Source of the DNA: a virus
IMG/VR virus record: IMGVR_UViG_3300042402_002841
Span: 1-64,000 of that record
DNA length: 64,000 nt
Strand: one strand, 5' to 3'
Made by a program: the position numbers and the translations under genes. Positions 1-64,000 of this stretch are shown here, piece by piece (positions within the stretch are counted from its first letter, which is position 1; each line of letters begins with the position of its first letter). Below the pieces are notes generated by a model. It worked only from the letters and a program-made list of their open reading frames with translations, was not told the origin of the DNA and searched no databases.

Positions 1-1323
1 AGTGCATTGGTTCGCAAGGACCTCAGAGAATCCCTGATTCGGACCACAGACTCCACCGTCAGTCACCCAAATAACTGGAGCAGAAGAGTGTTGTCGGTGC
101 TTCACTGCCCATTCAAGAGCAGGGAAGTCCACGCCGTTGCCTTGACCCATTCGGGGAATCTCGTCTACCATGCGACCCTTGTCGGCAAGAATCCAAGCGT
201 TTGTGTACTCGCAGTCGGAATCCATTTGGGAGTATGCAATCACTGTTGCCCCTGGGGAAGCCTCAAGAATCTTCACAATATCATCACGAGTAATCGCCAT
301 TGAACCTGAAGCGTCCACACAGATGACTCCACCCAGCCCACGCCGTTTCGTATCAAAGATTCGGCGTTGTGGGTCAGTCATGTATCGGTGCAATCGGCGT
401 GGTGAGCGACCAACATTAGAGACGGACTTCTTCTTTCCCAATCCACCCTTTGCCACAATCGGCTTCGGTGGATTTTCAATATTCAACTCGCCCCAATACG
501 GGATTCCTCCTTCCATGCGGTCAGGAGTGATAGAGGAGATTCGCTCTTTTACTTTCTTCTCTGAGTCTTTTGAGATTCCTTTGTTGGAATGTTCACGCTT
601 GTGATTTTCACCGTTCTCTTCGCCTGAACCCTCTCCTGATTCTGAAGATTCTGAATCTTGTACTTCCTCTTCATTTTCGGAAGGTGGCTCCATTCCAGCA
701 AGACGGTCAATCCATTCAGCAATCTTTTCAGTGAAGAAGAATCCGTACGGAGCGAGACCAGTGTTCTTGTGAACACTTGTTGAGCCAAGTTTTCCAGTCT
801 TGTACGCCTTGTCAATTTCTTTGAGTGCTCGCTTTGAGATATCCAACAATGCAGAGCCCCACAAGCGATTATGTCGGCGCACACCGTTGAGAAAAGGCTT
901 GCTAGACGCAGTACCAGCGGTAGCGACTGCCATATAGACAGCATTACGCCAATCTTCGGTACAAGCAAGTCGCTCACCGTCAGCGGTCTCTCCACCGTCA
1001 GACAGGTACTCTTCAACATTGAAGCCAGCCTTCTTACACAGGTAGTTCACTCGCAATTCCTCACAAGCGATTAGAGATTCCTTGGTAGCAATCTTACGAT
1101 TCTGCCACTCACCCCATTCTCCAGCAGGAGAAACCTTTGCATGCATGAGTTCATGTGCTCGGATAACTCTCGCTTGTTCAGTGTCATGAGACGGAACACG
1201 CATGATTCGTTCAACGACTGCAGTCGCAGGGATTCCTCGGCGTGGCTCGCAATCTTCTACGAGCCACTGACCGTTCTCAATATCCTTACGACCAAGCCAT
1301 TCAGGTTCGGCTATGTGCTTCAT
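1..1323 (-). CDS. Zincin-like plus VWA-domain protein, MoxR partner (3' end outside window)
   Basis: An open frame of 441 codons runs off the left edge without a stop. The N-terminal part contains HELMH, a zinc-metallopeptidase-type HExxH, followed by an acidic stretch (residues ~170-230 rich in E and S). The C-terminal part contains CVDASGSMA, the MIDAS DxSxS of a von Willebrand A domain. A metallopeptidase-like domain followed by VWA is the arrangement of DUF2201-type proteins, known partners of MoxR ATPases. The start ATG overlaps the stop of the AAA ATPase gene in an ATGA tetranucleotide, so the two are translationally coupled. Inferred role: ATPase-driven remodelling or maturation of a target protein. 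The target is not evident. Confidence 0.85.
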   Translation of the reverse strand, partial: MKHIAEPEWLGRKDIENGQWLVEDCEPRRGIPATAVVERIMRVPSHDTEQARVIRAHELMHAKVSPAGEWGEWQNRKIATKESLIACEELRVNYLCKKAGFNVEEYLSDGGETADGERLACTEDWRNAVYMAVATAGTASSKPFLNGVRRHNRLWGSALLDISKRALKEIDKAYKTGKLGSTSVHKNTGLAPYGFFFTEKIAEWIDRLAGMEPPSENEEEVQDSESSESGEGSGEENGENHKREHSNKGISKDSEKKVKERISSITPDRMEGGIPYWGELNIENPPKPIVAKGGLGKKKSVSNVGRSPRRLHRYMTDPQRRIFDTKRRGLGGVICVDASGSMAITRDDIVKILEASPGATVIAYSQMDSDCEYTNAWILADKGRMVDEIPRMGQGNGVDFPALEWAVKHRQHSSAPVIWVTDGGVCGPNQGFSEVLANQCT

Positions 1324-2039
1324 GAGATTTTATCTACAGCGATAGCGTCAAGAACAGATGAGGCTCGGTCACCAAAGATGATTTTCGCTGAACGCTCATC
1401 GCCCAACTGCTTGCGCAATTTGTCAAATGCCATAAATGTGCGGAGCGAGATTCGGTTCTTGCCAGCGTCAGCCATACGGACTGCGTAGCCACGCAACTCA
1501 CGGCTCAACTTGTCCAGCGCACTAGGGTGCGGAGCGTTGATACGGATACGGATAGGGAATCGGTCAGCGAGCGCCATTGGCAACTCTTCCATGTTCTCAA
1601 TATTTGTAGTCATGATTGCTGAGAATCCGTCTTTCGGACGATGGACACGACCAGTCTCAGGGTGCTCCCAAGAAGCAGACTCAGGTGAGTCAAGCATGGC
1701 AAGCAAGAGTGCGAACACATCGCCTGACGCCTTGTCAATCTCATCCACGATGAGACGACCACCAGTAATTCCATTGCCTTCCCAAGCCTTGAGACCAGCG
1801 CCAGCGACCCATGAGAACTTACCGTTCCCGTCAGGCATGAATGCGCCAGTCACATCCATTGAAGTCATATCTTCTGTGCAGACCAATCGGTGTGCTCCAG
1901 CCTCAATGTTTCCAAAGTTGAGTCCTGCATATGTCTTGCCAGTTCCAGCAGGACCAAACAAGATAATTCGGTCAATGCCTGCGTCTAGGCAATCTTTTAC
2001 ATCTTGCCAACATTGTGGCAATTGGGTTGTTGTTTCCAC
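1320..2039 (-). CDS. MoxR/CobS-type AAA+ ATPase
   Basis: 239 residues, single AAA+ domain. Walker A is FGPAGTGKT near residues 28-36, Walker B is LIVDEID near 95-101, and MTTN with a downstream R-rich segment resembles sensor 1 and the arginine finger. Start is GTG at 2039, preceded by AAAGGAG eight bases upstream, about 26 bp below a copy of the repeat promoter. It is coupled to the zincin-VWA gene by an ATGA overlap. MoxR-VWA pairs act as chaperone or remodelling machines; phage versions are often labelled CobS/CobT-like, but nothing here indicates cobalt chelation. Confidence 0.85.
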   Translation of the reverse strand: METTTQLPQCWQDVKDCLDAGIDRIILFGPAGTGKTYAGLNFGNIEAGAHRLVCTEDMTSMDVTGAFMPDGNGKFSWVAGAGLKAWEGNGITGGRLIVDEIDKASGDVFALLLAMLDSPESASWEHPETGRVHRPKDGFSAIMTTNIENMEELPMALADRFPIRIRINAPHPSALDKLSRELRGYAVRMADAGKNRISLRTFMAFDKLRKQLGDERSAKIIFGDRASSVLDAIAVDKIS

Positions 2040-2065
2040 TTTTTTCTCCTTTGTGAGTGGATTGA

Positions 2066-2104
2066 TAACTTCAGATTATAGGTAGTAAGTAGCAGTCACA
2101 ACCT
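2066..2104 (-). promoter_or_regulatory. Repeat promoter, minus strand, for the MoxR operon
   Basis: Reads AGGTTGTGAC on the minus strand, then CTACTTACTACC abutting a perfect TATAAT -10. It is followed by a short leader with an SD rather than directly by a start codon. Confidence 0.75.
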
Positions 2105-2109
2105 TGGTG

Positions 2110-2595
2110 TCAAGATTTTTCTGCTTTTCTATCTGCCTCAGCATCACGGATTTCCCATAGACCTTTTTTGATTTTTCGGAATGTGGGTGATTCGCTAATG
2201 AACTTCAAGGTAGTTGCGTAAGAGAACCCTGATACTTCCTCTAACTGCTCGGTAGTAAATTGCTCAAAGAGATGGTCTTTAGTCCAGTCCAAGAAAGCGT
2301 CATACTTGTCGGCACGGCGGGGCTTTGGTGACATCAGTTCATCCTCAGACACAATTTCGTTACAGTACTCGGCGACAACCTGTGTGATTACATCTGTCGG
2401 AATTGAATATGTGGCTAGGTAGCGCGCTGGATTCCCTGACCCATTCCATGTTTGCAGGACATACAAAGCACGAGTCTGTTGCGACATTTCATGGATTACC
2501 TCAAAAGGAACCTTGTACTTCTCTCCATACTCCTTTACGGCTTCATCCCACAGGGATTTATGCAGTTTGTTGATTTGTTCTAATGTGATGTTCAT
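2110..2595 (-). CDS. Conserved phage protein, unknown function
   Basis: 161 residues, soluble, acidic and basic mixed, no membrane segment. The start was set at MNITLEQINK, because GGAG lies eight bases upstream and the ATG overlaps the stop of the upstream 59-codon gene (ATGA). The middle has charged KPRRADKYDAF and the C-terminus is highly polar. I do not recognise the family. It is the second gene of a two-gene leaderless operon. Confidence 0.7.
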   Translation of the reverse strand: MNITLEQINKLHKSLWDEAVKEYGEKYKVPFEVIHEMSQQTRALYVLQTWNGSGNPARYLATYSIPTDVITQVVAEYCNEIVSEDELMSPKPRRADKYDAFLDWTKDHLFEQFTTEQLEEVSGFSYATTLKFISESPTFRKIKKGLWEIRDAEADRKAEKS

Positions 2596-2771
2596 CGCAG
2601 TATCTCCTGTACGCAGGTGTAGCAGACCCATTGTCCTGACTCAAAATCATAAGGCTTCAGGAAAGTCCACTTTCCCTCACCGAAGTATCCGCACTCACAA
2701 TCAAGTTCAGGCATATCTTCAATATTGTCCTCAGTTATTTCTAATGTGTCTAAGTCTTTGTATTCACTCAT
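2592..2771 (-). CDS. Small Cys-rich (zinc-ribbon-like) protein
   Basis: 59 residues. Two cysteine pairs, CEC and CYTC, separated by about 25 residues suggest a small zinc ribbon. The ATG follows the minus-strand repeat promoter directly, so the mRNA is probably leaderless. It is coupled to the 161-residue gene by ATGA. Function unknown. Confidence 0.65.
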   Translation of the reverse strand: MSEYKDLDTLEITEDNIEDMPELDCECGYFGEGKWTFLKPYDFESGQWVCYTCVQEILR

Positions 2772-2810
2772 ACCATCACTCTATCGGTAGTAGGTCATAA
2801 ACACAACATC
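2772..2810 (-). promoter_or_regulatory. Repeat promoter, minus strand (leaderless)
   Basis: GATGTTGTG then GACCTACTACC abutting GATAGA on the minus strand, ending at the ATG of the 59-codon gene. Confidence 0.65.
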
Positions 2811-2893
2811 TCTAGACAGATTTATCTACAGCCCCTTAGGGGCCCCGATGCTGTATTATCTTTTTATTGATTATTTTTAGGAAGGTCAGACTC

Positions 2894-3145
2894 ATGAGAA
2901 AACTTACTCCAGAAGAAAGAGCAGCGAAGAAGGCGGGACAGGTCGCCGAGGTTGTTGCAGCAGAACCAAAGAAGAAGGCAAAGAAGGCTGAGAAGGTTGT
3001 TGATGCCGAACCAAAAGGAATCGGCGCAGATTCTTTCGTGATGCCTTCAGGTAAATCTATTAAAGAAGAAGCCCCAGTTGCAGCAGAAAAAGACGAAAAA
3101 GTCACCAATTCTGTACCTGCGGCGGAAGAAGATTCAGCCAAGTAG
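2894..3145 (+). CDS. Ala/Lys/Glu-rich low-complexity protein
   Basis: 83 residues starting at MRKLTPEERAAKK, with AGGAAGG eight bases upstream. Composition is dominated by A, K, E and V with no hydrophobic core pattern, so it is probably disordered. A TATTAT hexamer at about 2853 may be its -10; this promoter is not of the 38-bp repeat class. Function unknown. Confidence 0.65.
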   Translation: MRKLTPEERAAKKAGQVAEVVAAEPKKKAKKAEKVVDAEPKGIGADSFVMPSGKSIKEEAPVAAEKDEKVTNSVPAAEEDSAK

Positions 3146-3179
3146 CAAAAAAGTGAACACACTCAAGGGGTGTGTCAGG

Positions 3180-3211
3180 GTTTCCGCCACCGTTAGTGCA
3201 TTTAGATAACA
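3180..3211 (+). repeat. CCGCCACC element, copy 1
   Basis: TTTCCGCCACCGT followed by a divergent TTTAGATAACA half. It overlaps the 3' end of the minus-strand gene at 3202. A small ACACAC/GTGTGT hairpin precedes it. Confidence 0.7.
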
Positions 3212-3390
3212 GCGTCTCTAAGCGCTCTATGCACCGAGTATCCGTGTCTAAGGGCGATATCGGTAATCTGTGAATCGCTACCCTCTTCTAGTTCAGAGTT
3301 CTCAATGTCGCTCAGTTGCTCCGTGTCTACGATGTAGCAGTCTGCAGCATTCACGATAGTCCCGCTCTGTGCGTCAATAATAAGTTTCAT
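3202..3390 (-). CDS. Small conserved phage protein
   Basis: 62 residues beginning MKLIIDAQSGTIVNA. A strong SD (AAAGGAAA) lies five bases upstream. The N-terminus looks like a short beta hairpin and the C-terminus like a helix. Its function is unknown. Confidence 0.65.
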   Translation of the reverse strand: MKLIIDAQSGTIVNAADCYIVDTEQLSDIENSELEEGSDSQITDIALRHGYSVHRALRDAVI

Positions 3391-3440
3391 GGTTTCCTTT
3401 CATAGGTGAGTGGGGATTTCTCCCCACCCACCCAACTTGA

Positions 3441-3854
3441 TTAGGCGCTTATGCGGTCAAACGCTTCACGGAGAGCGTCAGCAAGAAAGCCAACGCCACC
3501 TGTGTCGGTAATGATTTCTTCATCATCTGCGAAACGCATAGCCGACAGTATTTCTTCTGCTGTCACTAGCGCCACGAGAAGGACACGCTTGCGGTCAGGG
3601 TGTAGGCTAGGTTGTCCATCCACTTCGCCATTTTCGTTGAGTGGCGCAGCCCAGCCACTAGTAGTTACCGCTAATCCAGCGATTTTTAGTGGTGAGTCTA
3701 TTTTTTGACTAAGCAAGTGATAAACATCAAAGCCATTTCCGATAAGAAATGTCTCGCCCGTTTCTAGGACTCCATAGAGACCTGCTTCGGGAAGTCGTGC
3801 GTCTTGGAAGTCTTGTTCACGCACTATTTTTTCTGCTATTTCTTTTGTGTTCAC
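3441..3854 (-). CDS. Phage protein of unknown function, GTG start
   Basis: 137 residues starting VNTKEIAEKIV. The GTG was chosen because AAAGGAGAAAAG precedes it and the repeat promoter lies just upstream; the longer ATG frame would read through the promoter itself. Mixed alpha/beta composition, no recognised motif. Confidence 0.7.
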   Translation of the reverse strand: MNTKEIAEKIVREQDFQDARLPEAGLYGVLETGETFLIGNGFDVYHLLSQKIDSPLKIAGLAVTTSGWAAPLNENGEVDGQPSLHPDRKRVLLVALVTAEEILSAMRFADDEEIITDTGGVGFLADALREAFDRISA

Positions 3855-3879
3855 CTTTTCTCCTTTTTTGATTGGTGAT

Positions 3880-3918
3880 ACTTTTAGGTTATCGGTAGTA
3901 GGTCGCAATCACAACTAA
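3880..3918 (-). promoter_or_regulatory. Repeat promoter, minus strand (leadered)
   Basis: TTAGTTGTGATT then GACCTACTACC abutting GATAAC on the minus strand. A leader of about 25 nt with an SD separates it from the GTG at 3854. Confidence 0.7.
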
Positions 3919-4229
3919 GCAACTGAATAAGTTGGCTTGATTGTTTTTGCGATAAACGAACCGAGACTATCTGCGAACATCATGTCAAAGATGACAGAGT
4001 GAGGAACGCCCTCGTATGTGTAGTGGATGTCGCTAGACTTGTACTTGACCACAAGTTCCTTTGTTACAACATTGTATGACCAAAAGTTGATAGCGGTGCT
4101 ATACAAGGTTGATGACGCAATACTATCGTCATTGAGCCAAGCCATTTCATCATTGGCGTAACGGAGACCCTTACGAACCTCGCCATACTTCTCTGATGTT
4201 GCTATTGGGGTAAGTGCTGTTTCATTCAT
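3915..4229 (-). CDS. KTSC-domain protein
   Basis: 104 residues. The C-terminal ~55 residues (VVKYKSSDIHYTYEGVP then FADSLGSFIAKTIKPTY) match the KTSC domain pattern, a small fold also found at the C-terminus of some lysyl-tRNA synthetases and widespread in phages. The N-terminal ~45 residues are unassigned. Leaderless ATG directly below a repeat promoter. A second KTSC protein is encoded at 12642. Confidence 0.8.
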   Translation of the reverse strand: MNETALTPIATSEKYGEVRKGLRYANDEMAWLNDDSIASSTLYSTAINFWSYNVVTKELVVKYKSSDIHYTYEGVPHSVIFDMMFADSLGSFIAKTIKPTYSVA

Positions 4230-4267
4230 ACCTTCAGATTATCGGTAGTAAGCAGTAAGCACAACCT
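4230..4267 (-). promoter_or_regulatory. Repeat promoter, minus strand (leaderless)
   Basis: AGGTTGTGCTTACTGC then TTACTACC abutting GATAAT. It lies back-to-back with the plus-strand copy at 4286, forming a divergent promoter pair. Confidence 0.75.
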
Positions 4268-4285
4268 GTATTTATTTTTTTCTTC

Positions 4286-4323
4286 ATGTTGTGATTATCA
4301 CTTACAACCTGTACCTTGTAAGT
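4286..4323 (+). promoter_or_regulatory. Repeat promoter (leaderless)
   Basis: ATGTTGTGATTAT then CACTTACAACC abutting TGTACCT, ending at the ATG at 4324. The -10 is weaker than in most copies. Confidence 0.65.
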
Positions 4324-4740
4324 ATGAAAGAAAAAGAAGAACTTGTACGACTGGCAAAAGAACTAGACGCTCTTATGCCATTACCTGACTCACCTGAAGA
4401 TGAGAAAGTCCCTGTCATGTTTGGCGAGGGTGGCTTCATTGTCATGGGTGATAATGGTTCACCACTAATCTTAGGGACATACAACGACCCTGAAGTGATG
4501 TTTGGTGACAAGTCAATCTCGCCGTTCGCAAACGGCTTCGGACACTTGTTCGCCGTGAACTATGGCGCACTTTTTGATGAAGATGAGGACACCCTTCGGG
4601 CTATGCGTGTCATTGTAGGCGTAACAGCAGACGGACTCGCTACTAGCGTCTTTCGTGACCTCTTGACAAACGAGATTATCTTCATAGATGAGAACTGCGA
4701 GCAGACACCGTTTGACCCCGTGTTGGGAATGTTTGAGTGA
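4324..4740 (+). CDS. Acidic phage protein, unknown
   Basis: 138 residues starting MKEKEELVRLAKELD, where the repeat promoter ends. Strongly acidic, predicted soluble. The helical N-terminus is followed by a beta-rich body (VMFGEGGFIVMGDNG). No recognised family. Its stop overlaps the GTG of the next gene (GTGA). Confidence 0.7.
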   Translation: MKEKEELVRLAKELDALMPLPDSPEDEKVPVMFGEGGFIVMGDNGSPLILGTYNDPEVMFGDKSISPFANGFGHLFAVNYGALFDEDEDTLRAMRVIVGVTADGLATSVFRDLLTNEIIFIDENCEQTPFDPVLGMFE

Positions 4741-4919
4741 GAAAGTTGAGAAACCTTGCCGAACAGGAGCCCCGTGCTCTTGCTCCTAAGTTATTGCTTG
4801 CGCTCTTGGGTGCTGGCTATCTTATTCTGTTCGTGTGGTCGGGGCTTGCGCTCGCACTCGGAGTTTTTACTATCTACATACTTTTCCTACTAAACATTAT
4901 TAGAAAAGTTTTAGATTGA
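4737..4919 (+). CDS. Small membrane protein
   Basis: 60 residues, GTG start overlapping the previous stop. Two hydrophobic stretches (LLLALLGAGYLILFVW and LALGVFTIYILFLL) separated by a short polar turn predict a two-helix inner-membrane hairpin. It could be holin-like, but the lysozyme gene is not nearby, so that is weak. Confidence 0.6.
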   Translation: MRKLRNLAEQEPRALAPKLLLALLGAGYLILFVWSGLALALGVFTIYILFLLNIIRKVLD

Positions 4920-4957
4920 GGTTGTCATTACAACTTACAACCGATAATCTGAAAGTA
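4919..4957 (+). promoter_or_regulatory. Repeat promoter (leadered)
   Basis: AGGTTGTCATTACAACTTAC then AACC abutting GATAAT. A short leader with AAAGGAGA follows before the GTG at 4981. Confidence 0.8.
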
Positions 4958-4980
4958 CCACCAAGTAAAAGGAGACAAAA

Positions 4981-5400
4981 GTGGCACAACAAAAATCCAT
5001 AAATGTAAAGGTGACTACGGCAAAAGTCATAGAAGCCTTAGAGAAATCACTTGCTAGTCGCAAGAAGATAATGTCTGATTATGAAAAGTCAGGACAGGCT
5101 CACGAAAAGGCTGTCGCTGATTGGGAAAAGTCAGTCATTGAGTATGTCAAGTCAGGCAAGGCAAAACCTACTCAGGTGTCGCAGTCCAATAACTGGCGAA
5201 CAGACACAAAGGAAGCATCTATCCTGATTACACTTCCAGCGAGCCTTGTATGTCCTGAGAAGCCCGACACGCCACGCGAGGTATGGAATCTCAATTCAGA
5301 AATTGAGGAACTGGAAAACGCTATCGCTCTGCTCAAGATGACAGACGAGGAGTATGTATCTACTAGCACCTACCGAGGCGTTTCTCGTCTAATCAAATAG
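4981..5400 (+). CDS. Coiled-coil phage protein, unknown
   Basis: 139 residues, GTG start with AAAGGAGAC upstream. Residues ~10-60 are a charged helix, and residues ~100-125 (EIEELENAIALLK) form a second amphipathic helix. It ends in a small ordered segment. Function unknown; possibly a dimeric DNA-metabolism accessory, without direct evidence. Confidence 0.65.
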   Translation: MAQQKSINVKVTTAKVIEALEKSLASRKKIMSDYEKSGQAHEKAVADWEKSVIEYVKSGKAKPTQVSQSNNWRTDTKEASILITLPASLVCPEKPDTPREVWNLNSEIEELENAIALLKMTDEEYVSTSTYRGVSRLIK

Positions 5401-5416
5401 TTCCCACTCACAGATT

Positions 5417-5449
5417 GGGTGGCAGTCCTAGTGGCTGTCCACCCATTTT
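5417..5449 (+). terminator. Rho-independent-like terminator
   Basis: GGGTGGCAG pairs with CTGTCCACCC (one bulge), followed by ATTTTG. Confidence 0.6.
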
Positions 5450-5497
5450 GTGTGCCGAGCGGGGCTCGGCTACGAGCACGAAAAATCTTTGTCGGTC

Positions 5498-5536
5498 AGG
5501 TTGTGGTTGTTACCTACAACCGATAATCTGAAAGTA
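5498..5536 (+). promoter_or_regulatory. Repeat promoter (leadered)
   Basis: AGGTTGTGGTTGTTACCTAC then AACC abutting GATAAT. AAAGGAGAT follows before the GTG at 5560. Confidence 0.8.
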
Positions 5537-5559
5537 CCTACTACTAAAGGAGATAAAAA

Positions 5560-6045
5560 GTGGGCTTAGACCAATACCTTACAGCGAAGAAGTTTCTTTC
5601 GCCCTCAGAGTGGCGTGGAGAAACTGTGAACGCACAGTACGACACAGTCGTCAAGGCTATTCAGGCAGAGAAATTAGTAAACTCGCCGTATCCTTCCGCT
5701 TCTGTGGAAATTAGCGTTGGCTACTGGCGTAAAGAAAACGCCATTCACCAGTGGTTTGTAGACAACTGTCAAGACGGCGAAGATGATTGTCGTGAGGCTC
5801 GTGTTAGCCGTGAGCAACTTGAGACACTGAAGTCTGTATGTGAAACGATTTTGCTTGACAAGCAACTCGTGAAAACAGATGACCTCGCTAAGGAGATGTT
5901 ACCCACGGCTTCAGGTTTCTTTTTCGGCTCTACCGACTTTGACGAGTGGTACTACAAAGGGCTAGAGGACACGATTGAGATTATCAAGCATTGTCTTTCT
6001 CCCCAGTTTGAGGGCTGGGAGTTCTACTACCAATCATCTTGGTAG
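5560..6045 (+). CDS. Conserved phage protein (MGLDxYL family)
   Basis: 161 residues beginning MGLDQYLTAKKF and ending WEFYYQSSW. The pattern MGLDxYL, VGYWRKxNAIHxWFV, PTxxGFFFGSTxxDEWY and FYYQSSW is a widespread phage family without known function. GTG start with a strong SD. Three conserved aromatic-rich blocks suggest a compact enzyme-like or binding fold, but no catalytic motif is recognisable. Confidence 0.8.
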   Translation: MGLDQYLTAKKFLSPSEWRGETVNAQYDTVVKAIQAEKLVNSPYPSASVEISVGYWRKENAIHQWFVDNCQDGEDDCREARVSREQLETLKSVCETILLDKQLVKTDDLAKEMLPTASGFFFGSTDFDEWYYKGLEDTIEIIKHCLSPQFEGWEFYYQSSW

Positions 6046-6097
6046 CAGGGCGAGGGGGGCGAGAGCCCCGAGTGGGGTTCCCCTAGTGACATCAGTC

Positions 6098-6141
6098 AGG
6101 TTGTCATTAGGGGTTACTACCGTTATCCTGACGCAACCCCT
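6098..6141 (+). promoter_or_regulatory. Repeat promoter, divergent copy
   Basis: AGGTTGTCATTAGGGGTTAC then TACC abutting GTTATC. The -10 is poor and the spacer diverges, so activity is uncertain. Confidence 0.5.
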
Positions 6142-6156
6142 ATGAAAAGGAAAATT

Positions 6157-6423
6157 ATGAACATTATTGAGACGCAATCAAAGCCGATTACATCACTAGC
6201 ACGAACAGACAATGGCAAAGTGGACATCAACGCTTACATCAACCTAGAAGGTGTAATCAGTCAAGACGGCTTGAGTATCGCTGTGAAGACAATCGGGGCT
6301 CGTGTTCGCTACGGACATCTTGATTTAGAGATTGTTCCAGTTGCTGGAACTGGTCACCGTTGGATTGAGCGCAAAAACATTCTTCTAATGAACGACCCTG
6401 CGCTAAATACTTCTCCGTTCTAA
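6157..6423 (+). CDS. Small conserved phage protein
   Basis: 88 residues beginning MNIIETQSKPITSL. The start was chosen over an in-frame ATG 15 bp upstream because AAAAGGAAA precedes it. It contains LEIVPVAGTGHRWIERKNI, a beta-rich segment with a conserved GxGxxWIxR-like core. Function unknown. Confidence 0.65.
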   Translation: MNIIETQSKPITSLARTDNGKVDINAYINLEGVISQDGLSIAVKTIGARVRYGHLDLEIVPVAGTGHRWIERKNILLMNDPALNTSPF

Positions 6424-6460
6424 GGTTGTCATTACGACTTACTACCGATAAAGTGAACTT
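6423..6460 (+). promoter_or_regulatory. Repeat promoter (leaderless)
   Basis: AGGTTGTCATTACGACTTAC then TACC abutting GATAAA, ending at the ATG at 6461. Confidence 0.75.
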
Positions 6461-6613
6461 ATGAATACATACAAAGTTGTTCGCTTCTATAAAGACGCAA
6501 TGCGTGACAAGAAAGTGATTCTCACAGGTCTCACTTTAGAAGATGCGCAAGCACACTGTAAGCGTGAAGACACCCGTGGTGACGACTGGTTTGATGGGTA
6601 CGAAGAGGAATGA
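6461..6613 (+). CDS. 50-residue conserved phage protein
   Basis: Begins MNTYKVVRFYKDAMRDKK and contains the helix LTLEDAQAHC, a recurrent pattern in small phage proteins. Leaderless start. Function unknown. Confidence 0.7.
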   Translation: MNTYKVVRFYKDAMRDKKVILTGLTLEDAQAHCKREDTRGDDWFDGYEEE

Positions 6614-6620
6614 AAATTCC

Positions 6621-6650
6621 TTTCCGCCACCGTAAGCAGATTAGAAAACA
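6621..6650 (+). repeat. CCGCCACC element, copy 2
   Basis: TTTCCGCCACCGT, 5-nt spacer, then GATTAGAAAACAC. The leaderless promoter of the duplicated 47-residue gene follows 155 bp downstream. Confidence 0.75.
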
Positions 6651-6775
6651 CGAAAATGCCCACAGGGAACACCTAAAAGGGCTGGAATCCAAGAATGTAA
6701 CCAACCTGCGCATCGGGGCCTCGGGCGCTGCTGACGCAGGTATGTTCTTGGATAAATCTAAAAAAGACTTGGTAA

Positions 6776-6813
6776 ATGTTGTCATTCCCACCTACAACCG
6801 ATACATTGGAAGT
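6776..6813 (+). promoter_or_regulatory. Repeat promoter with ATG-SD module
   Basis: ATGTTGTCATTCCCACCTAC then AACC abutting GATACA. The promoter ATG (6814) begins the module MSGKEV, whose codons contain AAGGAGGTGA ahead of a second in-frame ATG. Confidence 0.75.
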
Positions 6814-6837
6814 ATGAGTGGGAAGGAGGTGAACCAA

Positions 6838-6981
6838 ATGAACAAGTCTTACCGTGTGGCTATGGCACAGGCTCTCTTGACAGAGTTGGCTGAAGCAGTA
6901 GCCCGTTACGGCGCAGACAACGAAGGCGTAAAGCGTCTCCACCGCATGGTGCGAGCGATGGTCGCTGAGTTGTTAGCCTAA
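6838..6981 (+). CDS. 47-residue duplicated protein, copy A
   Basis: Starts MNKSYRVAMAQALL. A leaderless in-frame ATG at 6814 would add eight residues, and a perfect SD (GGAGGTGA) serves the ATG at 6838. 37 of 47 residues match the gene at 14101. Two amphipathic helices with many Arg (VKRLHRMVRAMVAELL) could bind nucleic acid or protein. Function unknown. Confidence 0.75.
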   Translation: MNKSYRVAMAQALLTELAEAVARYGADNEGVKRLHRMVRAMVAELLA

Positions 6982-7005
6982 CAACTAACGGAACCGCCAT
7001 TGGAA

Positions 7006-7033
7006 CGGCGCTCGGGGGAGCGTGGCAACAGAA
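7006..7033 (+). repeat. Conserved 28-bp block below duplicated gene, copy A
   Basis: CGGCGCTCGG...GCGTGGCAACAGAA matches 14272-14299 at 26 of 28 positions, although the sequence around it differs. The stretch from 6982 to 7230 holds no convincing gene. Confidence 0.6.
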
Positions 7034-7230
7034 TCCCCCAGCCCCCCACAGGCGTTGCCGTGGGCGTTCACAGAGCATGGCTCTGAGGCGCAGGCAAAGC
7101 GAGACCCGTACGGGTGCCCCGCTACAAACTTTGCTTGCGTTGGTACTCAGAGTGCTGTGAACACCTACGGGAGCGTCGGCACGGGGCTTTTCTTCCCACT
7201 CTTTCAGCCCTGTGCCGATTGCCCATTCTC

Positions 7231-7268
7231 AGGTTGTGATTATGACCTACAACCGATAAAGTGAAATT
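7231..7268 (+). promoter_or_regulatory. Repeat promoter (leaderless)
   Basis: AGGTTGTGATTATGACCTAC then AACC abutting GATAAA, ending at the ATG at 7269. Confidence 0.8.
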
Positions 7269-7490
7269 ATGGATACAAAATACGACATTGCGTGTAAGCG
7301 CAAGTTCTATGAACTACTAGAAACTCACGAGCGACAGGCAGGTTACTCACCTAGTCAGTTACTGTCCGTGATGATTGTCATGGAGTGTGAGAAAGAAAAG
7401 GCTATGAGCCTGATTGACGAACACGCTCACGGATTGGATTGGTCTGAGGCGACTTGGACTGAGTTGCGTGATTACTTCCAAAATGTATGA
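7269..7490 (+). CDS. Small helical protein, unknown
   Basis: 73 residues, leaderless. Mostly helical and acidic, with LDWSEATWTELRDYF at the C-terminus. Its stop overlaps the next start (ATGA). Confidence 0.65.
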   Translation: MDTKYDIACKRKFYELLETHERQAGYSPSQLLSVMIVMECEKEKAMSLIDEHAHGLDWSEATWTELRDYFQNV

Positions 7491-7693
7491 AGTTACTCAT
7501 TGACTTGATAAAGCAAGAGTACGGCGTTGCGGAGTGCGAGCACCTGATAGGCCCCGACCCTTGCGCCAAACTTGACCGACTCACCGAAACTATCGTATTG
7601 GAGTCGGGGCTATGGCGCGTGCGTGATGTGTGCGCCGAGTGCAGAGACGAGGCGTTGAGTCACCCAATAGGGAAATTGAACAACGGGTTGTGA
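7487..7693 (+). CDS. Small Cys-containing protein, unknown
   Basis: 68 residues starting MKLLIDLIKQEYG, coupled to the previous gene by ATGA. It contains one CxxC (VCAEC) and two further Cys, so zinc binding is possible. Its last codons run into the next repeat promoter. Confidence 0.65.
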   Translation: MKLLIDLIKQEYGVAECEHLIGPDPCAKLDRLTETIVLESGLWRVRDVCAECRDEALSHPIGKLNNGL

Positions 7694-7722
7694 TTACGAC
7701 TTATAACCGATAATCTGAAGGT
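7685..7722 (+). promoter_or_regulatory. Repeat promoter (leaderless)
   Basis: GGGTTGTGATTACGACTTAT then AACC abutting GATAAT, ending at the ATG at 7723. Confidence 0.8.
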
Positions 7723-8148
7723 ATGACTACTACAGACACGCTCAAGGGCGAAATTACTAACACCTGCACCTGCAACCTTTTTGAGGAAGATGGTGAAGAA
7801 AAGTCACTTGACGAAACTTACAACACTGGTTGTTTCGGAGATTGTTGGGAGTTCGCAGTTGAGGACTTTGCAATGATTACCGAGGAACTTCGTGACTCCA
7901 ACGAAACTGGTTGGTGGAAGGTTGAGAATCTTCGTCTATGGAATGGCGACACTGGTGGACTCTTTCCTGCCGACACGGTAGCGAAACTCATTGAGGGCAT
8001 GACCGTTCGTAGCGAGTGGACAATGCGCTATGAAGTATTTGCAGACCGCATTGAGTACTCACTGTCTCACCATGACGCACCTACTGGTAGCACCACAACC
8101 GTTCGCCCAGTCACGGAAGATGAGCGTGAGGAATGGGGGTTGTACTAA
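7723..8148 (+). CDS. Acidic phage protein, unknown
   Basis: 141 residues, leaderless. The N-terminus has a Cys cluster (CTCNLFEEDG, later CFGDCWEF). The C-terminal half is beta-rich and ends TEDEREEWGLY. No family recognised. Stop and next start overlap as TAATG. Confidence 0.65.
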   Translation: MTTTDTLKGEITNTCTCNLFEEDGEEKSLDETYNTGCFGDCWEFAVEDFAMITEELRDSNETGWWKVENLRLWNGDTGGLFPADTVAKLIEGMTVRSEWTMRYEVFADRIEYSLSHHDAPTGSTTTVRPVTEDEREEWGLY

Positions 8149-8459
8149 TGGCTCAAGGCAAACGACATTCAGACGAATACCTGCGTGAAGTCGCCCGTGT
8201 GTACAACGAGGCGTTTGAGTCCCGTACTTTAGTTCAAGTTCACGGGTTTGTACAAGAGGCAGTAATGAAGCACTTTGACATACCGCTAACAACCGCAACG
8301 AAACAAATAATGGAAGCCCGCAAACGGGGCTTTATCCTCACAGCCAAAGAACTAAAAACTCAACTGAAACAAGACAAGTTGCAGAGAGAGTACGACAAGG
8401 CAAAAGAAGCAGTGGAGAGGTTGTCATTACAACTTACAACCGATAAGGTGAAGGTATGA
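8148..8459 (+). CDS. HTH-type DNA-binding protein
   Basis: 103 residues. A helical N-terminus (EYLREVARVYNEAFE) is followed by a helix-turn-helix-like segment (HFDIPLTTATKQIMEARKRG), a pattern frequent in small actinobacterial and actinophage regulators. The last ~13 codons overlap a complete repeat promoter, so the C-terminus LSLQLTTDKVKV is the translation of promoter DNA. It may be a regulator of this region, but that is inference. Confidence 0.7.
   Translation: MAQGKRHSDEYLREVARVYNEAFESRTLVQVHGFVQEAVMKHFDIPLTTATKQIMEARKRGFILTAKELKTQLKQDKLQREYDKAKEAVERLSLQLTTDKVKV
8418..8455 (+). promoter_or_regulatory. Repeat promoter inside the upstream coding region
   Basis: AGGTTGTCATTACAACTTAC then AACC abutting GATAAG. 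It lies wholly within the 3' end of the HTH gene and ends at the ATG at 8456. Confidence 0.75.
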
Positions 8460-8806
8460 AACGAGCATTAGTTATCCCAGCAGAATCCGCACCTACAACC
8501 ATCATGGTTGAGGATAATCACATCACTATCCGTAACATCGTTGGCGGTTGGTTTGATTGTGTGCGCCAAAAATCCTTTCATGGCTATGTCAATGACACTG
8601 GCTTGATTGACGGACTTCCTTTCAACCCTGTTGCGAGCATTGTGTTCGGTCAGGTCATCTGTGGTGACGCAGTCCTGTTCGGCTCTCTCAATGCTCAAGG
8701 CGAGTATGACGGTTATGAACACGCCATTGACCCAGCCATCTGTGAAGCGGTACGCCAGCAGTGGTTCCTGTTCAAGACGAACGCTAACGCAGGAGTGAAG
8801 TCGTAA
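8456..8806 (+). CDS. Beta-rich phage protein, unknown
   Basis: 116 residues, leaderless. Contains DGYEHAIDPAICEAVRQQW near the C-terminus and a DUF3846-like overall look (an N-terminal beta strand carrying an acid and a VASIVFGQVICGDAVLFG core). The DUF3846 comparison is from memory of the pattern only. Confidence 0.65.
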   Translation: MKRALVIPAESAPTTIMVEDNHITIRNIVGGWFDCVRQKSFHGYVNDTGLIDGLPFNPVASIVFGQVICGDAVLFGSLNAQGEYDGYEHAIDPAICEAVRQQWFLFKTNANAGVKS

Positions 8807-8946
8807 TGGGGTGGGTTATTTACTCATTCATTCTCGGTTGGGTCATCGCCAAGCACGACTGGTCTGACTTGTTCAGCGAAGCCCCGATGGACTGTACACA
8901 CGCATGGGAAAACAACCATTGTTATGCGTGTGGAGTAAATCGCTAA
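8806..8946 (+). CDS. 46-residue protein with N-terminal hydrophobic stretch
   Basis: Overlaps the previous stop as TAATG. The first 14 residues are hydrophobic (MGWVIYSFILGWVI). The C-terminus carries CTHAW and CYACG, a possible zinc site. Function unknown. Confidence 0.6.
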   Translation: MGWVIYSFILGWVIAKHDWSDLFSEAPMDCTHAWENNHCYACGVNR

Positions 8947-8950
8947 GGGC

Positions 8951-8980
8951 TTTCCGCCACCGTCAGAGGATTAGAAAACA
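8951..8980 (+). repeat. CCGCCACC element, copy 3
   Basis: TTTCCGCCACCGT, spacer, GATTAGAAAACAC. A repeat promoter follows 120 bp downstream. Confidence 0.75.
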
Positions 8981-8989
8981 CACAGTTCT

Positions 8990-9035
8990 GGTCGGGGCTC
9001 GTGCCCTTCTTCCCACTCATAAACGAGCCCTGACC
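8990..9035 (+). terminator. Hairpin, possible terminator
   Basis: GGTCGGGGCTCGT pairs with ACGAGCCCTGACC (13 bp, one G-U) around a ~20-nt loop. There is no strong T-tract, so it could be a processing hairpin instead. Confidence 0.45.
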
Positions 9036-9070
9036 ACCCTTCTCAGTTGTATAAAAAAATGTTCTTCCGC

Positions 9071-9108
9071 AAGTTGTTATTATTACTTACTACCTATAAT
9101 CTGAAATT
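9071..9108 (+). promoter_or_regulatory. Repeat promoter (leaderless)
   Basis: AAGTTGTTATTATTACTTAC then TACC abutting TATAAT, ending at the ATG at 9109. Confidence 0.8.
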
Positions 9109-9360
9109 ATGAGCAATTTACCCCCAGGCTGTAGCCATAGCGACCTTCCAGGTTGGCACGACATTGAGCGTGACTTTGACTTCTATTGTGAGTCATGCGA
9201 CCACGAGTGGACAGAGGTGGATTACACCGTTGATAGTCGTGGTGGTAGCGAGGTTGAGTCCAAGTGTCCGTTGTGCGGAGAACCGCACACGATTGAGGAT
9301 AATCCCGACTACGACAATAGCCCTTCTTACGAGGATTGGGTTGACGCAGGGCGACCCTAA
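9109..9360 (+). CDS. Zinc-ribbon protein
   Basis: 83 residues, leaderless. CESC near residue 25 and CPLC near residue 55 make a typical two-knuckle zinc ribbon; the C-terminus is acidic. Probably a small nucleic-acid- or protein-binding factor. Confidence 0.7.
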   Translation: MSNLPPGCSHSDLPGWHDIERDFDFYCESCDHEWTEVDYTVDSRGGSEVESKCPLCGEPHTIEDNPDYDNSPSYEDWVDAGRP

Positions 9361-9375
9361 CCACCCGAACTGGTG

Positions 9376-9413
9376 AAGTTGTTTTTTGTACCTACTACCG
9401 ATAAAGTGAAATT
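9376..9413 (+). promoter_or_regulatory. Repeat promoter (leaderless)
   Basis: AAGTTGTTTTTTGTACCTAC then TACC abutting GATAAA, ending at the ATG at 9414. Confidence 0.8.
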
Positions 9414-9623
9414 ATGAACGGCGAAATAATAGACATTCAGACACGGAATCTTGACGGAGAACAAGCAACAATGCTAATCGTCAAGAACCACAACATCTAC
9501 GAGGTCACCTTGACTCTTGACGGCAATACTACTAATCGTTACAAAACTTCAGAACTAGAACTGTGCTACCTATGGGCACAGGGACAGATACGGAATCACG
9601 GTTATTCTGTGGAGTATGAGTAA
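9414..9623 (+). CDS. Small beta-rich protein, unknown
   Basis: 69 residues, leaderless, starting MNGEIIDIQTRNLDG. Alternating strands followed by a helix; no recognised family. Coupled to the next gene by TAATG. Confidence 0.65.
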   Translation: MNGEIIDIQTRNLDGEQATMLIVKNHNIYEVTLTLDGNTTNRYKTSELELCYLWAQGQIRNHGYSVEYE

Positions 9624-9805
9624 TGGGTTTGCTCTCGCACATTCTCGCCTATCAGGTAGGCAAACGGCGGGGCAGGCGCAAGACCCAACGCACGATTGTG
9701 TACGCTCACGAAGGCGACCCCGTGTGTGTGAACTACGAAAGTTTCTGCCTAAATTACGGCAGTTGTGACGGAATGGAATGTGATTATGAACACGATGAAA
9801 TGTAG
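9623..9805 (+). CDS. Small basic/Cys protein, unknown
   Basis: 60 residues. The basic cluster GKRRGRRKTQR is followed by a C-terminal half with four Cys. It overlaps both neighbours. A small zinc-dependent nucleic-acid binder is possible. Confidence 0.55.
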   Translation: MGLLSHILAYQVGKRRGRRKTQRTIVYAHEGDPVCVNYESFCLNYGSCDGMECDYEHDEM

Positions 9806-10151
9806 CAACTGTGAAACCGAAGTTCCTGATGAACTCGGTGACTACACATACGGTCTTTACCTAGACAGCGTTGCAATGGGTTACTACGGTGGCTTTATTG
9901 ACAACTTCCCGCCGAGCGAGAGCCCAGCGTTTTGGATTTGTCACGATTGCGTGGTCAAGGTCATTGAGGTTCTTCCCAAGTTGCGTGGATACCTTAGTGG
10001 TGGACACCCAAACATCAACTGGGAAAGCGGAGACGGAGACGGGACTGCCTACGAACCGTGCTGTCCATGCGCTTGGACATGGAAAGACGGACAGACCTAT
10101 CAGGTCGGCGCAGACGGAAAATGGGAAAAGAAACACGACAACGAGTTGTAA
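9795..10151 (+). CDS. Zinc-binding phage protein, unknown
   Basis: 118 residues from MKCSNCETEVP; an ATG nine bases upstream (MNT) is an alternative. CSNC near the N-terminus and CHDC around residue 56 form a plausible zinc site, with a CCPC further on. The central segment DSVAMGYYGGFIDNFPPSE looks like a binding surface. Function unknown. It overlaps the previous stop. Confidence 0.7.
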   Translation: MKCSNCETEVPDELGDYTYGLYLDSVAMGYYGGFIDNFPPSESPAFWICHDCVVKVIEVLPKLRGYLSGGHPNINWESGDGDGTAYEPCCPCAWTWKDGQTYQVGADGKWEKKHDNEL

Positions 10152-10180
10152 TTAGTACCTACTACCTATAATATGGTGGT
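10143..10180 (+). promoter_or_regulatory. Repeat promoter (leaderless)
   Basis: GAGTTGTAATTAGTACCTAC then TACC abutting TATAAT, ending at the ATG at 10181. It overlaps the stop of the gene before. Confidence 0.8.
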
Positions 10181-10489
10181 ATGACTGATTACATCTACTA
10201 CAACAACCTAACCGACACACAACTGCTTGACCTCATTGACGAGCACTACTACTCCATTGGCGCAACTGGCGCACAGGCGTTAGAGGCATTGCGTGAGGAC
10301 ATTCCTGCTTGGGAGACCAAGCACGGCGTACCACAGGCTCGTATGGAAATCGTCTTGGGGTGGTTTGAGAACTCTCTCATTGAGCGTGGGCTACTTGATG
10401 TGGTCGCTGGTCTTATCGTTGGTAAGCCAATGACACGCAAAATGAAGGTTGGTCGTTTCGCACGAATGATTAGAAAGGTTGGTCGCTAA
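10181..10489 (+). CDS. Small helical protein, unknown
   Basis: 102 residues, leaderless. Helical; the C-terminus is basic (KMKVGRFARMIRKVGR). TAATG coupling to the next gene. Function unknown. Confidence 0.65.
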   Translation: MTDYIYYNNLTDTQLLDLIDEHYYSIGATGAQALEALREDIPAWETKHGVPQARMEIVLGWFENSLIERGLLDVVAGLIVGKPMTRKMKVGRFARMIRKVGR

Positions 10490-10629
10490 TGCGTAAGCAC
10501 ATGGCTCAGCGCCGTTGGACACCTGAAGAACGGCAACTCTACATTGACGGTGTGGGTAGACCTCGTGCCTCAACCATTCCATGCGCCAAACGGAAACAAA
10601 ACCGTCTAGCGTGTAGAAAATGGAAATGA
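10489..10629 (+). CDS. 46-residue Arg-rich protein
   Basis: Starts MRKHMAQRRWTPEERQLYI, with a SANT/HTH-like WTPEE start and a very basic C-terminus (KRKQNRLACRKWK). It may contact nucleic acid. Overlaps both neighbours (TAATG, ATGA). Confidence 0.55.
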   Translation: MRKHMAQRRWTPEERQLYIDGVGRPRASTIPCAKRKQNRLACRKWK

Positions 10630-10694
10630 TTACCTTTTATGTTGTTGGAAGTTTCTTCTTCCTTTTCTTTGCTTTTTGGATAAAGAACGGATAA
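10626..10694 (+). CDS. 22-residue membrane peptide
   Basis: One transmembrane helix rich in Phe (VGSFFFLFFAFW) followed by IKNG. The ATGA overlap with the previous gene is the main support for translation. Confidence 0.4.
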   Translation: MITFYVVGSFFFLFFAFWIKNG

Positions 10695-10706
10695 CTTCGG
10701 GGCTCT

Positions 10707-10895
10707 ATGGCGCGATACAAATGCGAAATCTGCGATGAAGAGATTGACCCGAAGGGGAGTACTACACTCAGGCTTTTGACTGGCTGGGTGAAGGGCGCAT
10801 CAAACACAATCAAGCAAACCGAAACAAACCATTACCGCTTTGTTCATGAGTTCTGTCAGCCCCGAGCAGACGAGAACCAACTACCTTTGTTCTAA
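10707..10895 (+). CDS. Small zinc protein of a conserved phage family
   Basis: 62 residues, MARYKCEICDEEID, with CxxC near residue 6 and HEFC near residue 48. Treble-clef-like small proteins with a central TGW are common in actinophages. The ATG has only a weak SD (GGGGCTCT). Confidence 0.65.
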   Translation: MARYKCEICDEEIDPKGSTTLRLLTGWVKGASNTIKQTETNHYRFVHEFCQPRADENQLPLF

Positions 10896-10911
10896 ATAAA
10901 TCTTTCTAGCG

Positions 10912-10949
10912 AGGTTGTCTTTTCTACCTCATACCGATACATTGGTCTT
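10912..10949 (+). promoter_or_regulatory. Repeat promoter (leaderless)
   Basis: AGGTTGTCTTTTCTACCTCA then TACC abutting GATACA, ending at the ATG at 10950. Confidence 0.75.
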
Positions 10950-11258
10950 ATGAACAACATTACAATGACAGACAAGGAGTTGCTGGTAGACGGCAACCCT
11001 GTCGCAACAATAAAAGACTTTGACAGATTGCGTGAAGCACTTTTATCAAAACTCACACGAGTAGAGGCTGTGTATCTTGCTGTTGCCTTGATAGGAGAGG
11101 CACGAACTAGCGAGGTAGCAGACTACTTGGAAATGGATAAGGCAAATGCTACGAAGCGTCTGATGATGTTGGAAGAAGAAGGTCGTGTGCTTATCGCTGA
11201 TGAGTCTCGCAACTCGGGGCATAGAGGTCGCCCCTCACGAGTGTGGACTGTAAAATAA
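10950..11258 (+). CDS. Winged-helix DNA-binding protein
   Basis: 102 residues, leaderless. Residues ~35-100 form a winged helix: RTSEVADYLEMDKANATKRL is the recognition part and GHRGRPSRVWTV the wing. A short N-terminal strand pair (MTDKELLVDGNPVATI) precedes it. Probably a transcription regulator; its targets are not evident. Confidence 0.75.
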   Translation: MNNITMTDKELLVDGNPVATIKDFDRLREALLSKLTRVEAVYLAVALIGEARTSEVADYLEMDKANATKRLMMLEEEGRVLIADESRNSGHRGRPSRVWTVK

Positions 11259-11268
11259 TTTATCGGTC

Positions 11269-11307
11269 AGGTTGTTTTTTATACCTACTACCTGTAATAT
11301 GAAAGTA
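11269..11307 (+). promoter_or_regulatory. Repeat promoter without downstream ORF
   Basis: AGGTTGTTTTTTATACCTAC then TACC abutting TGTAATAT. The usual ATG position reads AACG, so it may drive a non-coding RNA. Confidence 0.7.
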
Positions 11308-11411
11308 ACGACAAAGTAGTTGCGTTCAGTAGGCAAGCAGTAAGCCCTACTCGCCCCAGCGAAATAAGTCGCAGAGACCCCACCTGCTTACCCTTCACAG
11401 GTGGGGTCTCT
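11305..11411 (+). ncRNA. Candidate ~107-nt small RNA
   Basis: It lies exactly between the ORF-less repeat promoter and a strong terminator. It contains GTAGGC...GCCCTAC complementary arms and no ORF with a plausible start. No known RNA family is recognised. Confidence 0.4.
11373..11411 (+). terminator. Strong terminator hairpin
   Basis: A perfect 14-bp stem AGAGACCCCACCTG/CAGGTGGGGTCTCT followed by CCCTTT. Confidence 0.75.
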
Positions 11412-11414
11412 CCC

Positions 11415-11444
11415 TTTCCGCCACCGTACATAGATTAGAAACAC
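11415..11444 (+). repeat. CCGCCACC element, copy 4
   Basis: TTTCCGCCACCGT, spacer, GATTAGAAACAC. Directly after the terminator; the next promoter is 140 bp on. Confidence 0.75.
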
Positions 11445-11529
11445 TTATTTTTGGGCGGTTGCCCCGATTGTGTTTTTGCGTTTCTGACCCTTGGGTCTGC
11501 GGATAATTTAGTTGCACACTACAAGTAAA

Positions 11530-11545
11530 TGTTTCACGCGAAACA
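11530..11545. promoter_or_regulatory. parS-like palindrome 1
   Basis: TGTTTCACGCGAAACA differs at one position from the chromosomal ParB site TGTTTCACGTGAAACA; the palindrome extends into AAAT/ATTT flanks. No ParB gene is in the window. Confidence 0.6.
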
Positions 11546-11554
11546 TTTTGGGCG

Positions 11555-11592
11555 AGGTTGGTTTTGGTACTTACTACCTGTATCTTGAAAGT
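11555..11592 (+). promoter_or_regulatory. Repeat promoter (leaderless)
   Basis: AGGTTGGTTTTGGTACTTAC then TACC abutting TGTATCTT, ending at the ATG at 11593. Flanked by the two parS-like sites. Confidence 0.7.
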
Positions 11593-11877
11593 ATGGCAGT
11601 TAGTCAAGCCGAGCGAAATACGCAGGCGAATGTTTCACATGAAACATTGTTGTTAGTATTGGAGAACCGAGTGCAATCCGCACAAGGTGCAACACGAGCA
11701 TGGGCAGAACAGATGGTCTCCTATGTAACCAAAGCGACCCAGCAGGGCATGACAGCCCACTGGGCACGAGTCATTCAGCAGTGCGCAACTTCGCTCGCTG
11801 AGGCGGCGACCAAAGAGGAAGCGCTCACCGAAATCCTGCGAGGGCTAAAGGGAGAACACGCTCTCCACCTCGGTTAG
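11593..11877 (+). CDS. Helical protein, unknown, containing a parS-like site in its gene
   Basis: 94 residues starting MAVSQAERNTQANVSHETLL, leaderless. Almost entirely helical. Codons 13-18 (NVSHET) are the translation of the parS-like palindrome. It could be a small DNA-binding or ParB-interacting protein; nothing in the residues proves that. Confidence 0.65.
   Translation: MAVSQAERNTQANVSHETLLLVLENRVQSAQGATRAWAEQMVSYVTKATQQGMTAHWARVIQQCATSLAEAATKEEALTEILRGLKGEHALHLG
11631..11646. promoter_or_regulatory. parS-like palindrome 2
   Basis: TGTTTCACATGAAACA, one mismatch from consensus parS and 101 bp from the first site. It lies within a coding region. Confidence 0.55.
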
Positions 11878-11923
11878 TCGGGTCGGGTCGGGTGGGAAAC
11901 TGCCCGACCCAATCTCGGCGGTC

Positions 11924-11961
11924 AGGTTGGTTTTACGACCTACTACCGATAACATGAAATT
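11924..11961 (+). promoter_or_regulatory. Repeat promoter (leaderless)
   Basis: AGGTTGGTTTTACGACCTAC then TACC abutting GATAAC, ending at the ATG at 11962. A GGGTCGGG/CCCGACCC hairpin lies just upstream (11885-11910). Confidence 0.75.
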
Positions 11962-12123
11962 ATGAATGAGACAGAAGGTAAGACAATGGAAACTTGGGAC
12001 AAGGTCATTGAGGACATCGCAGACAAGAAAGCGAAGAACGAAGAAATTGACGCAGTGCTTGAAAAACATAAAATTACTGAGCGTGAGTTGCTAGTTGCAA
12101 TTTGGGAGAAAGCGAAATCGTGA
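11962..12123 (+). CDS. 53-residue helical protein
   Basis: Starts MNETEGKTMETWDKVIEDIA, leaderless; a second ATG eight codons in is possible. The charged helix ends ERELLVAIWEKAKS. Overlaps the next gene (GTGA). Confidence 0.6.
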   Translation: MNETEGKTMETWDKVIEDIADKKAKNEEIDAVLEKHKITERELLVAIWEKAKS

Positions 12124-12419
12124 GATTCCACGAACGACTCAAGTTGCGCCAAGAAACGGAAGCAAAGTTGCGTCGTGAGGAGAAACGGCGCAAACGGAAC
12201 TGGAAGCGAACTGCTGGGCTCCCAGCGTTCTGCTATTCCTGTAAAAAAGAGATGACTTACAAGGAACTTTTTTCACGCAACGCAGGTCGTCAGAACCCGC
12301 ACGGAAAGAACAACCGTTGTGAGAAGTGCTTTGATGCGGAGTTGAACAGCCCAGCAGATGACTTTGGAGGGGGAGAGAACTACGCAGGGGAAGAAATTTG
12401 GTGGAAACTCGCACCATGA
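12120..12419 (+). CDS. Basic zinc-finger protein
   Basis: 99 residues from GTG at 12120, coupled to the previous gene. The N-terminal ~28 residues are a very basic helix (RREEKRRKRNWKR). A CYSC...CEKC zinc knuckle pair follows with about 30 residues between. The C-terminus is acidic and Trp-rich. Likely nucleic-acid binding. Confidence 0.65.
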   Translation: MRFHERLKLRQETEAKLRREEKRRKRNWKRTAGLPAFCYSCKKEMTYKELFSRNAGRQNPHGKNNRCEKCFDAELNSPADDFGGGENYAGEEIWWKLAP

Positions 12420-12601
12420 TAGAAGCCGACATTCTTGGACTCATACTCCGCTACTTGGAAGTTCCAGAGATGCGTATGGATACCTCAAAGAAAGAGAACC
12501 TTCTTTGGTTACAACGCAACTTACCTATCAACAACGGGGCTACCCCTGAGGTGGAACGAGCCCTGACACTAATACGACACAAACTCAAAACTTTTTCGTA
12601 G
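12416..12601 (+). CDS. Small helical protein
   Basis: 61 residues starting MIEADILGLILRYLEVP, ATGA-coupled to the zinc-finger gene. Function unknown. Confidence 0.6.
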   Translation: MIEADILGLILRYLEVPEMRMDTSKKENLLWLQRNLPINNGATPEVERALTLIRHKLKTFS

Positions 12602-12603
12602 AC

Positions 12604-12641
12604 AGGTTGTTTTTAGTACCTACTACCGATAATCTAAAAGT
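12604..12641 (+). promoter_or_regulatory. Repeat promoter (leaderless)
   Basis: AGGTTGTTTTTAGTACCTAC then TACC abutting GATAAT, ending at the ATG at 12642. Confidence 0.8.
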
Positions 12642-12899
12642 ATGTCAGTTACTATTGAAACACCAACAGGTAGCGTCACAGTCACTTCAACAGGTGACTT
12701 TGTCTGTTACAACGCAAAATCCGAAGCAATCACCACTTGGGTCTATCAAGGACTTCACAACGCTCTCGCCGTTGTTTGGGGTGACAAGATGTACACATAC
12801 CTAGATGTTGAGTTCTCCGAAATTCACGCAATGATGTCGGCAGATAGCCTCGGTAAATTTATCAACGAAGAAATCAAGCCAAAGCACAAATTCTTCTAA
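12642..12899 (+). CDS. KTSC-domain protein, second copy
   Basis: 85 residues, leaderless. The C-terminal SADSLGKFINEEIKPKH parallels FADSLGSFIAKTIKPTY of the gene at 3915, and the preceding strands LAVVWGDKMYTYLDVE fit KTSC. The N-terminus (TPTGSVTVTSTGDF) differs from the first copy. Molecular role unknown. Confidence 0.75.
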   Translation: MSVTIETPTGSVTVTSTGDFVCYNAKSEAITTWVYQGLHNALAVVWGDKMYTYLDVEFSEIHAMMSADSLGKFINEEIKPKHKFF

Positions 12900-12916
12900 C
12901 AGTTCCCACTCACAAC

Positions 12917-12952
12917 AAGAACCCACCTGCCAACTCGGTAGGTGGGTTTCTT
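12917..12952 (+). terminator. Terminator
   Basis: AAGAACCCACCTGCC pairs with GGTAGGTGGGTTTCTT. It lies between convergent genes and could act on both. Confidence 0.7.
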
Positions 12953-12959
12953 ACTGCCT

Positions 12960-13211
12960 CTACTCGGTTGTGTCGGGGCTCAGACCACGCATGGTCATGT
13001 AGCAGTCGTTGAGCGCATGGAACAAGTCTGAGTGACTATCGCTTTCAGCAACTGTCTGTCCATTGTTTGTAATCGTGACCGTCCACAGCCCAGCGTTGCG
13101 AGCAAAGTTCATATCGCAACCCCATATCGTGAAGAAACGGCAGTATTGCTCAATGTCGTAGCCACTTACGGTTGGCGGTTGTGATGAGTATGTACCCCAA
13201 GAAATTGGCAT
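12960..13211 (-). CDS. Probable phage protein on the opposite strand
   Basis: 83 residues from MPISWGTYSS; an upstream start adds six residues. The body WTVTITNNGQTVAES...HALNDCYMTMRG looks like a genuine protein, but no SD or repeat promoter precedes it. Unknown function. Confidence 0.5.
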   Translation of the reverse strand: MPISWGTYSSQPPTVSGYDIEQYCRFFTIWGCDMNFARNAGLWTVTITNNGQTVAESDSHSDLFHALNDCYMTMRGLSPDTTE

Positions 13212-13275
13212 GGGCAAACAGTAACACACGGGGCCCCTGACTGCGAAGAAAAAAAGTCAATAAAGTTGTGCGGTC

Positions 13276-13313
13276 AGGTTGTTTATTGTACCTACTACCG
13301 ATAAATTGAAGAT
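13276..13313 (+). promoter_or_regulatory. Repeat promoter (leaderless)
   Basis: AGGTTGTTTATTGTACCTAC then TACC abutting GATAAA, ending at the ATG at 13314. Confidence 0.8.
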
Positions 13314-13724
13314 ATGACAGCAACAACAGCCGAGCGTATTACGCAGGCGAAAGTCCACTACGATTACCGTCAGGTCACTTATGTATGGCAGAACCCTGTC
13401 CTAGATAAAGACTGGGACGGAACCCCTGCAGGCGAGCAGGTGGAGTTGTGTTTCGCACACGACCCCAAGCGCAAGCAATACACAGCGACCATTCGCCTAG
13501 TGTGGTGGCAACCCAACGACCGAGGTTTCACCGTCACCATGTACGCACCATTTGACGGAGTGACCTACCCGTCCTCACGGTTTCACAACGAGTCTGTCGC
13601 CCGATACGGCGAGAAGTCATTTGAGAACTTTCAGTTTGAGACTCTCGGACTAATCGCAGACCTTGACCTTGCCACTAGCGAGACAGTCCTCGCAAAGTTG
13701 CTGAAGAAAGTCCTGTCGTTCTAG
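13314..13724 (+). CDS. Beta-rich phage protein, unknown
   Basis: 136 residues, leaderless. Alternating strands with many Trp and Tyr (VTYVWQNPV, TIRLVWWQPND) and a basic helical C-terminus. No family recognised. Confidence 0.7.
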   Translation: MTATTAERITQAKVHYDYRQVTYVWQNPVLDKDWDGTPAGEQVELCFAHDPKRKQYTATIRLVWWQPNDRGFTVTMYAPFDGVTYPSSRFHNESVARYGEKSFENFQFETLGLIADLDLATSETVLAKLLKKVLSF

Positions 13725-13740
13725 TTCCCCTCATCAGGTG

Positions 13741-13768
13741 ACTCCCCTGCCTACATGGTGGGGGAGTT
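13741..13768 (+). terminator. Terminator hairpin
   Basis: ACTCCCCTGCC and GGTGGGGGAGTT form a stem across a short loop just past the gene ending at 13724. Confidence 0.6.
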
Positions 13769-13813
13769 CACTTGGGGCAAACGCTGGGCTACTGAACACG
13801 CAGTCGCAAGTCC

Positions 13814-13843
13814 TTTCCGCCACCGTACATGGATTAGGAAACA
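13814..13843 (+). repeat. CCGCCACC element, copy 5
   Basis: TTTCCGCCACCGT, spacer, GATTAGGAAACAC. The ATG-SD promoter is 228 bp downstream. Confidence 0.75.
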
Positions 13844-13890
13844 CACATTCCTGCCCCCTTCCAACTCAGGGGTGACTTCCTGTGAGAGAG

Positions 13891-13923
13891 ACCCTGCCCT
13901 AATCGGGTGGGGTTTCTTTTTTA
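13891..13923 (+). terminator. Terminator
   Basis: ACCCTGCCC and GGGTGGGGT arms followed by TTCTTTTTT. Confidence 0.65.
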
Positions 13924-13935
13924 TCCCCGTGTCGG

Positions 13936-13976
13936 CAGCCCAGGATTTCGTCTAGCGCAACTGGGAACCCTGGGCT
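13936..13976. repeat. AGCCCAGC/GCTGGGCT hairpin, copy 1
   Basis: CAGCCCAG and CTGGGCT arms about 25 nt apart, followed by a GC-rich CCCCGCGCGAGCG tail also present at copy 3. Confidence 0.55.
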
Positions 13977-14041
13977 CCCCGCGCGAGCGCAGGCGCAGGG
14001 GTGTGGGCGCAGAGAAGGTTGCGTAAAAAAATGTTGGTGGC

Positions 14042-14079
14042 AGGTTGTTTTTTGTACTTGCTACCTGTATTATGGACTT
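14042..14079 (+). promoter_or_regulatory. Repeat promoter with ATG-SD module
   Basis: AGGTTGTTTTTTGTACTTGC then TACC abutting TGTATTAT. The ATG at 14080 starts MSGKEV, with AAGGAGGTGA ahead of the ATG at 14101. Confidence 0.75.
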
Positions 14080-14100
14080 ATGAGTGGGAAGGAGGTGAAA

Positions 14101-14244
14101 ATGAATAAGTCACATCGTGTGGCGATGGCGCAGGCTCTCTTGGCAGAGTTGTCTGAAGCCACTGCACGCTACGGTGCGAACAATGACGGTGTCCGCCGTC
14201 TCCACCGTTTGGTGCGAGACATGGTCGCCCAGTTGCTCGCCTAA
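14101..14244 (+). CDS. 47-residue duplicated protein, copy B
   Basis: MNKSHRVAMAQALLAELSEA; 37 of 47 residues are identical to the gene at 6838, with the same length and the same ATG-SD leader. The in-frame leaderless start at 14080 would add seven residues. Two Arg-rich amphipathic helices; function unknown. Confidence 0.75.
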   Translation: MNKSHRVAMAQALLAELSEATARYGANNDGVRRLHRLVRDMVAQLLA

Positions 14245-14271
14245 GGCGGTCAAGCACACTTGAGTCGGACT

Positions 14272-14299
14272 CGGCGCTCGGAGGGGCGTGGCAACAGAA
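14272..14299 (+). repeat. Conserved 28-bp block below duplicated gene, copy B
   Basis: Matches 7006-7033 at 26 of 28 positions. A terminator follows at 14309. Confidence 0.6.
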
Positions 14300-14308
14300 C
14301 CCTCACGG

Positions 14309-14336
14309 CGGGCTCACCCTTTGGGGTGGGCTTTTT
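14309..14336 (+). terminator. Terminator
   Basis: GGCTCACCC and GGGTGGGC arms followed by TTTTTG. Confidence 0.6.
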
Positions 14337-14352
14337 GCTTGCCCCCGTTCGG

Positions 14353-14403
14353 GAGCCCAGCATCTCGCCTTTCGGGGGGTTGCGCAAGCGAAAACGCTGG
14401 GCT
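14353..14403. repeat. AGCCCAGC/GCTGGGCT hairpin, copy 2
   Basis: AGCCCAGC and GCTGGGCT arms with an internal GCCTTTCGGGGGG/TTGCGCAAGCG structured loop. Confidence 0.55.
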
Positions 14404-14463
14404 GTTTGTTTGCGCAGAAACTAGCAAGCAGGCTTGGTAAGTTGCTCAAAAAAATCTTCCGCA

Positions 14464-14501
14464 AGGTTGTTTTTTGTCCTTACTACCGATAATATGAAGG
14501 T
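14464..14501 (+). promoter_or_regulatory. Repeat promoter (leaderless)
   Basis: AGGTTGTTTTTTGTCCTTAC then TACC abutting GATAAT, ending at the ATG at 14502. Confidence 0.8.
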
Positions 14502-14627
14502 ATGGGATTACTACCTTTCAAAGACCAAGAAGAATACGATGCCTACTTTAGTAGGTGCTTAGAATGCGAGCAGGCAGATAGCGTGTTCTGTGACGAGTGC
14601 GAAGATAAGAAAGACGAGGAGGAATAG
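14502..14627 (+). CDS. 41-residue acidic Cys protein
   Basis: MGLLPFKDQEEYDAYFSRC, leaderless. CLEC and CDEC suggest a minimal zinc knuckle; the tail is KKDEEE. Unknown. Confidence 0.6.
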   Translation: MGLLPFKDQEEYDAYFSRCLECEQADSVFCDECEDKKDEEE

Positions 14628-14629
14628 CC

Positions 14630-14707
14630 GTGACGACCTTTCTAGTTCTATACATGGGTGCGGGTGTAGGTGTGACAGCCTTGCTTGCAACCTTCCTAGC
14701 GAAATAG
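14630..14707 (+). CDS. 25-residue membrane peptide
   Basis: GTG start with a very strong SD (GAGGAGGAAT). A single hydrophobic helix (FLVLYMGAGVGVTALLATFL). No homologue recognised. Confidence 0.45.
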   Translation: MTTFLVLYMGAGVGVTALLATFLAK

Positions 14708-14839
14708 CCCAAAACCTACTTGACCAGCCCAGCAATTGTGGCTAGTATCACTAACAGACCTCACCACACCCCCACTCATGAGGCGATAGATGCCCCCGAC
14801 CTGAAAATGGTTGAGGGGCATTTGTCGTATTATGGGTAG

Positions 14840-14947
14840 ATGACAAATGAAAACGCTGGGCTCCCGCCTGAGGAAAAAAAGAAGAAAAAGAACAAGCCAC
14901 GCTTCTTGCAGAAAAAACCCAAGCGAGGTTGTCGTACCTGCCTATAA
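14840..14947 (+). CDS. Possible 35-residue Lys-rich peptide
   Basis: MTNENAGLPPEEKKKKKNK, basic throughout. A TATTAT hexamer lies seven bases before the ATG, compatible with a leaderless start. The codon for AGL uses the recurrent GCTGGGCT DNA motif, so this may only be repeat DNA. Confidence 0.3.
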   Translation: MTNENAGLPPEEKKKKKNKPRFLQKKPKRGCRTCL

Positions 14948-14964
14948 CCTATATCCTCAGAATC
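14926..14964 (+). promoter_or_regulatory. Repeat promoter (leaderless), divergent
   Basis: AGGTTGTCGTACCTGCCTAT then AACC abutting TATATC, ending at the ATG at 14965. Confidence 0.65.
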
Positions 14965-15285
14965 ATGTTAGCAAAAGATGCAGAAAACTTTGACCCAAGC
15001 GAAGTGGCGGTCAAGCCTCTAACACGAGACGACATTCAGGAACATCTTGATGCGTTAGGAGAGACAGCACTTTTGATGGATGGGTTTGACGAAGCACTCA
15101 TCGGGTTTTCACAGCGCATCAACGCCCCGTTTCTTGCCGTGTACTCATGGGAAAAGATGATGGATGTCTGTATGGAGCGTGACGGAATGACTTGGGAAGA
15201 AGCAGAGGAGTACATTAGTTTCAACTGCATCGGGGCTTGGGTCGGTGAGCAGACTCCGATAATCGTTATGCCCGTAGTTTTCTAG
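14965..15285 (+). CDS. Conserved phage protein (LLMDGFDEALIGF family)
   Basis: 106 residues, leaderless. The pattern LLxDGFxxALIG, YSxEKxxxxCMERDGMTxEEAxEYxxFNxxGAWVGExTP recurs in many phages of diverse hosts. Function unknown; compact alpha/beta. Confidence 0.8.
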   Translation: MLAKDAENFDPSEVAVKPLTRDDIQEHLDALGETALLMDGFDEALIGFSQRINAPFLAVYSWEKMMDVCMERDGMTWEEAEEYISFNCIGAWVGEQTPIIVMPVVF

Positions 15286-15301
15286 GTAAATTTTACTCAC
15301 C

Positions 15302-15339
15302 ATGTTGCAATAGGTACTTACTACCTGTAATATGAATGT
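15302..15339 (+). promoter_or_regulatory. Repeat promoter (leaderless)
   Basis: ATGTTGCAATAGGTACTTAC then TACC abutting TGTAATAT, ending at the ATG at 15340. Confidence 0.7.
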
Positions 15340-15513
15340 ATGAACGAAACTCAAGTCGTCACAAAAAAGCCAAAGGCTTGGCGTAATGGTCGGTACTATT
15401 ACTGCCTAAGCCATAGCACGAAGCAGGTCATTGACCACGAAGTTATCTACGAAGGTGACACCGCCCTATGGGAAGGTCGCAAGTGCGACTGGTGTAAAGC
15501 AGGTCTGAAATGA
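15340..15513 (+). CDS. 57-residue zinc-knuckle-like protein
   Basis: Contains RNGRYYYCLSHST and a C-terminal CDWC. Leaderless; ATGA-coupled to the next gene. Unknown function. Confidence 0.6.
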   Translation: MNETQVVTKKPKAWRNGRYYYCLSHSTKQVIDHEVIYEGDTALWEGRKCDWCKAGLK

Positions 15514-15611
15514 AAGACTGGACACAAGAAGAAGTAGAAGCCTACGATGACTTCATGGAGTCATGGGCGAACTCACACATGTGTGACCAGCAAGAAGATG
15601 ATGACCGATAA
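15510..15611 (+). CDS. 33-residue acidic peptide
   Basis: MKDWTQEEVEAYDDFMESW..., translationally coupled on both sides. Acidic helix. Confidence 0.45.
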   Translation: MKDWTQEEVEAYDDFMESWANSHMCDQQEDDDR

Positions 15612-15780
15612 GCCCCCTTTGGCTCTTCACCTAAAAGGTAGGAATGGTATTTTGCAAACCTATGACGGGGCTACTCCTTGCGTAGTTACCGCATGTGGTT
15701 GGGTAAATCCACCCGAAGATAGAATGGCGTCTGACATTAGTGAGACGACCTGCGTTTTGTGTTTAGAAAATGCTTACTGA
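15601..15780 (+). CDS. Small Cys protein
   Basis: 59 residues (an ATG one codon upstream is equally possible). VTACGW and a C-terminal CVLC suggest a zinc site of a type common among small actinophage proteins. Overlaps both neighbours. Confidence 0.55.
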   Translation: MTDKPPLALHLKGRNGILQTYDGATPCVVTACGWVNPPEDRMASDISETTCVLCLENAY

Positions 15781-16012
15781 CAGCCCATACGAGATGTTTA
15801 TAGAGCGAGTGTATGCCTCTTACGAACACCCAGCAAACACTAAAAACATTGGACAGGTTTTCTTCACAAAGTTGAATAAAGAGCGCCCCGCTATCGCATC
15901 TCGTATTAAAGACACCATGTTTGACCCACGCAAAAGCGACTTCCTCCACCCGAAGATTGTTGATACAGTTCGCTTGCAATGGGAAGAAGAAGACAACCTC
16001 TCATCTGACTGA
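15770..16012 (+). CDS. Small conserved phage protein
   Basis: 80 residues starting MLTDSPYEMFIERVYASY. Mostly helical, with a KIVDTVRLQWEEE tail. Last gene of the operon headed by the promoter at 15302. Function unknown. Confidence 0.65.
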   Translation: MLTDSPYEMFIERVYASYEHPANTKNIGQVFFTKLNKERPAIASRIKDTMFDPRKSDFLHPKIVDTVRLQWEEEDNLSSD

Positions 16013-16046
16013 TGGACTCGGGGCTCCTACACAAAGAGTTCCACTC

Positions 16047-16084
16047 AGGTTGTGATTCGTACTTACTGCCGATATCATGGAAGT
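16047..16084 (+). promoter_or_regulatory. Repeat promoter without clear ORF
   Basis: AGGTTGTGATTCGTACTTAC then TGCC abutting GATATC. The usual ATG position reads TAAG. Confidence 0.7.
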
Positions 16085-16247
16085 AAGTGGAAGTGAAAGC
16101 GGATACTGGTGGAAAAGGCTGACGCCAACCGAAAGGTTGGAGGTTATGCGGTGAACAAACATAATCAAAGCAGACCACACAACAATTAGTTTCTGCTAAC
16201 GGGAAACGGGAAACAAACCTCACGAGAAATCGTGGGGTTTTTTCTTT
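16085..16247 (+). ncRNA. Candidate ~160-nt small RNA
   Basis: Spans from the expected +1 of the 16047 promoter to a 10-bp GAAA-capped terminator. It contains the internal hairpin CCAACC GAAA GGTTGG. Coding potential is limited to very short frames. Confidence 0.4.
16216..16247 (+). terminator. GNRA-capped terminator
   Basis: AACCTCACGA GAAA TCGTGGGGTT, then TTTTTC. Confidence 0.75.
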
Positions 16248-16307
16248 TATCCACCCACGCACAGCCCAGCGTTTTAGATTGCTGTTTCCAACGGTTGTGT
16301 AATTGCT

Positions 16308-16340
16308 TTCCGCCACCGTAAATGGATTAGGGATAACACA
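16308..16340 (+). repeat. CCGCCACC element, copy 6
   Basis: TTTCCGCCACCGT, spacer, GATTAGGGATAACAC. The next ATG-SD promoter is exactly 228 bp on, as for copy 5. Confidence 0.75.
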
Positions 16341-16429
16341 TTCGCCTTTTCGGCGCACACGACACTCATTTGTTTATTTTATTGGTTTTGTTTTAGGGAT
16401 GGTTTCTGGCTCGGTTTTTCTGGTTCTGG

Positions 16430-16472
16430 CAGCCCAGCCTTTCTACTTCCCTGAACTCAGAACCCTGGGCTC
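16430..16472. repeat. AGCCCAGC/GCTGGGCT hairpin, copy 3
   Basis: AGCCCAGC and CCTGGGCT arms about 27 nt apart, followed by a CCCCGCGCGCGGGCG tail. Confidence 0.55.
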
Positions 16473-16535
16473 CCCGCGCGCGGGCGAGCAAGCAAAAAAG
16501 TGATGGGGTAAGTTTCAGAAAAAAATGTAGTCGGC

Positions 16536-16573
16536 AGGTTGTTTTTTGTACCTTCTACCGATAAAGTGGAAGT
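16536..16573 (+). promoter_or_regulatory. Repeat promoter with SD module lacking the first ATG
   Basis: AGGTTGTTTTTTGTACCTTC then TACC abutting GATAAA. The +1 ATG of the module has become ACA, leaving only the SD (GGAGGTGA) for the ATG at 16599. Confidence 0.75.
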
Positions 16574-16598
16574 ACAAGTGGGATGGAGGTGAAAAATT

Positions 16599-16742
16599 AT
16601 GGAAAATGAATGCACATGTGCAGGTGACCCTGCGCTCGCCTGCACGGGCGAGGTCGTCATGCGTGCGGTGGGGTTCCCTGCGGAGCCTGAGCCGTTCTGC
16701 GTGGCGCATTGGGAGCAGACCCTAGACGCACTGGGGCTCTAG
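16599..16742 (+). CDS. 47-residue Cys-containing protein
   Basis: MENECTCAGDPALACTGEVV. Three N-terminal Cys plus CVAHW later could form a zinc site. SD GGAGGTGA nine bases upstream. Unusually GC-rich codons (GCG, GTG, CTC) compared with neighbours. Confidence 0.6.
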   Translation: MENECTCAGDPALACTGEVVMRAVGFPAEPEPFCVAHWEQTLDALGL

Positions 16743-16754
16743 TCCTCGTGCGTT

Positions 16755-16780
16755 GTCCCCACCTTCGGGTGGGGACTCTC
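16755..16780 (+). terminator. Terminator-like hairpin
   Basis: GTCCCCACC TTC GGGTGGGGAC, then TCTC. Confidence 0.65.
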
Positions 16781-16875
16781 GCCATGCCCCCGTTCGGGCA
16801 GCCCCGTCGCTCCCTTTCAAGCAGTCAATGCGAACATCAAACCAACCTGAAGTTCACGCCAAAAGTCATTTGGGA

Positions 16876-16916
16876 AGCCCAGCCTTTCATCTTCACGCAA
16901 GTCAAACTGCTGGGCT
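16876..16916. repeat. AGCCCAGC/GCTGGGCT hairpin, copy 4
   Basis: Perfect 8-bp arms AGCCCAGC and GCTGGGCT with about 25 nt between. Confidence 0.6.
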
Positions 16917-16969
16917 CTTGGGTGCACCGCAAAAACCGCAATAAAGTTTCGCAAAAAAATGTTGTAGCA

Positions 16970-17007
16970 AAGTTGTTATTGGTACTTACAACCTATAACA
17001 TGGGTGT
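16970..17007 (+). promoter_or_regulatory. Repeat promoter
   Basis: AAGTTGTTATTGGTACTTAC then AACC abutting TATAAC. The following gene at 17050 has a leader. Confidence 0.7.
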
Positions 17008-17049
17008 TGTTGGGAATCCCCCCAACCTCGTCCTGAAAGGGGACACTCC

Positions 17050-17271
17050 TTGTCCAAATCCACAGCCCTTCGCTTTTCTTTAGCGACACTTCTATCTCGG
17101 CTCTCATTCCGAGTTTGTCCGTTAGAGTTCAAACGCCGTTTCTGTGAAGAAGTGGAAGAACTCATTGAGGACATGGAACCACTCAACAACTGGACGCCCA
17201 ACGAGTGGGAAACTTGGTCAGCAGACGGAACACGACGCCTACCTGCTGGCGGTCGCACAGGGCGCTTCTGA
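17050..17271 (+). CDS. Small protein, probable TTG start
   Basis: 73 residues read from TTG with GGGG ten bases upstream. The acidic helix VEELIEDMEPLNNW and the following NEWETWSADG look protein-like. A strong terminator follows. The start codon is uncertain. Confidence 0.5.
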   Translation: MSKSTALRFSLATLLSRLSFRVCPLEFKRRFCEEVEELIEDMEPLNNWTPNEWETWSADGTRRLPAGGRTGRF

Positions 17272-17297
17272 CGATAAGCCCTCACCCCACAACAGAG

Positions 17298-17333
17298 ACC
17301 CCGTGCGAGTTCCCTCCCTCGCACGGGGTTTTC
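17298..17333 (+). terminator. Terminator
   Basis: ACCCCGTGCGAG and CTCGCACGGGGT arms followed by TTTCTG. The same stem sequence recurs in the terminator at 19758. Confidence 0.75.
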
Positions 17334-17382
17334 TGCTGTCTGCCCCCGAACGAAACAGCAAACGCTGGGCTATGATGCAGGC

Positions 17383-19290
17383 GTGAAACAACTCAAACTT
17401 GATGACGACCACCTAGTTCTTGACTTTCCATACGACCCAAGCGAAGTGGCTCAGGTGAAGGGGATAAAAGGTGCGAAGTGGGACAAGGTATCCCGTGTGT
17501 GGCGAGTGCCGATGTCAAGCCTCACAGAGGCAAGAGAGTTCGCTCAGACGCACGGCTTTGAGATAGACACCGAGGTACTGCTGTTCACCTTGCCAGCCCC
17601 CAAGAACGAAAAACGGGGCGTCACGGCCATCGGAAACTGGCTGATGATGTCCTTTGGGTACGACAGAGTAATGGTTCAGTCAGTCAAACAAGTTCCAGGA
17701 GTTACATGGGACAACAAAACCCACTCGTGGCGAGCCCCGATGACAAGTATCGCCGAGGTAGTGAAGTGGGCTGACACCTTCAAACAACCCGTACCTGAAG
17801 ATGTGCGACAAATGCTTACAGAAATAAACAACTCCATGTCAGAACTCAGTAATGCTTCTCGTCAAACTGACGCTGAACTGGAAGTTGCTGGGCTCCCGCT
17901 TCTTCCGTATCAACGAGCAGGAGTTGCATACGCTTCAAACGCACGGAGAACTTTCATCGCTGATGAGATGGGCTTGGGTAAAACACTACAAGCCATTGCG
18001 ACACTGGAGTATGTCTCCGACTCATATCCAGCCGTTGTCGTGTGCCCCGCAACACTCGTACTCAACTGGAAAGCCGAATACAACAGGTGGCTCCCACACA
18101 GAACTGTCAAGGTCGTAACCGACAGGAAGGAGTTCCCTTCTGACTATGATGTGGTCGTTATTGGTTATTCTAACATTAGTAACTGGGAAAAGCAACTTTT
18201 GAACCACAAATCTTATGTGTTTGACGAAAGCCATTACTGCAAGACCCCTAAAGCACAACGAACAAAGAGTGCGGTAAAGATTGCAAAATCAGCCCCGAAA
18301 GATGGCATCGTACTGTGTCTTACGGGAACTCCAGTTACCAACCGACCTGCCGAATACGCAAGCCAACTCAACATCATCGGGAAGTTAGACAAGTTTGGTG
18401 GAGAGTGGGGCTTCTACAGACGCTATTGCGGGGCCTTTAAGGACAAATGGGGACAATGGCATCTTGATGGTCACTCAAACTTGGATGAACTCAACGAGCG
18501 ACTTCGTTCCACTTGCTACATCAGACGCACTAAAGAGCAGGTTCTTACCGAACTGCCACCCGTTTTGCACAACCCTGTTCTGGTTGACGGGACTGCGGCG
18601 GGATTAAAAGAATACAAAAAAGCAGAAGCAGACATCGTTGCATACCTCGTTCAGCGAGCAAAGGAAATCGCTCAAGAACTTGGACTTAACCCGAACTCGG
18701 CTGCGGTTGTAGCAAAAATCAAAGCAGAGTCAAACCAGCATCTTGTCCGTCTATCCGTACTTCGCCGTTTGTCAGCCAAAGCAAAAATGCCAGCAATCAA
18801 GGAGTGGGTGGAGTCCCGTGTTGCCGACGGAAAGAAAGTCGTAATCGCTGCGCACCACAGGGATGTAGTAGACGAACTAGCACTTGCATTTGGCAACCTG
18901 CGTATTCAAGGGGGAATGGACATTACTGACATTGAGGAACAGAAGCGCAAGTTTATTGAACTTCCATGTGAAGAAGCGCCAGTCATTGTTCTCTCAATCC
19001 AAGCGGCAAAAACGGGGCACAACCTTCAGATTGCACAAGATGTACTTTTTGTGGAACTTCCTTGGACACCTGCTGATGTAGACCAAACTTATAGTCGGTG
19101 CCACAGGCTTGGACAGAAGTCTTCCGTCACCGCTACTTATTTGTTATGTGATGGAACCATAGATGAGGACATCTACTCACTGATTGAACGCAAGCGTGGT
19201 GTTGTCAATCAGGCTGTTGATGGCGGTGGCCCCGCTGATGAAGACAACTCTGTTCAAGAATTGCTGTTCAAATATCTAAATAAAGGGTAA
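17383..19290 (+). CDS. SNF2-family (SMARCAL1-like) helicase/translocase
   Basis: 635 residues, GTG start; TATGAT six bases upstream allows a leaderless transcript. Residues ~1-140 contain two HARP-like repeats (VKGIKGAKWDKVSRVWRVP and VKQVPGVTWDNKTHSWRAP), as in SMARCAL1-type fork-remodelling enzymes. The ATPase core has DEMGLGKT near 192-199, DESH near 279, TGTP near 313 and the C-terminal QTYSRCHRLGQ near 575-585. Such enzymes anneal or remodel DNA forks. It opens the replication gene cluster. Confidence 0.9.
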   Translation: MKQLKLDDDHLVLDFPYDPSEVAQVKGIKGAKWDKVSRVWRVPMSSLTEAREFAQTHGFEIDTEVLLFTLPAPKNEKRGVTAIGNWLMMSFGYDRVMVQSVKQVPGVTWDNKTHSWRAPMTSIAEVVKWADTFKQPVPEDVRQMLTEINNSMSELSNASRQTDAELEVAGLPLLPYQRAGVAYASNARRTFIADEMGLGKTLQAIATLEYVSDSYPAVVVCPATLVLNWKAEYNRWLPHRTVKVVTDRKEFPSDYDVVVIGYSNISNWEKQLLNHKSYVFDESHYCKTPKAQRTKSAVKIAKSAPKDGIVLCLTGTPVTNRPAEYASQLNIIGKLDKFGGEWGFYRRYCGAFKDKWGQWHLDGHSNLDELNERLRSTCYIRRTKEQVLTELPPVLHNPVLVDGTAAGLKEYKKAEADIVAYLVQRAKEIAQELGLNPNSAAVVAKIKAESNQHLVRLSVLRRLSAKAKMPAIKEWVESRVADGKKVVIAAHHRDVVDELALAFGNLRIQGGMDITDIEEQKRKFIELPCEEAPVIVLSIQAAKTGHNLQIAQDVLFVELPWTPADVDQTYSRCHRLGQKSSVTATYLLCDGTIDEDIYSLIERKRGVVNQAVDGGGPADEDNSVQELLFKYLNKG

Positions 19291-19295
19291 TTGCA

Positions 19296-19334
19296 AGGTT
19301 GTTATTTGTACCTGCTACCGATAAAGTGATAGTA
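19296..19334 (+). promoter_or_regulatory. Repeat promoter (leadered)
   Basis: AGGTTGTTATTTGTACCTGC then TACC abutting GATAAA. A ~20-nt leader with AAAGGAA precedes the ATG at 19354. Confidence 0.75.
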
Positions 19335-19353
19335 AGACAAGAAAGGAATACAC

Positions 19354-19476
19354 ATGGACTTGTCAATTAGTATCCACCCAATGCTGGTGGTAACAATCAT
19401 CACAGCATTTATTGCGCTTCGCATCATGCGGTTTGAGAAACGGGGCACCCGTGTGCGCAAAATAATTCGCAAGTAG
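19354..19476 (+). CDS. 40-residue membrane peptide
   Basis: A hydrophobic helix (MLVVTIITAFIALRI) followed by the basic tail EKRGTRVRKIIRK, N-out topology by the positive-inside rule. Good SD. Function unknown. Confidence 0.6.
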   Translation: MDLSISIHPMLVVTIITAFIALRIMRFEKRGTRVRKIIRK

Positions 19477-19483
19477 GAAGGGC

Positions 19484-19513
19484 TTTCCGCCACCGTTAAC
19501 AGATTAGGGATAT
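19484..19513 (+). repeat. CCGCCACC element, copy 7
   Basis: TTTCCGCCACCGT, spacer, GATTAGGGATA. The ATG-SD promoter follows 121 bp on. Last copy seen in the window. Confidence 0.75.
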
Positions 19514-19604
19514 TTGTTAGGGTTTGCTTGCGCCCCTCACTACCATTATTCACGACTTTCGGTGGGTTTCGTTTCGCAATCCTGTGGATAACTTTTTTCT
19601 TCCG

Positions 19605-19642
19605 AGGTTGTTTTTTGTACCTTCTACCTATATCATGGAAGT
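19605..19642 (+). promoter_or_regulatory. Repeat promoter with ATG-SD module
   Basis: AGGTTGTTTTTTGTACCTTC then TACC abutting TATATC. The ATG at 19643 begins MSGKEV. Confidence 0.75.
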
Positions 19643-19663
19643 ATGAGTGGGAAGGAGGTGATT

Positions 19664-19744
19664 ATGTACCCAGTCTATTACACCTGTGAGGTGTGCGGTT
19701 ATGAGTTCGCTTATGACCGACCTGACTCTTGCGATTGCGAGTAG
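19664..19744 (+). CDS. 26-residue Cys peptide
   Basis: MYPVYYTCEVCGYEFAYDRP. CEVCG and a terminal CDCE resemble half of a rubredoxin-type zinc knuckle. An in-frame leaderless start at 19643 adds MSGKEVI. Perfect SD GGAGGTGA. Confidence 0.55.
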   Translation: MYPVYYTCEVCGYEFAYDRPDSCDCE

Positions 19745-19757
19745 TCAGCCCTCCGCA

Positions 19758-19799
19758 AAGCCCTCGTGCGAGTTCCCTCCCTCGCACGGGGGCTTTTTG
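19758..19799 (+). terminator. Terminator
   Basis: AAAGCCCTCGTGCGAG pairs with CTCGCACGGGGGCTTT, then TT. Confidence 0.75.
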
Positions 19800-19821
19800 C
19801 CGTACCCACACCTCCACGCAC

Positions 19822-19862
19822 AGCCCAGCGTTTTTATCCCCACGAACCTGAGATGCTGGGCT
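19822..19862. repeat. AGCCCAGC/GCTGGGCT hairpin, copy 5
   Basis: AGCCCAGCG and TGCTGGGCT arms with about 22 nt between, followed by CCCCGCCCGCACGGGCG. Confidence 0.6.
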
Positions 19863-19927
19863 CCCCGCCCGCACGGGCGCAAGCAGACTGGATAGGGGTG
19901 CGAGTTTCAGAAAAAAATGTTGTCGTG

Positions 19928-19964
19928 AGGTTGCTTTTTGTACTTCCTACCTGTATATTGGAAG
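19928..19964 (+). promoter_or_regulatory. Repeat promoter with ATG-SD module
   Basis: AGGTTGCTTTTTGTACTTCC then TACC abutting TGTATATT. The ATG at 19965 begins MSGTEV. Confidence 0.7.
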
Positions 19965-19986
19965 TATGAGTGGAACGGAGGTGAAA

Positions 19987-20112
19987 ATGTATACGAAATA
20001 TCCCGTGAACGGGTTTTTTCGCCACTGGGGATTAGTCCTCGGCTTGGTGAAGCCCAAGCGCCCAGTGCGCCGTGGGGGCGAGCCTAAGGGCTGTGGTTGC
20101 GAGTCCTGCTAG
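19987..20112 (+). CDS. 41-residue basic Cys protein
   Basis: MYTKYPVNGFFRHWGLVLGL, basic middle (KPKRPVRRGGEPKG) and a CGCESC tail. In-frame leaderless start at 19965. SD GGAGGTGA. Unknown. Confidence 0.55.
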   Translation: MYTKYPVNGFFRHWGLVLGLVKPKRPVRRGGEPKGCGCESC

Positions 20113-20139
20113 GGCTCGCAATCCCCACCCTTCCATCAC

Positions 20140-20180
20140 AAAGAACCCACCTGCACCCCCACTCGGCAGGTGGGTTCTTT
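20140..20180 (+). terminator. Strong terminator
   Basis: A perfect 15-bp stem AAAGAACCCACCTGC/GCAGGTGGGTTCTTT with an 11-nt loop. It ends the accessory region. Confidence 0.8.
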
Positions 20181-20220
20181 GCTGTCCTAAAACAAGCGCA
20201 AATGCTGGGCTCTCGCAATG

Positions 20221-20249
20221 TTGTGTTTTTTGGTTTTTCGTAGTATGCT
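20221..20249 (+). promoter_or_regulatory. Sigma-A-like promoter of the DUF932 gene
   Basis: TTGTGT, 17-bp spacer, TATGCT. It lacks the ACYTACTACC block, so it belongs to a different class from the repeat promoters. Confidence 0.45.
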
Positions 20250-20277
20250 TCTCATAAATCTAACGGAAGGTTACGAG

Positions 20278-28355: not shown

Positions 28356-31300
28356 ACTACTGCTTCAATTTCTTCTTCTGGTAAAACATTACCACCGTTC
28401 CATGTATCAATAATTTCTCCTTCTCTTATTGGAACAACCCGTATTCCTACTCTTGCAAGCCTTCCACTAATTGACTCAAAATCTTCTTCTGAAATCACAT
28501 TGCTCTGTTCCCAGTCCCAGTCATTTTGTTCACCTACATTGACTACCACATAGTCAACATCACCAAGGCTAACGCCTCCGTGTATCTGTGCTTCTGCATA
28601 CAGTGTTGCTCCTGGCTCAGCAGATGCATCAACGCTAGGAACACCCATAGGAGACGGAATCAATCCTGTTGAGAGACTGTCATGTGTTGTGTATGTTGAG
28701 CGTGAATGTGTATCTCTCTTGAGAACAAACTGAATTTCACCATACTGCTGTATGTCTTTAAGTCTTCTTTCATCAAGAAACCCGCCTTCGCTCAGATAGC
28801 CATAAACGGGGCGCATCTCTGGTGCAGTGCTTGGGTGATAACCAAAGTGTGCAACATCTGTTTGCATTCTTCCTGATGGATGAAGAGTGCCACGAGAAGA
28901 CCTTGTTTCAAATTGTGTTTTAAATCTCCCGTCTTCTATTAACTTGTCAAGAAGTTCAATCGGGAAGGCAATTGCTATATCTGATTTGTCAAGCGCTCTT
29001 TCTGAATTCTTAAGTCTACCTTCAGAACTCCAGATTTCTGGTCTTGTAAGTATTTGGTAATCATAAACGCGTCTGTCTCTAAGGTGTTGAATTATTCCTT
29101 CAGTAACAATATCTACATCATCAGGGCTAAGACCAGCAGAAATAAATTCACTATTCATAGCGAATTGAAGTTCATCATATGTATTCCTCTCTCCTTGACC
29201 CATTACCTGATTAGCCAATTCATAAAATTTTTTATTTGCTTCACGAATTTCATCTGTCAACGGAATATTTAACCTAGCCCGTCTGTCTGCTTCGTCTAGT
29301 AGGTCTTTATTTTCTTCTCTAAACGCTGATGCTTCTTTCATTTTTTCAGCACGAGAATTTACAATCCTGTCGTACTCTACCTGTGTCTTCGGTGGCATTG
29401 TTCCTGGGCGCAGGATAGACAATGGGCGACCAGTGGCTTTGGCTTCTTCGGGGCTATCCGTCGGCTGAAGTTGTCTAGATGAAGAAGCAAGACCACCAGT
29501 AATTGATGCTCTCACGATATCGTTTGTTGCTATGAATTCTCTTTGAGCATTGGTTGAATCGTTGTAGGATACATCGGAGTTTGGTTTTGATGTGTTTCGC
29601 TTCTCAATGAGAGATACTAATTCAGCAACAACATCGTCATCTTCATAAATGATGCCGCTGGAAATACTTTCAAGTATGTACCAATTATCTGGGTCCTGCT
29701 CCATGAACTCTTCACGAGTGGGGGTAAATTCACCTTTGATTCTGCTTGCTTCAAGATTTTGGTACCAAGAAAGTTTAACTCTATTTAATTTTTCTTTAGA
29801 TATGTCGTTTTCTTGTGCCCATCTATCCATAAGAGAAAACATAAAGAGCATATTCGCCCATTCGCCGTGTCTGTCAAACCCTCTACCAGTCCCAACATGG
29901 CCCCAAACATCATGAGCGTCTAGGAACTCGTCAACTCCCGAAAACTGACTTACTTGATTGAGGTTTTGTAATGCGTTTAGCCACATAAATATGTATGTGC
30001 TATTTCCGTCACTTCTAGTTACACTGGCTGGCTTATAACCATCGCTGGGAGAATTATCTTTTGCTATTTTATTAAGCAAATTGAGCGACCATGCAGAGAA
30101 CGAGTCTGAGTCTCTGACTGTTTGAGAAAATCTAACATCATACTGTTGTTGTTCTGACCTATTTCTCCAGTATTCAGATAAACCAGACTTTTTAATTTTT
30201 TCTGTTAACTTCTTATATACCTCACGGATTTGTTCTAACTGTTCACCACTTGGTCTAGACACAGATGACCAATCGGTATCAGAGTCTCCCTCTTTCACTA
30301 AAAGTGGATGTGGTTCTGCATAGGCGTATGGAATACCATCTTCTCCGACTGCTACACGAATAGAATTAAGCAAGCGTTCTCTATCGTTGGATAGCGCAGG
30401 GAGTAAATCAACTTCTTGAAAGTCAATTCCCATCTTGGAAAGAGTTCCGATTATGTCACTAGGAAGTATTGACTCAAGAATGCTTCTTTCGTTATCTGTA
30501 AGTTCCAGTTCTTTAACGATTGATTCTGTGTCAACACTGATTGGATTTATTCTGTCAGTTCTGGAAGCCAGACCTGTTCTAGAAGCCAGACCATTGCGTT
30601 GAACTATGTCGGAAACTTGATTCTGAACATTGCCGACGACACGGGACTGCTGTGGTGTCAATCTCGTAGAAGCAAGACCGCCACGACGGCGCTCCTTGTC
30701 CTGTTCAATAACAATGTCTACCCATCCAGCCCATGTGTCGCTGGCAGGATTGGTTCTTTTATCATTGTTGTCGGCAATCAAGGAGGCGATAGGTGTGTGT
30801 TTACCAACAAGGTGTGTCTCGCCAATAGAGTTCTCTTCCATAGCGTCTTCGCCTATTTTTACCCTAAACAAGTGAATACCAGTAAACGGAGATTTGGCAA
30901 GATTGTCTCCCCATTGTTCTGAGTCCTCTTCTGCGTATCTTCCTCCGTATGAACTGAACAACTCTTGGGACATGGAGGCTCTATATGTACTGGTGTACTG
31001 ATAGTCGTCAGCAATCAACTGGTCGGCTATCTTGTCCAGCCTAGAAAGAATTTTGTTTTCAGAGTCTATTTGATTATTAATCATGCTGATTTTGTATGCG
31101 TCGGCAGTTGCTGTCGGGACATCACCGTCACGGCGAGAGACTCCGAATAGGAGTCTTGCTCTTCCTCCTCTCCACGGGTTTTGGGGGTCGCTTCTACCTA
31201 TCGCTTCAAAGTCAATAACACCATCTCGTTCAGCCTGTAGTTTCATTTCTTCTAAAATAGATAGGTCTCTTCTTGCGTCGTTACGCTTGCCTACTATAAA

Positions 31301-34300
31301 TCTTGCTGTCTCTTCATTTACCCGACGAGTATTACCAGCGGCTACTGCTCCTAACTGTCCTCGTGAACGAGCGGGGTCTAGTTGCCCACCAACCAAGTTA
31401 CTTGCGCCCCAGTGGAGAACATATATGTAACCTTCGTCATCTTTATATATGGCGTCACGCTCATTTGCGGTCATTGACTTAATCAGTGCGTGTCTTCTGC
31501 GAAGTTCGTCTGCTAATTCTTCGTCAGCGAGAAGTTCATCAATTGAGAAACTGTTATTGTTTTGCTCTCTTTTTTCAAGGAAATCAAGTTTTTGTTTCAG
31601 AGTGTCTAGTTCTCTCTCTGCTTCTTCAATCTGTGATTTTCTTGTAAAGCCAGCAGAGTTAATATCATTTATAAGTTTCTGCTTTAATTGCTCAAATGTT
31701 TGACCTTCTTCAAGGCTTGCTTCAAGTTCTTCTCTTGTGTATGTGGTTGGCGGGTGGTTGCCATTCATATCTATGCGTATGTTCCACTTTTGACCTTCCC
31801 AGTTACCTGTCTCCTCAAATTCAGCCCCTGCTGAACGGAGTCTGTTGTTAAGGTCTTCAAGCGCATCAATTTCTTCCTGCTTACTAGCAATAGAGGCACG
31901 CAATTTTGTTTTCGCTCTTTCTGGAATATCTGAGTCGCTTCTTCGCATTGGGGCACTTGTTGACGCAAGACCTGGCATTGAACGCTCATCCATTGAACGA
32001 CGAACTGCTTGGTTGGCTAGTTCTTCTGTTGGGTAGTCACCGAGATAGTCACGACCACGGTAAGCGCCCCATGACGGCTTGCCACCAACCGTGTAGCGAC
32101 GGACATGGTGCTCGTCACCGCTCTTCATCAGGTTGCGAAGGTTTTGTATCGCTGTTCTGCGAGCAAACGCAGTACCCGCATCAACATCTCTGTTCAGGTG
32201 CTCGTCTACTATTTGTGTGAATGCCTTGTAGACACCAACTAATTCCATGTGGTTCATCTTGACTGGTAGTTGCTTTGACCGCTCAAGGAAGTCGTCTATC
32301 CACGGCAAATCAATTGTCTGACCGTAAACATCATCTCTGATTGGGTTAACGAGCAGGTAATCCCTACTCTCGTTAACCAACTTCATGAAATCGTCTCTAA
32401 TTTCTAGGGGGATATCTATGTTTCTATCAAAACTAGAGGCACTCACAAGACCAGTGCGAATACCTTCTGTTGTTGTTCTGTATGGTTCTGACGGGTTTGG
32501 CATTTCACCGAACTCTTTTGCGCCCATCTCTTTGCGCTTAGCGTCAATCTTCTTAATTAAGCGTTGATTGCGAACCCGTGATGCTTCTGCGAGCACAGCA
32601 AAACGCGGACCCAATACTGGGTCGTCAGCAAACGACTCCGCAAGCCAAGATGCGTGCCCGAATGCTATTGGGTATTCACCCCTTGAGAGTTCCTCAACAT
32701 CAATCCAGTTGAATTGGCTGGCGTCGTCGCCTGCCCGTACAACACTTGATTGTTCGTCACTTATGTCAAAACGAATACCCGCAACACGACCACCCTCTAC
32801 GAAGCGAGGGTCCCAGTCTCTAGCGTCTATCTGTCCGAGTATTCTTCTGTCGGTTGCGTCTGTTGGTGAGATATTTACTTCTTCAAGCATCTCTCGTTCC
32901 GCTGTGTCGTAGAGGTCTTCGTTTTCGTCTTGTAGACCGCCAGGTAATGATAGTGCGCCACGGAATGGTCCTCTTTTGCGCTCAATAGTGAGGATTTCTT
33001 TCTTTCCGTCATTGCGTGTGCGTACAACAACTACATCGCCAGCCATAACCTTGTCGGTTTTTGACAAAGACCACTCGTTTGTTGACCATTCAATGTCGTC
33101 ATTATCCATACTTTCATCATTAAATGCTTCCAATGAGACCTCGTGACGCTTTGCTCTATCTTCTATCCGTGAAGACGAAGCAAGACCACCAATTCTTGTC
33201 GGAATGTCAAACTTGTCTATTGCGTCATTGTCTGAACGAAGTTGGCGTGTGATTGATGAATATCTGTGTGTCTCAAAAGCAATATCGTCAATTGCTCTAG
33301 TCTTTTCGCCATATGTAGTGGCTTGCTCAAGGTTTTGACGGGCTTGTTTCACGCTGTTTAGCGACTCCGTCATATTGGCTGTTAGTACGGCGTTGCGTTT
33401 GTTCTTTCTCACCAGAGCGTCACTACCATCAAAACTTGAACCCAATGTTGGGTGGATAACCCGTGATTGTTCCAATTCAATAACTTCTAGACCGTTTTTG
33501 GTCTTGACGCTCTTGACGGTGAATTCACCCGCAGTCAATGCCTCAATCGGCATATCTACTATTCTTCCGTCTCTGTCTTTGGCTGGCTTGGTCACGGGTG
33601 CGTTTGCTACAGCAACACCTTCACGCAGTTTAAGTACGACATTTTTCTTGGTAGATGACAGACCTGATGAAATAGCGTCTGGTAAAGAAACTAAATCATC
33701 GGTTTTTGAGTATTTTACAATGTCGTCGTAGTTAGGACTAAATGAGGTTAACGGCATTGAGATTACAGAACCAATTTGTGGTTCAAATAAACCAGAACCC
33801 GTGTCAACATTTCTCACCGAACGATACAGTGGTGCGTCAGAGGAGTATCCGCCCTCTGCGATTTCCTTCATTGCGGAAATGGTGAACATAGTAGAGCGTT
33901 GTACTTCTTCTTTTGATTGTTCGTTTGCGCTGTTTACTGAACCCGAAAGCAGGTATTGGTTCGTATCCGACCCGTAAGAGTTGTCCCTATCTTCTCTGTC
34001 AATGCCATCAATGCCCATTATTTGACTTGAAATAAAACGCATTCTCCAGTTTTCTACCCCATCAACCCATTGTTCGTAAACCTTATCCATAGCCAAAGGT
34101 TTTTCGTTCATTGAGAATGTGTAGTCGCCAATTGTTGCTGTGGTTAGTCCGTCTCGTACATACACTGAATCTTTTTGCGAGTGAGCCCGCTGAGCCTTCG
34201 GGAATGAGTCTTTATGAGAAGAAACTCTCTTATCAACACTAGATATCGCTATTTGTTTCTTTGCGCTACTTGAAGCGAGTCCTTGTCTTGCTTCCCACGG

Positions 34301-37300
34301 CTTTTGGTACGGAGAAATATCAGGACTTGATTTCAACCCGAAAACATATGCCATTGCGTGTTCAAGTTCTGGTGTTAGATACTGCGCTCTTATGTTTTGA
34401 TTTGGTGTTGTAAAAAGTACATTTAGTTCCGCAAATTGTTCCTGACGGTTGAAGTTTCCGTACTGAACACGAAGCAAAGGCAATAGGTCGCTTGTTAAAA
34501 ACGGATAAAGAGTATTTATTTCTTCAAGAAGGTCATCACCGAAACTTGGTCTCCACCTATCACGACCACTGCTTCTATCTATAAGCGTAGCGGTGTAGGT
34601 ATTCATCATATCTTCAAAGTCTTGGGCTGCCTTATCACCTAGTGTGCGTTGAACTTGTTTTTTTGCGTTAGCAATGATGTAACCAGAACTTTTTGCTGAT
34701 GAGTAAGGAATAAAAGATGTTTTATCAAAGGAATCTTTAATAAACTTTCCAATATTCATTGCTTCTGGGTTACCAGGAAATAGATACGACATTCTGTCGG
34801 CTCTACTTCCAAGAACTCCACTTTTCTTTGCGTAAGAAAGTCCGACCACCCGACTCCAGAAAGAGTGAGCCCATTCGTGATGAATAATTCCTTCTGGTGA
34901 CAAATCAACATTGAGCAAATACGGAGTGCTACCTGGCTCTGGTACACCATAAGCAATGCGATTGTCAGCAGTTTCAAACATTGAAAGATATGGACTTACT
35001 TCTCCTGATTGTGAAGGACTCCTAAACGGGCTTGAATCAAAGTTTAAAAATATTCCGAAAGGACCCATTGACCACCCACCAGTTTCACCACTCCTAACAA
35101 GGGGTGACAAAACGGTAGGACCTAGTAATTTTTCTAACTCCCGTGCTTGCTCAATAGCATCAGGGTCTGTGCCAATGAAACCCGAAGAACCAAATGTTCT
35201 GATTTGCCAAGCGAATAATGGAGATGCGTCTAACGCTCTTTTCAAATACTCTCTTACCCTGTCAACACCTTTTGGTGAAAAATCAGGAAACAACATACCA
35301 TTAGGAGAACCATATCCAAGAAATTGTTCTTCAAAAATATCTTTCAATACAGCAAGTTGAGTAGGCGTGAATTGCGAAGCGTCTTGACCGTAAAGAAGGT
35401 TCATCAAGAAAAGATTGAAGGCATCAGTCTCGCTTCTTACGGAAAGAATGTCTGAAATCTCATCATTTGTTGCGTCTTTCAGATAATCACGACCACCTAT
35501 TGGGCTCAACTCTGATTCTGCGCTAAACAAGTTCGGTATTATTCTGTCGCCCGAACTGTCTCGTGGAATAGAGAATGACGCCAAGCCTGCCCGTGACTCG
35601 TCTATGCCACCTGCGATATCACGCTCATACGAGTACGGCTTACCGATAATGTCAAAAATGTCCTCCCGTAAGGCAGGGCTAACTTTGTCTCTGAAACTTG
35701 CGTCGTTAATAAGTATGCCCGAAACGCCCTCTGCGAACGCTTCTGCTGGCATTGTTTGACCGTATTGAGTCATTGCGTGTGGATAGCCGTTCCATCTTTG
35801 TTGTTTGCCGTCTGCGACTCTTTTGCCAAACTTTTTTGCGCCGATTAGGCGACTTGTGAACTTATCTTTTCCGACATCTACGCCTAAGTCGCCGAGAACT
35901 TTCCATACACCCGTGAGACCTGCGTCGTGTTCCCAAGTGTTTGAAAACCAGAATGTAGCAAGCCTTCTTACTTCTGGGTCTGGGTGATTGGTTATTGCGA
36001 GTCTATTTATGTAGTGCCCCCATTCGTGAGCAAGTAACGCATCTTCACGAGTGGACATCATAAACTGTTCGGTGTTTTTTAGTTTAGGAGAGTTAGGTTC
36101 TACGGCGTTTGTAATTCTGCCTGCGACAAGTTCTTGACGAACATCTTGGTTCACAATGATTGCTGGGAAGCCTTCTATCATTGACACTGCGTTAGTGTTG
36201 TCGCCGTCGTCCCATTCGGCACCACGCTTGGTAATCAGTAGCGGTGGAAATCCGTGACGCTCTACTGCTTCTCTAAATAGTCGGTTGTTTGCGAGAGCAC
36301 CCGTGAGTGCTTGGCGCATTTCTTCCACAATTACTGGAGAAAAGTCAAGCGCCTCAACGCCGTCTTTTATGACACTCTTTATTGCGTCTGGTCTAACGCT
36401 CTTGTCGTCATCATCAAATGCCATAAGTGCTTGGTGTTCTTCTAACGCAAGCATTGCTTCCGCTATGTTTGACGGCACAATAAGGCTCGCCATTTCTGCT
36501 GGCTCAAGCCCTCTCATACCACTACCCGTGGTGCTCTGGCGATTTCCACTAGACGACGCTAGACCGCCACTGCGAACGCCTAAGAATACGCTCTCCACCA
36601 TTTCAGCGCCTGCTGTATTCAGTAGTTCTCTAGTCTTTTTGTTTGGAGAGAAGTAGGCGGCGATTGACTCTCCTACAAACTCAACGGGTGAGGTCGTGCC
36701 ATAACCTGTCTTGACAAACGGTATGTCATCAGTTGGTGGGTCTATCTTGTCATCACTAATAGAAGCGTCTGCGAAGTATCTGTAAAAGTCTCGCAGACCA
36801 CCTGTACGAAGCGACTCCTCTGTTTGCCATTGTGGCGTAAGGTAAGACCACGAGTCGCCATACAGAAGGCTTGCTATCTGTCTTGTCTCTGCGTTGGGGT
36901 GATAGTCCGATGTGAGCCTATGTAGGTAGTGTCCCCATTCGTGCGTTACCGTATCCTCTGCGCTTTCACCTGTGACCCACCGCTTGACTCCCCTGATAGG
37001 CAGTGCGTTCATAGTGTTCATAAACCTATTGCCACCTACTGCGCCAATCAACTTTGACAGTTTCTTGTTTGTAGATTTTGAGTCAATAAGTATTGAGTCG
37101 GTCATAAAGATACCTGAGAAACTATTGTCACCTGTAACCATTGCTATTGGTGGCGCACCAAACCTGTCCCACGAAGCCCGTAAGGCAGGGCGGTCATCTA
37201 GCATTTTCTCAACTATCTGACGCAGTTCTTCAACATCATCAGCGTCAAACGATACGGCATCATAGAGGTCATCAATTCGCAGTTGTCCTCTACTGTGTTG

Positions 37301-37672
37301 TAGGCGTTGCTCTGTGAATGCGATTGGAGTATCAGGCACGACACGCTCTGCTACTTCTCTATTACTAAGACCTACTAGTTGTGACTTGCCATTAGAAAAG
37401 ATACCCGTGGCACCTCCTGCGCTTGCGAGTCCTCCTCTAATTGTTGAGGCAATGTTAGATAATACTGCTGGTCTCTCAAACGGAGTTGAGTCTTGTACGA
37501 GACCGTCACCGTCGCCGTCTTCAGCGTTCGGGTCATAAACCGCTGCGCCTCTTGCTAGTGAACCAATGTTTGCGCCTAGTGCTTTGTACTGTACGCCTTT
37601 GTCGTTATCTCTTGACGAACGACGACGCATACGACTTGATTCATCAGGATTGATTTCATACGAGAAAGGCAT
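28352..37672 (-). CDS. Giant polyvalent protein with GLAS-delimited effector domains
   Basis: 3106 residues from MPFSYEINPDE (a GTG 18 bases upstream also fits; TACAAT six bases before the ATG allows a leaderless mRNA). Order: a DGDGDGLV Ca-loop-like module near 48-70; zincin 1 (HEWGH at 244); zincin 2 (HEWGH at 549); zincin 3 (HEWAH near 931); an ADP-ribosyltransferase-like domain (LYRSV near 1283, SMPLTSFSP, then PIEALTAGEF near 1378); a Nudix box (GLQDENEDLYDTAEREMLEE near 1577); a basic segment near 1870; a coiled coil and HWGAS-type domain (2000-2290); an HDVWGHVGTGRGFDRHGEW domain near 2592; and a DUF3626-like C-terminus (RPVYGYL, YAEAQIHGGV near 3010). The motif GLAS (one GLVS) lies near 83, 370, 697, 1134, 1497, 1744, 1902, 2332, 2362, 2369 and 2728, mostly once between domains. 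Polyvalent proteins are packaged and injected to act on the host. Processing at GLAS is inferred. Confidence 0.85.
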   Translation of the reverse strand: MPFSYEINPDESSRMRRRSSRDNDKGVQYKALGANIGSLARGAAVYDPNAEDGDGDGLVQDSTPFERPAVLSNIASTIRGGLASAGGATGIFSNGKSQLVGLSNREVAERVVPDTPIAFTEQRLQHSRGQLRIDDLYDAVSFDADDVEELRQIVEKMLDDRPALRASWDRFGAPPIAMVTGDNSFSGIFMTDSILIDSKSTNKKLSKLIGAVGGNRFMNTMNALPIRGVKRWVTGESAEDTVTHEWGHYLHRLTSDYHPNAETRQIASLLYGDSWSYLTPQWQTEESLRTGGLRDFYRYFADASISDDKIDPPTDDIPFVKTGYGTTSPVEFVGESIAAYFSPNKKTRELLNTAGAEMVESVFLGVRSGGLASSSGNRQSTTGSGMRGLEPAEMASLIVPSNIAEAMLALEEHQALMAFDDDDKSVRPDAIKSVIKDGVEALDFSPVIVEEMRQALTGALANNRLFREAVERHGFPPLLITKRGAEWDDGDNTNAVSMIEGFPAIIVNQDVRQELVAGRITNAVEPNSPKLKNTEQFMMSTREDALLAHEWGHYINRLAITNHPDPEVRRLATFWFSNTWEHDAGLTGVWKVLGDLGVDVGKDKFTSRLIGAKKFGKRVADGKQQRWNGYPHAMTQYGQTMPAEAFAEGVSGILINDASFRDKVSPALREDIFDIIGKPYSYERDIAGGIDESRAGLASFSIPRDSSGDRIIPNLFSAESELSPIGGRDYLKDATNDEISDILSVRSETDAFNLFLMNLLYGQDASQFTPTQLAVLKDIFEEQFLGYGSPNGMLFPDFSPKGVDRVREYLKRALDASPLFAWQIRTFGSSGFIGTDPDAIEQARELEKLLGPTVLSPLVRSGETGGWSMGPFGIFLNFDSSPFRSPSQSGEVSPYLSMFETADNRIAYGVPEPGSTPYLLNVDLSPEGIIHHEWAHSFWSRVVGLSYAKKSGVLGSRADRMSYLFPGNPEAMNIGKFIKDSFDKTSFIPYSSAKSSGYIIANAKKQVQRTLGDKAAQDFEDMMNTYTATLIDRSSGRDRWRPSFGDDLLEEINTLYPFLTSDLLPLLRVQYGNFNRQEQFAELNVLFTTPNQNIRAQYLTPELEHAMAYVFGLKSSPDISPYQKPWEARQGLASSSAKKQIAISSVDKRVSSHKDSFPKAQRAHSQKDSVYVRDGLTTATIGDYTFSMNEKPLAMDKVYEQWVDGVENWRMRFISSQIMGIDGIDREDRDNSYGSDTNQYLLSGSVNSANEQSKEEVQRSTMFTISAMKEIAEGGYSSDAPLYRSVRNVDTGSGLFEPQIGSVISMPLTSFSPNYDDIVKYSKTDDLVSLPDAISSGLSSTKKNVVLKLREGVAVANAPVTKPAKDRDGRIVDMPIEALTAGEFTVKSVKTKNGLEVIELEQSRVIHPTLGSSFDGSDALVRKNKRNAVLTANMTESLNSVKQARQNLEQATTYGEKTRAIDDIAFETHRYSSITRQLRSDNDAIDKFDIPTRIGGLASSSRIEDRAKRHEVSLEAFNDESMDNDDIEWSTNEWSLSKTDKVMAGDVVVVRTRNDGKKEILTIERKRGPFRGALSLPGGLQDENEDLYDTAEREMLEEVNISPTDATDRRILGQIDARDWDPRFVEGGRVAGIRFDISDEQSSVVRAGDDASQFNWIDVEELSRGEYPIAFGHASWLAESFADDPVLGPRFAVLAEASRVRNQRLIKKIDAKRKEMGAKEFGEMPNPSEPYRTTTEGIRTGLVSASSFDRNIDIPLEIRDDFMKLVNESRDYLLVNPIRDDVYGQTIDLPWIDDFLERSKQLPVKMNHMELVGVYKAFTQIVDEHLNRDVDAGTAFARRTAIQNLRNLMKSGDEHHVRRYTVGGKPSWGAYRGRDYLGDYPTEELANQAVRRSMDERSMPGLASTSAPMRRSDSDIPERAKTKLRASIASKQEEIDALEDLNNRLRSAGAEFEETGNWEGQKWNIRIDMNGNHPPTTYTREELEASLEEGQTFEQLKQKLINDINSAGFTRKSQIEEAERELDTLKQKLDFLEKREQNNNSFSIDELLADEELADELRRRHALIKSMTANERDAIYKDDEGYIYVLHWGASNLVGGQLDPARSRGQLGAVAAGNTRRVNEETARFIVGKRNDARRDLSILEEMKLQAERDGVIDFEAIGRSDPQNPWRGGRARLLFGVSRRDGDVPTATADAYKISMINNQIDSENKILSRLDKIADQLIADDYQYTSTYRASMSQELFSSYGGRYAEEDSEQWGDNLAKSPFTGIHLFRVKIGEDAMEENSIGETHLVGKHTPIASLIADNNDKRTNPASDTWAGWVDIVIEQDKERRRGGLASTRLTPQQSRVVGNVQNQVSDIVQRNGLASRTGLASRTDRINPISVDTESIVKELELTDNERSILESILPSDIIGTLSKMGIDFQEVDLLPALSNDRERLLNSIRVAVGEDGIPYAYAEPHPLLVKEGDSDTDWSSVSRPSGEQLEQIREVYKKLTEKIKKSGLSEYWRNRSEQQQYDVRFSQTVRDSDSFSAWSLNLLNKIAKDNSPSDGYKPASVTRSDGNSTYIFMWLNALQNLNQVSQFSGVDEFLDAHDVWGHVGTGRGFDRHGEWANMLFMFSLMDRWAQENDISKEKLNRVKLSWYQNLEASRIKGEFTPTREEFMEQDPDNWYILESISSGIIYEDDDVVAELVSLIEKRNTSKPNSDVSYNDSTNAQREFIATNDIVRASITGGLASSSRQLQPTDSPEEAKATGRPLSILRPGTMPPKTQVEYDRIVNSRAEKMKEASAFREENKDLLDEADRRARLNIPLTDEIREANKKFYELANQVMGQGERNTYDELQFAMNSEFISAGLSPDDVDIVTEGIIQHLRDRRVYDYQILTRPEIWSSEGRLKNSERALDKSDIAIAFPIELLDKLIEDGRFKTQFETRSSRGTLHPSGRMQTDVAHFGYHPSTAPEMRPVYGYLSEGGFLDERRLKDIQQYGEIQFVLKRDTHSRSTYTTHDSLSTGLIPSPMGVPSVDASAEPGATLYAEAQIHGGVSLGDVDYVVVNVGEQNDWDWEQSNVISEEDFESISGRLARVGIRVVPIREGEIIDTWNGGNVLPEEEIEAVV

Positions 37673-37912
37673 TGACTTATTGTAGAACACCTATCACGAT
37701 AGTGTATGAAGGTGTTACGAATGACTAGTGATTGTGTGTGTATTTGTTTGTGTGTGTGTTTTTGTTTGTGTCGTGAGCAGTGCCATACGAGCGTGTGCGG
37801 TTGCGATTACGAATCACTCTTAGCACATCTGTAATCGTTTGTCAAGTATTAGGTGAAACTATTTTTTGACCTCGTGAGCAGGTATCGTTATGCCACTGTC
37901 GTTGGCTTGACT

Positions 37913-37980
37913 TTATCCACAGACTTGTTCACAGCCTGTGGATAACTTTGTCCACACCCTTATACACAGCCTGTGGACAA
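37913..37980. promoter_or_regulatory. Cluster of six DnaA boxes
   Basis: TTATCCACA (37913), TTGTTCACA (37925), TGTGGATAA (37937, reverse), TTGTCCACA (37948), TTATACACA (37960) and TGTGGACAA (37972, reverse). Boxes 2-3 and 5-6 pair into two 21-bp inverted repeats with the common core CACAGCCTGTG. Confidence 0.75.
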
Positions 37981-38320
37981 CCACACTGAGTGGCTGGCGG
38001 TCACTGTCCGTAACCCACATCTCGGGGCTTTTTCTGGACACATAGGGCGCGCGTGGGGGGACCAGTACAGGTTTTTGAGGTTCCCTCATCATCAGAAAGA
38101 TTTATCTAAACCGCATGGGGTCTGGCGTGGTATTTAAGTCGTGTGTGCGGCGAGCGTGTATGACTCTCGTGTCGTAGTTGTTGTTCTCCACTACCGTATT
38201 CTTGCCGTTTTAGCGTACATGGTAGGGATTACAGGGCCGTTTATCCGTTTTCGCATTTTACAGGGACCCCCTAAAATACAAAATAGCGTTGTGTGGTGGT
38301 GGATAAATTTATCTAATGTG

Positions 38321-38355
38321 TTGTGAAAAAACATCATGAATGGTAGAGTATGTGA
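38321..38355 (+). promoter_or_regulatory. Leaderless sigma-A-like promoter
   Basis: TTGTGA, 17 bp, TAGAGT, then six bases to the ATG at 38356. Not of the repeat class. Confidence 0.55.
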
Positions 38356-38868
38356 ATGGCTATTAGAACTTTTGTTATTGCAGATACCCACTGGAGCCAA
38401 GAGAGCGTGTGCGAGTATTCAAAGAAGCACGACAACAAGATGCGTCCGTGGGATTCCGCCGAAGAGATGGACGAGGCGATGATTGAGTTGTGGAACGAAA
38501 CTGTGCGCCCCAAGGATAAGGTGATTCATCTTGGTGATGTGTCGCCCTATGAGAGCGGTGTGCGGATTACTGGCTATTTACATGGTAGGCACACTCTAAT
38601 AAAGGGCAACTACGACAGACTTTCTCTTTCACTGTATGCCGAGTACTTTGATGACATATTTGGCTGCTTGTCTCTGGATAGATTTATCTTAAGTCACATA
38701 CCAGTATCCGACCATCAGAAGTACAGGTATAGAGGGAACATCCATGGACATCTTCACTGCGAGTCCTTAGAAGACCCTTGGTATCAGTGTGTAAGCGTTG
38801 AGCAGACAGAATTTAAACCAATCTTGCTTGATGAGGTAAAAGCACGATACGATGTCCGCAATGCCTGA
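38356..38868 (+). CDS. Metallophosphoesterase (calcineurin-like)
   Basis: 170 residues. IADTHW near 8, HLGDVSPYES near 57, KGNYDR near 80, LSHIPV near 114 and GNIHGHLH near 130 are the metal-binding motifs of the family (D-x-H, G-D, G-N-x-D, H, G-x-H). Phage members are used in nucleotide or RNA turnover; the substrate cannot be told. Probably leaderless. Confidence 0.88.
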   Translation: MAIRTFVIADTHWSQESVCEYSKKHDNKMRPWDSAEEMDEAMIELWNETVRPKDKVIHLGDVSPYESGVRITGYLHGRHTLIKGNYDRLSLSLYAEYFDDIFGCLSLDRFILSHIPVSDHQKYRYRGNIHGHLHCESLEDPWYQCVSVEQTEFKPILLDEVKARYDVRNA

Positions 38869-39505
38869 ATTAAACGCTAACACGCCACCCATTCACTGTT
38901 ATGTGAGAGGGAACTTCCTGACAAACCAAAAACATAGTCACGACCTAAAGTTTCCTGTTGTTATCTTTGGTGTTGCGTCTATAACCGACAGGGCACCAGT
39001 TTTCCACTTCTTGATGGAAGATGGGGGGATTTGGTGGAGAGCGCCAATTAATGCTTTCTGCATGTACGAGGACAGCCCTATTGTGGACATTCATGACTTA
39101 GTAATGTGGAACTGCTTCTCTCCGTACATCACCGTTACAACATTTGAACATATGCGAGGTAGGTCAATGACTTATGTTGACCGCCACAGAAAAGATGTGA
39201 ATGGTAAGTACATGTTCACTCTTGACTGGCACCACCCAGATAACAACATTGTTGACTCTAATTACTCAATAAATTCAGCCAACCACAAGTGCGGTCATGT
39301 TATTGAGCGTGAAGATGGCAACTTTGCTATCCAACCAAACAATCGTGTCCACCTTTGGGACCCCTCCCACACAACCAAGAAGGGCGTTCATCTAATTGAC
39401 CGTGAAGTAAGTGACTATATTTGGGGCGTAGAAGACGGCTCTAAATGGCTCACCTCTGACGATAATTTGTATCACTACGACATTCAGGATGTGGAAAATG
39501 GCTGA
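38852..39505 (+). CDS. Conserved phage protein, unknown
   Basis: 217 residues overlapping the phosphoesterase end; MPELN at 38861 is an alternative start. Beta-rich with many His and Trp (HKCGHVIEREDGNFAIQPNNR). I recognise the general pattern from phages, but no function is known. Overlaps the next start (ATGGCTGA). Confidence 0.65.
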   Translation: MSAMPELNANTPPIHCYVRGNFLTNQKHSHDLKFPVVIFGVASITDRAPVFHFLMEDGGIWWRAPINAFCMYEDSPIVDIHDLVMWNCFSPYITVTTFEHMRGRSMTYVDRHRKDVNGKYMFTLDWHHPDNNIVDSNYSINSANHKCGHVIEREDGNFAIQPNNRVHLWDPSHTTKKGVHLIDREVSDYIWGVEDGSKWLTSDDNLYHYDIQDVENG

Positions 39506-39701
39506 TTACGATTTTGGCTCCACTGGAATCCAAATTAAAGGCGGAGATTCCTACCATGTTGTTAAAGTCTTCAACAAAGATGAGTGGCTTCTTCTTCGTA
39601 AGCGAGATGGGCAGTTCTATCAGGCTGCATCCTTTGTTTCCCCAGATGAGGCTCGTGCATTTATAAATGCATGCGATTTGACTCTGGATAAAATTAAATG
39701 A
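39498..39701 (+). CDS. Small phage protein, unknown
   Basis: 67 residues from MADYDFGSTGIQIKGG, coupled to the previous gene. A beta hairpin then a helix (SPDEARAFINACDL). Unknown. Confidence 0.6.
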   Translation: MADYDFGSTGIQIKGGDSYHVVKVFNKDEWLLLRKRDGQFYQAASFVSPDEARAFINACDLTLDKIK

Positions 39702-39761
39702 AATACGCTGTTTATGTGTATTCAAAAAAAAAAATCTTACAATAGATAAGGAAAATAAAAA

Positions 39762-40154
39762 ATGAAAAAATTACTTGCAGTTGCTCTTATTACATTAAGT
39801 GTTTCCGCTTGTGGAACCAGAACGGTTGTCGTTGAAAAGGAGCCAGAAATTACTACGGCACCTGTTCAGGATGTGCCGCAAAGCAGTTCAGAGAGAGAGC
39901 AAAACTTTCTTAATGGATTAACCTCTAGCCACCCAACACAGGTGTCACGACTTGGTAAAGCAGGTGTGCTGAATCTCGGTCTCTTGACATGCGAGACAAT
40001 TGATGAAGGCTCTACGCTCGCAGATTTTGTTCAAATGGCTGAGGACACTGGTGTTGATGCTGGATTTATTGGTGCACTAATTCGTGAAGCGGTTGAAAAC
40101 TTTTGCCCCCAAAACCAATGGTTTATTGATTCCGCACTAAATAGCGGAGCCTAA
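39762..40154 (+). CDS. DUF732-like lipoprotein
   Basis: 130 residues. A lipoprotein signal peptide (MKKLLAVALITLSVSAC) with lipobox VSAC puts the mature Cys at residue 17. A disordered TTAPVQDVPQSSS linker precedes a helical domain with LTCETIDEGSTLADF and a terminal NFCPQN, matching the DUF732 pattern of actinobacterial secreted proteins (two Cys likely disulphide-bonded). It may act at the cell envelope, for example in superinfection exclusion (inference). SD AAGGAAAA. Confidence 0.75.
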   Translation: MKKLLAVALITLSVSACGTRTVVVEKEPEITTAPVQDVPQSSSEREQNFLNGLTSSHPTQVSRLGKAGVLNLGLLTCETIDEGSTLADFVQMAEDTGVDAGFIGALIREAVENFCPQNQWFIDSALNSGA

Positions 40155-40160
40155 AAACTG

Positions 40161-40247
40161 GGAGAGGTGACCGAGTGGCCGAAGGTACTTGTCTTGAAAA
40201 CAAGCGTAGGTTTACGCCTACCGTGGGTTCAAATCCCACTCTCTCCG
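40161..40247 (+). tRNA. tRNA-Ser (anticodon TGA)
   Basis: 87 nt with a long variable arm (GCGTAGGTTTACGCCTACC) as in class II Ser tRNAs. The anticodon loop CTTGAAA lies between CTTGT and ACAAG; T-arm GTGGG TTCAAAT CCCAC. The CCA end is not fully encoded. Confidence 0.93.
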
Positions 40248-40251
40248 CATT

Positions 40252-40422
40252 ATGAACAAAGAATACGAACAAGCATTAAAAATGATTGCAGACGCAATCA
40301 CCAATAAAGAATTAACTCCTAAGCAACACAAGATGATGGACGACAAACTTAGGTCTGGATGGCCAGAGTTGTGGCGTGCAGTTCACTATGCTGCTGATGT
40401 TTATAAGGAAAACAATGATTAG
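40252..40422 (+). CDS. 56-residue helical protein
   Basis: MNKEYEQALKMIADAITNKEL..., starts five bases after the tRNA, helical with a WPELWRAVHYAADVY segment. Coupled to the following short frame. Unknown. Confidence 0.55.
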   Translation: MNKEYEQALKMIADAITNKELTPKQHKMMDDKLRSGWPELWRAVHYAADVYKENND

Positions 40423-40537
40423 TATTCTTGTAGACCTTGAGCCCGTAATCCAAATTTGGGTTTTGGGTACTTTAATATTCTATAAATACATGAAATTTAC
40501 TGGCATTTTTTCAACTGCAAACCAAGCAAATAGGTAA
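40415..40537 (+). CDS. Possible 40-residue membrane peptide
   Basis: MISILVDLEPVIQIWVLGTL... has one hydrophobic segment. It overlaps the 3' end of the convergent gene at 40497 by 41 bp, which lowers confidence. Confidence 0.35.
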   Translation: MISILVDLEPVIQIWVLGTLIFYKYMKFTGIFSTANQANR

Positions 40538-40997
40538 CGAGTTCATCCATGCTACGCAAATCAGACTTACTGACAATATAAAAATTGTCGGTCAGTTTCT
40601 GTTTTTTATCATACAGACTTTTTTTAGCCCATCTATTTTTTGATGATGGTCCAACTGCAAGCATCGCTCCAGTCGGTTTGCTTCTGAGTATGTAGGCAAC
40701 TGGCTTAGTTATCTTGTCTTCATAACTACTAACTGTGTCAACAATTGTTGTTGGAAACGGAAACTCTTTTGGTTCCCAGGAAAAATTAATGCTGACATTT
40801 TTTACTTCAAGAACATGTGGGATAAGGTTCAAGATTATGTCCTGCTCCTCAAGTGTCAATTTTCTACGCTCTTCTGCTGTTTTTGCAATTTGAAGTTCTG
40901 GAACCGTACATGGAATACCTCTATCGGTTAAGTATTTGGCAACAATTTTATTGTAAGAGTGACCTTCCGTAAAGGCTTTTATATAGTCGTAAGTCAT
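40497..40997 (-). CDS. Phage protein, unknown
   Basis: 166 residues from MTYDYIKAFTEGHSYNKIV with AAGGA seven bases upstream (the longer GTG frame lacks an SD). The N-terminal helices look DNA-binding (KYLTDRGIPCTVPELQIAK). The beta-rich C-terminus (YILRSKPTGAMLAVG) has no recognised motif. Confidence 0.6.
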   Translation of the reverse strand: MTYDYIKAFTEGHSYNKIVAKYLTDRGIPCTVPELQIAKTAEERRKLTLEEQDIILNLIPHVLEVKNVSINFSWEPKEFPFPTTIVDTVSSYEDKITKPVAYILRSKPTGAMLAVGPSSKNRWAKKSLYDKKQKLTDNFYIVSKSDLRSMDELVTYLLGLQLKKCQ

Positions 40998-41046
40998 GTT
41001 TCTGTCCTTGATTCCTGACACAGTTTATGTGTATTGTTTCATACAT

Positions 41047-41119
41047 GCCCTCGTGGCGCAATGGATAGCGCAACGGACTTCTAATCCGCAGGTTGTAGGT
41101 TCAAATCCTGCCGAGGGCG
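41047..41119 (+). tRNA. tRNA-Arg (anticodon TCT)
   Basis: 73 nt. Acceptor GCCCTCG/CGAGGGC, anticodon loop CTTCTAA between GGA and TCC, T-arm around GGTTCAAATCC. Reads AGA codons. Confidence 0.93.
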
Positions 41120-41125
41120 CGAATA

Positions 41126-41356
41126 TCACTTAGAAAGAAGTTTCTTGCCTATTGGTGTAACCTTTATACCTCTAGAGATACCTTCGGTAATAACTATGAT
41201 TCCATCGTCATGATATTTACGAAGAATCTTATAAATGGTTGAAGATGAAGAAACACCAACAAAAGAACCTATTTCCCGCATAGTGGGAGGATATCCATTT
41301 TCTTTTGTGTATTTACCAATGAATTCAACTACCTGTTTTTGCCGATTGTTTTGCAC
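41126..41356 (-). CDS. LexA-type winged-helix protein without protease domain
   Basis: 76 residues from GTG with AAAGGAAT upstream. KQVVEFIGKYTKENGYPPT then MREIGSFVGVSSSSTIYKIL matches the LexA DNA-binding domain closely. The autoprotease half is absent, so it may compete for or mimic SOS-type operators. Overlaps the next upstream gene by 32 bp. Confidence 0.8.
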   Translation of the reverse strand: MQNNRQKQVVEFIGKYTKENGYPPTMREIGSFVGVSSSSTIYKILRKYHDDGIIVITEGISRGIKVTPIGKKLLSK

Positions 41357-41723
41357 TTTGTAATTCCTTTCTAAGGTTTTCTCGTTTTATTGTTCTACGA
41401 ATAGATGCTCTTTTTGAGCGTAGATTGTCAACAAACTTTTCACGATGTTCATTCATGTAAACGGCAATATGGTATTCAGGTCCCCATATGTATGCTGGAT
41501 GAAGACCAAGTTTTGCTGAAAGATTTTCGGCATGATAGAGAGTTATTCCCTCTTGCATCCATCTATATATTGACTTTCTGGGTACGGAAATAGTTAGGGC
41601 TAAATGCGCTATTGCATGCTCAGTGTCTTGTAGTTGTTCTTCTCTCAGAAGTCTAAACATAGGTTCAATAGATAAAAGTATTTGTGGGGGGACTGGGGGT
41701 AGATGTTTGTATATGTCTTTCAC
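41325..41723 (-). CDS. Repressor-like HTH protein
   Basis: 132 residues. HAIAHLALTISVPRKSIYRW then MQEGITLYHAENLSAKLGLH has the helix-turn-helix and following helix of Cro/C1-like or actinobacterial immunity-type regulators. The C-terminus is strongly basic (LRSKRASIRRTIKRENLRKE). Paired with the LexA-like gene it may form a small regulatory switch. Confidence 0.7.
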   Translation of the reverse strand: MKDIYKHLPPVPPQILLSIEPMFRLLREEQLQDTEHAIAHLALTISVPRKSIYRWMQEGITLYHAENLSAKLGLHPAYIWGPEYHIAVYMNEHREKFVDNLRSKRASIRRTIKRENLRKELQSAKQSAKTGS

Positions 41724-41938
41724 TATTTTCCTAAATCTATGCCATATATTTTGCGAAAATCAGACTTGATTGGTTTGATTGCTTTTGGAGTTCCGTGCGT
41801 GGTATAGATGCGCCCACCTATATTGGAAGGTGGATAAATTCGGTAAACATTAGATTTTGTAACTTCAACACGAAATCCAATGCTTTCAATCTCTTTTAGA
41901 AGGGCTTTAAATTCTTTATTCCCGTGAGTTCTTGCCAT
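41723..41938 (-). CDS. Small HicA-like or nucleic-acid-binding protein
   Basis: 71 residues from MARTHGNKEFKALLKEI with AAAGGAA upstream. GGRIYTTHGTPKAIKPIKSD resembles the dsRBD-like fold of short HicA-type proteins, but the catalytic His is not placed convincingly. Overlaps the repressor gene end (TAATG-like). Confidence 0.55.
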   Translation of the reverse strand: MARTHGNKEFKALLKEIESIGFRVEVTKSNVYRIYPPSNIGGRIYTTHGTPKAIKPIKSDFRKIYGIDLGK

Positions 41939-41984
41939 TTTCTTTCCTTTACGCAGTAAAAAGAAGGGTACAAACGGGGGCAAT

Positions 41985-42031
41985 AAAAAACAACCCTCAA
42001 GCGAACAAATTTTCGCCTAAGGGTTGTTTTT
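41985..42031 (-). terminator. Terminator
   Basis: AACAACCCT and AGGGTTGTT arms with an inner GCGAA/TTCGC stem; a T-tract follows on the minus strand. Confidence 0.75.
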
Positions 42032-42041
42032 GTTGAGATAT

Positions 42042-42383
42042 TTACTTTTTAAGCCAAGAAAACAGTTTCTTGAGAAGTCCCTTTTTGTTCTTTGCAATCT
42101 CTTTTGAAATTTTTTCTGCAATTTCGTTCACGACTTCTTCGGCCTTGTCTGCAGCATCTTCAATGATTTCAATAGCCTTATCTTCGTAGGCGTCAACATC
42201 AATACCGTGCTCTTCGGCAATCGCTTCCACTTTCGCATAAGCCTTCTTGACTGCATCCTTTTTAGGTGCAGTCTTCTTTGCTGTTGGCTTCTTCTTGGGG
42301 GCAGCCTTCTTTGCTGAAGTCTTCTTCTTCGCTGGAGCCTTCTTGGCTGCCTTCTTCTTTTCGGTTGGTTTTTGTACTGCCAT
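42042..42383 (-). CDS. Histone-tail-like Lys/Ala/Pro protein
   Basis: 113 residues. Residues ~8-47 are AAKKAPAKKK-type repeats like those of histone H1 tails and the C-terminus of actinobacterial HupB/HU. Residues ~48-100 form an acidic helical segment, and the end is basic with a Trp (KKLFSWLKK). A DNA-condensing or nucleoid-interacting role is likely from composition. SD GGACAGGAAA. A terminator isolates it from downstream genes. Confidence 0.7.
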   Translation of the reverse strand: MAVQKPTEKKKAAKKAPAKKKTSAKKAAPKKKPTAKKTAPKKDAVKKAYAKVEAIAEEHGIDVDAYEDKAIEIIEDAADKAEEVVNEIAEKISKEIAKNKKGLLKKLFSWLKK

Positions 42384-42454
42384 TTTCCTGTCCTGTGATG
42401 TTGAAATTTTTACACTTATGTATCACAAACTATAGCATGTTCATGAACTAGTGT

Positions 42455-43090
42455 ATGTACATGGACGACACCTATCCAGATGAATTTTCAAAAATTGCAC
42501 TAGCATTGACATCCGCTCAATTAGCCAAACAAGACTTTGTTGGCGAATCGGGAATCGGTGAAGATTTGGCATTTAATTTCATAGGCTGGAAAAGCGGAAA
42601 AATATTAACTATCGCTCAATTGGGTAAAGACCACATGAAAGAACCGCCAATTGACAGACTTCAAAGATGCGCTGGCATGTTAAGAGTTATGAAAGGTTTT
42701 TGGGAGATAGATAGCATCTCAATGGTGGCCGAAGGTTACTGTTCGCCAGATATTGAGAAAACAAGAGGTTTAGATTTGCAGAAAGCATATCTTGATGATT
42801 CAACTGGTGTTGCGGAATGCATAACCATAACCCATGCTGAACCAGATGATTTTGGTGATGTTGAACTCACTCTTGTGTCAACAAGTTATGAGTACAGGGC
42901 TAATAGTAAAATGCACTTTAAGCCAATAACGGTTTATCCAAATGGAGCAGTAAAAACACTTCGTGACAAGAGTTATCCAGCATTACTGTACAAAACAGTA
43001 CTAGAGGATTATGTGGTTAACGAAAAAGACGAAGATGAAGCAGCGGAATCAATAAATAAAATGGGATTTCATCTTCAAGTGTTTTATTAG
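42455..43090 (+). CDS. Phage protein, unknown
   Basis: 211 residues; MDDTYP six bases later is an alternative start. Alpha/beta composition with RLQRCAGMLRVMKGFWEIDS and later ITITHAEPDDFGDVEL. No recognised motif. It ends directly before the tRNA-Ile gene on the other strand. Confidence 0.6.
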   Translation: MYMDDTYPDEFSKIALALTSAQLAKQDFVGESGIGEDLAFNFIGWKSGKILTIAQLGKDHMKEPPIDRLQRCAGMLRVMKGFWEIDSISMVAEGYCSPDIEKTRGLDLQKAYLDDSTGVAECITITHAEPDDFGDVELTLVSTSYEYRANSKMHFKPITVYPNGAVKTLRDKSYPALLYKTVLEDYVVNEKDEDEAAESINKMGFHLQVFY

Positions 43091-43162
43091 TACCCCTGGG
43101 TGGAATTGAACCACCTTAACGACCTTATAAGAGTCGCGTCTTAACCAGTAGACGACAGGGGC
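43091..43162 (-). tRNA. tRNA-Ile (anticodon TAT)
   Basis: 72 nt on the minus strand. Acceptor GCCCCTG/CAGGGGT (one G-U), anticodon loop CTTATAA between CGACT and GGTCG, T-arm GTGG TTCAATT CCAC. It reads ATA directly. Confidence 0.9.
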
Positions 43163-43177
43163 GTGTTAAAATTGGCT

Positions 43178-43480
43178 ATGTTTAGAGATTCATCTGTGGA
43201 AAAACTTGGGGATAACATTTCCATTTTAAGAGCAACTCGTGAGGCTTGTCCAGTGTGTGGACATCCTACTGGTGATTGCGATGGAGACAGTGGGCCACCA
43301 CAGAAAATTGTTGGTCTTGGAAATGTTATTGAATCATTAAAAGAGTCACAGACAGTTCTTGTTGAAGAAAATATTTATGAAGACCGCCAAATTACACCGT
43401 TTACAAAAGCAAAAGTAATAATTCATCACAAGGGTTCCTACATAACCCTTGAGCAAGCAAAAAATTTGGGCATTGCTTAG
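43178..43480 (+). CDS. Small zinc-knuckle protein, unknown
   Basis: 100 residues from MFRDSSVEKLGDN (a GTG 15 bases upstream is possible). CPVCGHPTGDCDGDSGPP is a conserved-looking Cys cluster. The C-terminal KAKVIIHHKGSYITLEQAKN is beta/alpha. Adjacent to the ribonucleotide reductase gene. Function unknown. Confidence 0.6.
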   Translation: MFRDSSVEKLGDNISILRATREACPVCGHPTGDCDGDSGPPQKIVGLGNVIESLKESQTVLVEENIYEDRQITPFTKAKVIIHHKGSYITLEQAKNLGIA

Positions 43481-43553
43481 ACAGGGGCAATTGCTCATCT
43501 ACCTGTATCATATACTTCTCGCAAGTTTAAAAAACAGAAAGTGGAGTATCAAG

Positions 43554-45599
43554 GTGTCTTCCTTTTTTTCATTCCGTCTATCAGAAGATTTCATAAACAG
43601 TTACAAAGATAAGAAATCTCCATTTGGTTATGTTGATGCGGGTGGAAATTCCGTTGGGGAAATTACTTTTCTTCGCACATACTCACGCTTAAAAGAAGAT
43701 GGCACAAAAGAAACATGGGTTGATGTTTGTGAGCGTGTTATTAACGGCATGTACTCACTTCAAAAAGACCATTGCAAATCAAATCGTCTTCCGTGGAATG
43801 ATTCAAAAGCGCAAGCCAGCGCAAAAGAAGCCTTTGAACGCCTCTTTCAGTTGAAGTGGACTCCACCAGGTCGTGGTCTTTGGGTTATGGGAACACCTTT
43901 GGTGAATGTTCAAAAGAACTCCGCTGCTCTTCAGAACTGTGCGTTTGTTTCAACTACCGAAATGACAAAGAACAACCCTGCAAAACCTTTTGCTTTTCTC
44001 ATGGAAGCATCAATGCTTGGTGTTGGCGTTGGGTTTGACAATAAGGGCGCAGACAAAGACTTCACCATCTACGAACCAACAAAGCCAGCAGTTACCGAGG
44101 TGATTGAAGATAGCCGTGAAGGATGGGTTGCTTCACTTGTATCCATCATTAACTCATATTTAAAGGCCGACCAGAGTCCTGTTGAATTTGATTACTCTCT
44201 TATCCGTCCTGCTGGAACACCAATCAAAACATTTGGTGGAACAGCCGCAGGGCATGCGTCTCTTGAGCGCTTACATAACCACATTCGTTCAATGTTTAAG
44301 GGTCGCAACGGAGAAAAGTTAACACGAGTAGATATTGCTGATATCGGAAACATGATTGGTGTTTGTGTTGTTTCTGGAAATGTTCGTCGCTCTGCTGAAT
44401 TACTAATTGGAAGTCTTGACGATAAAGATTTCTTAAACCTCAAAAACTCTGCAGTATTTCCTGAACGCAATTCATATGACGCAGATGCTCCAGGCTGGGG
44501 ATGGATGTCAAACAACTCTGTAGAAACATCTGTCGGGAAAGACCTTTCTGGAATTGTTGAAGGGATTGCACTTAATGGAGAGCCTGGAGTTATTTGGCTT
44601 GACATGTCTCGCAAGTACGGTCGTTTGGTTGACCCAGTAAACAACAAGGACTGGCGTGTTGCTGGTTACAATCCATGTGCAGAGCAGTCTCTTGAGTCTT
44701 ACGAATGTTGCACTCTTGTTGAAACATATCTGAACCGACATGAATCTTTGGACGACTACAAGCGCACACTCAAGTTTGCTTACTTGTACGCAAAGACCGT
44801 GACTCTTCTTCCTACACACTGGGAGGAGACAAACGCAATCATGCAGCGCAACCGTCGCATCGGTGCGTCAATGTCTGGTGTTGCAAACTTTGCTGACCGT
44901 GTAGGTATGCCAGTTCTTCGTGAATGGATGGATACTGGATACAACACGGTGAAAGCATACGATGTTTCTTACTCTGAGTGGCTTGGGATTCGTGAGTCAA
45001 TCAAGATGACGACAGTAAAGCCTTCAGGGACTGTTTCAATCCTTGCTGGTGAGTCTCCTGGAGTTCACTGGACACCAGGCGGAAAGTTCTTCAACCGAGC
45101 AATCCGCTTCGCAAATGATGACCCAATGCTTCCTTTGTTCAAGATGGCTAACTACCGTGTTGAGCCAGCATCAGAGTCTCCAGATACAACCTCTGTCGTA
45201 TTTTTTCCAATCAAGTCAGATGCGGAACGAGCAGAGAACGATGTAACTATCTTTGAGAAGATGTCTCTTGCTGCAGTTGCTCAGCGTTACTGGTCAGATA
45301 ATTCGGTGTCGGTTACTATTTCTTTTGATGCAGAAAAAGAAAAAGAACATATAGGCACTGTTCTTCATATGTATGACGGTCAACTTAAGACTGTTTCATT
45401 TTTACCTCAAGGTAATTTCACTTATCCGCAAATGCCTTATACGCAGATAACTGAAGAGGAATATCTTGAAGAAACCAATAATCTTTTCCCTATTGACTTT
45501 ACAGGTGTATACGCTGGAATGGCTGCCGATGCAATTGGGGAGTCTTATTGCACTACGGACTCCTGTGAGATAAAATTAATCAAGGACAATCAGGGGTAA
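43554..45599 (+). CDS. nrdJ: Adenosylcobalamin-dependent ribonucleoside-triphosphate reductase
   Basis: 681 residues from GTG with GGAG seven bases upstream; the longer upstream frame has no SD. Landmarks: PPGRGLWVMGTP, NCAFVSTT with the first redox Cys, SGNVRRSAELLIG, the substrate-site NPCAEQSLESYECC, the finger VKPSGTVSILAGESPGVHW, and a C-terminal CTTDSCE pair. The size and single-subunit layout fit monomeric class II RNR. It makes deoxynucleotides without oxygen-dependent radicals and relies on host vitamin B12. Isolated on the plus strand. Confidence 0.92.
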   Translation: MSSFFSFRLSEDFINSYKDKKSPFGYVDAGGNSVGEITFLRTYSRLKEDGTKETWVDVCERVINGMYSLQKDHCKSNRLPWNDSKAQASAKEAFERLFQLKWTPPGRGLWVMGTPLVNVQKNSAALQNCAFVSTTEMTKNNPAKPFAFLMEASMLGVGVGFDNKGADKDFTIYEPTKPAVTEVIEDSREGWVASLVSIINSYLKADQSPVEFDYSLIRPAGTPIKTFGGTAAGHASLERLHNHIRSMFKGRNGEKLTRVDIADIGNMIGVCVVSGNVRRSAELLIGSLDDKDFLNLKNSAVFPERNSYDADAPGWGWMSNNSVETSVGKDLSGIVEGIALNGEPGVIWLDMSRKYGRLVDPVNNKDWRVAGYNPCAEQSLESYECCTLVETYLNRHESLDDYKRTLKFAYLYAKTVTLLPTHWEETNAIMQRNRRIGASMSGVANFADRVGMPVLREWMDTGYNTVKAYDVSYSEWLGIRESIKMTTVKPSGTVSILAGESPGVHWTPGGKFFNRAIRFANDDPMLPLFKMANYRVEPASESPDTTSVVFFPIKSDAERAENDVTIFEKMSLAAVAQRYWSDNSVSVTISFDAEKEKEHIGTVLHMYDGQLKTVSFLPQGNFTYPQMPYTQITEEEYLEETNNLFPIDFTGVYAGMAADAIGESYCTTDSCEIKLIKDNQG

Positions 45600-45677
45600 T
45601 TACGCATCCTGACCCCGTGTTGATGTATTATTTACAGAGAGCGCCGAAAGGCTAAAAAGAGAACATTAGGAGTTCAA

Positions 45678-46064
45678 ATGTCAGCAATTATTGCACCACA
45701 AACCATTACCCTTACCATCCCAGGAACGCTTAGCACCAGCAGCATCGTTTCAGCAGTAATGCCTTTTAAGGGTGTTATTCTTGACGCTTATGTGGCTGTT
45801 ACTACTGCTCCAGTAGGTTCCGCCTTGACTGCAGACCTCAAGGTTGGCAACGATGTGGCAGCAGCGTTTTCAATCGCAGCCGCTGGAACATCTGACCAAG
45901 GAACGCTTACTGCAGCAAATGTTGACTTCGCAAAGGGCGATATTGTGAGCCTTGATGTGTCAGCGGTTGGCTCAAGCACCGCAGGCGCAAACATGACTGT
46001 CACATTTACTGTTACCGAGGCTTCAGAGGCAACAAAGACCGCTGACCCTTCATACAACGACTAA
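45678..46064 (+). CDS. Beta-rich decoration or head-fibre-like protein
   Basis: 128 residues, low in charge and rich in A, T, V and S, with alternating strands (TITLTIPGTLSTSSIVSAV, NMTVTFTVTEASEAT). SD AGGAG. Composition resembles phage head decoration proteins, but it is on the opposite strand from the capsid gene, with its own likely promoter (TATTAT near 45626) and terminator, suggesting independent high expression. Confidence 0.55.
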   Translation: MSAIIAPQTITLTIPGTLSTSSIVSAVMPFKGVILDAYVAVTTAPVGSALTADLKVGNDVAAAFSIAAAGTSDQGTLTAANVDFAKGDIVSLDVSAVGSSTAGANMTVTFTVTEASEATKTADPSYND

Positions 46065-46082
46065 TAATCAAAACTAAAGAAA

Positions 46083-46119
46083 AACCCCGCCCTCTTAATT
46101 GAGTGGCGGGTTTTTTTTT
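46083..46119. terminator. Bidirectional terminator between convergent genes
   Basis: ACCCCGCC..., hairpin with GGCGGGTTTTTTTTT on plus and GGCGGGGTTTTTC on minus. Confidence 0.8.
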
Positions 46120-46120
46120 A

Positions 46121-46816
46121 TTATTTCTTTTTCTTAGAGTTTTCGTATCTCTCTAAAAGTCTTCTTCCTTTAGCGGCTAACGCTGCTGCGTCCGACCTGT
46201 CCTGAGGCACTGGTTCGCCCCATGCTGCGGCTGAAAGTGCAAGGCGCGTAGGACGACCCTTTTCGTCTTTCATGGGCCCAGAAGGGTTTGTGAAGAATCT
46301 GGTGAGGAATGAGCCTTTTCTGCGCAACTTCTCTGGCGTATCCGCTCTTCCTTTTACCCCAGGCTTAAGGTTTGCACCTTCTTTTCTCTTGAAGTATCTT
46401 CTACCAGCGGCAGTAAGGCCACCCTTGGGATTTTTTAATTTTGCCGATTTTGTCCCTAGTCCCATTTTTTGTCTTGCGTGCAGTTTGGAGACCTCATTAT
46501 TAATGCTCTTTTTTTGAAATGCTTCACCATCAAATGACTCAACCAACCATTTGACTTGAGCAATATTTCCTATTGCTGTTCTGTCTTCAAAATGTCTATT
46601 AGCCCAAGACTCGCGAAGATTCAATACTTCAACCTGTTCTGGCGTTAATGCATAACCATCATTTCCTAGAATTTCCATTAAAATCTCATGGGCTTCGTCA
46701 GATTTTTGTCCGCCAGACATTGACCAAACTTCTGGATATTGATGCTTTAAGTCAAGGGAATAGTTAATGTCAAAAAAGGCCCACTTGCTTTCCGATACAT
46801 GGTAGATGTCTTGCAT
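46121..46816 (-). CDS. DUF6321-like basic protein
   Basis: 231 residues. The C-terminal ~120 residues carry GGLTAAGRRYFKRKEGANLK, GSFLTRFFTNPSGPM and RLALSAAAWGEPVP, which I associate with DUF6321 of phages and cyanobacteria (name from memory). Very basic, probably nucleic-acid or assembly related. The N-terminal ~100 residues are acidic and helical. Coupled to the upstream gene by TAATG. Confidence 0.7.
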   Translation of the reverse strand: MQDIYHVSESKWAFFDINYSLDLKHQYPEVWSMSGGQKSDEAHEILMEILGNDGYALTPEQVEVLNLRESWANRHFEDRTAIGNIAQVKWLVESFDGEAFQKKSINNEVSKLHARQKMGLGTKSAKLKNPKGGLTAAGRRYFKRKEGANLKPGVKGRADTPEKLRRKGSFLTRFFTNPSGPMKDEKGRPTRLALSAAAWGEPVPQDRSDAAALAAKGRRLLERYENSKKKK

Positions 46817-46980
46817 TATTTACCTTCTCCATAAACGGCTTTTTTGGCTTCTTCAAAAGAATTTTCTGAATCCGAATTAAGAGCAATAGTCATAAAGTCG
46901 TGAAAGTCTTGTTGCCTTTTTCTGTCTGCTTGTATTGCTTTTTCAAACTCTTCAGGGCTTGCGTTAGGCGAAATCTTCAT
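46816..46980 (-). CDS. 54-residue helical protein
   Basis: MKISPNASPEEFEKAIQADR..., SD GGGAG upstream, overlapping both neighbours. A short 'SPEEF' helix pattern as in the next upstream genes. Unknown. Confidence 0.6.
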   Translation of the reverse strand: MKISPNASPEEFEKAIQADRKRQQDFHDFMTIALNSDSENSFEEAKKAVYGEGK

Positions 46981-47170
46981 TACCCGACTCCCTGTCTTCC
47001 TGCTCTTTTTTTAGTTGATTCCACGGGTTATTGGGCGATTCGTGAAATGGCTTTGAAGGGCGTTTCAGGGATTCCATCATCTGTTCCCGACTAAACCCTA
47101 TTGAGTTCTTTTTTACAAACTTAGCAAAACTATCTTTGTCTTTGAATGCGTCTCTATTCGGAGTCGTCAT
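46964..47170 (-). CDS. Small basic protein, unknown
   Basis: 68 residues from MTTPNRDAFKDKDSFAKFVK with GAGG six bases upstream. Helical and highly charged. Unknown. Confidence 0.6.
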   Translation of the reverse strand: MTTPNRDAFKDKDSFAKFVKKNSIGFSREQMMESLKRPSKPFHESPNNPWNQLKKEQEDRESGNEDFA

Positions 47171-47321
47171 ATCCATCCTCGTGTTTTATCGTTTTTCTTT
47201 TTGTCGGCAATTTTATATTATTGTCAACAGCCCAATCTTCAAAATCTTCAGGCGTTCCTCTTAGTTTACTAGCGTACTTAATGTACTCGTCAAGAGGCTC
47301 TTCTTCGTCTTTTCTAGGCAT
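47154..47321 (-). CDS. 55-residue charged protein
   Basis: MPRKDEEEPLDEYIKYASKL..., with a TPEDFEDWAVDNNI helix. Overlaps the next gene by 17 bp. First of four small genes behind the capsid terminator. Confidence 0.55.
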   Translation of the reverse strand: MPRKDEEEPLDEYIKYASKLRGTPEDFEDWAVDNNIKLPTKRKTIKHEDGYDDSE

Positions 47322-47365
47322 AACAATTCCTATTTGTCATAAACAAATTGTAGTCCATAAATGCG

Positions 47366-47405
47366 AAAGGCTCGGGTACTACTCTTTTCAGAGTTTCCCC
47401 GAGCC
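47366..47405 (-). terminator. Terminator after the capsid gene
   Basis: On the minus strand GGCTCGGGG and CCCGAGCC arms followed by TTTCGC. Confidence 0.65.
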
Positions 47406-47439
47406 CACGCCTAAGGTAGCGTTAGGTCGCTGTTATTGA

Positions 47440-48798
47440 TTATGCCGATGGGGCAGCGTCAAAGTCAACTTTCACGAACGACTCTGGACGCTTCACTGCA
47501 AGTGCCAAGCGCTGCTCTGCGAGCACCACGATGGCGTTGCGTACGAAGAAGTCTGAGTGCTGTTCCGAAATGCGGATTGAAGCCTGCTCGCGGTCGTACA
47601 ACTGGGCACCTGTACCGAATGCGCCGACAAGTGCGGTGCCTTCTGGGATTGCAGGGGTCTCAACGACTGGCAAACGCCAAACCTTTGGCTCGCCACCCAT
47701 TGCAACTGAAACTGCAACGAGGTACTGGCCATTGCCATCCTTGGTCAACTCAATGTCTTCCCAGTCGTTCGGGTGCAACACGACGCCTGATGGCTCGTAG
47801 TAAGCAAGGAATGAAAGGGTTGCTGCACGGCGGATTGCGTCTGCCTTGGTGTCTGACATGCCTGCTGTTGGTGAGTAGAAACCATCTGACCATGCGTATT
47901 CCTGGATACCAGTGGTCTGAAGAACACCAGTCAAGTTTTCGCCTGTGCCGTCGCCGTTAAGGATTTGAGCATCTTCCTGAAGACGGAGACCGTACATCAG
48001 TTCGTTGTCAATGATTGAACGCAACTGTGGCTCGTCTGCGAGCACATTGCGGTGTGCTGCTTCCCAGTGAGCGATGGTGCGAACTGGAGCCTGGTGGCCT
48101 TCAAACACCATTGACGACTGTGGCTTAGCAGCGAATGCTGTATTGCCAGAGTTACGCTCAGCAACGGTACCTGCGTTGTTCGTGCCACCACCAGCAGTGG
48201 TGAAGCCGAGCATGCGGAAGTATTCAATAACTGCAGCGGTTGTCGTACGGGTTGGGAAAAGGTCACGGACTCGCTTCACACGCTGTGGTGGGATAACGAT
48301 TGGGTCACGCTGGATTGTTCCGAATTGTGCGTCTGCACCACGGCCCATTGTGCCTGATGGAAGGGCTGAGTAAACATCCTTCACATTAAATGCACCGTGT
48401 GTGGTGAGTGATGAGCCCAATTGGAATGGCGATGGCATGTTTGCACCATTGCGTCCACCTGCGAGGGCCTTGAATTCTGCTGAATCAAGGAACAATTGGC
48501 CGATTGAGTTTGAAGAACCAAGGCTCTTCACTGAGTATCCAGCGGCTGCTGCTGCTGCGATTGACTCTGCTGGTGCCTGTGAGCCCCAGTTGTCAACGGT
48601 GTTCATTGCCTCAAGACCCTCAATGAGGCCCTTGATTTCCTTGATGTCTTGCATGTTCTTGTCAAATGCGCTCTTTTGCTGAGCGTTGACAACAACAGTT
48701 CCATCTTCAATACGGAATGAGTCTGCAATTGCCTTGTTGTCGGCCATCTTGGCACGAAGGGCGGATTGCAATTCTGTAAGTCTTGCTTGGTCTGACAT
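47440..48798 (-). CDS. HK97-fold major capsid protein
   Basis: 452 residues. Residues ~1-70 are a helical delta/scaffold-like segment (QSALRAKMADNKAIADSFR ... DIKEIKGLIEGLEAM), followed by an Ala-rich linker. The body has RVRDLFPTRTT, HWEAAHRNVLADEPQLRSII, LNGDGTGENLTGVLQTTGIQ, GVVLHPNDWEDIEL and the C-terminal RLALAVKRPESFVKVDF, the standard HK97 capsid blocks. SD AGGAG. An AT-rich 200-bp upstream region probably holds its promoter, and a terminator follows. The delta domain implies a maturation protease, not seen in the window. Confidence 0.95.
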   Translation of the reverse strand: MSDQARLTELQSALRAKMADNKAIADSFRIEDGTVVVNAQQKSAFDKNMQDIKEIKGLIEGLEAMNTVDNWGSQAPAESIAAAAAAGYSVKSLGSSNSIGQLFLDSAEFKALAGGRNGANMPSPFQLGSSLTTHGAFNVKDVYSALPSGTMGRGADAQFGTIQRDPIVIPPQRVKRVRDLFPTRTTTAAVIEYFRMLGFTTAGGGTNNAGTVAERNSGNTAFAAKPQSSMVFEGHQAPVRTIAHWEAAHRNVLADEPQLRSIIDNELMYGLRLQEDAQILNGDGTGENLTGVLQTTGIQEYAWSDGFYSPTAGMSDTKADAIRRAATLSFLAYYEPSGVVLHPNDWEDIELTKDGNGQYLVAVSVAMGGEPKVWRLPVVETPAIPEGTALVGAFGTGAQLYDREQASIRISEQHSDFFVRNAIVVLAEQRLALAVKRPESFVKVDFDAAPSA

Positions 48799-49000
48799 TA
48801 TATTTTTTTCTCCTGGTAAAGGTTGTTTTTTTGGATATAGGAACGGCCCAGGTAAGCACCAAGCCCTGTATTAAAAATGATAACGCTAATTATGGTTGAG
48901 TAGTGGAAGTATGGTGTCTTTATTGTTGTTTTTTACTATTATGACATTAAGGGTAAAAATATAGTTTTGCTATACTTTTGTTAAAGAATTGTGTTAATTT

Positions 49001-51385
49001 TTATTCTTCATCTTCAATTGCATCTAGTAATTCTTTTATTTCTTCCTCTGACATTTTTGCAATTTCTTCTAGAGTAAACCCCTCGTTTGTTAGTTTTGAA
49101 ATTTCCATTTCTGAAAATCCAATTTTTTTAGCAATTTCTTCTATTGTTACTTTGTCAGTTTCAATGCTAAATCTTCCAGATGTTAACTCTTCAAATCTTG
49201 ATTCACCATTTGGTCCGTCAATCGGCGCTTTGGCAAACAATTTTTCTAAAACTTTAGGGTCGCTTGACAAAACCAGTTGTCTTAAATTTTTTGTATATCT
49301 TTTATCTGTTATTTTCTTTTTGTCAACATCTACGCCAAGAATCCATAATATGTCACCAACAATAGGGATGCCAGGCTTTCCTAGCCTTGATTGATGTGTA
49401 TTTGTTCTACCAGATTTATACTTCATAAATGGCAAAACTTTTTCCTTAAAGAACTTTTGTATTTCGCTTCCTTCTGGAAAAGAAACCTTTATAACAGGAC
49501 CGTATTCAACTGTGAACCCAGCGTTTTCTAGTCCCTTATATGCTTCGGCACCTGTGTAGGTGGAGGCGAGACCGCTACGACTATTTCCGTTTGCTGTTTC
49601 AACCCATCTATCTGCCCATTTTTTACCACCAGCAAACTCTTCAAACTTTCTGCTGTCAAATACCTCAAAATCTTCATCTCTTACTTTTTTGGCAATAAGT
49701 TTTGGTGAAGAGCCTTCTGGTATATCGTTATCCCAGAGATAAAATTCATCAAGTAAATCTTCTTCAAAAGCAGAACTTATAATTCTTGGAAGTGTGGCAG
49801 CCATATGGGATGTGTTATCTGGTATGTATCTACCTGTTTCTTCTGTTCTTTTTCTTATTCTTTGTGAGGCAACTCTTTGTGGAACATGAACCCAATGACC
49901 TCTTACCGACTCGCCTCGCGACCTGGCTTCTCTCATATGTTGAATTTGACGACGCGCTCCAGCACCCATGATTACCATGTTTAAATTATCGGCTGCTGAG
50001 TCGGATATAACTTTGTCTGTAACTACCTGAGACTCCCTGTGTACGGCACCTGCGCCAGCACCATCGTTGTATCCAACAAGTCCTTTTTTAATAAAATCAG
50101 GGTCAATAACCGCCGCTTCTTCGGAAGAAGGAACTAAACCTTTAGGAACCAGGTGTCCATCAAAGACAGTGCTTTTACCAGAACCTGTGTTTCCACCAAT
50201 AATGTAGGTCACTCTCTGTTCGCTGCCATCATTCTTGGATTTAACCATGCTTCTGATAATTTTACCCATTGCTCTTCCACCTAGATTTCTAAATGGATTT
50301 GTTGGGCTTGCTTCTGGATTGTTTAGCCCATCAATGGTTACAGATTTTTGCGGTTTCGTCATTCGTTGTGGGCCTCTTCTTTGGCCTGCAACAGTTGTTC
50401 CAGTTCTTGATGCTAAGCCAGAAGCATTCCCAGGACCATCATATGCCCCAATTGGTTCTGCCCTAAAGTCATCAATTTCCGAAGGAGACATTGATGACAT
50501 CCACTTTCTAATGGCGGAAATTTCTGAATTATCAAATTCTCTGTCTTGCACTTTCGGTTGACCAGAGGGGGGCTTTGGCGCGCCAGGAACATTAGGTCTT
50601 TCAAATGGCGTTCCATCTTGCAGTAAGCCGTCTTCATCTCCGTCAAAAGCATTAGGGTCAAATCGTGCAGAAACAAATCTTGCGGTATTACGCAGTTTGG
50701 GGCCTAGAGATTTTCCAAGCAGTTCTTCTGGAATGCTTTTTTTTCTTCTTTTTAATTCTTCGCGAACAACAGTTCTTACAACAGTGTTTCTTTTTTTTCC
50801 TTGATTTAATCTGCCAAGTGCAGTCATTCCCGTAAGATTGTTGTAATCACTCAAGTTTGTGCATGGCATCCAAACGGTTTTGCCACCTTTTGACATCCTT
50901 CTGCTAACACCAATACATCCAAGTTGTCGTGACCTTTTGCGAGCAGATTCAATATCAACAAAAACATCTGGGTCATTGTCTCTAGGCATATAAGCAGGCT
51001 GAATGCTCTTTGTTGACATATTGGGAGGAGTAGTGTTCCCGTATGTCATTGGTGGAATACTTCCTCCGCTTATTGCGTTTGCAGATGTCCTTGAGTTCCC
51101 AGAAACAAGCCCACCGCCTTCAAGAGTGTCAATACCGAGAATTCTTCGTTCTCTTAATTTTTCCCATCTTTTTTTGCGCTTCTTGCCTTTTGCTTTTCTT
51201 GCCGAAGACCATTTTTGAACATCGTCAAGAGACATTCTTGACTTTATTTCATTTGTCAGAATTAAAAATTGCTTAGTTGAAGAGCATGGCATCCATTCTC
51301 CAGTAGGCAATCTATGGGCACCAAAACATCCAAGTTCAGCAGATGCTCTTACTGCTGCAATCTGTTTAGAAAGTTCGCTTTCCAT
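49001..51385 (-). CDS. GLAS/DGDxDG virion-type protein with zeta-toxin-like kinase
   Basis: 794 residues. The N-terminus carries two copies of a LGCxGxxR...GxWMPC motif (near 18-38 and 155-175). The Ca-loop-like module FDPNAFDGDEDGLLQDGTP lies near 245-263. GLAS occurs near 323 and 607. Between them sits a P-loop phosphotransferase: GGNTGSGKST near 395, VIDPDFIKK near 423 and an Arg-rich segment near 500, typical of zeta-toxin/UDP-sugar kinases. The C-terminal ~60 residues are acidic three-helix repeats. It probably rides in the virion and acts on host metabolites (inference). Coupled to the upstream gene (TAATG). Confidence 0.8.
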   Translation of the reverse strand: MESELSKQIAAVRASAELGCFGAHRLPTGEWMPCSSTKQFLILTNEIKSRMSLDDVQKWSSARKAKGKKRKKRWEKLRERRILGIDTLEGGGLVSGNSRTSANAISGGSIPPMTYGNTTPPNMSTKSIQPAYMPRDNDPDVFVDIESARKRSRQLGCIGVSRRMSKGGKTVWMPCTNLSDYNNLTGMTALGRLNQGKKRNTVVRTVVREELKRRKKSIPEELLGKSLGPKLRNTARFVSARFDPNAFDGDEDGLLQDGTPFERPNVPGAPKPPSGQPKVQDREFDNSEISAIRKWMSSMSPSEIDDFRAEPIGAYDGPGNASGLASRTGTTVAGQRRGPQRMTKPQKSVTIDGLNNPEASPTNPFRNLGGRAMGKIIRSMVKSKNDGSEQRVTYIIGGNTGSGKSTVFDGHLVPKGLVPSSEEAAVIDPDFIKKGLVGYNDGAGAGAVHRESQVVTDKVISDSAADNLNMVIMGAGARRQIQHMREARSRGESVRGHWVHVPQRVASQRIRKRTEETGRYIPDNTSHMAATLPRIISSAFEEDLLDEFYLWDNDIPEGSSPKLIAKKVRDEDFEVFDSRKFEEFAGGKKWADRWVETANGNSRSGLASTYTGAEAYKGLENAGFTVEYGPVIKVSFPEGSEIQKFFKEKVLPFMKYKSGRTNTHQSRLGKPGIPIVGDILWILGVDVDKKKITDKRYTKNLRQLVLSSDPKVLEKLFAKAPIDGPNGESRFEELTSGRFSIETDKVTIEEIAKKIGFSEMEISKLTNEGFTLEEIAKMSEEEIKELLDAIEDEE

Positions 51386-51744
51386 TACAGGACACCAAAT
51401 GGGACTCCAGGAGAATCTTCGTCAAGTCCTTCTAACTCAAGAGCCTTTTCAAATGCTTCTACTTTTCCCTCATAGTCTTTTCCGTATCTTTTTTGATACA
51501 AACGAGCCTCTTCTATGTCATCTTCCCATTTGACATTAACAGTAGAAAACATTCTTTCAAATGCGTCTTCGTCTCCAGAACGCATCTTTGAAATGATTCT
51601 TTGTTCTTCTTTTAAAACATCATCCATAAACCCGTCACGCTTTTTGCGCGAGATGGTAAAAGGAGGAAAATCCATATATGAACTGTATTCTTCATGCTTT
51701 GTTTTCCACAAATCAAGTTGTTCTTTTGAGTATTTATTTTCCAT
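51385..51744 (-). CDS. Acidic helical protein, unknown
   Basis: 119 residues, strongly charged, helical (EEQRIISKMRSGDEDAFERM), ending GLDEDSPGVPFGVL. Sits between two effector-type genes and could be a scaffold or chaperone for them. No family recognised. Confidence 0.6.
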   Translation of the reverse strand: MENKYSKEQLDLWKTKHEEYSSYMDFPPFTISRKKRDGFMDDVLKEEQRIISKMRSGDEDAFERMFSTVNVKWEDDIEEARLYQKRYGKDYEGKVEAFEKALELEGLDEDSPGVPFGVL

Positions 51745-51749
51745 TTTAA

Positions 51750-54700
51750 CTACTTCTTAACTCCAGTTCCCCATGTTTGGACCAGATAGTCTCTTCTTGC
51801 TATAAGAGTATCTGCCAAATTCTTTGCTTCCGCACTGTCTGTTACGACATCGTTAACCATTTTTCTAATATCTGCGTCAGAAAGTGCTCCAATTGATGCT
51901 ACTTGTCTAGCGATTTCTTGCGCTGGAATATCGCTAAAGTACATGGCACCCAAAGAATTAATGCCTGGAGCACGCAATGACTCCATTTCTCCAACTATTG
52001 GTCCAAACGCTGAGCCCTTTGAATCACCTCTTGCTCGGAAAAGACCAGCACCACCAGTATCAATGATGTACGCCTCCCCATCTGCGCCCATCTTAATATT
52101 GTCGCCATTGCCAGTACCGTCCCAGTTAGCCAACCATGCGCTTGCTACAAAAGTATCTTGAACAGACTTCTTCCACTTAGGATTTCTAACCTCGGCGCTA
52201 TGATTAACGCTCCTTGAACCATCAAGCCATTCACTAAATACGCCTGGTCCAGATGATTGACCCGAAATGTGTGCAGTTCCTCCGCTATTTTTCGCAGCGC
52301 GGACACCTAGTCTTTCGTAAAGTTTTGACATCAGAACCTCGTTTTCAGCATGAAGTTGTGATTTTTGTTTCTTTACATAGAATTTTTTTCCATTTGGGTC
52401 TTCAAATTCTGCCCCAGGCTGAGAACCGCCTTGAGGCCCTACCTGTTTCCATGACTTGTTGTCAAGACTGCCAGAAGAACCGCCACCTTTGCGACTAGAT
52501 TTTTTCACCTTGGTCTTTTTATCAGTTGCTTTAACACGCTCGCCCTTGCCAACCTTCTTGATATCAGCAAGAATCATTGGCTGATTTACTGCAACCATTG
52601 CGCCTCTGTTGTGCATAACAATTCTTCCATCTCCAAACCCAAAGTCAATTCCATCGTATCCCAGAAATCCAGCATGAACAGTTGCGTCAGCATCGGCCAT
52701 TCTGTTTAAAAATTTCAAAGTCTCAATCGCTTGGTCTTTTTTAGCCGTTTCCTTGGGGCCAACTGTTTTCATCCAACTGAATACGCCTTGGTAAAGTTTG
52801 CCCCATTCCGTATTCCACACATCACTATCTGCTGGAATCATTTTACTAAGCGTCTCTTCAATTTCTTGAGCAAGTTCTTGAGCGTTGAGTTCTTTGTCCC
52901 ATCTTCCGCCGCTTCCAGGCCCAGTTATATATGCATCAACAGCATTGTTTAAGATTCTATGGTGCTCTCTGAAAGAATTTGCTTGAGCGCTTGTTGCTAT
53001 TCTGTCTTTTTTAACCATTCCTATAACGCCGTCAGCCTGTTTTCCGTCTTTACCACCGAAGTATGATTCCCATCCGCCGTCTTGATATGACCAGTATTCT
53101 CCAGCGCCAACAACTGCCATTCCTTGCCCTGGAACATGTCTTTTAGGACTGTTTAGCCAAATATCTGCGTAGGCTTCTTTTTCAAAGCCTCTTTTAATTG
53201 GAATCCATCCTTGTTCAATTAAGTCTGGAATTTCATCTTCTCTAATCCATGTTGGCAGCGCATTGTATGCGTTTCCGTTCCATAAACCCTTAAGTACTTT
53301 TTTGGCTCCCTCGTTTGTTACTACTGCTTCGCCTTTTGCACCCTTTCTCTTGGAAACTTTAAATTTTCCTGACATTCCAGCAAGAATTGAAACTGCTTTA
53401 TCATCAATAACAATAGAACCATCTGGTTTTCTAAATGCGTGAAAATTCTTATTAAGCGTTGAGTTTACTTTTGACTCAATTGCTTCAGCATCTCGTCTTT
53501 TCTTAACATTGAGAAGGAATTGGTTTTTGGCTCTTCTTATTCTTCTCTTTAATGGAGAAGCCTTATCTGATGCCTCTTCAATGTCTTCAACAGCAACACC
53601 TCTACCAGTCTTGCGAAGTCTTCTTCTTTCGGCTCTTTCTGGATTTGGTCGGGTAATTCTTCTTGCAAAGTCGGCAAGTTTAGTATCGGCTTTTTTTCCG
53701 AGTCTTGCTTTTTGTCTTTTTGCTCCGCCAACTTCTTCAAAAATTGTTGAAGGTTCACCAGTTGGCAATGCTTGCTTTACCTCTTCATAATTGCCTTTTT
53801 TGGCTGTTGGTATCTTTTTGCCAAAAGATTTTTGTCTAGTTTCTGGATGCAAGTGCTCAAGCAATGACCAGTCATCACTTTTTTGCATTTGGTCAAATGT
53901 TCTTAAATCATCAAGAGCCTTTTGTTCTCTTTCAAAATCTTTTTTAAGTTTATCTATTTTTTTCTGAATCTTTGGTGCTTCTTCAGGGCTTGCGCTTGAA
54001 AGAGTACCTTCAAGTCTTGATACTTCAAGACGCACATCATCTGAGGCATCTTCAATTGCTAAAGTTAAAGAAGTAAGAGCCTCTCCAGCGATTCTTGAAT
54101 CTTGTGACCATTCTTTTCCATCAGCATCTATTGCCGCAGTTTTCTTTTGTTTAGTGTTTTGCGAAAGAAAAGAAGACCACCAATCACCGTTTCTCTTCTT
54201 GATATCTTCCATCAGGTCTTGATATGCCTGTTTTGTGTTTTTTTCTACAACATCTTTTTGTTCTGGTGTCAAAGATTCCCACAACTGGCCATCTTTGTCA
54301 TCAACTCTGTCACGACCAGGAGTGCCTTTTAATTTTGACTTCTTCTTTGCTTTTGAACTTCTTGAAGCAAGACCGTCTACTTGTCTTTGTGTTCTTGCGG
54401 TTGAAACACGGGAACGCATACCAGACTGACCAGGCTTTTTTGCGCCAGAAGGTCTATTCTGAAGAACATTGACAACATCCGACATGAAATCTTCCATGTT
54501 TTCGTATTCACCATTATCAAAATCGTCAATATGTTCGTTGATTCTATCTTTCTGGTTTTTAGTTAATTTTGTTGACCCATCAGAACCACGGGAATTAACT
54601 AGAGAACGCAAGTCATCTGATGTTGATTTTTTGGACAGGACATCCCTGACCATATCTGTAATTTCTTTATTTGCTTGTGTTCTTGATGCAAGACCAGACC

Positions 54701-55646
54701 TGTTGGCATCAGAAGGGCTAGATGTTACGGTTCTTTGGGCGTTCTGTCCTCTGGTTCTTTTCGCAGCACCTGCACCAGCCTCCCTCAGTACACTGCGAAC
54801 ATCAACACGACCACCAGTAGAGCGGTCATTTACGCCAGGAATAGCGGGTCTTTGGTATGGGGTTCCTTCTTGAACTAGGCCGTCACCGTCTCCGTCCCAT
54901 GCTTTGGGGTCAAAATTACCTGCCCTTCTTGCAAGCCTTGCAGCGCCACCAATTCTTTGGCCAATACCTTTTTGCTCAAGGGATTCTCCAAGGCTCTTCG
55001 TTTCAAGACCGTAGATAACTCCAATGTTTTTTCTTTCATCAGTTTGAATAATTGCGTTCTTTAACTTAATGCCCAATCTTCTTTCTGTTGAGCGACCTAA
55101 GTTGTTGTCAATTCTTTGTCTAAGTGATTTAATTTCCGCTTTTGAAGGCATTGAGTTATACATTGATTTTTCAAAGTTGAATGCGTAATTATTCGCTCTT
55201 GCCTCAAAAAGAAAACTACCTTCTTTGATTTGAGTTCTCATAGTAAGCGCCTTGTAATCAACTGCGCTTGAGTATTGAGTTGTTGTAAAATGACTTATCG
55301 GTGTGTCCATTACTGCTGGAACACGAGCACTATTATCTACTGAAAAAAAACCTTTATACAAATATGACTTTGATGAAAAAATGTCATTAGATGTAGATTC
55401 TTGATAACCAAGGGAATTAATTAAAGATTTTAATGAAATTTCGTTAATATTTTTAAATGGTCCTTGAATAACTCCAGCAGGAATTTGTGATGATTCAAGA
55501 CTTTTTGTATCAACAGAGTTTGCCCACTGTGCCCATTCTCTTCCAGCACCTTCAACTCCGTAGTGCCTAATGGACATACCATCTTTGACAACGATGGCAA
55601 ATTTTTCATTACGCAGAGCGTCAAATAGTATAGATACTTGTTTCAT
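51750..55646 (-). CDS. GLAS/DGDxDG virion-type protein with ART-like and kinase-like domains
   Basis: 1298 residues. N-terminal ~215 residues unassigned; Ca-loop-like module FDPKAWDGDGDGLVQEGTP near 248-266; GLAS near 317 and 426; long Lys-rich helical region 430-800. An ART-like region follows (GQGMAVVGAGEYW near 845, LGYDGIDFGFGDG near 1005 with MHNRGAMVAV), by pattern memory of phage head-protein ART domains. The C-terminal ~220 residues look like a HipA/actin-fragmin-type kinase: FYVKKQ near 1090, ENEVLMSKL, ASAWLANWDGTGNGDNI near 1175 and AYIIDTGGAGLFR near 1195. Coupled by ATGA to the upstream 669-residue gene. Confidence 0.75.
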   Translation of the reverse strand: MKQVSILFDALRNEKFAIVVKDGMSIRHYGVEGAGREWAQWANSVDTKSLESSQIPAGVIQGPFKNINEISLKSLINSLGYQESTSNDIFSSKSYLYKGFFSVDNSARVPAVMDTPISHFTTTQYSSAVDYKALTMRTQIKEGSFLFEARANNYAFNFEKSMYNSMPSKAEIKSLRQRIDNNLGRSTERRLGIKLKNAIIQTDERKNIGVIYGLETKSLGESLEQKGIGQRIGGAARLARRAGNFDPKAWDGDGDGLVQEGTPYQRPAIPGVNDRSTGGRVDVRSVLREAGAGAAKRTRGQNAQRTVTSSPSDANRSGLASRTQANKEITDMVRDVLSKKSTSDDLRSLVNSRGSDGSTKLTKNQKDRINEHIDDFDNGEYENMEDFMSDVVNVLQNRPSGAKKPGQSGMRSRVSTARTQRQVDGLASRSSKAKKKSKLKGTPGRDRVDDKDGQLWESLTPEQKDVVEKNTKQAYQDLMEDIKKRNGDWWSSFLSQNTKQKKTAAIDADGKEWSQDSRIAGEALTSLTLAIEDASDDVRLEVSRLEGTLSSASPEEAPKIQKKIDKLKKDFEREQKALDDLRTFDQMQKSDDWSLLEHLHPETRQKSFGKKIPTAKKGNYEEVKQALPTGEPSTIFEEVGGAKRQKARLGKKADTKLADFARRITRPNPERAERRRLRKTGRGVAVEDIEEASDKASPLKRRIRRAKNQFLLNVKKRRDAEAIESKVNSTLNKNFHAFRKPDGSIVIDDKAVSILAGMSGKFKVSKRKGAKGEAVVTNEGAKKVLKGLWNGNAYNALPTWIREDEIPDLIEQGWIPIKRGFEKEAYADIWLNSPKRHVPGQGMAVVGAGEYWSYQDGGWESYFGGKDGKQADGVIGMVKKDRIATSAQANSFREHHRILNNAVDAYITGPGSGGRWDKELNAQELAQEIEETLSKMIPADSDVWNTEWGKLYQGVFSWMKTVGPKETAKKDQAIETLKFLNRMADADATVHAGFLGYDGIDFGFGDGRIVMHNRGAMVAVNQPMILADIKKVGKGERVKATDKKTKVKKSSRKGGGSSGSLDNKSWKQVGPQGGSQPGAEFEDPNGKKFYVKKQKSQLHAENEVLMSKLYERLGVRAAKNSGGTAHISGQSSGPGVFSEWLDGSRSVNHSAEVRNPKWKKSVQDTFVASAWLANWDGTGNGDNIKMGADGEAYIIDTGGAGLFRARGDSKGSAFGPIVGEMESLRAPGINSLGAMYFSDIPAQEIARQVASIGALSDADIRKMVNDVVTDSAEAKNLADTLIARRDYLVQTWGTGVKK

Positions 55647-57652
55647 TTTTTGGCTCCAAGAATGTCCATGAGTGTGTCTCTGCTGTCTGCGTATTTACGA
55701 ATTCTCATATCAAGAATTCTCCCAATAATATTTAAGTGGGCTTTTTCTGCGTCTGTTAATTTTCCATCGCTGTAAAGGCGATTTTTGAATTGTGTAAAAT
55801 TAAATTGTCTAGCCCTTAATAGTAGAGCGTCAATCTCTCTTCTAAAGGCAAATCTTTGCTCTTGTTTTAATTTTTGAAAATATGCGGCATATGTATCGCC
55901 GTTCGGTCCATCAAGAAATTCAGAAATTGCCAACTTTTGTCTCTCCACTATTTTTACATTGTCAAGGTCAGTAAGTCCAGATGTAAAGTTGTTGGTTACG
56001 ACTGGTTTTGTTTCCGAGCCATTAGAGAGTGAAATTATTGAACCTGGGTCTCTGACTCTTTGGTCCGTAAGCCAATCAGAAACAAGCATTTTTGCCACAT
56101 CTTGAGGTTTATAGTCTGACATGGTTTTTTTTCTATCAACATTAAAACCTCTAATAAGTGTTGACGGGTCCTCAACTAAATATTTTCTTTTTTCACCAGT
56201 TCCAACAAAAAAGACATCTGGAGAATCAAGACCAAGATGCTGCTGCATATCTGATGCAAACTTTTGTCCAATATGTTCATACTTCATGGCTGGTGTGTAA
56301 AGAGTAAAACGAGACTTTGAAGGTGTTTCAAGTATTTCTCTTCTATTGTCAAGTTTTTGTTTTTTAAATACATTTGCTTTAGTTATTGCCTGCTGGAGGA
56401 TTGCGGGGTCAATATCTGCCAACGAGCGACCAGCAGTAATGTGCTCAATTGCTTCCGCAATACTTGTAATTTCCTTGCCAATTGCAGAATCTGAATCTGT
56501 TTCTCTGTCTGCATTTGTTTTTGGCTTGGCTTTTCTTCCTTTCCCAAATAATTCATCAGCCCATTTTGGAATGGCTTTTCCGCCTGGTTTTGAAACAACA
56601 TCATTTGGATTTTTGATATTTGTAAAGTTTTCTGAGTACCCAATACCATCGCCAGTTTGAAGAACAACTTCTTTTAACCTTGCTGTTGGGTCTTTAGAAA
56701 TATCAATTTGTGCAGCAGAGTTTACTGTTCTTCCAAGTTTTCTTCTTTCACCAACTGTTAACTGTCTTTTTTTCTCAAGAGATAGCGTGGAGCCACCAGG
56801 TAAAACATATGTAAGTTTTGTTACTCCAGTATTTGAAAGAAGACCAAGTTCCTGACCTCCAAGTTGAGGTAAATCTTGAACAGTTAAGATAAAGTCGGCA
56901 CCTTCCATATCCCTGTTGTCTGGAATCGCTCTGAGAACTTGCGCTGGAACTACTGGTTCCAGAACAAAGCCGTCTCTTCTAACCATTCTTGTAATTGGTT
57001 CACTAACTTGACCCATTTGAGAAACAATATTTTTTGCTGCGCTTGCTTTCGCTGCTGGGTTTGGGTTTCCAACTCTTGGAATCTGCGGTCTTCTTGACTG
57101 CACTATTGACTCTGGCGCAGTTTCTCCCGTAATTGGCGTTGAAGCACCAGCAGTTACTGCACGAGCACCACGAGCAAGCCTTCTTAAAGCACCGATAGCG
57201 GCTCCGAGTGGCGAAGGAATGTCAAACAATTTTTGTCCACACGACGAATATCTACTATCAGTAAATCTTCCACCGTACTGATAACCCTCTGGACATCTGT
57301 GTGTTCTATTTGTCCCCCCAGTGCCGCCAGGAATTCTTGGTTTACCAGGAGTAATTGCGCCCCACAAACCAGAACGAATCGGACTTCTAATTGGACTCAG
57401 GTTTCCTGGTGTGGCAGCAGAAACAACAGATTGCGCCGCTTGTCCTATGGTGGAGTGGGTTCCAAGAAGACCAACTTTTACTTCATAATTTCTTGTTAAA
57501 CCTGAACGCTTTGCTAACGCTTTAAATTCAATAATGTTTTGATTTCCATTTAAGCGCATGCGGATTACAGGGTTTGCCCTTTGAGCACTTTTAGAAGATA
57601 GTAAAGTCACCCTTCTTCTAATAAAAGAAATTTCAGAACCGTTCAACAGCAT
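55643..57652 (-). CDS. Virion-type protein with degenerate kinase-like C-terminus
   Basis: 669 residues. A Cys-containing segment CPEGYQYGGRFTDSRYSSCG lies near 118-140. The C-terminal ~200 residues resemble the kinase-like end of the 1298-residue neighbour in layout (AKMLVSDWLTDQRVRDP then PVVTNNFTSGL), but the NWDxxGxGDN and IDTGG residues are lost, suggesting a pseudokinase. No GLAS or Ca-loop module. Overlaps the upstream gene by 10 bp. Function unknown. Confidence 0.6.
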   Translation of the reverse strand: MLLNGSEISFIRRRVTLLSSKSAQRANPVIRMRLNGNQNIIEFKALAKRSGLTRNYEVKVGLLGTHSTIGQAAQSVVSAATPGNLSPIRSPIRSGLWGAITPGKPRIPGGTGGTNRTHRCPEGYQYGGRFTDSRYSSCGQKLFDIPSPLGAAIGALRRLARGARAVTAGASTPITGETAPESIVQSRRPQIPRVGNPNPAAKASAAKNIVSQMGQVSEPITRMVRRDGFVLEPVVPAQVLRAIPDNRDMEGADFILTVQDLPQLGGQELGLLSNTGVTKLTYVLPGGSTLSLEKKRQLTVGERRKLGRTVNSAAQIDISKDPTARLKEVVLQTGDGIGYSENFTNIKNPNDVVSKPGGKAIPKWADELFGKGRKAKPKTNADRETDSDSAIGKEITSIAEAIEHITAGRSLADIDPAILQQAITKANVFKKQKLDNRREILETPSKSRFTLYTPAMKYEHIGQKFASDMQQHLGLDSPDVFFVGTGEKRKYLVEDPSTLIRGFNVDRKKTMSDYKPQDVAKMLVSDWLTDQRVRDPGSIISLSNGSETKPVVTNNFTSGLTDLDNVKIVERQKLAISEFLDGPNGDTYAAYFQKLKQEQRFAFRREIDALLLRARQFNFTQFKNRLYSDGKLTDAEKAHLNIIGRILDMRIRKYADSRDTLMDILGAKK

Positions 57653-58239
57653 TCTCCGTCATTGCTTGTGTAGGGAAGAGATTTTGTCTCGCCATTATTA
57701 TCTTCGCCAACTATTTCCCAGTTTGAATCTTCTGATATAACTTTACAAAAGTTTGGTTCCATGTCTGAGAAATCTCTCATAACAAGTATTGCATGCTTTT
57801 CGTCTTCGTTTGTGACTACAGAATTTTCGTATTGTTCAACTTCTTCGGCTAATGATTTCTTTTTTGAACCAGACATTTTGCGAACTCTTTTACCGAATTC
57901 AGCATCAGACCAAATAGAACCACCCTTTACTCCTTTTAACTTTTTCTTACAATTCTTCATACCAGGATGGTGACAGCCTTCGTTGGGCCACAAGCCAGTA
58001 GTTTCATGATGCAACCATGCGCAGATATTATTGAGTGGATAAAGTTCTGGGTGGTCCGCAAGAATGACTTTACATCTGCGAAATCCACCTGGTTTTTTCA
58101 TGATTGGACGCCAGTAGCGAAGAAGTCTTTCAAGATTTCCTCTTCTGGGGCCACGGCCTTTAAGAACATCGCCAGTGAATTTTTCTTGCGGTAGGTCAAG
58201 CAGGATATCCTGTGGCGCTTTGTATTCATATTCGCTCAC
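57643..58239 (-). CDS. Conserved phage protein (LLRYWRPIMKKPGGFRRC family)
   Basis: 198 residues. The first ~105 residues contain NLERLLRYWRPIMKKPGGFR, RCKVILADHPELYPLNNICA, WLHHETTGLWPNEGCHHPGM and KNCKKKLKG, a block conserved in actinophages next to head genes. The His/Cys spacing suggests metal binding. The C-terminal ~60 residues are acidic. Function unknown; possibly head assembly. Confidence 0.75.
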   Translation of the reverse strand: MSEYEYKAPQDILLDLPQEKFTGDVLKGRGPRRGNLERLLRYWRPIMKKPGGFRRCKVILADHPELYPLNNICAWLHHETTGLWPNEGCHHPGMKNCKKKLKGVKGGSIWSDAEFGKRVRKMSGSKKKSLAEEVEQYENSVVTNEDEKHAILVMRDFSDMEPNFCKVISEDSNWEIVGEDNNGETKSLPYTSNDGECC

Positions 58240-58646
58240 TGCCTACCAACCTTATTTCTAATAATGTTTAAATTCTGTGTATGTTTTAGAGTTTTGAATT
58301 CCATGGCTCTATGATTTATTGATTTTTCTTTTGCTTTAGATTTCATAACATCTCTTGAAATCGTTAAACCCGATGTCATTGACTTTTCTATTTCTTGATT
58401 TTTTCTCAAGAATATACGCTCCCATGTTTCTGGGTCTTCGCCAGAAGCCCCATCCCACAAGTAGTCATGAAATTTCCCTAAACGCAATGGTACTAGATTA
58501 TTGGCTTTCATGGCGGTTCGCCAAAAACTAACCACCCTTGGCTTAACTCCGTCGTCAAGAACTCCGTCTTTTTGTTCGTCTTTTGAATCAAGCAAATAGT
58601 AAAGATTTTTTTCACCGTCAATAGTTGCAACTAAAACAGCCTTCAT
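58236..58646 (-). CDS. Small phage protein, unknown
   Basis: 136 residues. Beta-rich N-terminus (MKAVLVATIDGEKNLYYLL) and a basic helical C-terminus (RDVMKSKAKEKSINHRAMEF). Coupled on both sides (ATGA-type and TAATG). Unknown. Confidence 0.65.
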   Translation of the reverse strand: MKAVLVATIDGEKNLYYLLDSKDEQKDGVLDDGVKPRVVSFWRTAMKANNLVPLRLGKFHDYLWDGASGEDPETWERIFLRKNQEIEKSMTSGLTISRDVMKSKAKEKSINHRAMEFKTLKHTQNLNIIRNKVGRQ

Positions 58647-60496
58647 TATCCCTCCTTCTTTTTAGGAAGTTTTTTTAGAACTGGCTTGGGTGCGTATTTG
58701 TCAATAATTGACTCTATTTCTTTTCTTGCTATTTCTTTTAGCGCATCAAGTCCGTACTTTTTCTTTGGTCCTGGTGTTTGCCATGTGTTTTCAGTCATTA
58801 TGTCAATGCCTTCCCTGTTGGTAAACACGACATCTTGAACACCAAAAGAGACAAGTCTTTTCTTGAGTTCAATCGCTGCCTCATATTCAAGAAGATATGA
58901 CAAATACTTGGGCGTATGGCCACCGCCTATTGTTCCATCTTTTTCAAAAAAATCTCTTATTTTGTCTTCGCTAAGTTTTCTTGAACGCATCATTAGTGTC
59001 AGTCGTGACTGACCACCAATTCTATTCCCATCAGACACTTTCTTTTTTCTTATATTAAATATTGATAAAGGTATTTTTATATGCTCAATATCGTTGAGTG
59101 ATATTTCTCCAACAATAAACGCCTCAATAGAATCATCATCGTTTCTTACCAAAAGACTTGAAGGGTCTCCGCTTATGTAGGCATCCAATATCTCTATGAG
59201 GCCTGATTGACCAATATTTCCATCTCCACCAAATATTGCTAATTCAATTATTCTTTCGTCTTCTTCCGTTATGAACGAGAATACTCCACCATCTTCGTAT
59301 GAGTTTTTCTTTCCGTAACCTATTCGTGGTGCATTTTCTGCTCTTAAAACAATTTCAATACCGCGACCCGAATCCGTGAACTCTTCCGAACCGACTCTTG
59401 TTCCATAAGAGTAAAGCATTTCTTCTGTTTTTCTTACAAATGTTCCATGCATCAATTCAACTGGCACAAGAGAAAATCTAGATATTTCTCTTTTGTTACC
59501 CAATCTTCTATCTCTTTGTTTTTTTAACAATTCCAAAGACTGACTATTTACATTAATATTTAATATGGTGCCATTGTCCAAAAAATCTTCAAGAGAAGAC
59601 TTGGTCATGCTTACCCTGGCTCTCCTGTCAATATCTTGATGAATAAGTAGTGCAACGGCCTTAACTGCGAGTCTTATTTCATTTTCTGAACTAGAAGAAA
59701 TAAGTTTTCTGACCTTAGGGTTAATGTCTTCAAAAATTTTTGTTCTAATATCTGTTTTTATCTCTTTAATTGATTCTTTCAAATTAAATTCGTAATTACT
59801 GTAATACTCTTGAATTGGTATTCTTTTTTCGTTATATTTAACATATTCTGGTGTAAACATAGACAGGCCAGCATCTCTTGCTGCCTCAATTATTGACTCG
59901 GATTTTTCAAGAGTCATTTTTCCTATTTCGCTTTGTGAATTTGATGTACCAGAAGAAAGTAGTATGTTTTTTCTTTCTTTTCTTGCTTTGTCTGCTCTTT
60001 GTTTTGCAGCAAGTGAAATTTTCTTATCACCTGTAGTTTTTTCAATGCCTCTAGCAGTATCTTCTATTGCCTTCATGTAATCAGATGCGGACATTTGACT
60101 AACAAGTTCTGCTTCAAGTTGACCGTCTTCACTAACACCAGTAAATTTTATTTTTCCTGGTGGTATAACTAATTCGCTTGATGAAGATTTTCCATCTTTA
60201 AATTTTCCTTTAGAGCCAGCAGGAATAGCGACTCTAACTTTTGATTTTTTCTTAACCTCTGGCTTTTGGCCGCCCAATGTTTGACCTAATTGTTTTACAA
60301 AAACACCATCAGAAAGTCTGTTTATTGATTTTACTGCTGGTTCTTTGTTCTCTTTTTGTTCAGCATTTATTCTTGTAAGTTTTTTAATTAAAAGCAATAT
60401 TCTTTCAATCATTTCTTGGTCTTCAGTAGATGAAAGCATTGTTTTTAATTCGTTTATTTGAATTAAAATTTGGTCTTCTGGTGAATTGGGTATCAT
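58646..60496 (-). CDS. Large virion-strand protein, unknown
   Basis: 616 residues. The N-terminal coiled coil (IQINELKTMLSSTEDQEMIERI) is followed by a disordered basic linker. The C-terminal ~300 residues are alpha/beta, with VELMHGTFVRKTEEM, ENAPRIGYGKKNSYEDGGVF and GGGHTPKYLSYLLEYEAAIE. The HGT...Y...G layout is faintly ART-like, but no catalytic Glu set can be assigned. No GLAS motif. Function unknown. Confidence 0.6.
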   Translation of the reverse strand: MIPNSPEDQILIQINELKTMLSSTEDQEMIERILLLIKKLTRINAEQKENKEPAVKSINRLSDGVFVKQLGQTLGGQKPEVKKKSKVRVAIPAGSKGKFKDGKSSSSELVIPPGKIKFTGVSEDGQLEAELVSQMSASDYMKAIEDTARGIEKTTGDKKISLAAKQRADKARKERKNILLSSGTSNSQSEIGKMTLEKSESIIEAARDAGLSMFTPEYVKYNEKRIPIQEYYSNYEFNLKESIKEIKTDIRTKIFEDINPKVRKLISSSSENEIRLAVKAVALLIHQDIDRRARVSMTKSSLEDFLDNGTILNINVNSQSLELLKKQRDRRLGNKREISRFSLVPVELMHGTFVRKTEEMLYSYGTRVGSEEFTDSGRGIEIVLRAENAPRIGYGKKNSYEDGGVFSFITEEDERIIELAIFGGDGNIGQSGLIEILDAYISGDPSSLLVRNDDDSIEAFIVGEISLNDIEHIKIPLSIFNIRKKKVSDGNRIGGQSRLTLMMRSRKLSEDKIRDFFEKDGTIGGGHTPKYLSYLLEYEAAIELKKRLVSFGVQDVVFTNREGIDIMTENTWQTPGPKKKYGLDALKEIARKEIESIIDKYAPKPVLKKLPKKKEG

Positions 60497-60505
60497 TTTG
60501 AAATC

Positions 60506-63500
60506 CTATAAAAACTTAATGTCTGATGACTTGTAGTGTAATTGTTTTAATTGCTCAATTGGAACATCAAGAAATTCTGAAAGCATTTTAAAGTGCTCCT
60601 CTTTAGGCATAAAAAACTTTGTTTTTTTGCCAGGAAACATATATGTCATCAGTTCTGCAATATATTCACTTTTCTTTGTCATTGCGTATCTGCTAATTTC
60701 TCCAGCCAATTCCTGGTCTTCTGCGCTTAGCGAATAATTAATCAAATCAATTTTTTCAATGCCATTTCTCTCTGCATAAGAAATTGCTTCTTCTAGCCTG
60801 TCAATTTGTTCAGCAGTATCTTGTTCATACTTTTTTCTTGCTTTTCGGTTTTTACCCATAGCCATTGCATGAATAGTGTGACTGAGTTCGTGTCTCAAGA
60901 TGTCATCTGTAGGGATGGGCCAGTCAACGGCTTTTGATACAACCTCTTCTTGGTTCACCACTCTTGGTGGAAAAGCCAAAAATCCATATTCTGGGAAATA
61001 CTCTCCTTCAATAGATTCCCACCTGTAAGGGTCTTGATACATTTGTTCCCTATTAAATCTTCCAGGTGCGGCTCCATTTTTTGTAACAATCATTGGAGGT
61101 ATGTCAAATTCTCCAAGAAGTTCTTCAAAACCTGGAGAATCATTTAATGTTTTGTCCAACTTGGCGTTCAATCTGGATTGAGCCTCCCAGTCAATTTCCA
61201 TAATATTTATTAAATCAAGTATCTCTTGTTCACTCTTTTTGCCTTGAGTAAATGGAGATTCCTTGAGAATACTGAGCAACTCTGAGGTGTTTGTTGGTAT
61301 TGCTCTTGAAATAAGTTCTTGCCTTGTTTTAGGTTTTTCGCGAGGCTTACTATCTACTCTAAATTTTTTTGTAATTTTTTTACCAGAGCGTCTTGCTGCC
61401 GAAGATGACGCAAGACCAGTTCTTCCTGATTCTTCAAACATGTCTTCAAACGGGTCGCTGTATGGAACAGATGGAACACTTGGCGCTTCTGGTGAATAAT
61501 CTTCAAATGGGTCAGAAATAGATGGACTAGAAAATGCGGCAGGTACTGTCTCTTCAGCAAATGGGTCATTGAGTGAACCCCCAGACCTTGACGCTAAAAG
61601 ACCAGTCTGATATTCGGACCACCCTGGCTGATTTGCTAAAGCAGGATTATTGTCAACCGACTGGTTGCCCGAAGAATCACTTACATGTTCAGTCCATACT
61701 TGACCGTTAAAGTACCTAAACTGACCTGGCTTAGATGGGTCTGGACTCCACCCTGCTGAAGCACCAGGTCCAACTGCATCTGGTTTTTCTCTTCCCTCTC
61801 TCCGACGCCTAAGGCGCTCTCTAGCGCTTCCAGCAATTTCAAAAGCCTGTCCTCTTGCCGATTCTGTTAGTTCTGATACTTTTTCTCTAGTTGCTTCCGC
61901 TAGTTCTAAAGAACGCTCCTGAAATGCGGAACCCATTTCAAGTGCTTTTCTTCTGTTTTCTTCTGTCAGTAGTCTGTCTCTGGTTGCTTCTGCTGCTTGA
62001 ATAATTTCATCTGGCAAACCTTCTGATGCAATCCTATTTAATCCATGCTTTATTATTTTGTCCGCAACAGATTGGTCAATCATTCCACGCTCAACCATTA
62101 CCTCTAGTGCTTTTTCTCCCGCATCTCTACCACCTCTTCTTGCGAGTGGGACTATTGCTCCAGCAGGTCCACCAGCGGAAAATCCAATTGCCATTTCTCC
62201 AATTAGTTGAACAACATCTGCTTGTTCTGGGTTGACCCCAACTCTTTCAATAAGTTTTCTTCCAGTCCTACTTCCAAGCATTCTGCCCACCGCAGTGGCG
62301 GTCATGCTTCCACTAGGTGTAAAACTCGCAAGACCACCTCTGTCGTCTTGTTCCTCACCCATGATTTTTGCAGACTGAATTGAAGGAATGGAATACATGG
62401 AGCCAGGTTCGGTGTCTGCGATTGAATCAATTTCAATTTCTACAACAATGTCTTCCTCTATAACCGTTTTTTCAAGCGCTTGCATTGCTGGGGATGCAGA
62501 ATCAATATCGCTATCAGTTACAGAATCAGGAGGGGTAATGCCATGCCTTCTAAATGCACTCAAAACTTCTGCATTTGATTCAAGTTCAAACTCTAAATCT
62601 GGAGCAGAACGAGAAGCCAGATAAGAAATGGGAGGATTATCGGAAACAAAATCAATTGCTTCTATTTCTTCTGCGCTTAATCTTGCTTCTTGAGAAGATT
62701 TTCTTAATGCATTTCTTCCTACTGAAGCACCAAGCCTGTCAGGATATGGCCCATTTTCTACAATCGTAAGAATGTCATGAACTGCTGGTGCAAAACCACG
62801 ACCTACTCTCTGAAAGAGTGATTCATACATTTCAATTTCTTCTTGGATTTGTTCAAGGTCTGCTCGGAATTCACTAATATCATCATATGTGTCTGTAGTG
62901 CTTGTGTTTCCTTGTTGTCTTCTTTCTTCGTATCTTCTTCTTGCTTCTTCTGACTTTATTTTAAACTCATTTGCCCCATTACGAAGATGAGTAATAGCAG
63001 ACATAAGTTTTCTTTTTTCTTCTGGGGTTATGTTTTCCCCTCTTTGTGCCTTTTGTCCAATTTCTTCAAGTTCCTCAAAAGACATACCCATTGTGTCTAC
63101 AAGGTTGTTTAAAAGTTCTTTTTTCTGCGTATCTCTAAGGCGGTGTCCTTTTCTGATGCGCATATTTCTCGCACTTCTAAACATTCCCCACAAGCCACCT
63201 TTGCCATCTTCTCCGTAAAGATGCTCCTCAATGTCTTGGTTGGTAAATCTTTCTTCCTTAATCATTCGTGGAACTTTGCCGTGTCTATCCTTTTCAAATG
63301 GGTCAACAGGACCACGGGGTGTTCTTCCTGTGGGTGCCGAAGGACGACGGGGTGTCTTTATTACTCCTGCGCCTTCGGGAAGCGTCGGCTCAACCAACAC
63401 TCCTGGAGTGATTGGTCTCTTAGGTTTAACTGGCTTAGGTGAATCAATCGGAGCATCTGGTCTTCTCCCAGGAATAATTAAATCACCATCTGGCACTGGT

Positions 63501-63997
63501 GGTGCTCCAGGAACTATTAATGGACCCCAGTGAGGAGATGTTGAGCCAGGAATAATAAGCCCACTTGGTGAGGGCGGTACAGAATCTATTATTTCTATTT
63601 CTTTTTCTGGCAAGAAAGCGTCAAGGACTTCATCAACTTCTGGATTATCTCCTATTAATCCAACTTCTCTGTTTGCAACAAGTTCTGCGTGCGTTTCAAA
63701 AAACGCCAAATTTCTAGCCTGATTAAACGCACGAGGGTTTCTTGTGTCCGCAAGTACACCGAGAGCCTCTTGTTGCTTGACTTGAGAATATTGGCCTGCA
63801 AGAGCATCAAGTCTTCTATCAATTAAATCATTAAAACTTATTCCAAAAACTTGAGCAATGTTTTCATCAGAAGCAGTGTCAATAAATTCTTGCACTACAG
63901 ACATGAGTTCACTGTTAGTTAATGCGTCAAAGTTTTCATCAGGATAAGAAAGTTTGAACCATTCAAATACTGCGTCGTATTGTTTTTTGTGGGTCAT
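60506..63997 (-). CDS. GLAS-containing virion-type protein with DUF2510 and zincin
   Basis: 1163 residues; the ATG lies at the window edge, so any SD is outside. Order: acidic helical N-terminus; Pro-rich IIPG/IVPG repeats (~150-200); a basic coiled-coil region (~235-420); LASRS near 462; GLAS near 555; an Ala-rich helical segment (~560-720); a DUF2510 module (AGWSPDPSKPGQFRYFNGQV then WTEHV, near 750-772), an actinobacterial membrane/wall-associated motif; LLASRS near 800; SDPFED repeats; GLAS near 861; and a zincin with HELSH near 1036 and YIAELMTYMF as the likely third-ligand helix. Reads as a virion effector with a host-envelope-type module. Confidence 0.75.
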   Translation of the reverse strand: MTHKKQYDAVFEWFKLSYPDENFDALTNSELMSVVQEFIDTASDENIAQVFGISFNDLIDRRLDALAGQYSQVKQQEALGVLADTRNPRAFNQARNLAFFETHAELVANREVGLIGDNPEVDEVLDAFLPEKEIEIIDSVPPSPSGLIIPGSTSPHWGPLIVPGAPPVPDGDLIIPGRRPDAPIDSPKPVKPKRPITPGVLVEPTLPEGAGVIKTPRRPSAPTGRTPRGPVDPFEKDRHGKVPRMIKEERFTNQDIEEHLYGEDGKGGLWGMFRSARNMRIRKGHRLRDTQKKELLNNLVDTMGMSFEELEEIGQKAQRGENITPEEKRKLMSAITHLRNGANEFKIKSEEARRRYEERRQQGNTSTTDTYDDISEFRADLEQIQEEIEMYESLFQRVGRGFAPAVHDILTIVENGPYPDRLGASVGRNALRKSSQEARLSAEEIEAIDFVSDNPPISYLASRSAPDLEFELESNAEVLSAFRRHGITPPDSVTDSDIDSASPAMQALEKTVIEEDIVVEIEIDSIADTEPGSMYSIPSIQSAKIMGEEQDDRGGLASFTPSGSMTATAVGRMLGSRTGRKLIERVGVNPEQADVVQLIGEMAIGFSAGGPAGAIVPLARRGGRDAGEKALEVMVERGMIDQSVADKIIKHGLNRIASEGLPDEIIQAAEATRDRLLTEENRRKALEMGSAFQERSLELAEATREKVSELTESARGQAFEIAGSARERLRRRREGREKPDAVGPGASAGWSPDPSKPGQFRYFNGQVWTEHVSDSSGNQSVDNNPALANQPGWSEYQTGLLASRSGGSLNDPFAEETVPAAFSSPSISDPFEDYSPEAPSVPSVPYSDPFEDMFEESGRTGLASSSAARRSGKKITKKFRVDSKPREKPKTRQELISRAIPTNTSELLSILKESPFTQGKKSEQEILDLINIMEIDWEAQSRLNAKLDKTLNDSPGFEELLGEFDIPPMIVTKNGAAPGRFNREQMYQDPYRWESIEGEYFPEYGFLAFPPRVVNQEEVVSKAVDWPIPTDDILRHELSHTIHAMAMGKNRKARKKYEQDTAEQIDRLEEAISYAERNGIEKIDLINYSLSAEDQELAGEISRYAMTKKSEYIAELMTYMFPGKKTKFFMPKEEHFKMLSEFLDVPIEQLKQLHYKSSDIKFL

Positions 63998-64000
63998 TTC

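What the first reader, a model, noticed from the sequence alone, without database searches (positions are those of the whole stretch)
37673..38355. Candidate origin with paired DnaA boxes between divergent genes
Six DnaA-box-like 9-mers lie within 68 bp, four of them forming two 21-bp inverted repeats around CACAGCCTGTG, next to a GT-rich tract. DnaA-box clusters are unusual in tailed phages that carry their own primase-helicase, and suggest host DnaA use or plasmid-like replication.
Basis: partly seen in the sequence, partly recalled or inferred. Interest (0 to 1): 0.62.

Follow-up and report, generated by a model that had tools for sequence, protein, structure and literature searches.

The report
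Phage docking site for host DnaA
An uncultured phage, probably of actinobacteria, carries a compact, evolutionarily kept cluster of binding sites for DnaA, the protein with which bacteria start copying their chromosome, so the phage probably borrows that protein to start or time its own replication or gene expression.

Summary
Six DnaA boxes (TTRTNCACA) fill 37913-37980, 12/12/11/12/12 bp apart, as two 33-bp triads, each ending in a 21-bp inverted pair; only six other boxes lie in the whole 132-kb record. In related contigs with an uninterrupted interval between the 9.3-kb leftward gene and the phosphoesterase gene, one or two such pairs sit there although the surroundings have diverged; one sub-lineage with an inserted gene has lost them. 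The record looks like an actinophage myovirus; no pol A, B or C and no DnaA was found. The same pair occurs about once per genome in 25 of 198 actinobacteria; of four sites checked, three lie in the rpmH-dnaA region and one between dnaA and dnaN. One host copy matches the phage 21-mer exactly. I read it as a host-DnaA binding site. Replication origin is my first choice for its role, but skew and unwinding signals do not support it, and DnaA-controlled divergent transcription is nearly as likely. The claim that such clusters are unusual in phages is wrong: at least 119 viral contigs and several cultured Streptomyces and Lactococcus phages have related sites.

The parts
37913..37945 (+). DnaA-box triad 1: TTATCCACA-GAC-TTGTTCACA-GCC-TGTGGATAA (+,+,-; 12-bp offsets)
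   Evidence: Sequence. The last two boxes form inverted pair 37925-37945; the identical 21-mer lies just 5' of a dnaA gene in an actinobacterial genome (L602).
37948..37980 (+). DnaA-box triad 2: TTGTCCACA-CCC-TTATACACA-GCC-TGTGGACAA (+,+,-; 12-bp offsets)
   Evidence: Sequence. The last two boxes form inverted pair 37960-37980; 35 bp start-to-start from triad 1.
37925..37945 (.). 21-bp inverted DnaA-box pair 1
   Evidence: equivalent pairs in L489-L495
37960..37980 (.). 21-bp inverted DnaA-box pair 2
   Evidence: equivalent pair in L404, 1 mismatch
37733..37771 (+). GT-only tract, two imperfect copies of TGTGTGTGTATTTGTTTG
   Evidence: G+T-rich stretch at the equivalent place in relatives (0.59-0.65)
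37820..37845 (-). Putative promoter of the leftward giant gene: TTGACA-N14-TGCTAA (extended -10), about 70 bp from the nearest box
   Evidence: Only match in the 132-kb record; conserved in L404, L489 and L490, not in L491 and L493
38020..38060 (.). Most conserved non-coding block of the interval, TCTCGGGGCTTTTTCTG...GGGCGCGCGTGGGGGG, function unknown
   Evidence: Alignment A1; of 8 viral loci with the first half, 6 are of this clade with DnaA boxes just 5' of it, 2 are unrelated
38302..38316 (.). GATAAATTTATCTAA palindrome-like element upstream of the phosphoesterase gene, probably a promoter or operator
   Evidence: same or similar element in L404, L485 and L488
28355..37672 (-). Leftward flanking gene, 3106-aa protein with NUDIX and DUF3626 domains
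38356..38868 (+). Rightward flanking gene, calcineurin-like metallophosphoesterase
38852..39505 (+). PurM-like/phrog_3704 protein, next gene of the rightward unit
43449..45599 (+). B12-dependent-type ribonucleotide reductase in the rightward gene block
24714..26435 (+). Primase-helicase (Toprim plus AAA_25)

Best explanation
The interval is a cis-acting docking site for the host's DnaA, and its most likely job is to be, or to be part of, the phage's replication origin. DnaA would bind cooperatively to the six phased boxes (two triads, each ending in a high-affinity inverted pair), remodel the DNA next to the G+T-rich stretch, and give entry to the phage primase-helicase (24714-26435) and a replisome that would have to be mostly the host's, since no pol A, B or C family was recognised. 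Shown: the boxes, their phasing, their conservation by position, the match to actinobacterial dnaA-promoter and oriC sites, and no hit for three polymerase families or the DnaA ATPase domain. Inferred: binding by DnaA, strand opening, helicase loading, and that replication starts here.
For: Box cluster far beyond chance. Positional conservation in the clade with diverged flanks: L404, L489-L495 and L589 carry one or two inverted pairs, 33-35 bp apart where there are two, between the same two genes. Differences between the window and L404 fall mostly at positions the DnaA consensus leaves free. The 21-bp pair occurs about once per genome in 25 of 198 actinobacterial genomes, reversed-pattern control 0; of four sites checked, three lie between rpmH and dnaA and one between dnaA and dnaN, with dnaA confirmed by Pfam Bac_DnaA; one is an exact copy of phage pair 1. 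TTGTCCACA is the high-affinity box of Streptomyces and Mycobacterium (PMC4285127). No pol A, B or C and no Bac_DnaA domain in the record; in relatives no pol C (0 of 20), no pol B (0 of 15), and pol A only in the remote G017 (1 of 15). The boxes lie outside the conserved leftward promoter. In the L489 sub-lineage a 3.9 x 15-bp iteron-like array adjoins the boxes. In the remotely related G016 about 20 boxes crowd into 530 bp. In cultured Karimacviruses a box pair sits in a 1.3-1.4-kb AT-richer gap between convergent genes, where promoters are not expected.
Against: Cumulative GC skew has its minimum at 76 kb and maximum at 28 kb, follows gene orientation, and codon-3 skew does not switch at 37.9 kb. 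No strongly unstable stretch adjoins the boxes; the least stable one is about 320 bp away beside the phosphoesterase start. I saw no DnaA-trio array by eye. The sub-lineage L485/L486 keeps the surroundings but has only one perfect and one one-mismatch box. Fourteen of 20 records of more distant relatives, some over 150 kb, lack the pair, so the trait is not essential to the wider family. The interval is a divergent promoter region, and the pair has the geometry of dnaA-promoter sites.
Confidence: 0.42

Rival explanations
1. DnaA-controlled divergent promoter. Host DnaA bound upstream of the leftward giant gene and the rightward phosphoesterase/PurM-like/RNR block activates or represses them, so that the phage reads the host's replication state, as DnaA does at dnaA and nrdAB and as CtrA does in alphaproteobacterial phages.
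For: The interval is divergent; the pair matches sites in dnaA promoter regions of actinobacteria; a conserved TTGACA-N14-TGCTAR promoter lies about 70 bp from the boxes; a ribonucleotide reductase lies in the rightward block, and DnaA regulates nrdAB in E. coli (PMC8203912). Of 69 intergenic viral sites classified, 32 are divergent and 6 convergent. The remote relative G019 has many box pairs scattered between genes. Phages with host-CtrA sites in promoters are a demonstrated precedent (PMC9437464).
Against: Boxes overlap neither predicted promoter and lie 320 bp or more from the phosphoesterase promoter element in the window. Distance to the phosphoesterase start varies from about 170 to 375 bp between lineages. 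Six phased boxes are more than a dnaA-promoter site seems to need. Karimacvirus boxes lie between convergent genes. Gene calls behind the divergent count are crude.
Confidence: 0.33
2. DnaA sponge. The cluster titrates host DnaA as phage copy number rises and so blocks new rounds of host chromosome replication.
For: High-affinity-type pairs, conserved; six boxes per genome would compete with oriC after a few dozen phage copies (inference; cluster size).
Against: Only one small cluster in a 132-kb genome, and only three or four boxes in relatives. A sponge would be expected to have more sites and no fixed position.
Confidence: 0.1
3. Operator of a phage-encoded protein (repressor, ParB-like or terminase-associated) that only resembles DnaA boxes.
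For: The record encodes a ParB_N-domain protein (L320:17122-17904) and another DNA-binding domain protein. A GC-rich block next to the boxes is conserved even better than the boxes. The palindromes can also fold as hairpins.
Against: The sequences match the DnaA consensus base by base, including boxes outside the inverted pairs, and an identical 21-mer lies before a bacterial dnaA gene.
Confidence: 0.1

Closest known systems
DnaA-box pairs of the dnaA promoter region (rpmH-dnaA) in actinobacteria, e.g. the Streptomyces lividans autoregulatory site
   Same: Inverted pair with 3-bp spacer in a divergent intergenic region; one exact 21-mer match. DnaA binding and autoregulation at its promoter are reported for S. 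lividans (PMC8203912).
   Different: Phage site has two pairs plus two further phased boxes, and no dnaA gene follows.
Bacterial oriC (DnaA-box array between dnaA and dnaN)
   Same: Several phased boxes in non-coding DNA; the same pair lies between dnaA and dnaN in L611.
   Different: Only 68 bp long, no evident AT-rich unwinding element or DnaA-trio, no skew switch.
DnaA-box sites in cultured large phages: Streptomyces Karimacvirus (Wofford, Karimac, IchabodCrane), Lactococcus phages 949 and AM4
   Same: Inverted or phased boxes in the longest non-coding gap of the fetched stretch; Karimac reads TTATCCACA-GGT-AAGTACACA-GGT-TGTGGATAA, the same three-box register.
   Different: Karimacvirus gaps lie between convergent genes; Karimac has its own DnaE polymerase; no origin is annotated in the stretches I read.
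Host-CtrA sites in alphaproteobacterial phages ('lytic deferment')
   Same: Phage intergenic region dense in binding sites of a host cell-cycle regulator, arisen in several lineages (PMC9437464).
   Different: CtrA binding and promoter control were shown by experiment; here the protein is DnaA and nothing has been tested.
Phage lambda origin with DnaA-assisted transcriptional activation
   Same: Host DnaA takes part in starting phage replication (PMC8203912).
   Different: Lambda has its own initiator O with iterons (own knowledge); no initiator recognised here.

Membership tests
Host-DnaA binding site (actinobacterial type) | Multiple boxes matching TTATCCACA/TTGTCCACA, at least two closely spaced | tested here: met
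   Six boxes in 68 bp, four of them perfect
Host-DnaA binding site (actinobacterial type) | Same arrangement found at known DnaA sites of the host group | tested here: met
   Inverted pair in 25 of 198 genomes; rpmH-dnaA (L601, L602, L613) and dnaA-dnaN (L611)
Host-DnaA binding site (actinobacterial type) | Binding by DnaA protein | not testable with these tools
   Needs EMSA or footprinting; host species unknown
oriC-type DnaA-dependent origin | DnaA-box cluster in non-coding DNA, conserved by position | tested here: met
oriC-type DnaA-dependent origin | AT-rich unwinding element and/or DnaA-trio next to the boxes | tested here: not met
   Stability profile: nothing unusual beside the boxes; least stable 60-mer about 320 bp away; trios looked for by eye only
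oriC-type DnaA-dependent origin | Strand-composition switch at the site | tested here: not met
   weak test for a phage because skew follows gene orientation
oriC-type DnaA-dependent origin | Replication actually starts here | not testable with these tools
   Needs marker-frequency data
Iteron-type plasmid or phage origin | Tandem iterons beside the boxes | tested here: not met
   None in the window; 3.9 x 15 bp in L489 only
Iteron-type plasmid or phage origin | Cognate Rep initiator gene | tested here: inconclusive
   None among the larger proteins annotated; Bac_DnaA domain absent; small ORFs not all scanned
DnaA-regulated promoter | Boxes placed at or upstream of promoters of divergent genes | tested here: met
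   Conserved leftward promoter about 70 bp from boxes; divergent genes
DnaA-regulated promoter | Transcription responds to DnaA | not testable with these tools
   Needs reporter assays

The most novel reading that the evidence does not exclude
A clade of large actinophages without a recognisable DNA polymerase or initiator starts its replication from a miniature host-type origin built from two copies of an actinobacterial dnaA-promoter-type DnaA site, so that phage replication is tied directly to the host's initiation licence; related sites in unrelated Streptomyces and Lactococcus phages would make this a recurrent strategy.
Probability: 0.22. Interest if true: 0.72.

Novelty: new variant of a known kind. 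Interest (0 to 1): 0.47.

Why it matters
How large lytic phages choose where and when to start replication is poorly known outside a few models. A compact, conserved host-DnaA site in a phage clade, with related sites in cultured Streptomyces and Lactococcus phages, gives a directly testable case of phages using the host's replication initiator, either as initiator or as a cell-cycle signal. It also supplies a simple sequence signature (TTRTNCACA-N3-TGTGGAYAA, alone or as a three-box unit) for finding such sites.

Tried and rejected
Chance occurrence was rejected. A host dnaA fragment was rejected: no dnaA or rpmH signature in the 119 viral loci with the 21-mer, and no Bac_DnaA domain in this record. 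A known RNA element was rejected: no Rfam hit, E up to 1. An intrinsic terminator at 38020-38040 was not supported by the scan, although relatives show a CCCCG...CGGGG stem before a T run (by eye). GC skew was tried as origin evidence and gave none. The 667-bp interval has no distant blastn match in cultured phages, and plasmid matches to the boxes are weak and in unrelated bacteria. Two of the nearest cultured relatives by capsid, GMA6 and Cantare, have a DNA polymerase gene (annotated DnaE in Cantare) and no cluster. A query with the giant protein's N terminus found only a near-identical contig; first attempts with a wrong frame failed. Packaging-site (cos/pac) function of the GC-rich block was considered, but there is no evidence for it.

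Full report
What is there. Six 9-mers fitting TTRTNCACA lie in 37913-37980 with starts 12, 12, 11, 12 and 12 bp apart and orientations ++- ++-. They form two 33-bp triads; the last two boxes of each triad form a 21-bp inverted pair with a 3-bp GCC spacer. The 132-kb record holds only 12 such boxes in all; its rest, 64001-132392, has one. Chance is excluded.

Whose phage. The window is the first 64 kb of an IMG/VR record of 132,392 bp classed as linear, so it may be incomplete. Portal, capsid, prohead protease, terminase and tail sheath make it a myovirus. Its capsid protein is 46-48% identical to those of Gordonia and Brevibacterium phages; a DUF2510 domain and a weak proteasome-subunit match also point to actinobacteria (the lineage link of these domains is from my own knowledge). 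The host itself is unknown. It has a primase-helicase, a SNF2-type helicase, a Rad52-like protein and a ribonucleotide reductase, but no pol A, B or C domain and no Bac_DnaA domain. In relatives: no pol C in 20, no pol B in 15, pol A in one of 15, a remote one (G017). A divergent polymerase cannot be excluded.

Conservation. The same gene order with a DnaA cluster between is found in L404, L489, L490, L491, L492, L493, L494 and L495, at least four sequence types besides the window; L589 shows a further partial copy. L489-L492 have two inverted pairs 33 bp apart, the window two 35 bp apart, L493 and L404 one clear pair plus further boxes. In random shuffles of the interval such pairs are not seen at up to three mismatches. 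The alignment shows boxes retained while most of the interval has changed. Three other features are kept: a G+T-rich stretch after the leftward start (0.59-0.65; the window value is in the top 0.1% of its genome), a promoter-like TTGACA-N14/15-TGCTAR reading leftward in the window, L404, L489 and L490 but not in L491 and L493, and a GC-rich block at 38020-38060 that is conserved better than the boxes and has been found with boxes only in this clade. In the sub-lineage L485/L486 another gene has entered the interval and only one perfect box remains. Fourteen of 20 records of more distant relatives have no pair anywhere.

Host parallel. In 198 genomes of one actinobacterial class the pair TTRTNCACA-N3-TGTGGAYAA occurs in 25, about once each, and the reversed control pattern never. 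Of four loci checked with Pfam, three place it between rpmH and dnaA and one between dnaA and dnaN (dnaN inferred from gene order). One genome carries the exact phage pair TTGTTCACAGCCTGTGGATAA directly in front of dnaA (L602). TTGTCCACA is listed as the high-affinity box of Streptomyces coelicolor and Mycobacterium tuberculosis (PMC4285127), and direct DnaA autoregulation is reported for Streptomyces lividans (PMC8203912). This makes host DnaA by far the most likely ligand.

How widespread. The GCC version of the pair occurs in at least 119 IMG/VR contigs (the scan hit its limit). Within 100 bp of it there are on average 1.4 further boxes against 0.03 expected from the rest of the same loci, and none of these loci bears a dnaA or rpmH signature. 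Among cultured phages, Streptomyces Karimacviruses have a box pair in a 1.3-1.4-kb AT-richer gap between convergent genes, and Lactococcus phages 949 and AM4 have seven and four boxes in gaps of 1-1.5 kb. In the remote relative G016 about 20 boxes lie in 530 bp, and in G019 box pairs are scattered between many small genes.

Origin or promoter. For an origin: one dense cluster, non-coding, conserved by position, outside the conserved leftward promoter, iteron-like repeats beside it in one sub-lineage, no recognised polymerase or initiator, and convergent-gap sites in Karimacviruses. Against: no skew switch, no unwinding element beside the boxes, loss in one sub-lineage, and absence from the wider family. 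For transcription control: divergent genes, dnaA-promoter geometry, a nearby promoter, an RNR gene in the rightward block, more divergent than convergent sites among viral loci, and scattered pairs in G019. DnaA control of nrdAB (PMC8203912) and CtrA control of phage promoters (PMC9437464) are precedents. I give origin 0.42, promoter 0.33, sponge 0.10, another ligand 0.10. The first two are not exclusive: in lambda, DnaA acts on transcription at the origin (PMC8203912).

Limits. Gene calls on fetched contigs are simple longest-ORF calls. Relatives are metagenome contigs, some nearly identical to each other, so the number of independent lineages is small. The absence of a polymerase rests on three Pfam families and a possibly incomplete record. 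Nothing here shows binding or replication.

Noticed in passing
L581:15400-15926 (G016, 128,966-bp viral contig): About 20 DnaA boxes in 530 bp, plus further pairs nearby: an oriC-sized array in a remotely related phage.
   Followed up: partly
L583 and L584 (G019, 60,401-bp viral contig): Many DnaA-box pairs at 12-bp offset scattered between small genes over about 26 kb, more like a regulon than an origin.
   Followed up: partly
window 38020-38060: GC-rich block TCTCGGGGCTTTTTCTG...GGGCGCGCGTGGGGGG, the best conserved non-coding sequence of the interval and restricted to this clade; possibly a terminator, packaging or origin element.
   Followed up: partly
window 38302-38316, also 38095-38109 and 38677-38691: Repeated AT element (GATAAATTTATCTAA and variants), four matches against 0.5 expected, just upstream of and inside the phosphoesterase gene; also upstream of that gene in L404, L485 and L488.
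   Followed up: partly
L489:4710-4768: Iteron-like array, 3.9 copies of GTACATGTGTTCGTC, directly beside the DnaA boxes in one sub-lineage; absent from the window.
   Followed up: no
L323:1643-2257 (record 125643-126257): Protein with a short, weak match to the proteasome subunit family (Pfam PF00227) in a phage record.
   Followed up: no
L322:6045-7562 (record 110045-111562): Tryptophan-halogenase-like protein (phrog_2928) in the phage record.
   Followed up: no
window 28355-37672: 3106-aa protein with internal NUDIX and C-terminal DUF3626 domains, probably a virion-associated multi-domain protein; its N terminus had no relative beyond a near-identical contig in the scan.
   Followed up: no
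L603 and L606 (actinobacterial genomes): Long palindromes with an inverted DnaA-box pair roughly 140 bp beyond the expected 3' end of rpmH rather than before dnaA.
   Followed up: no
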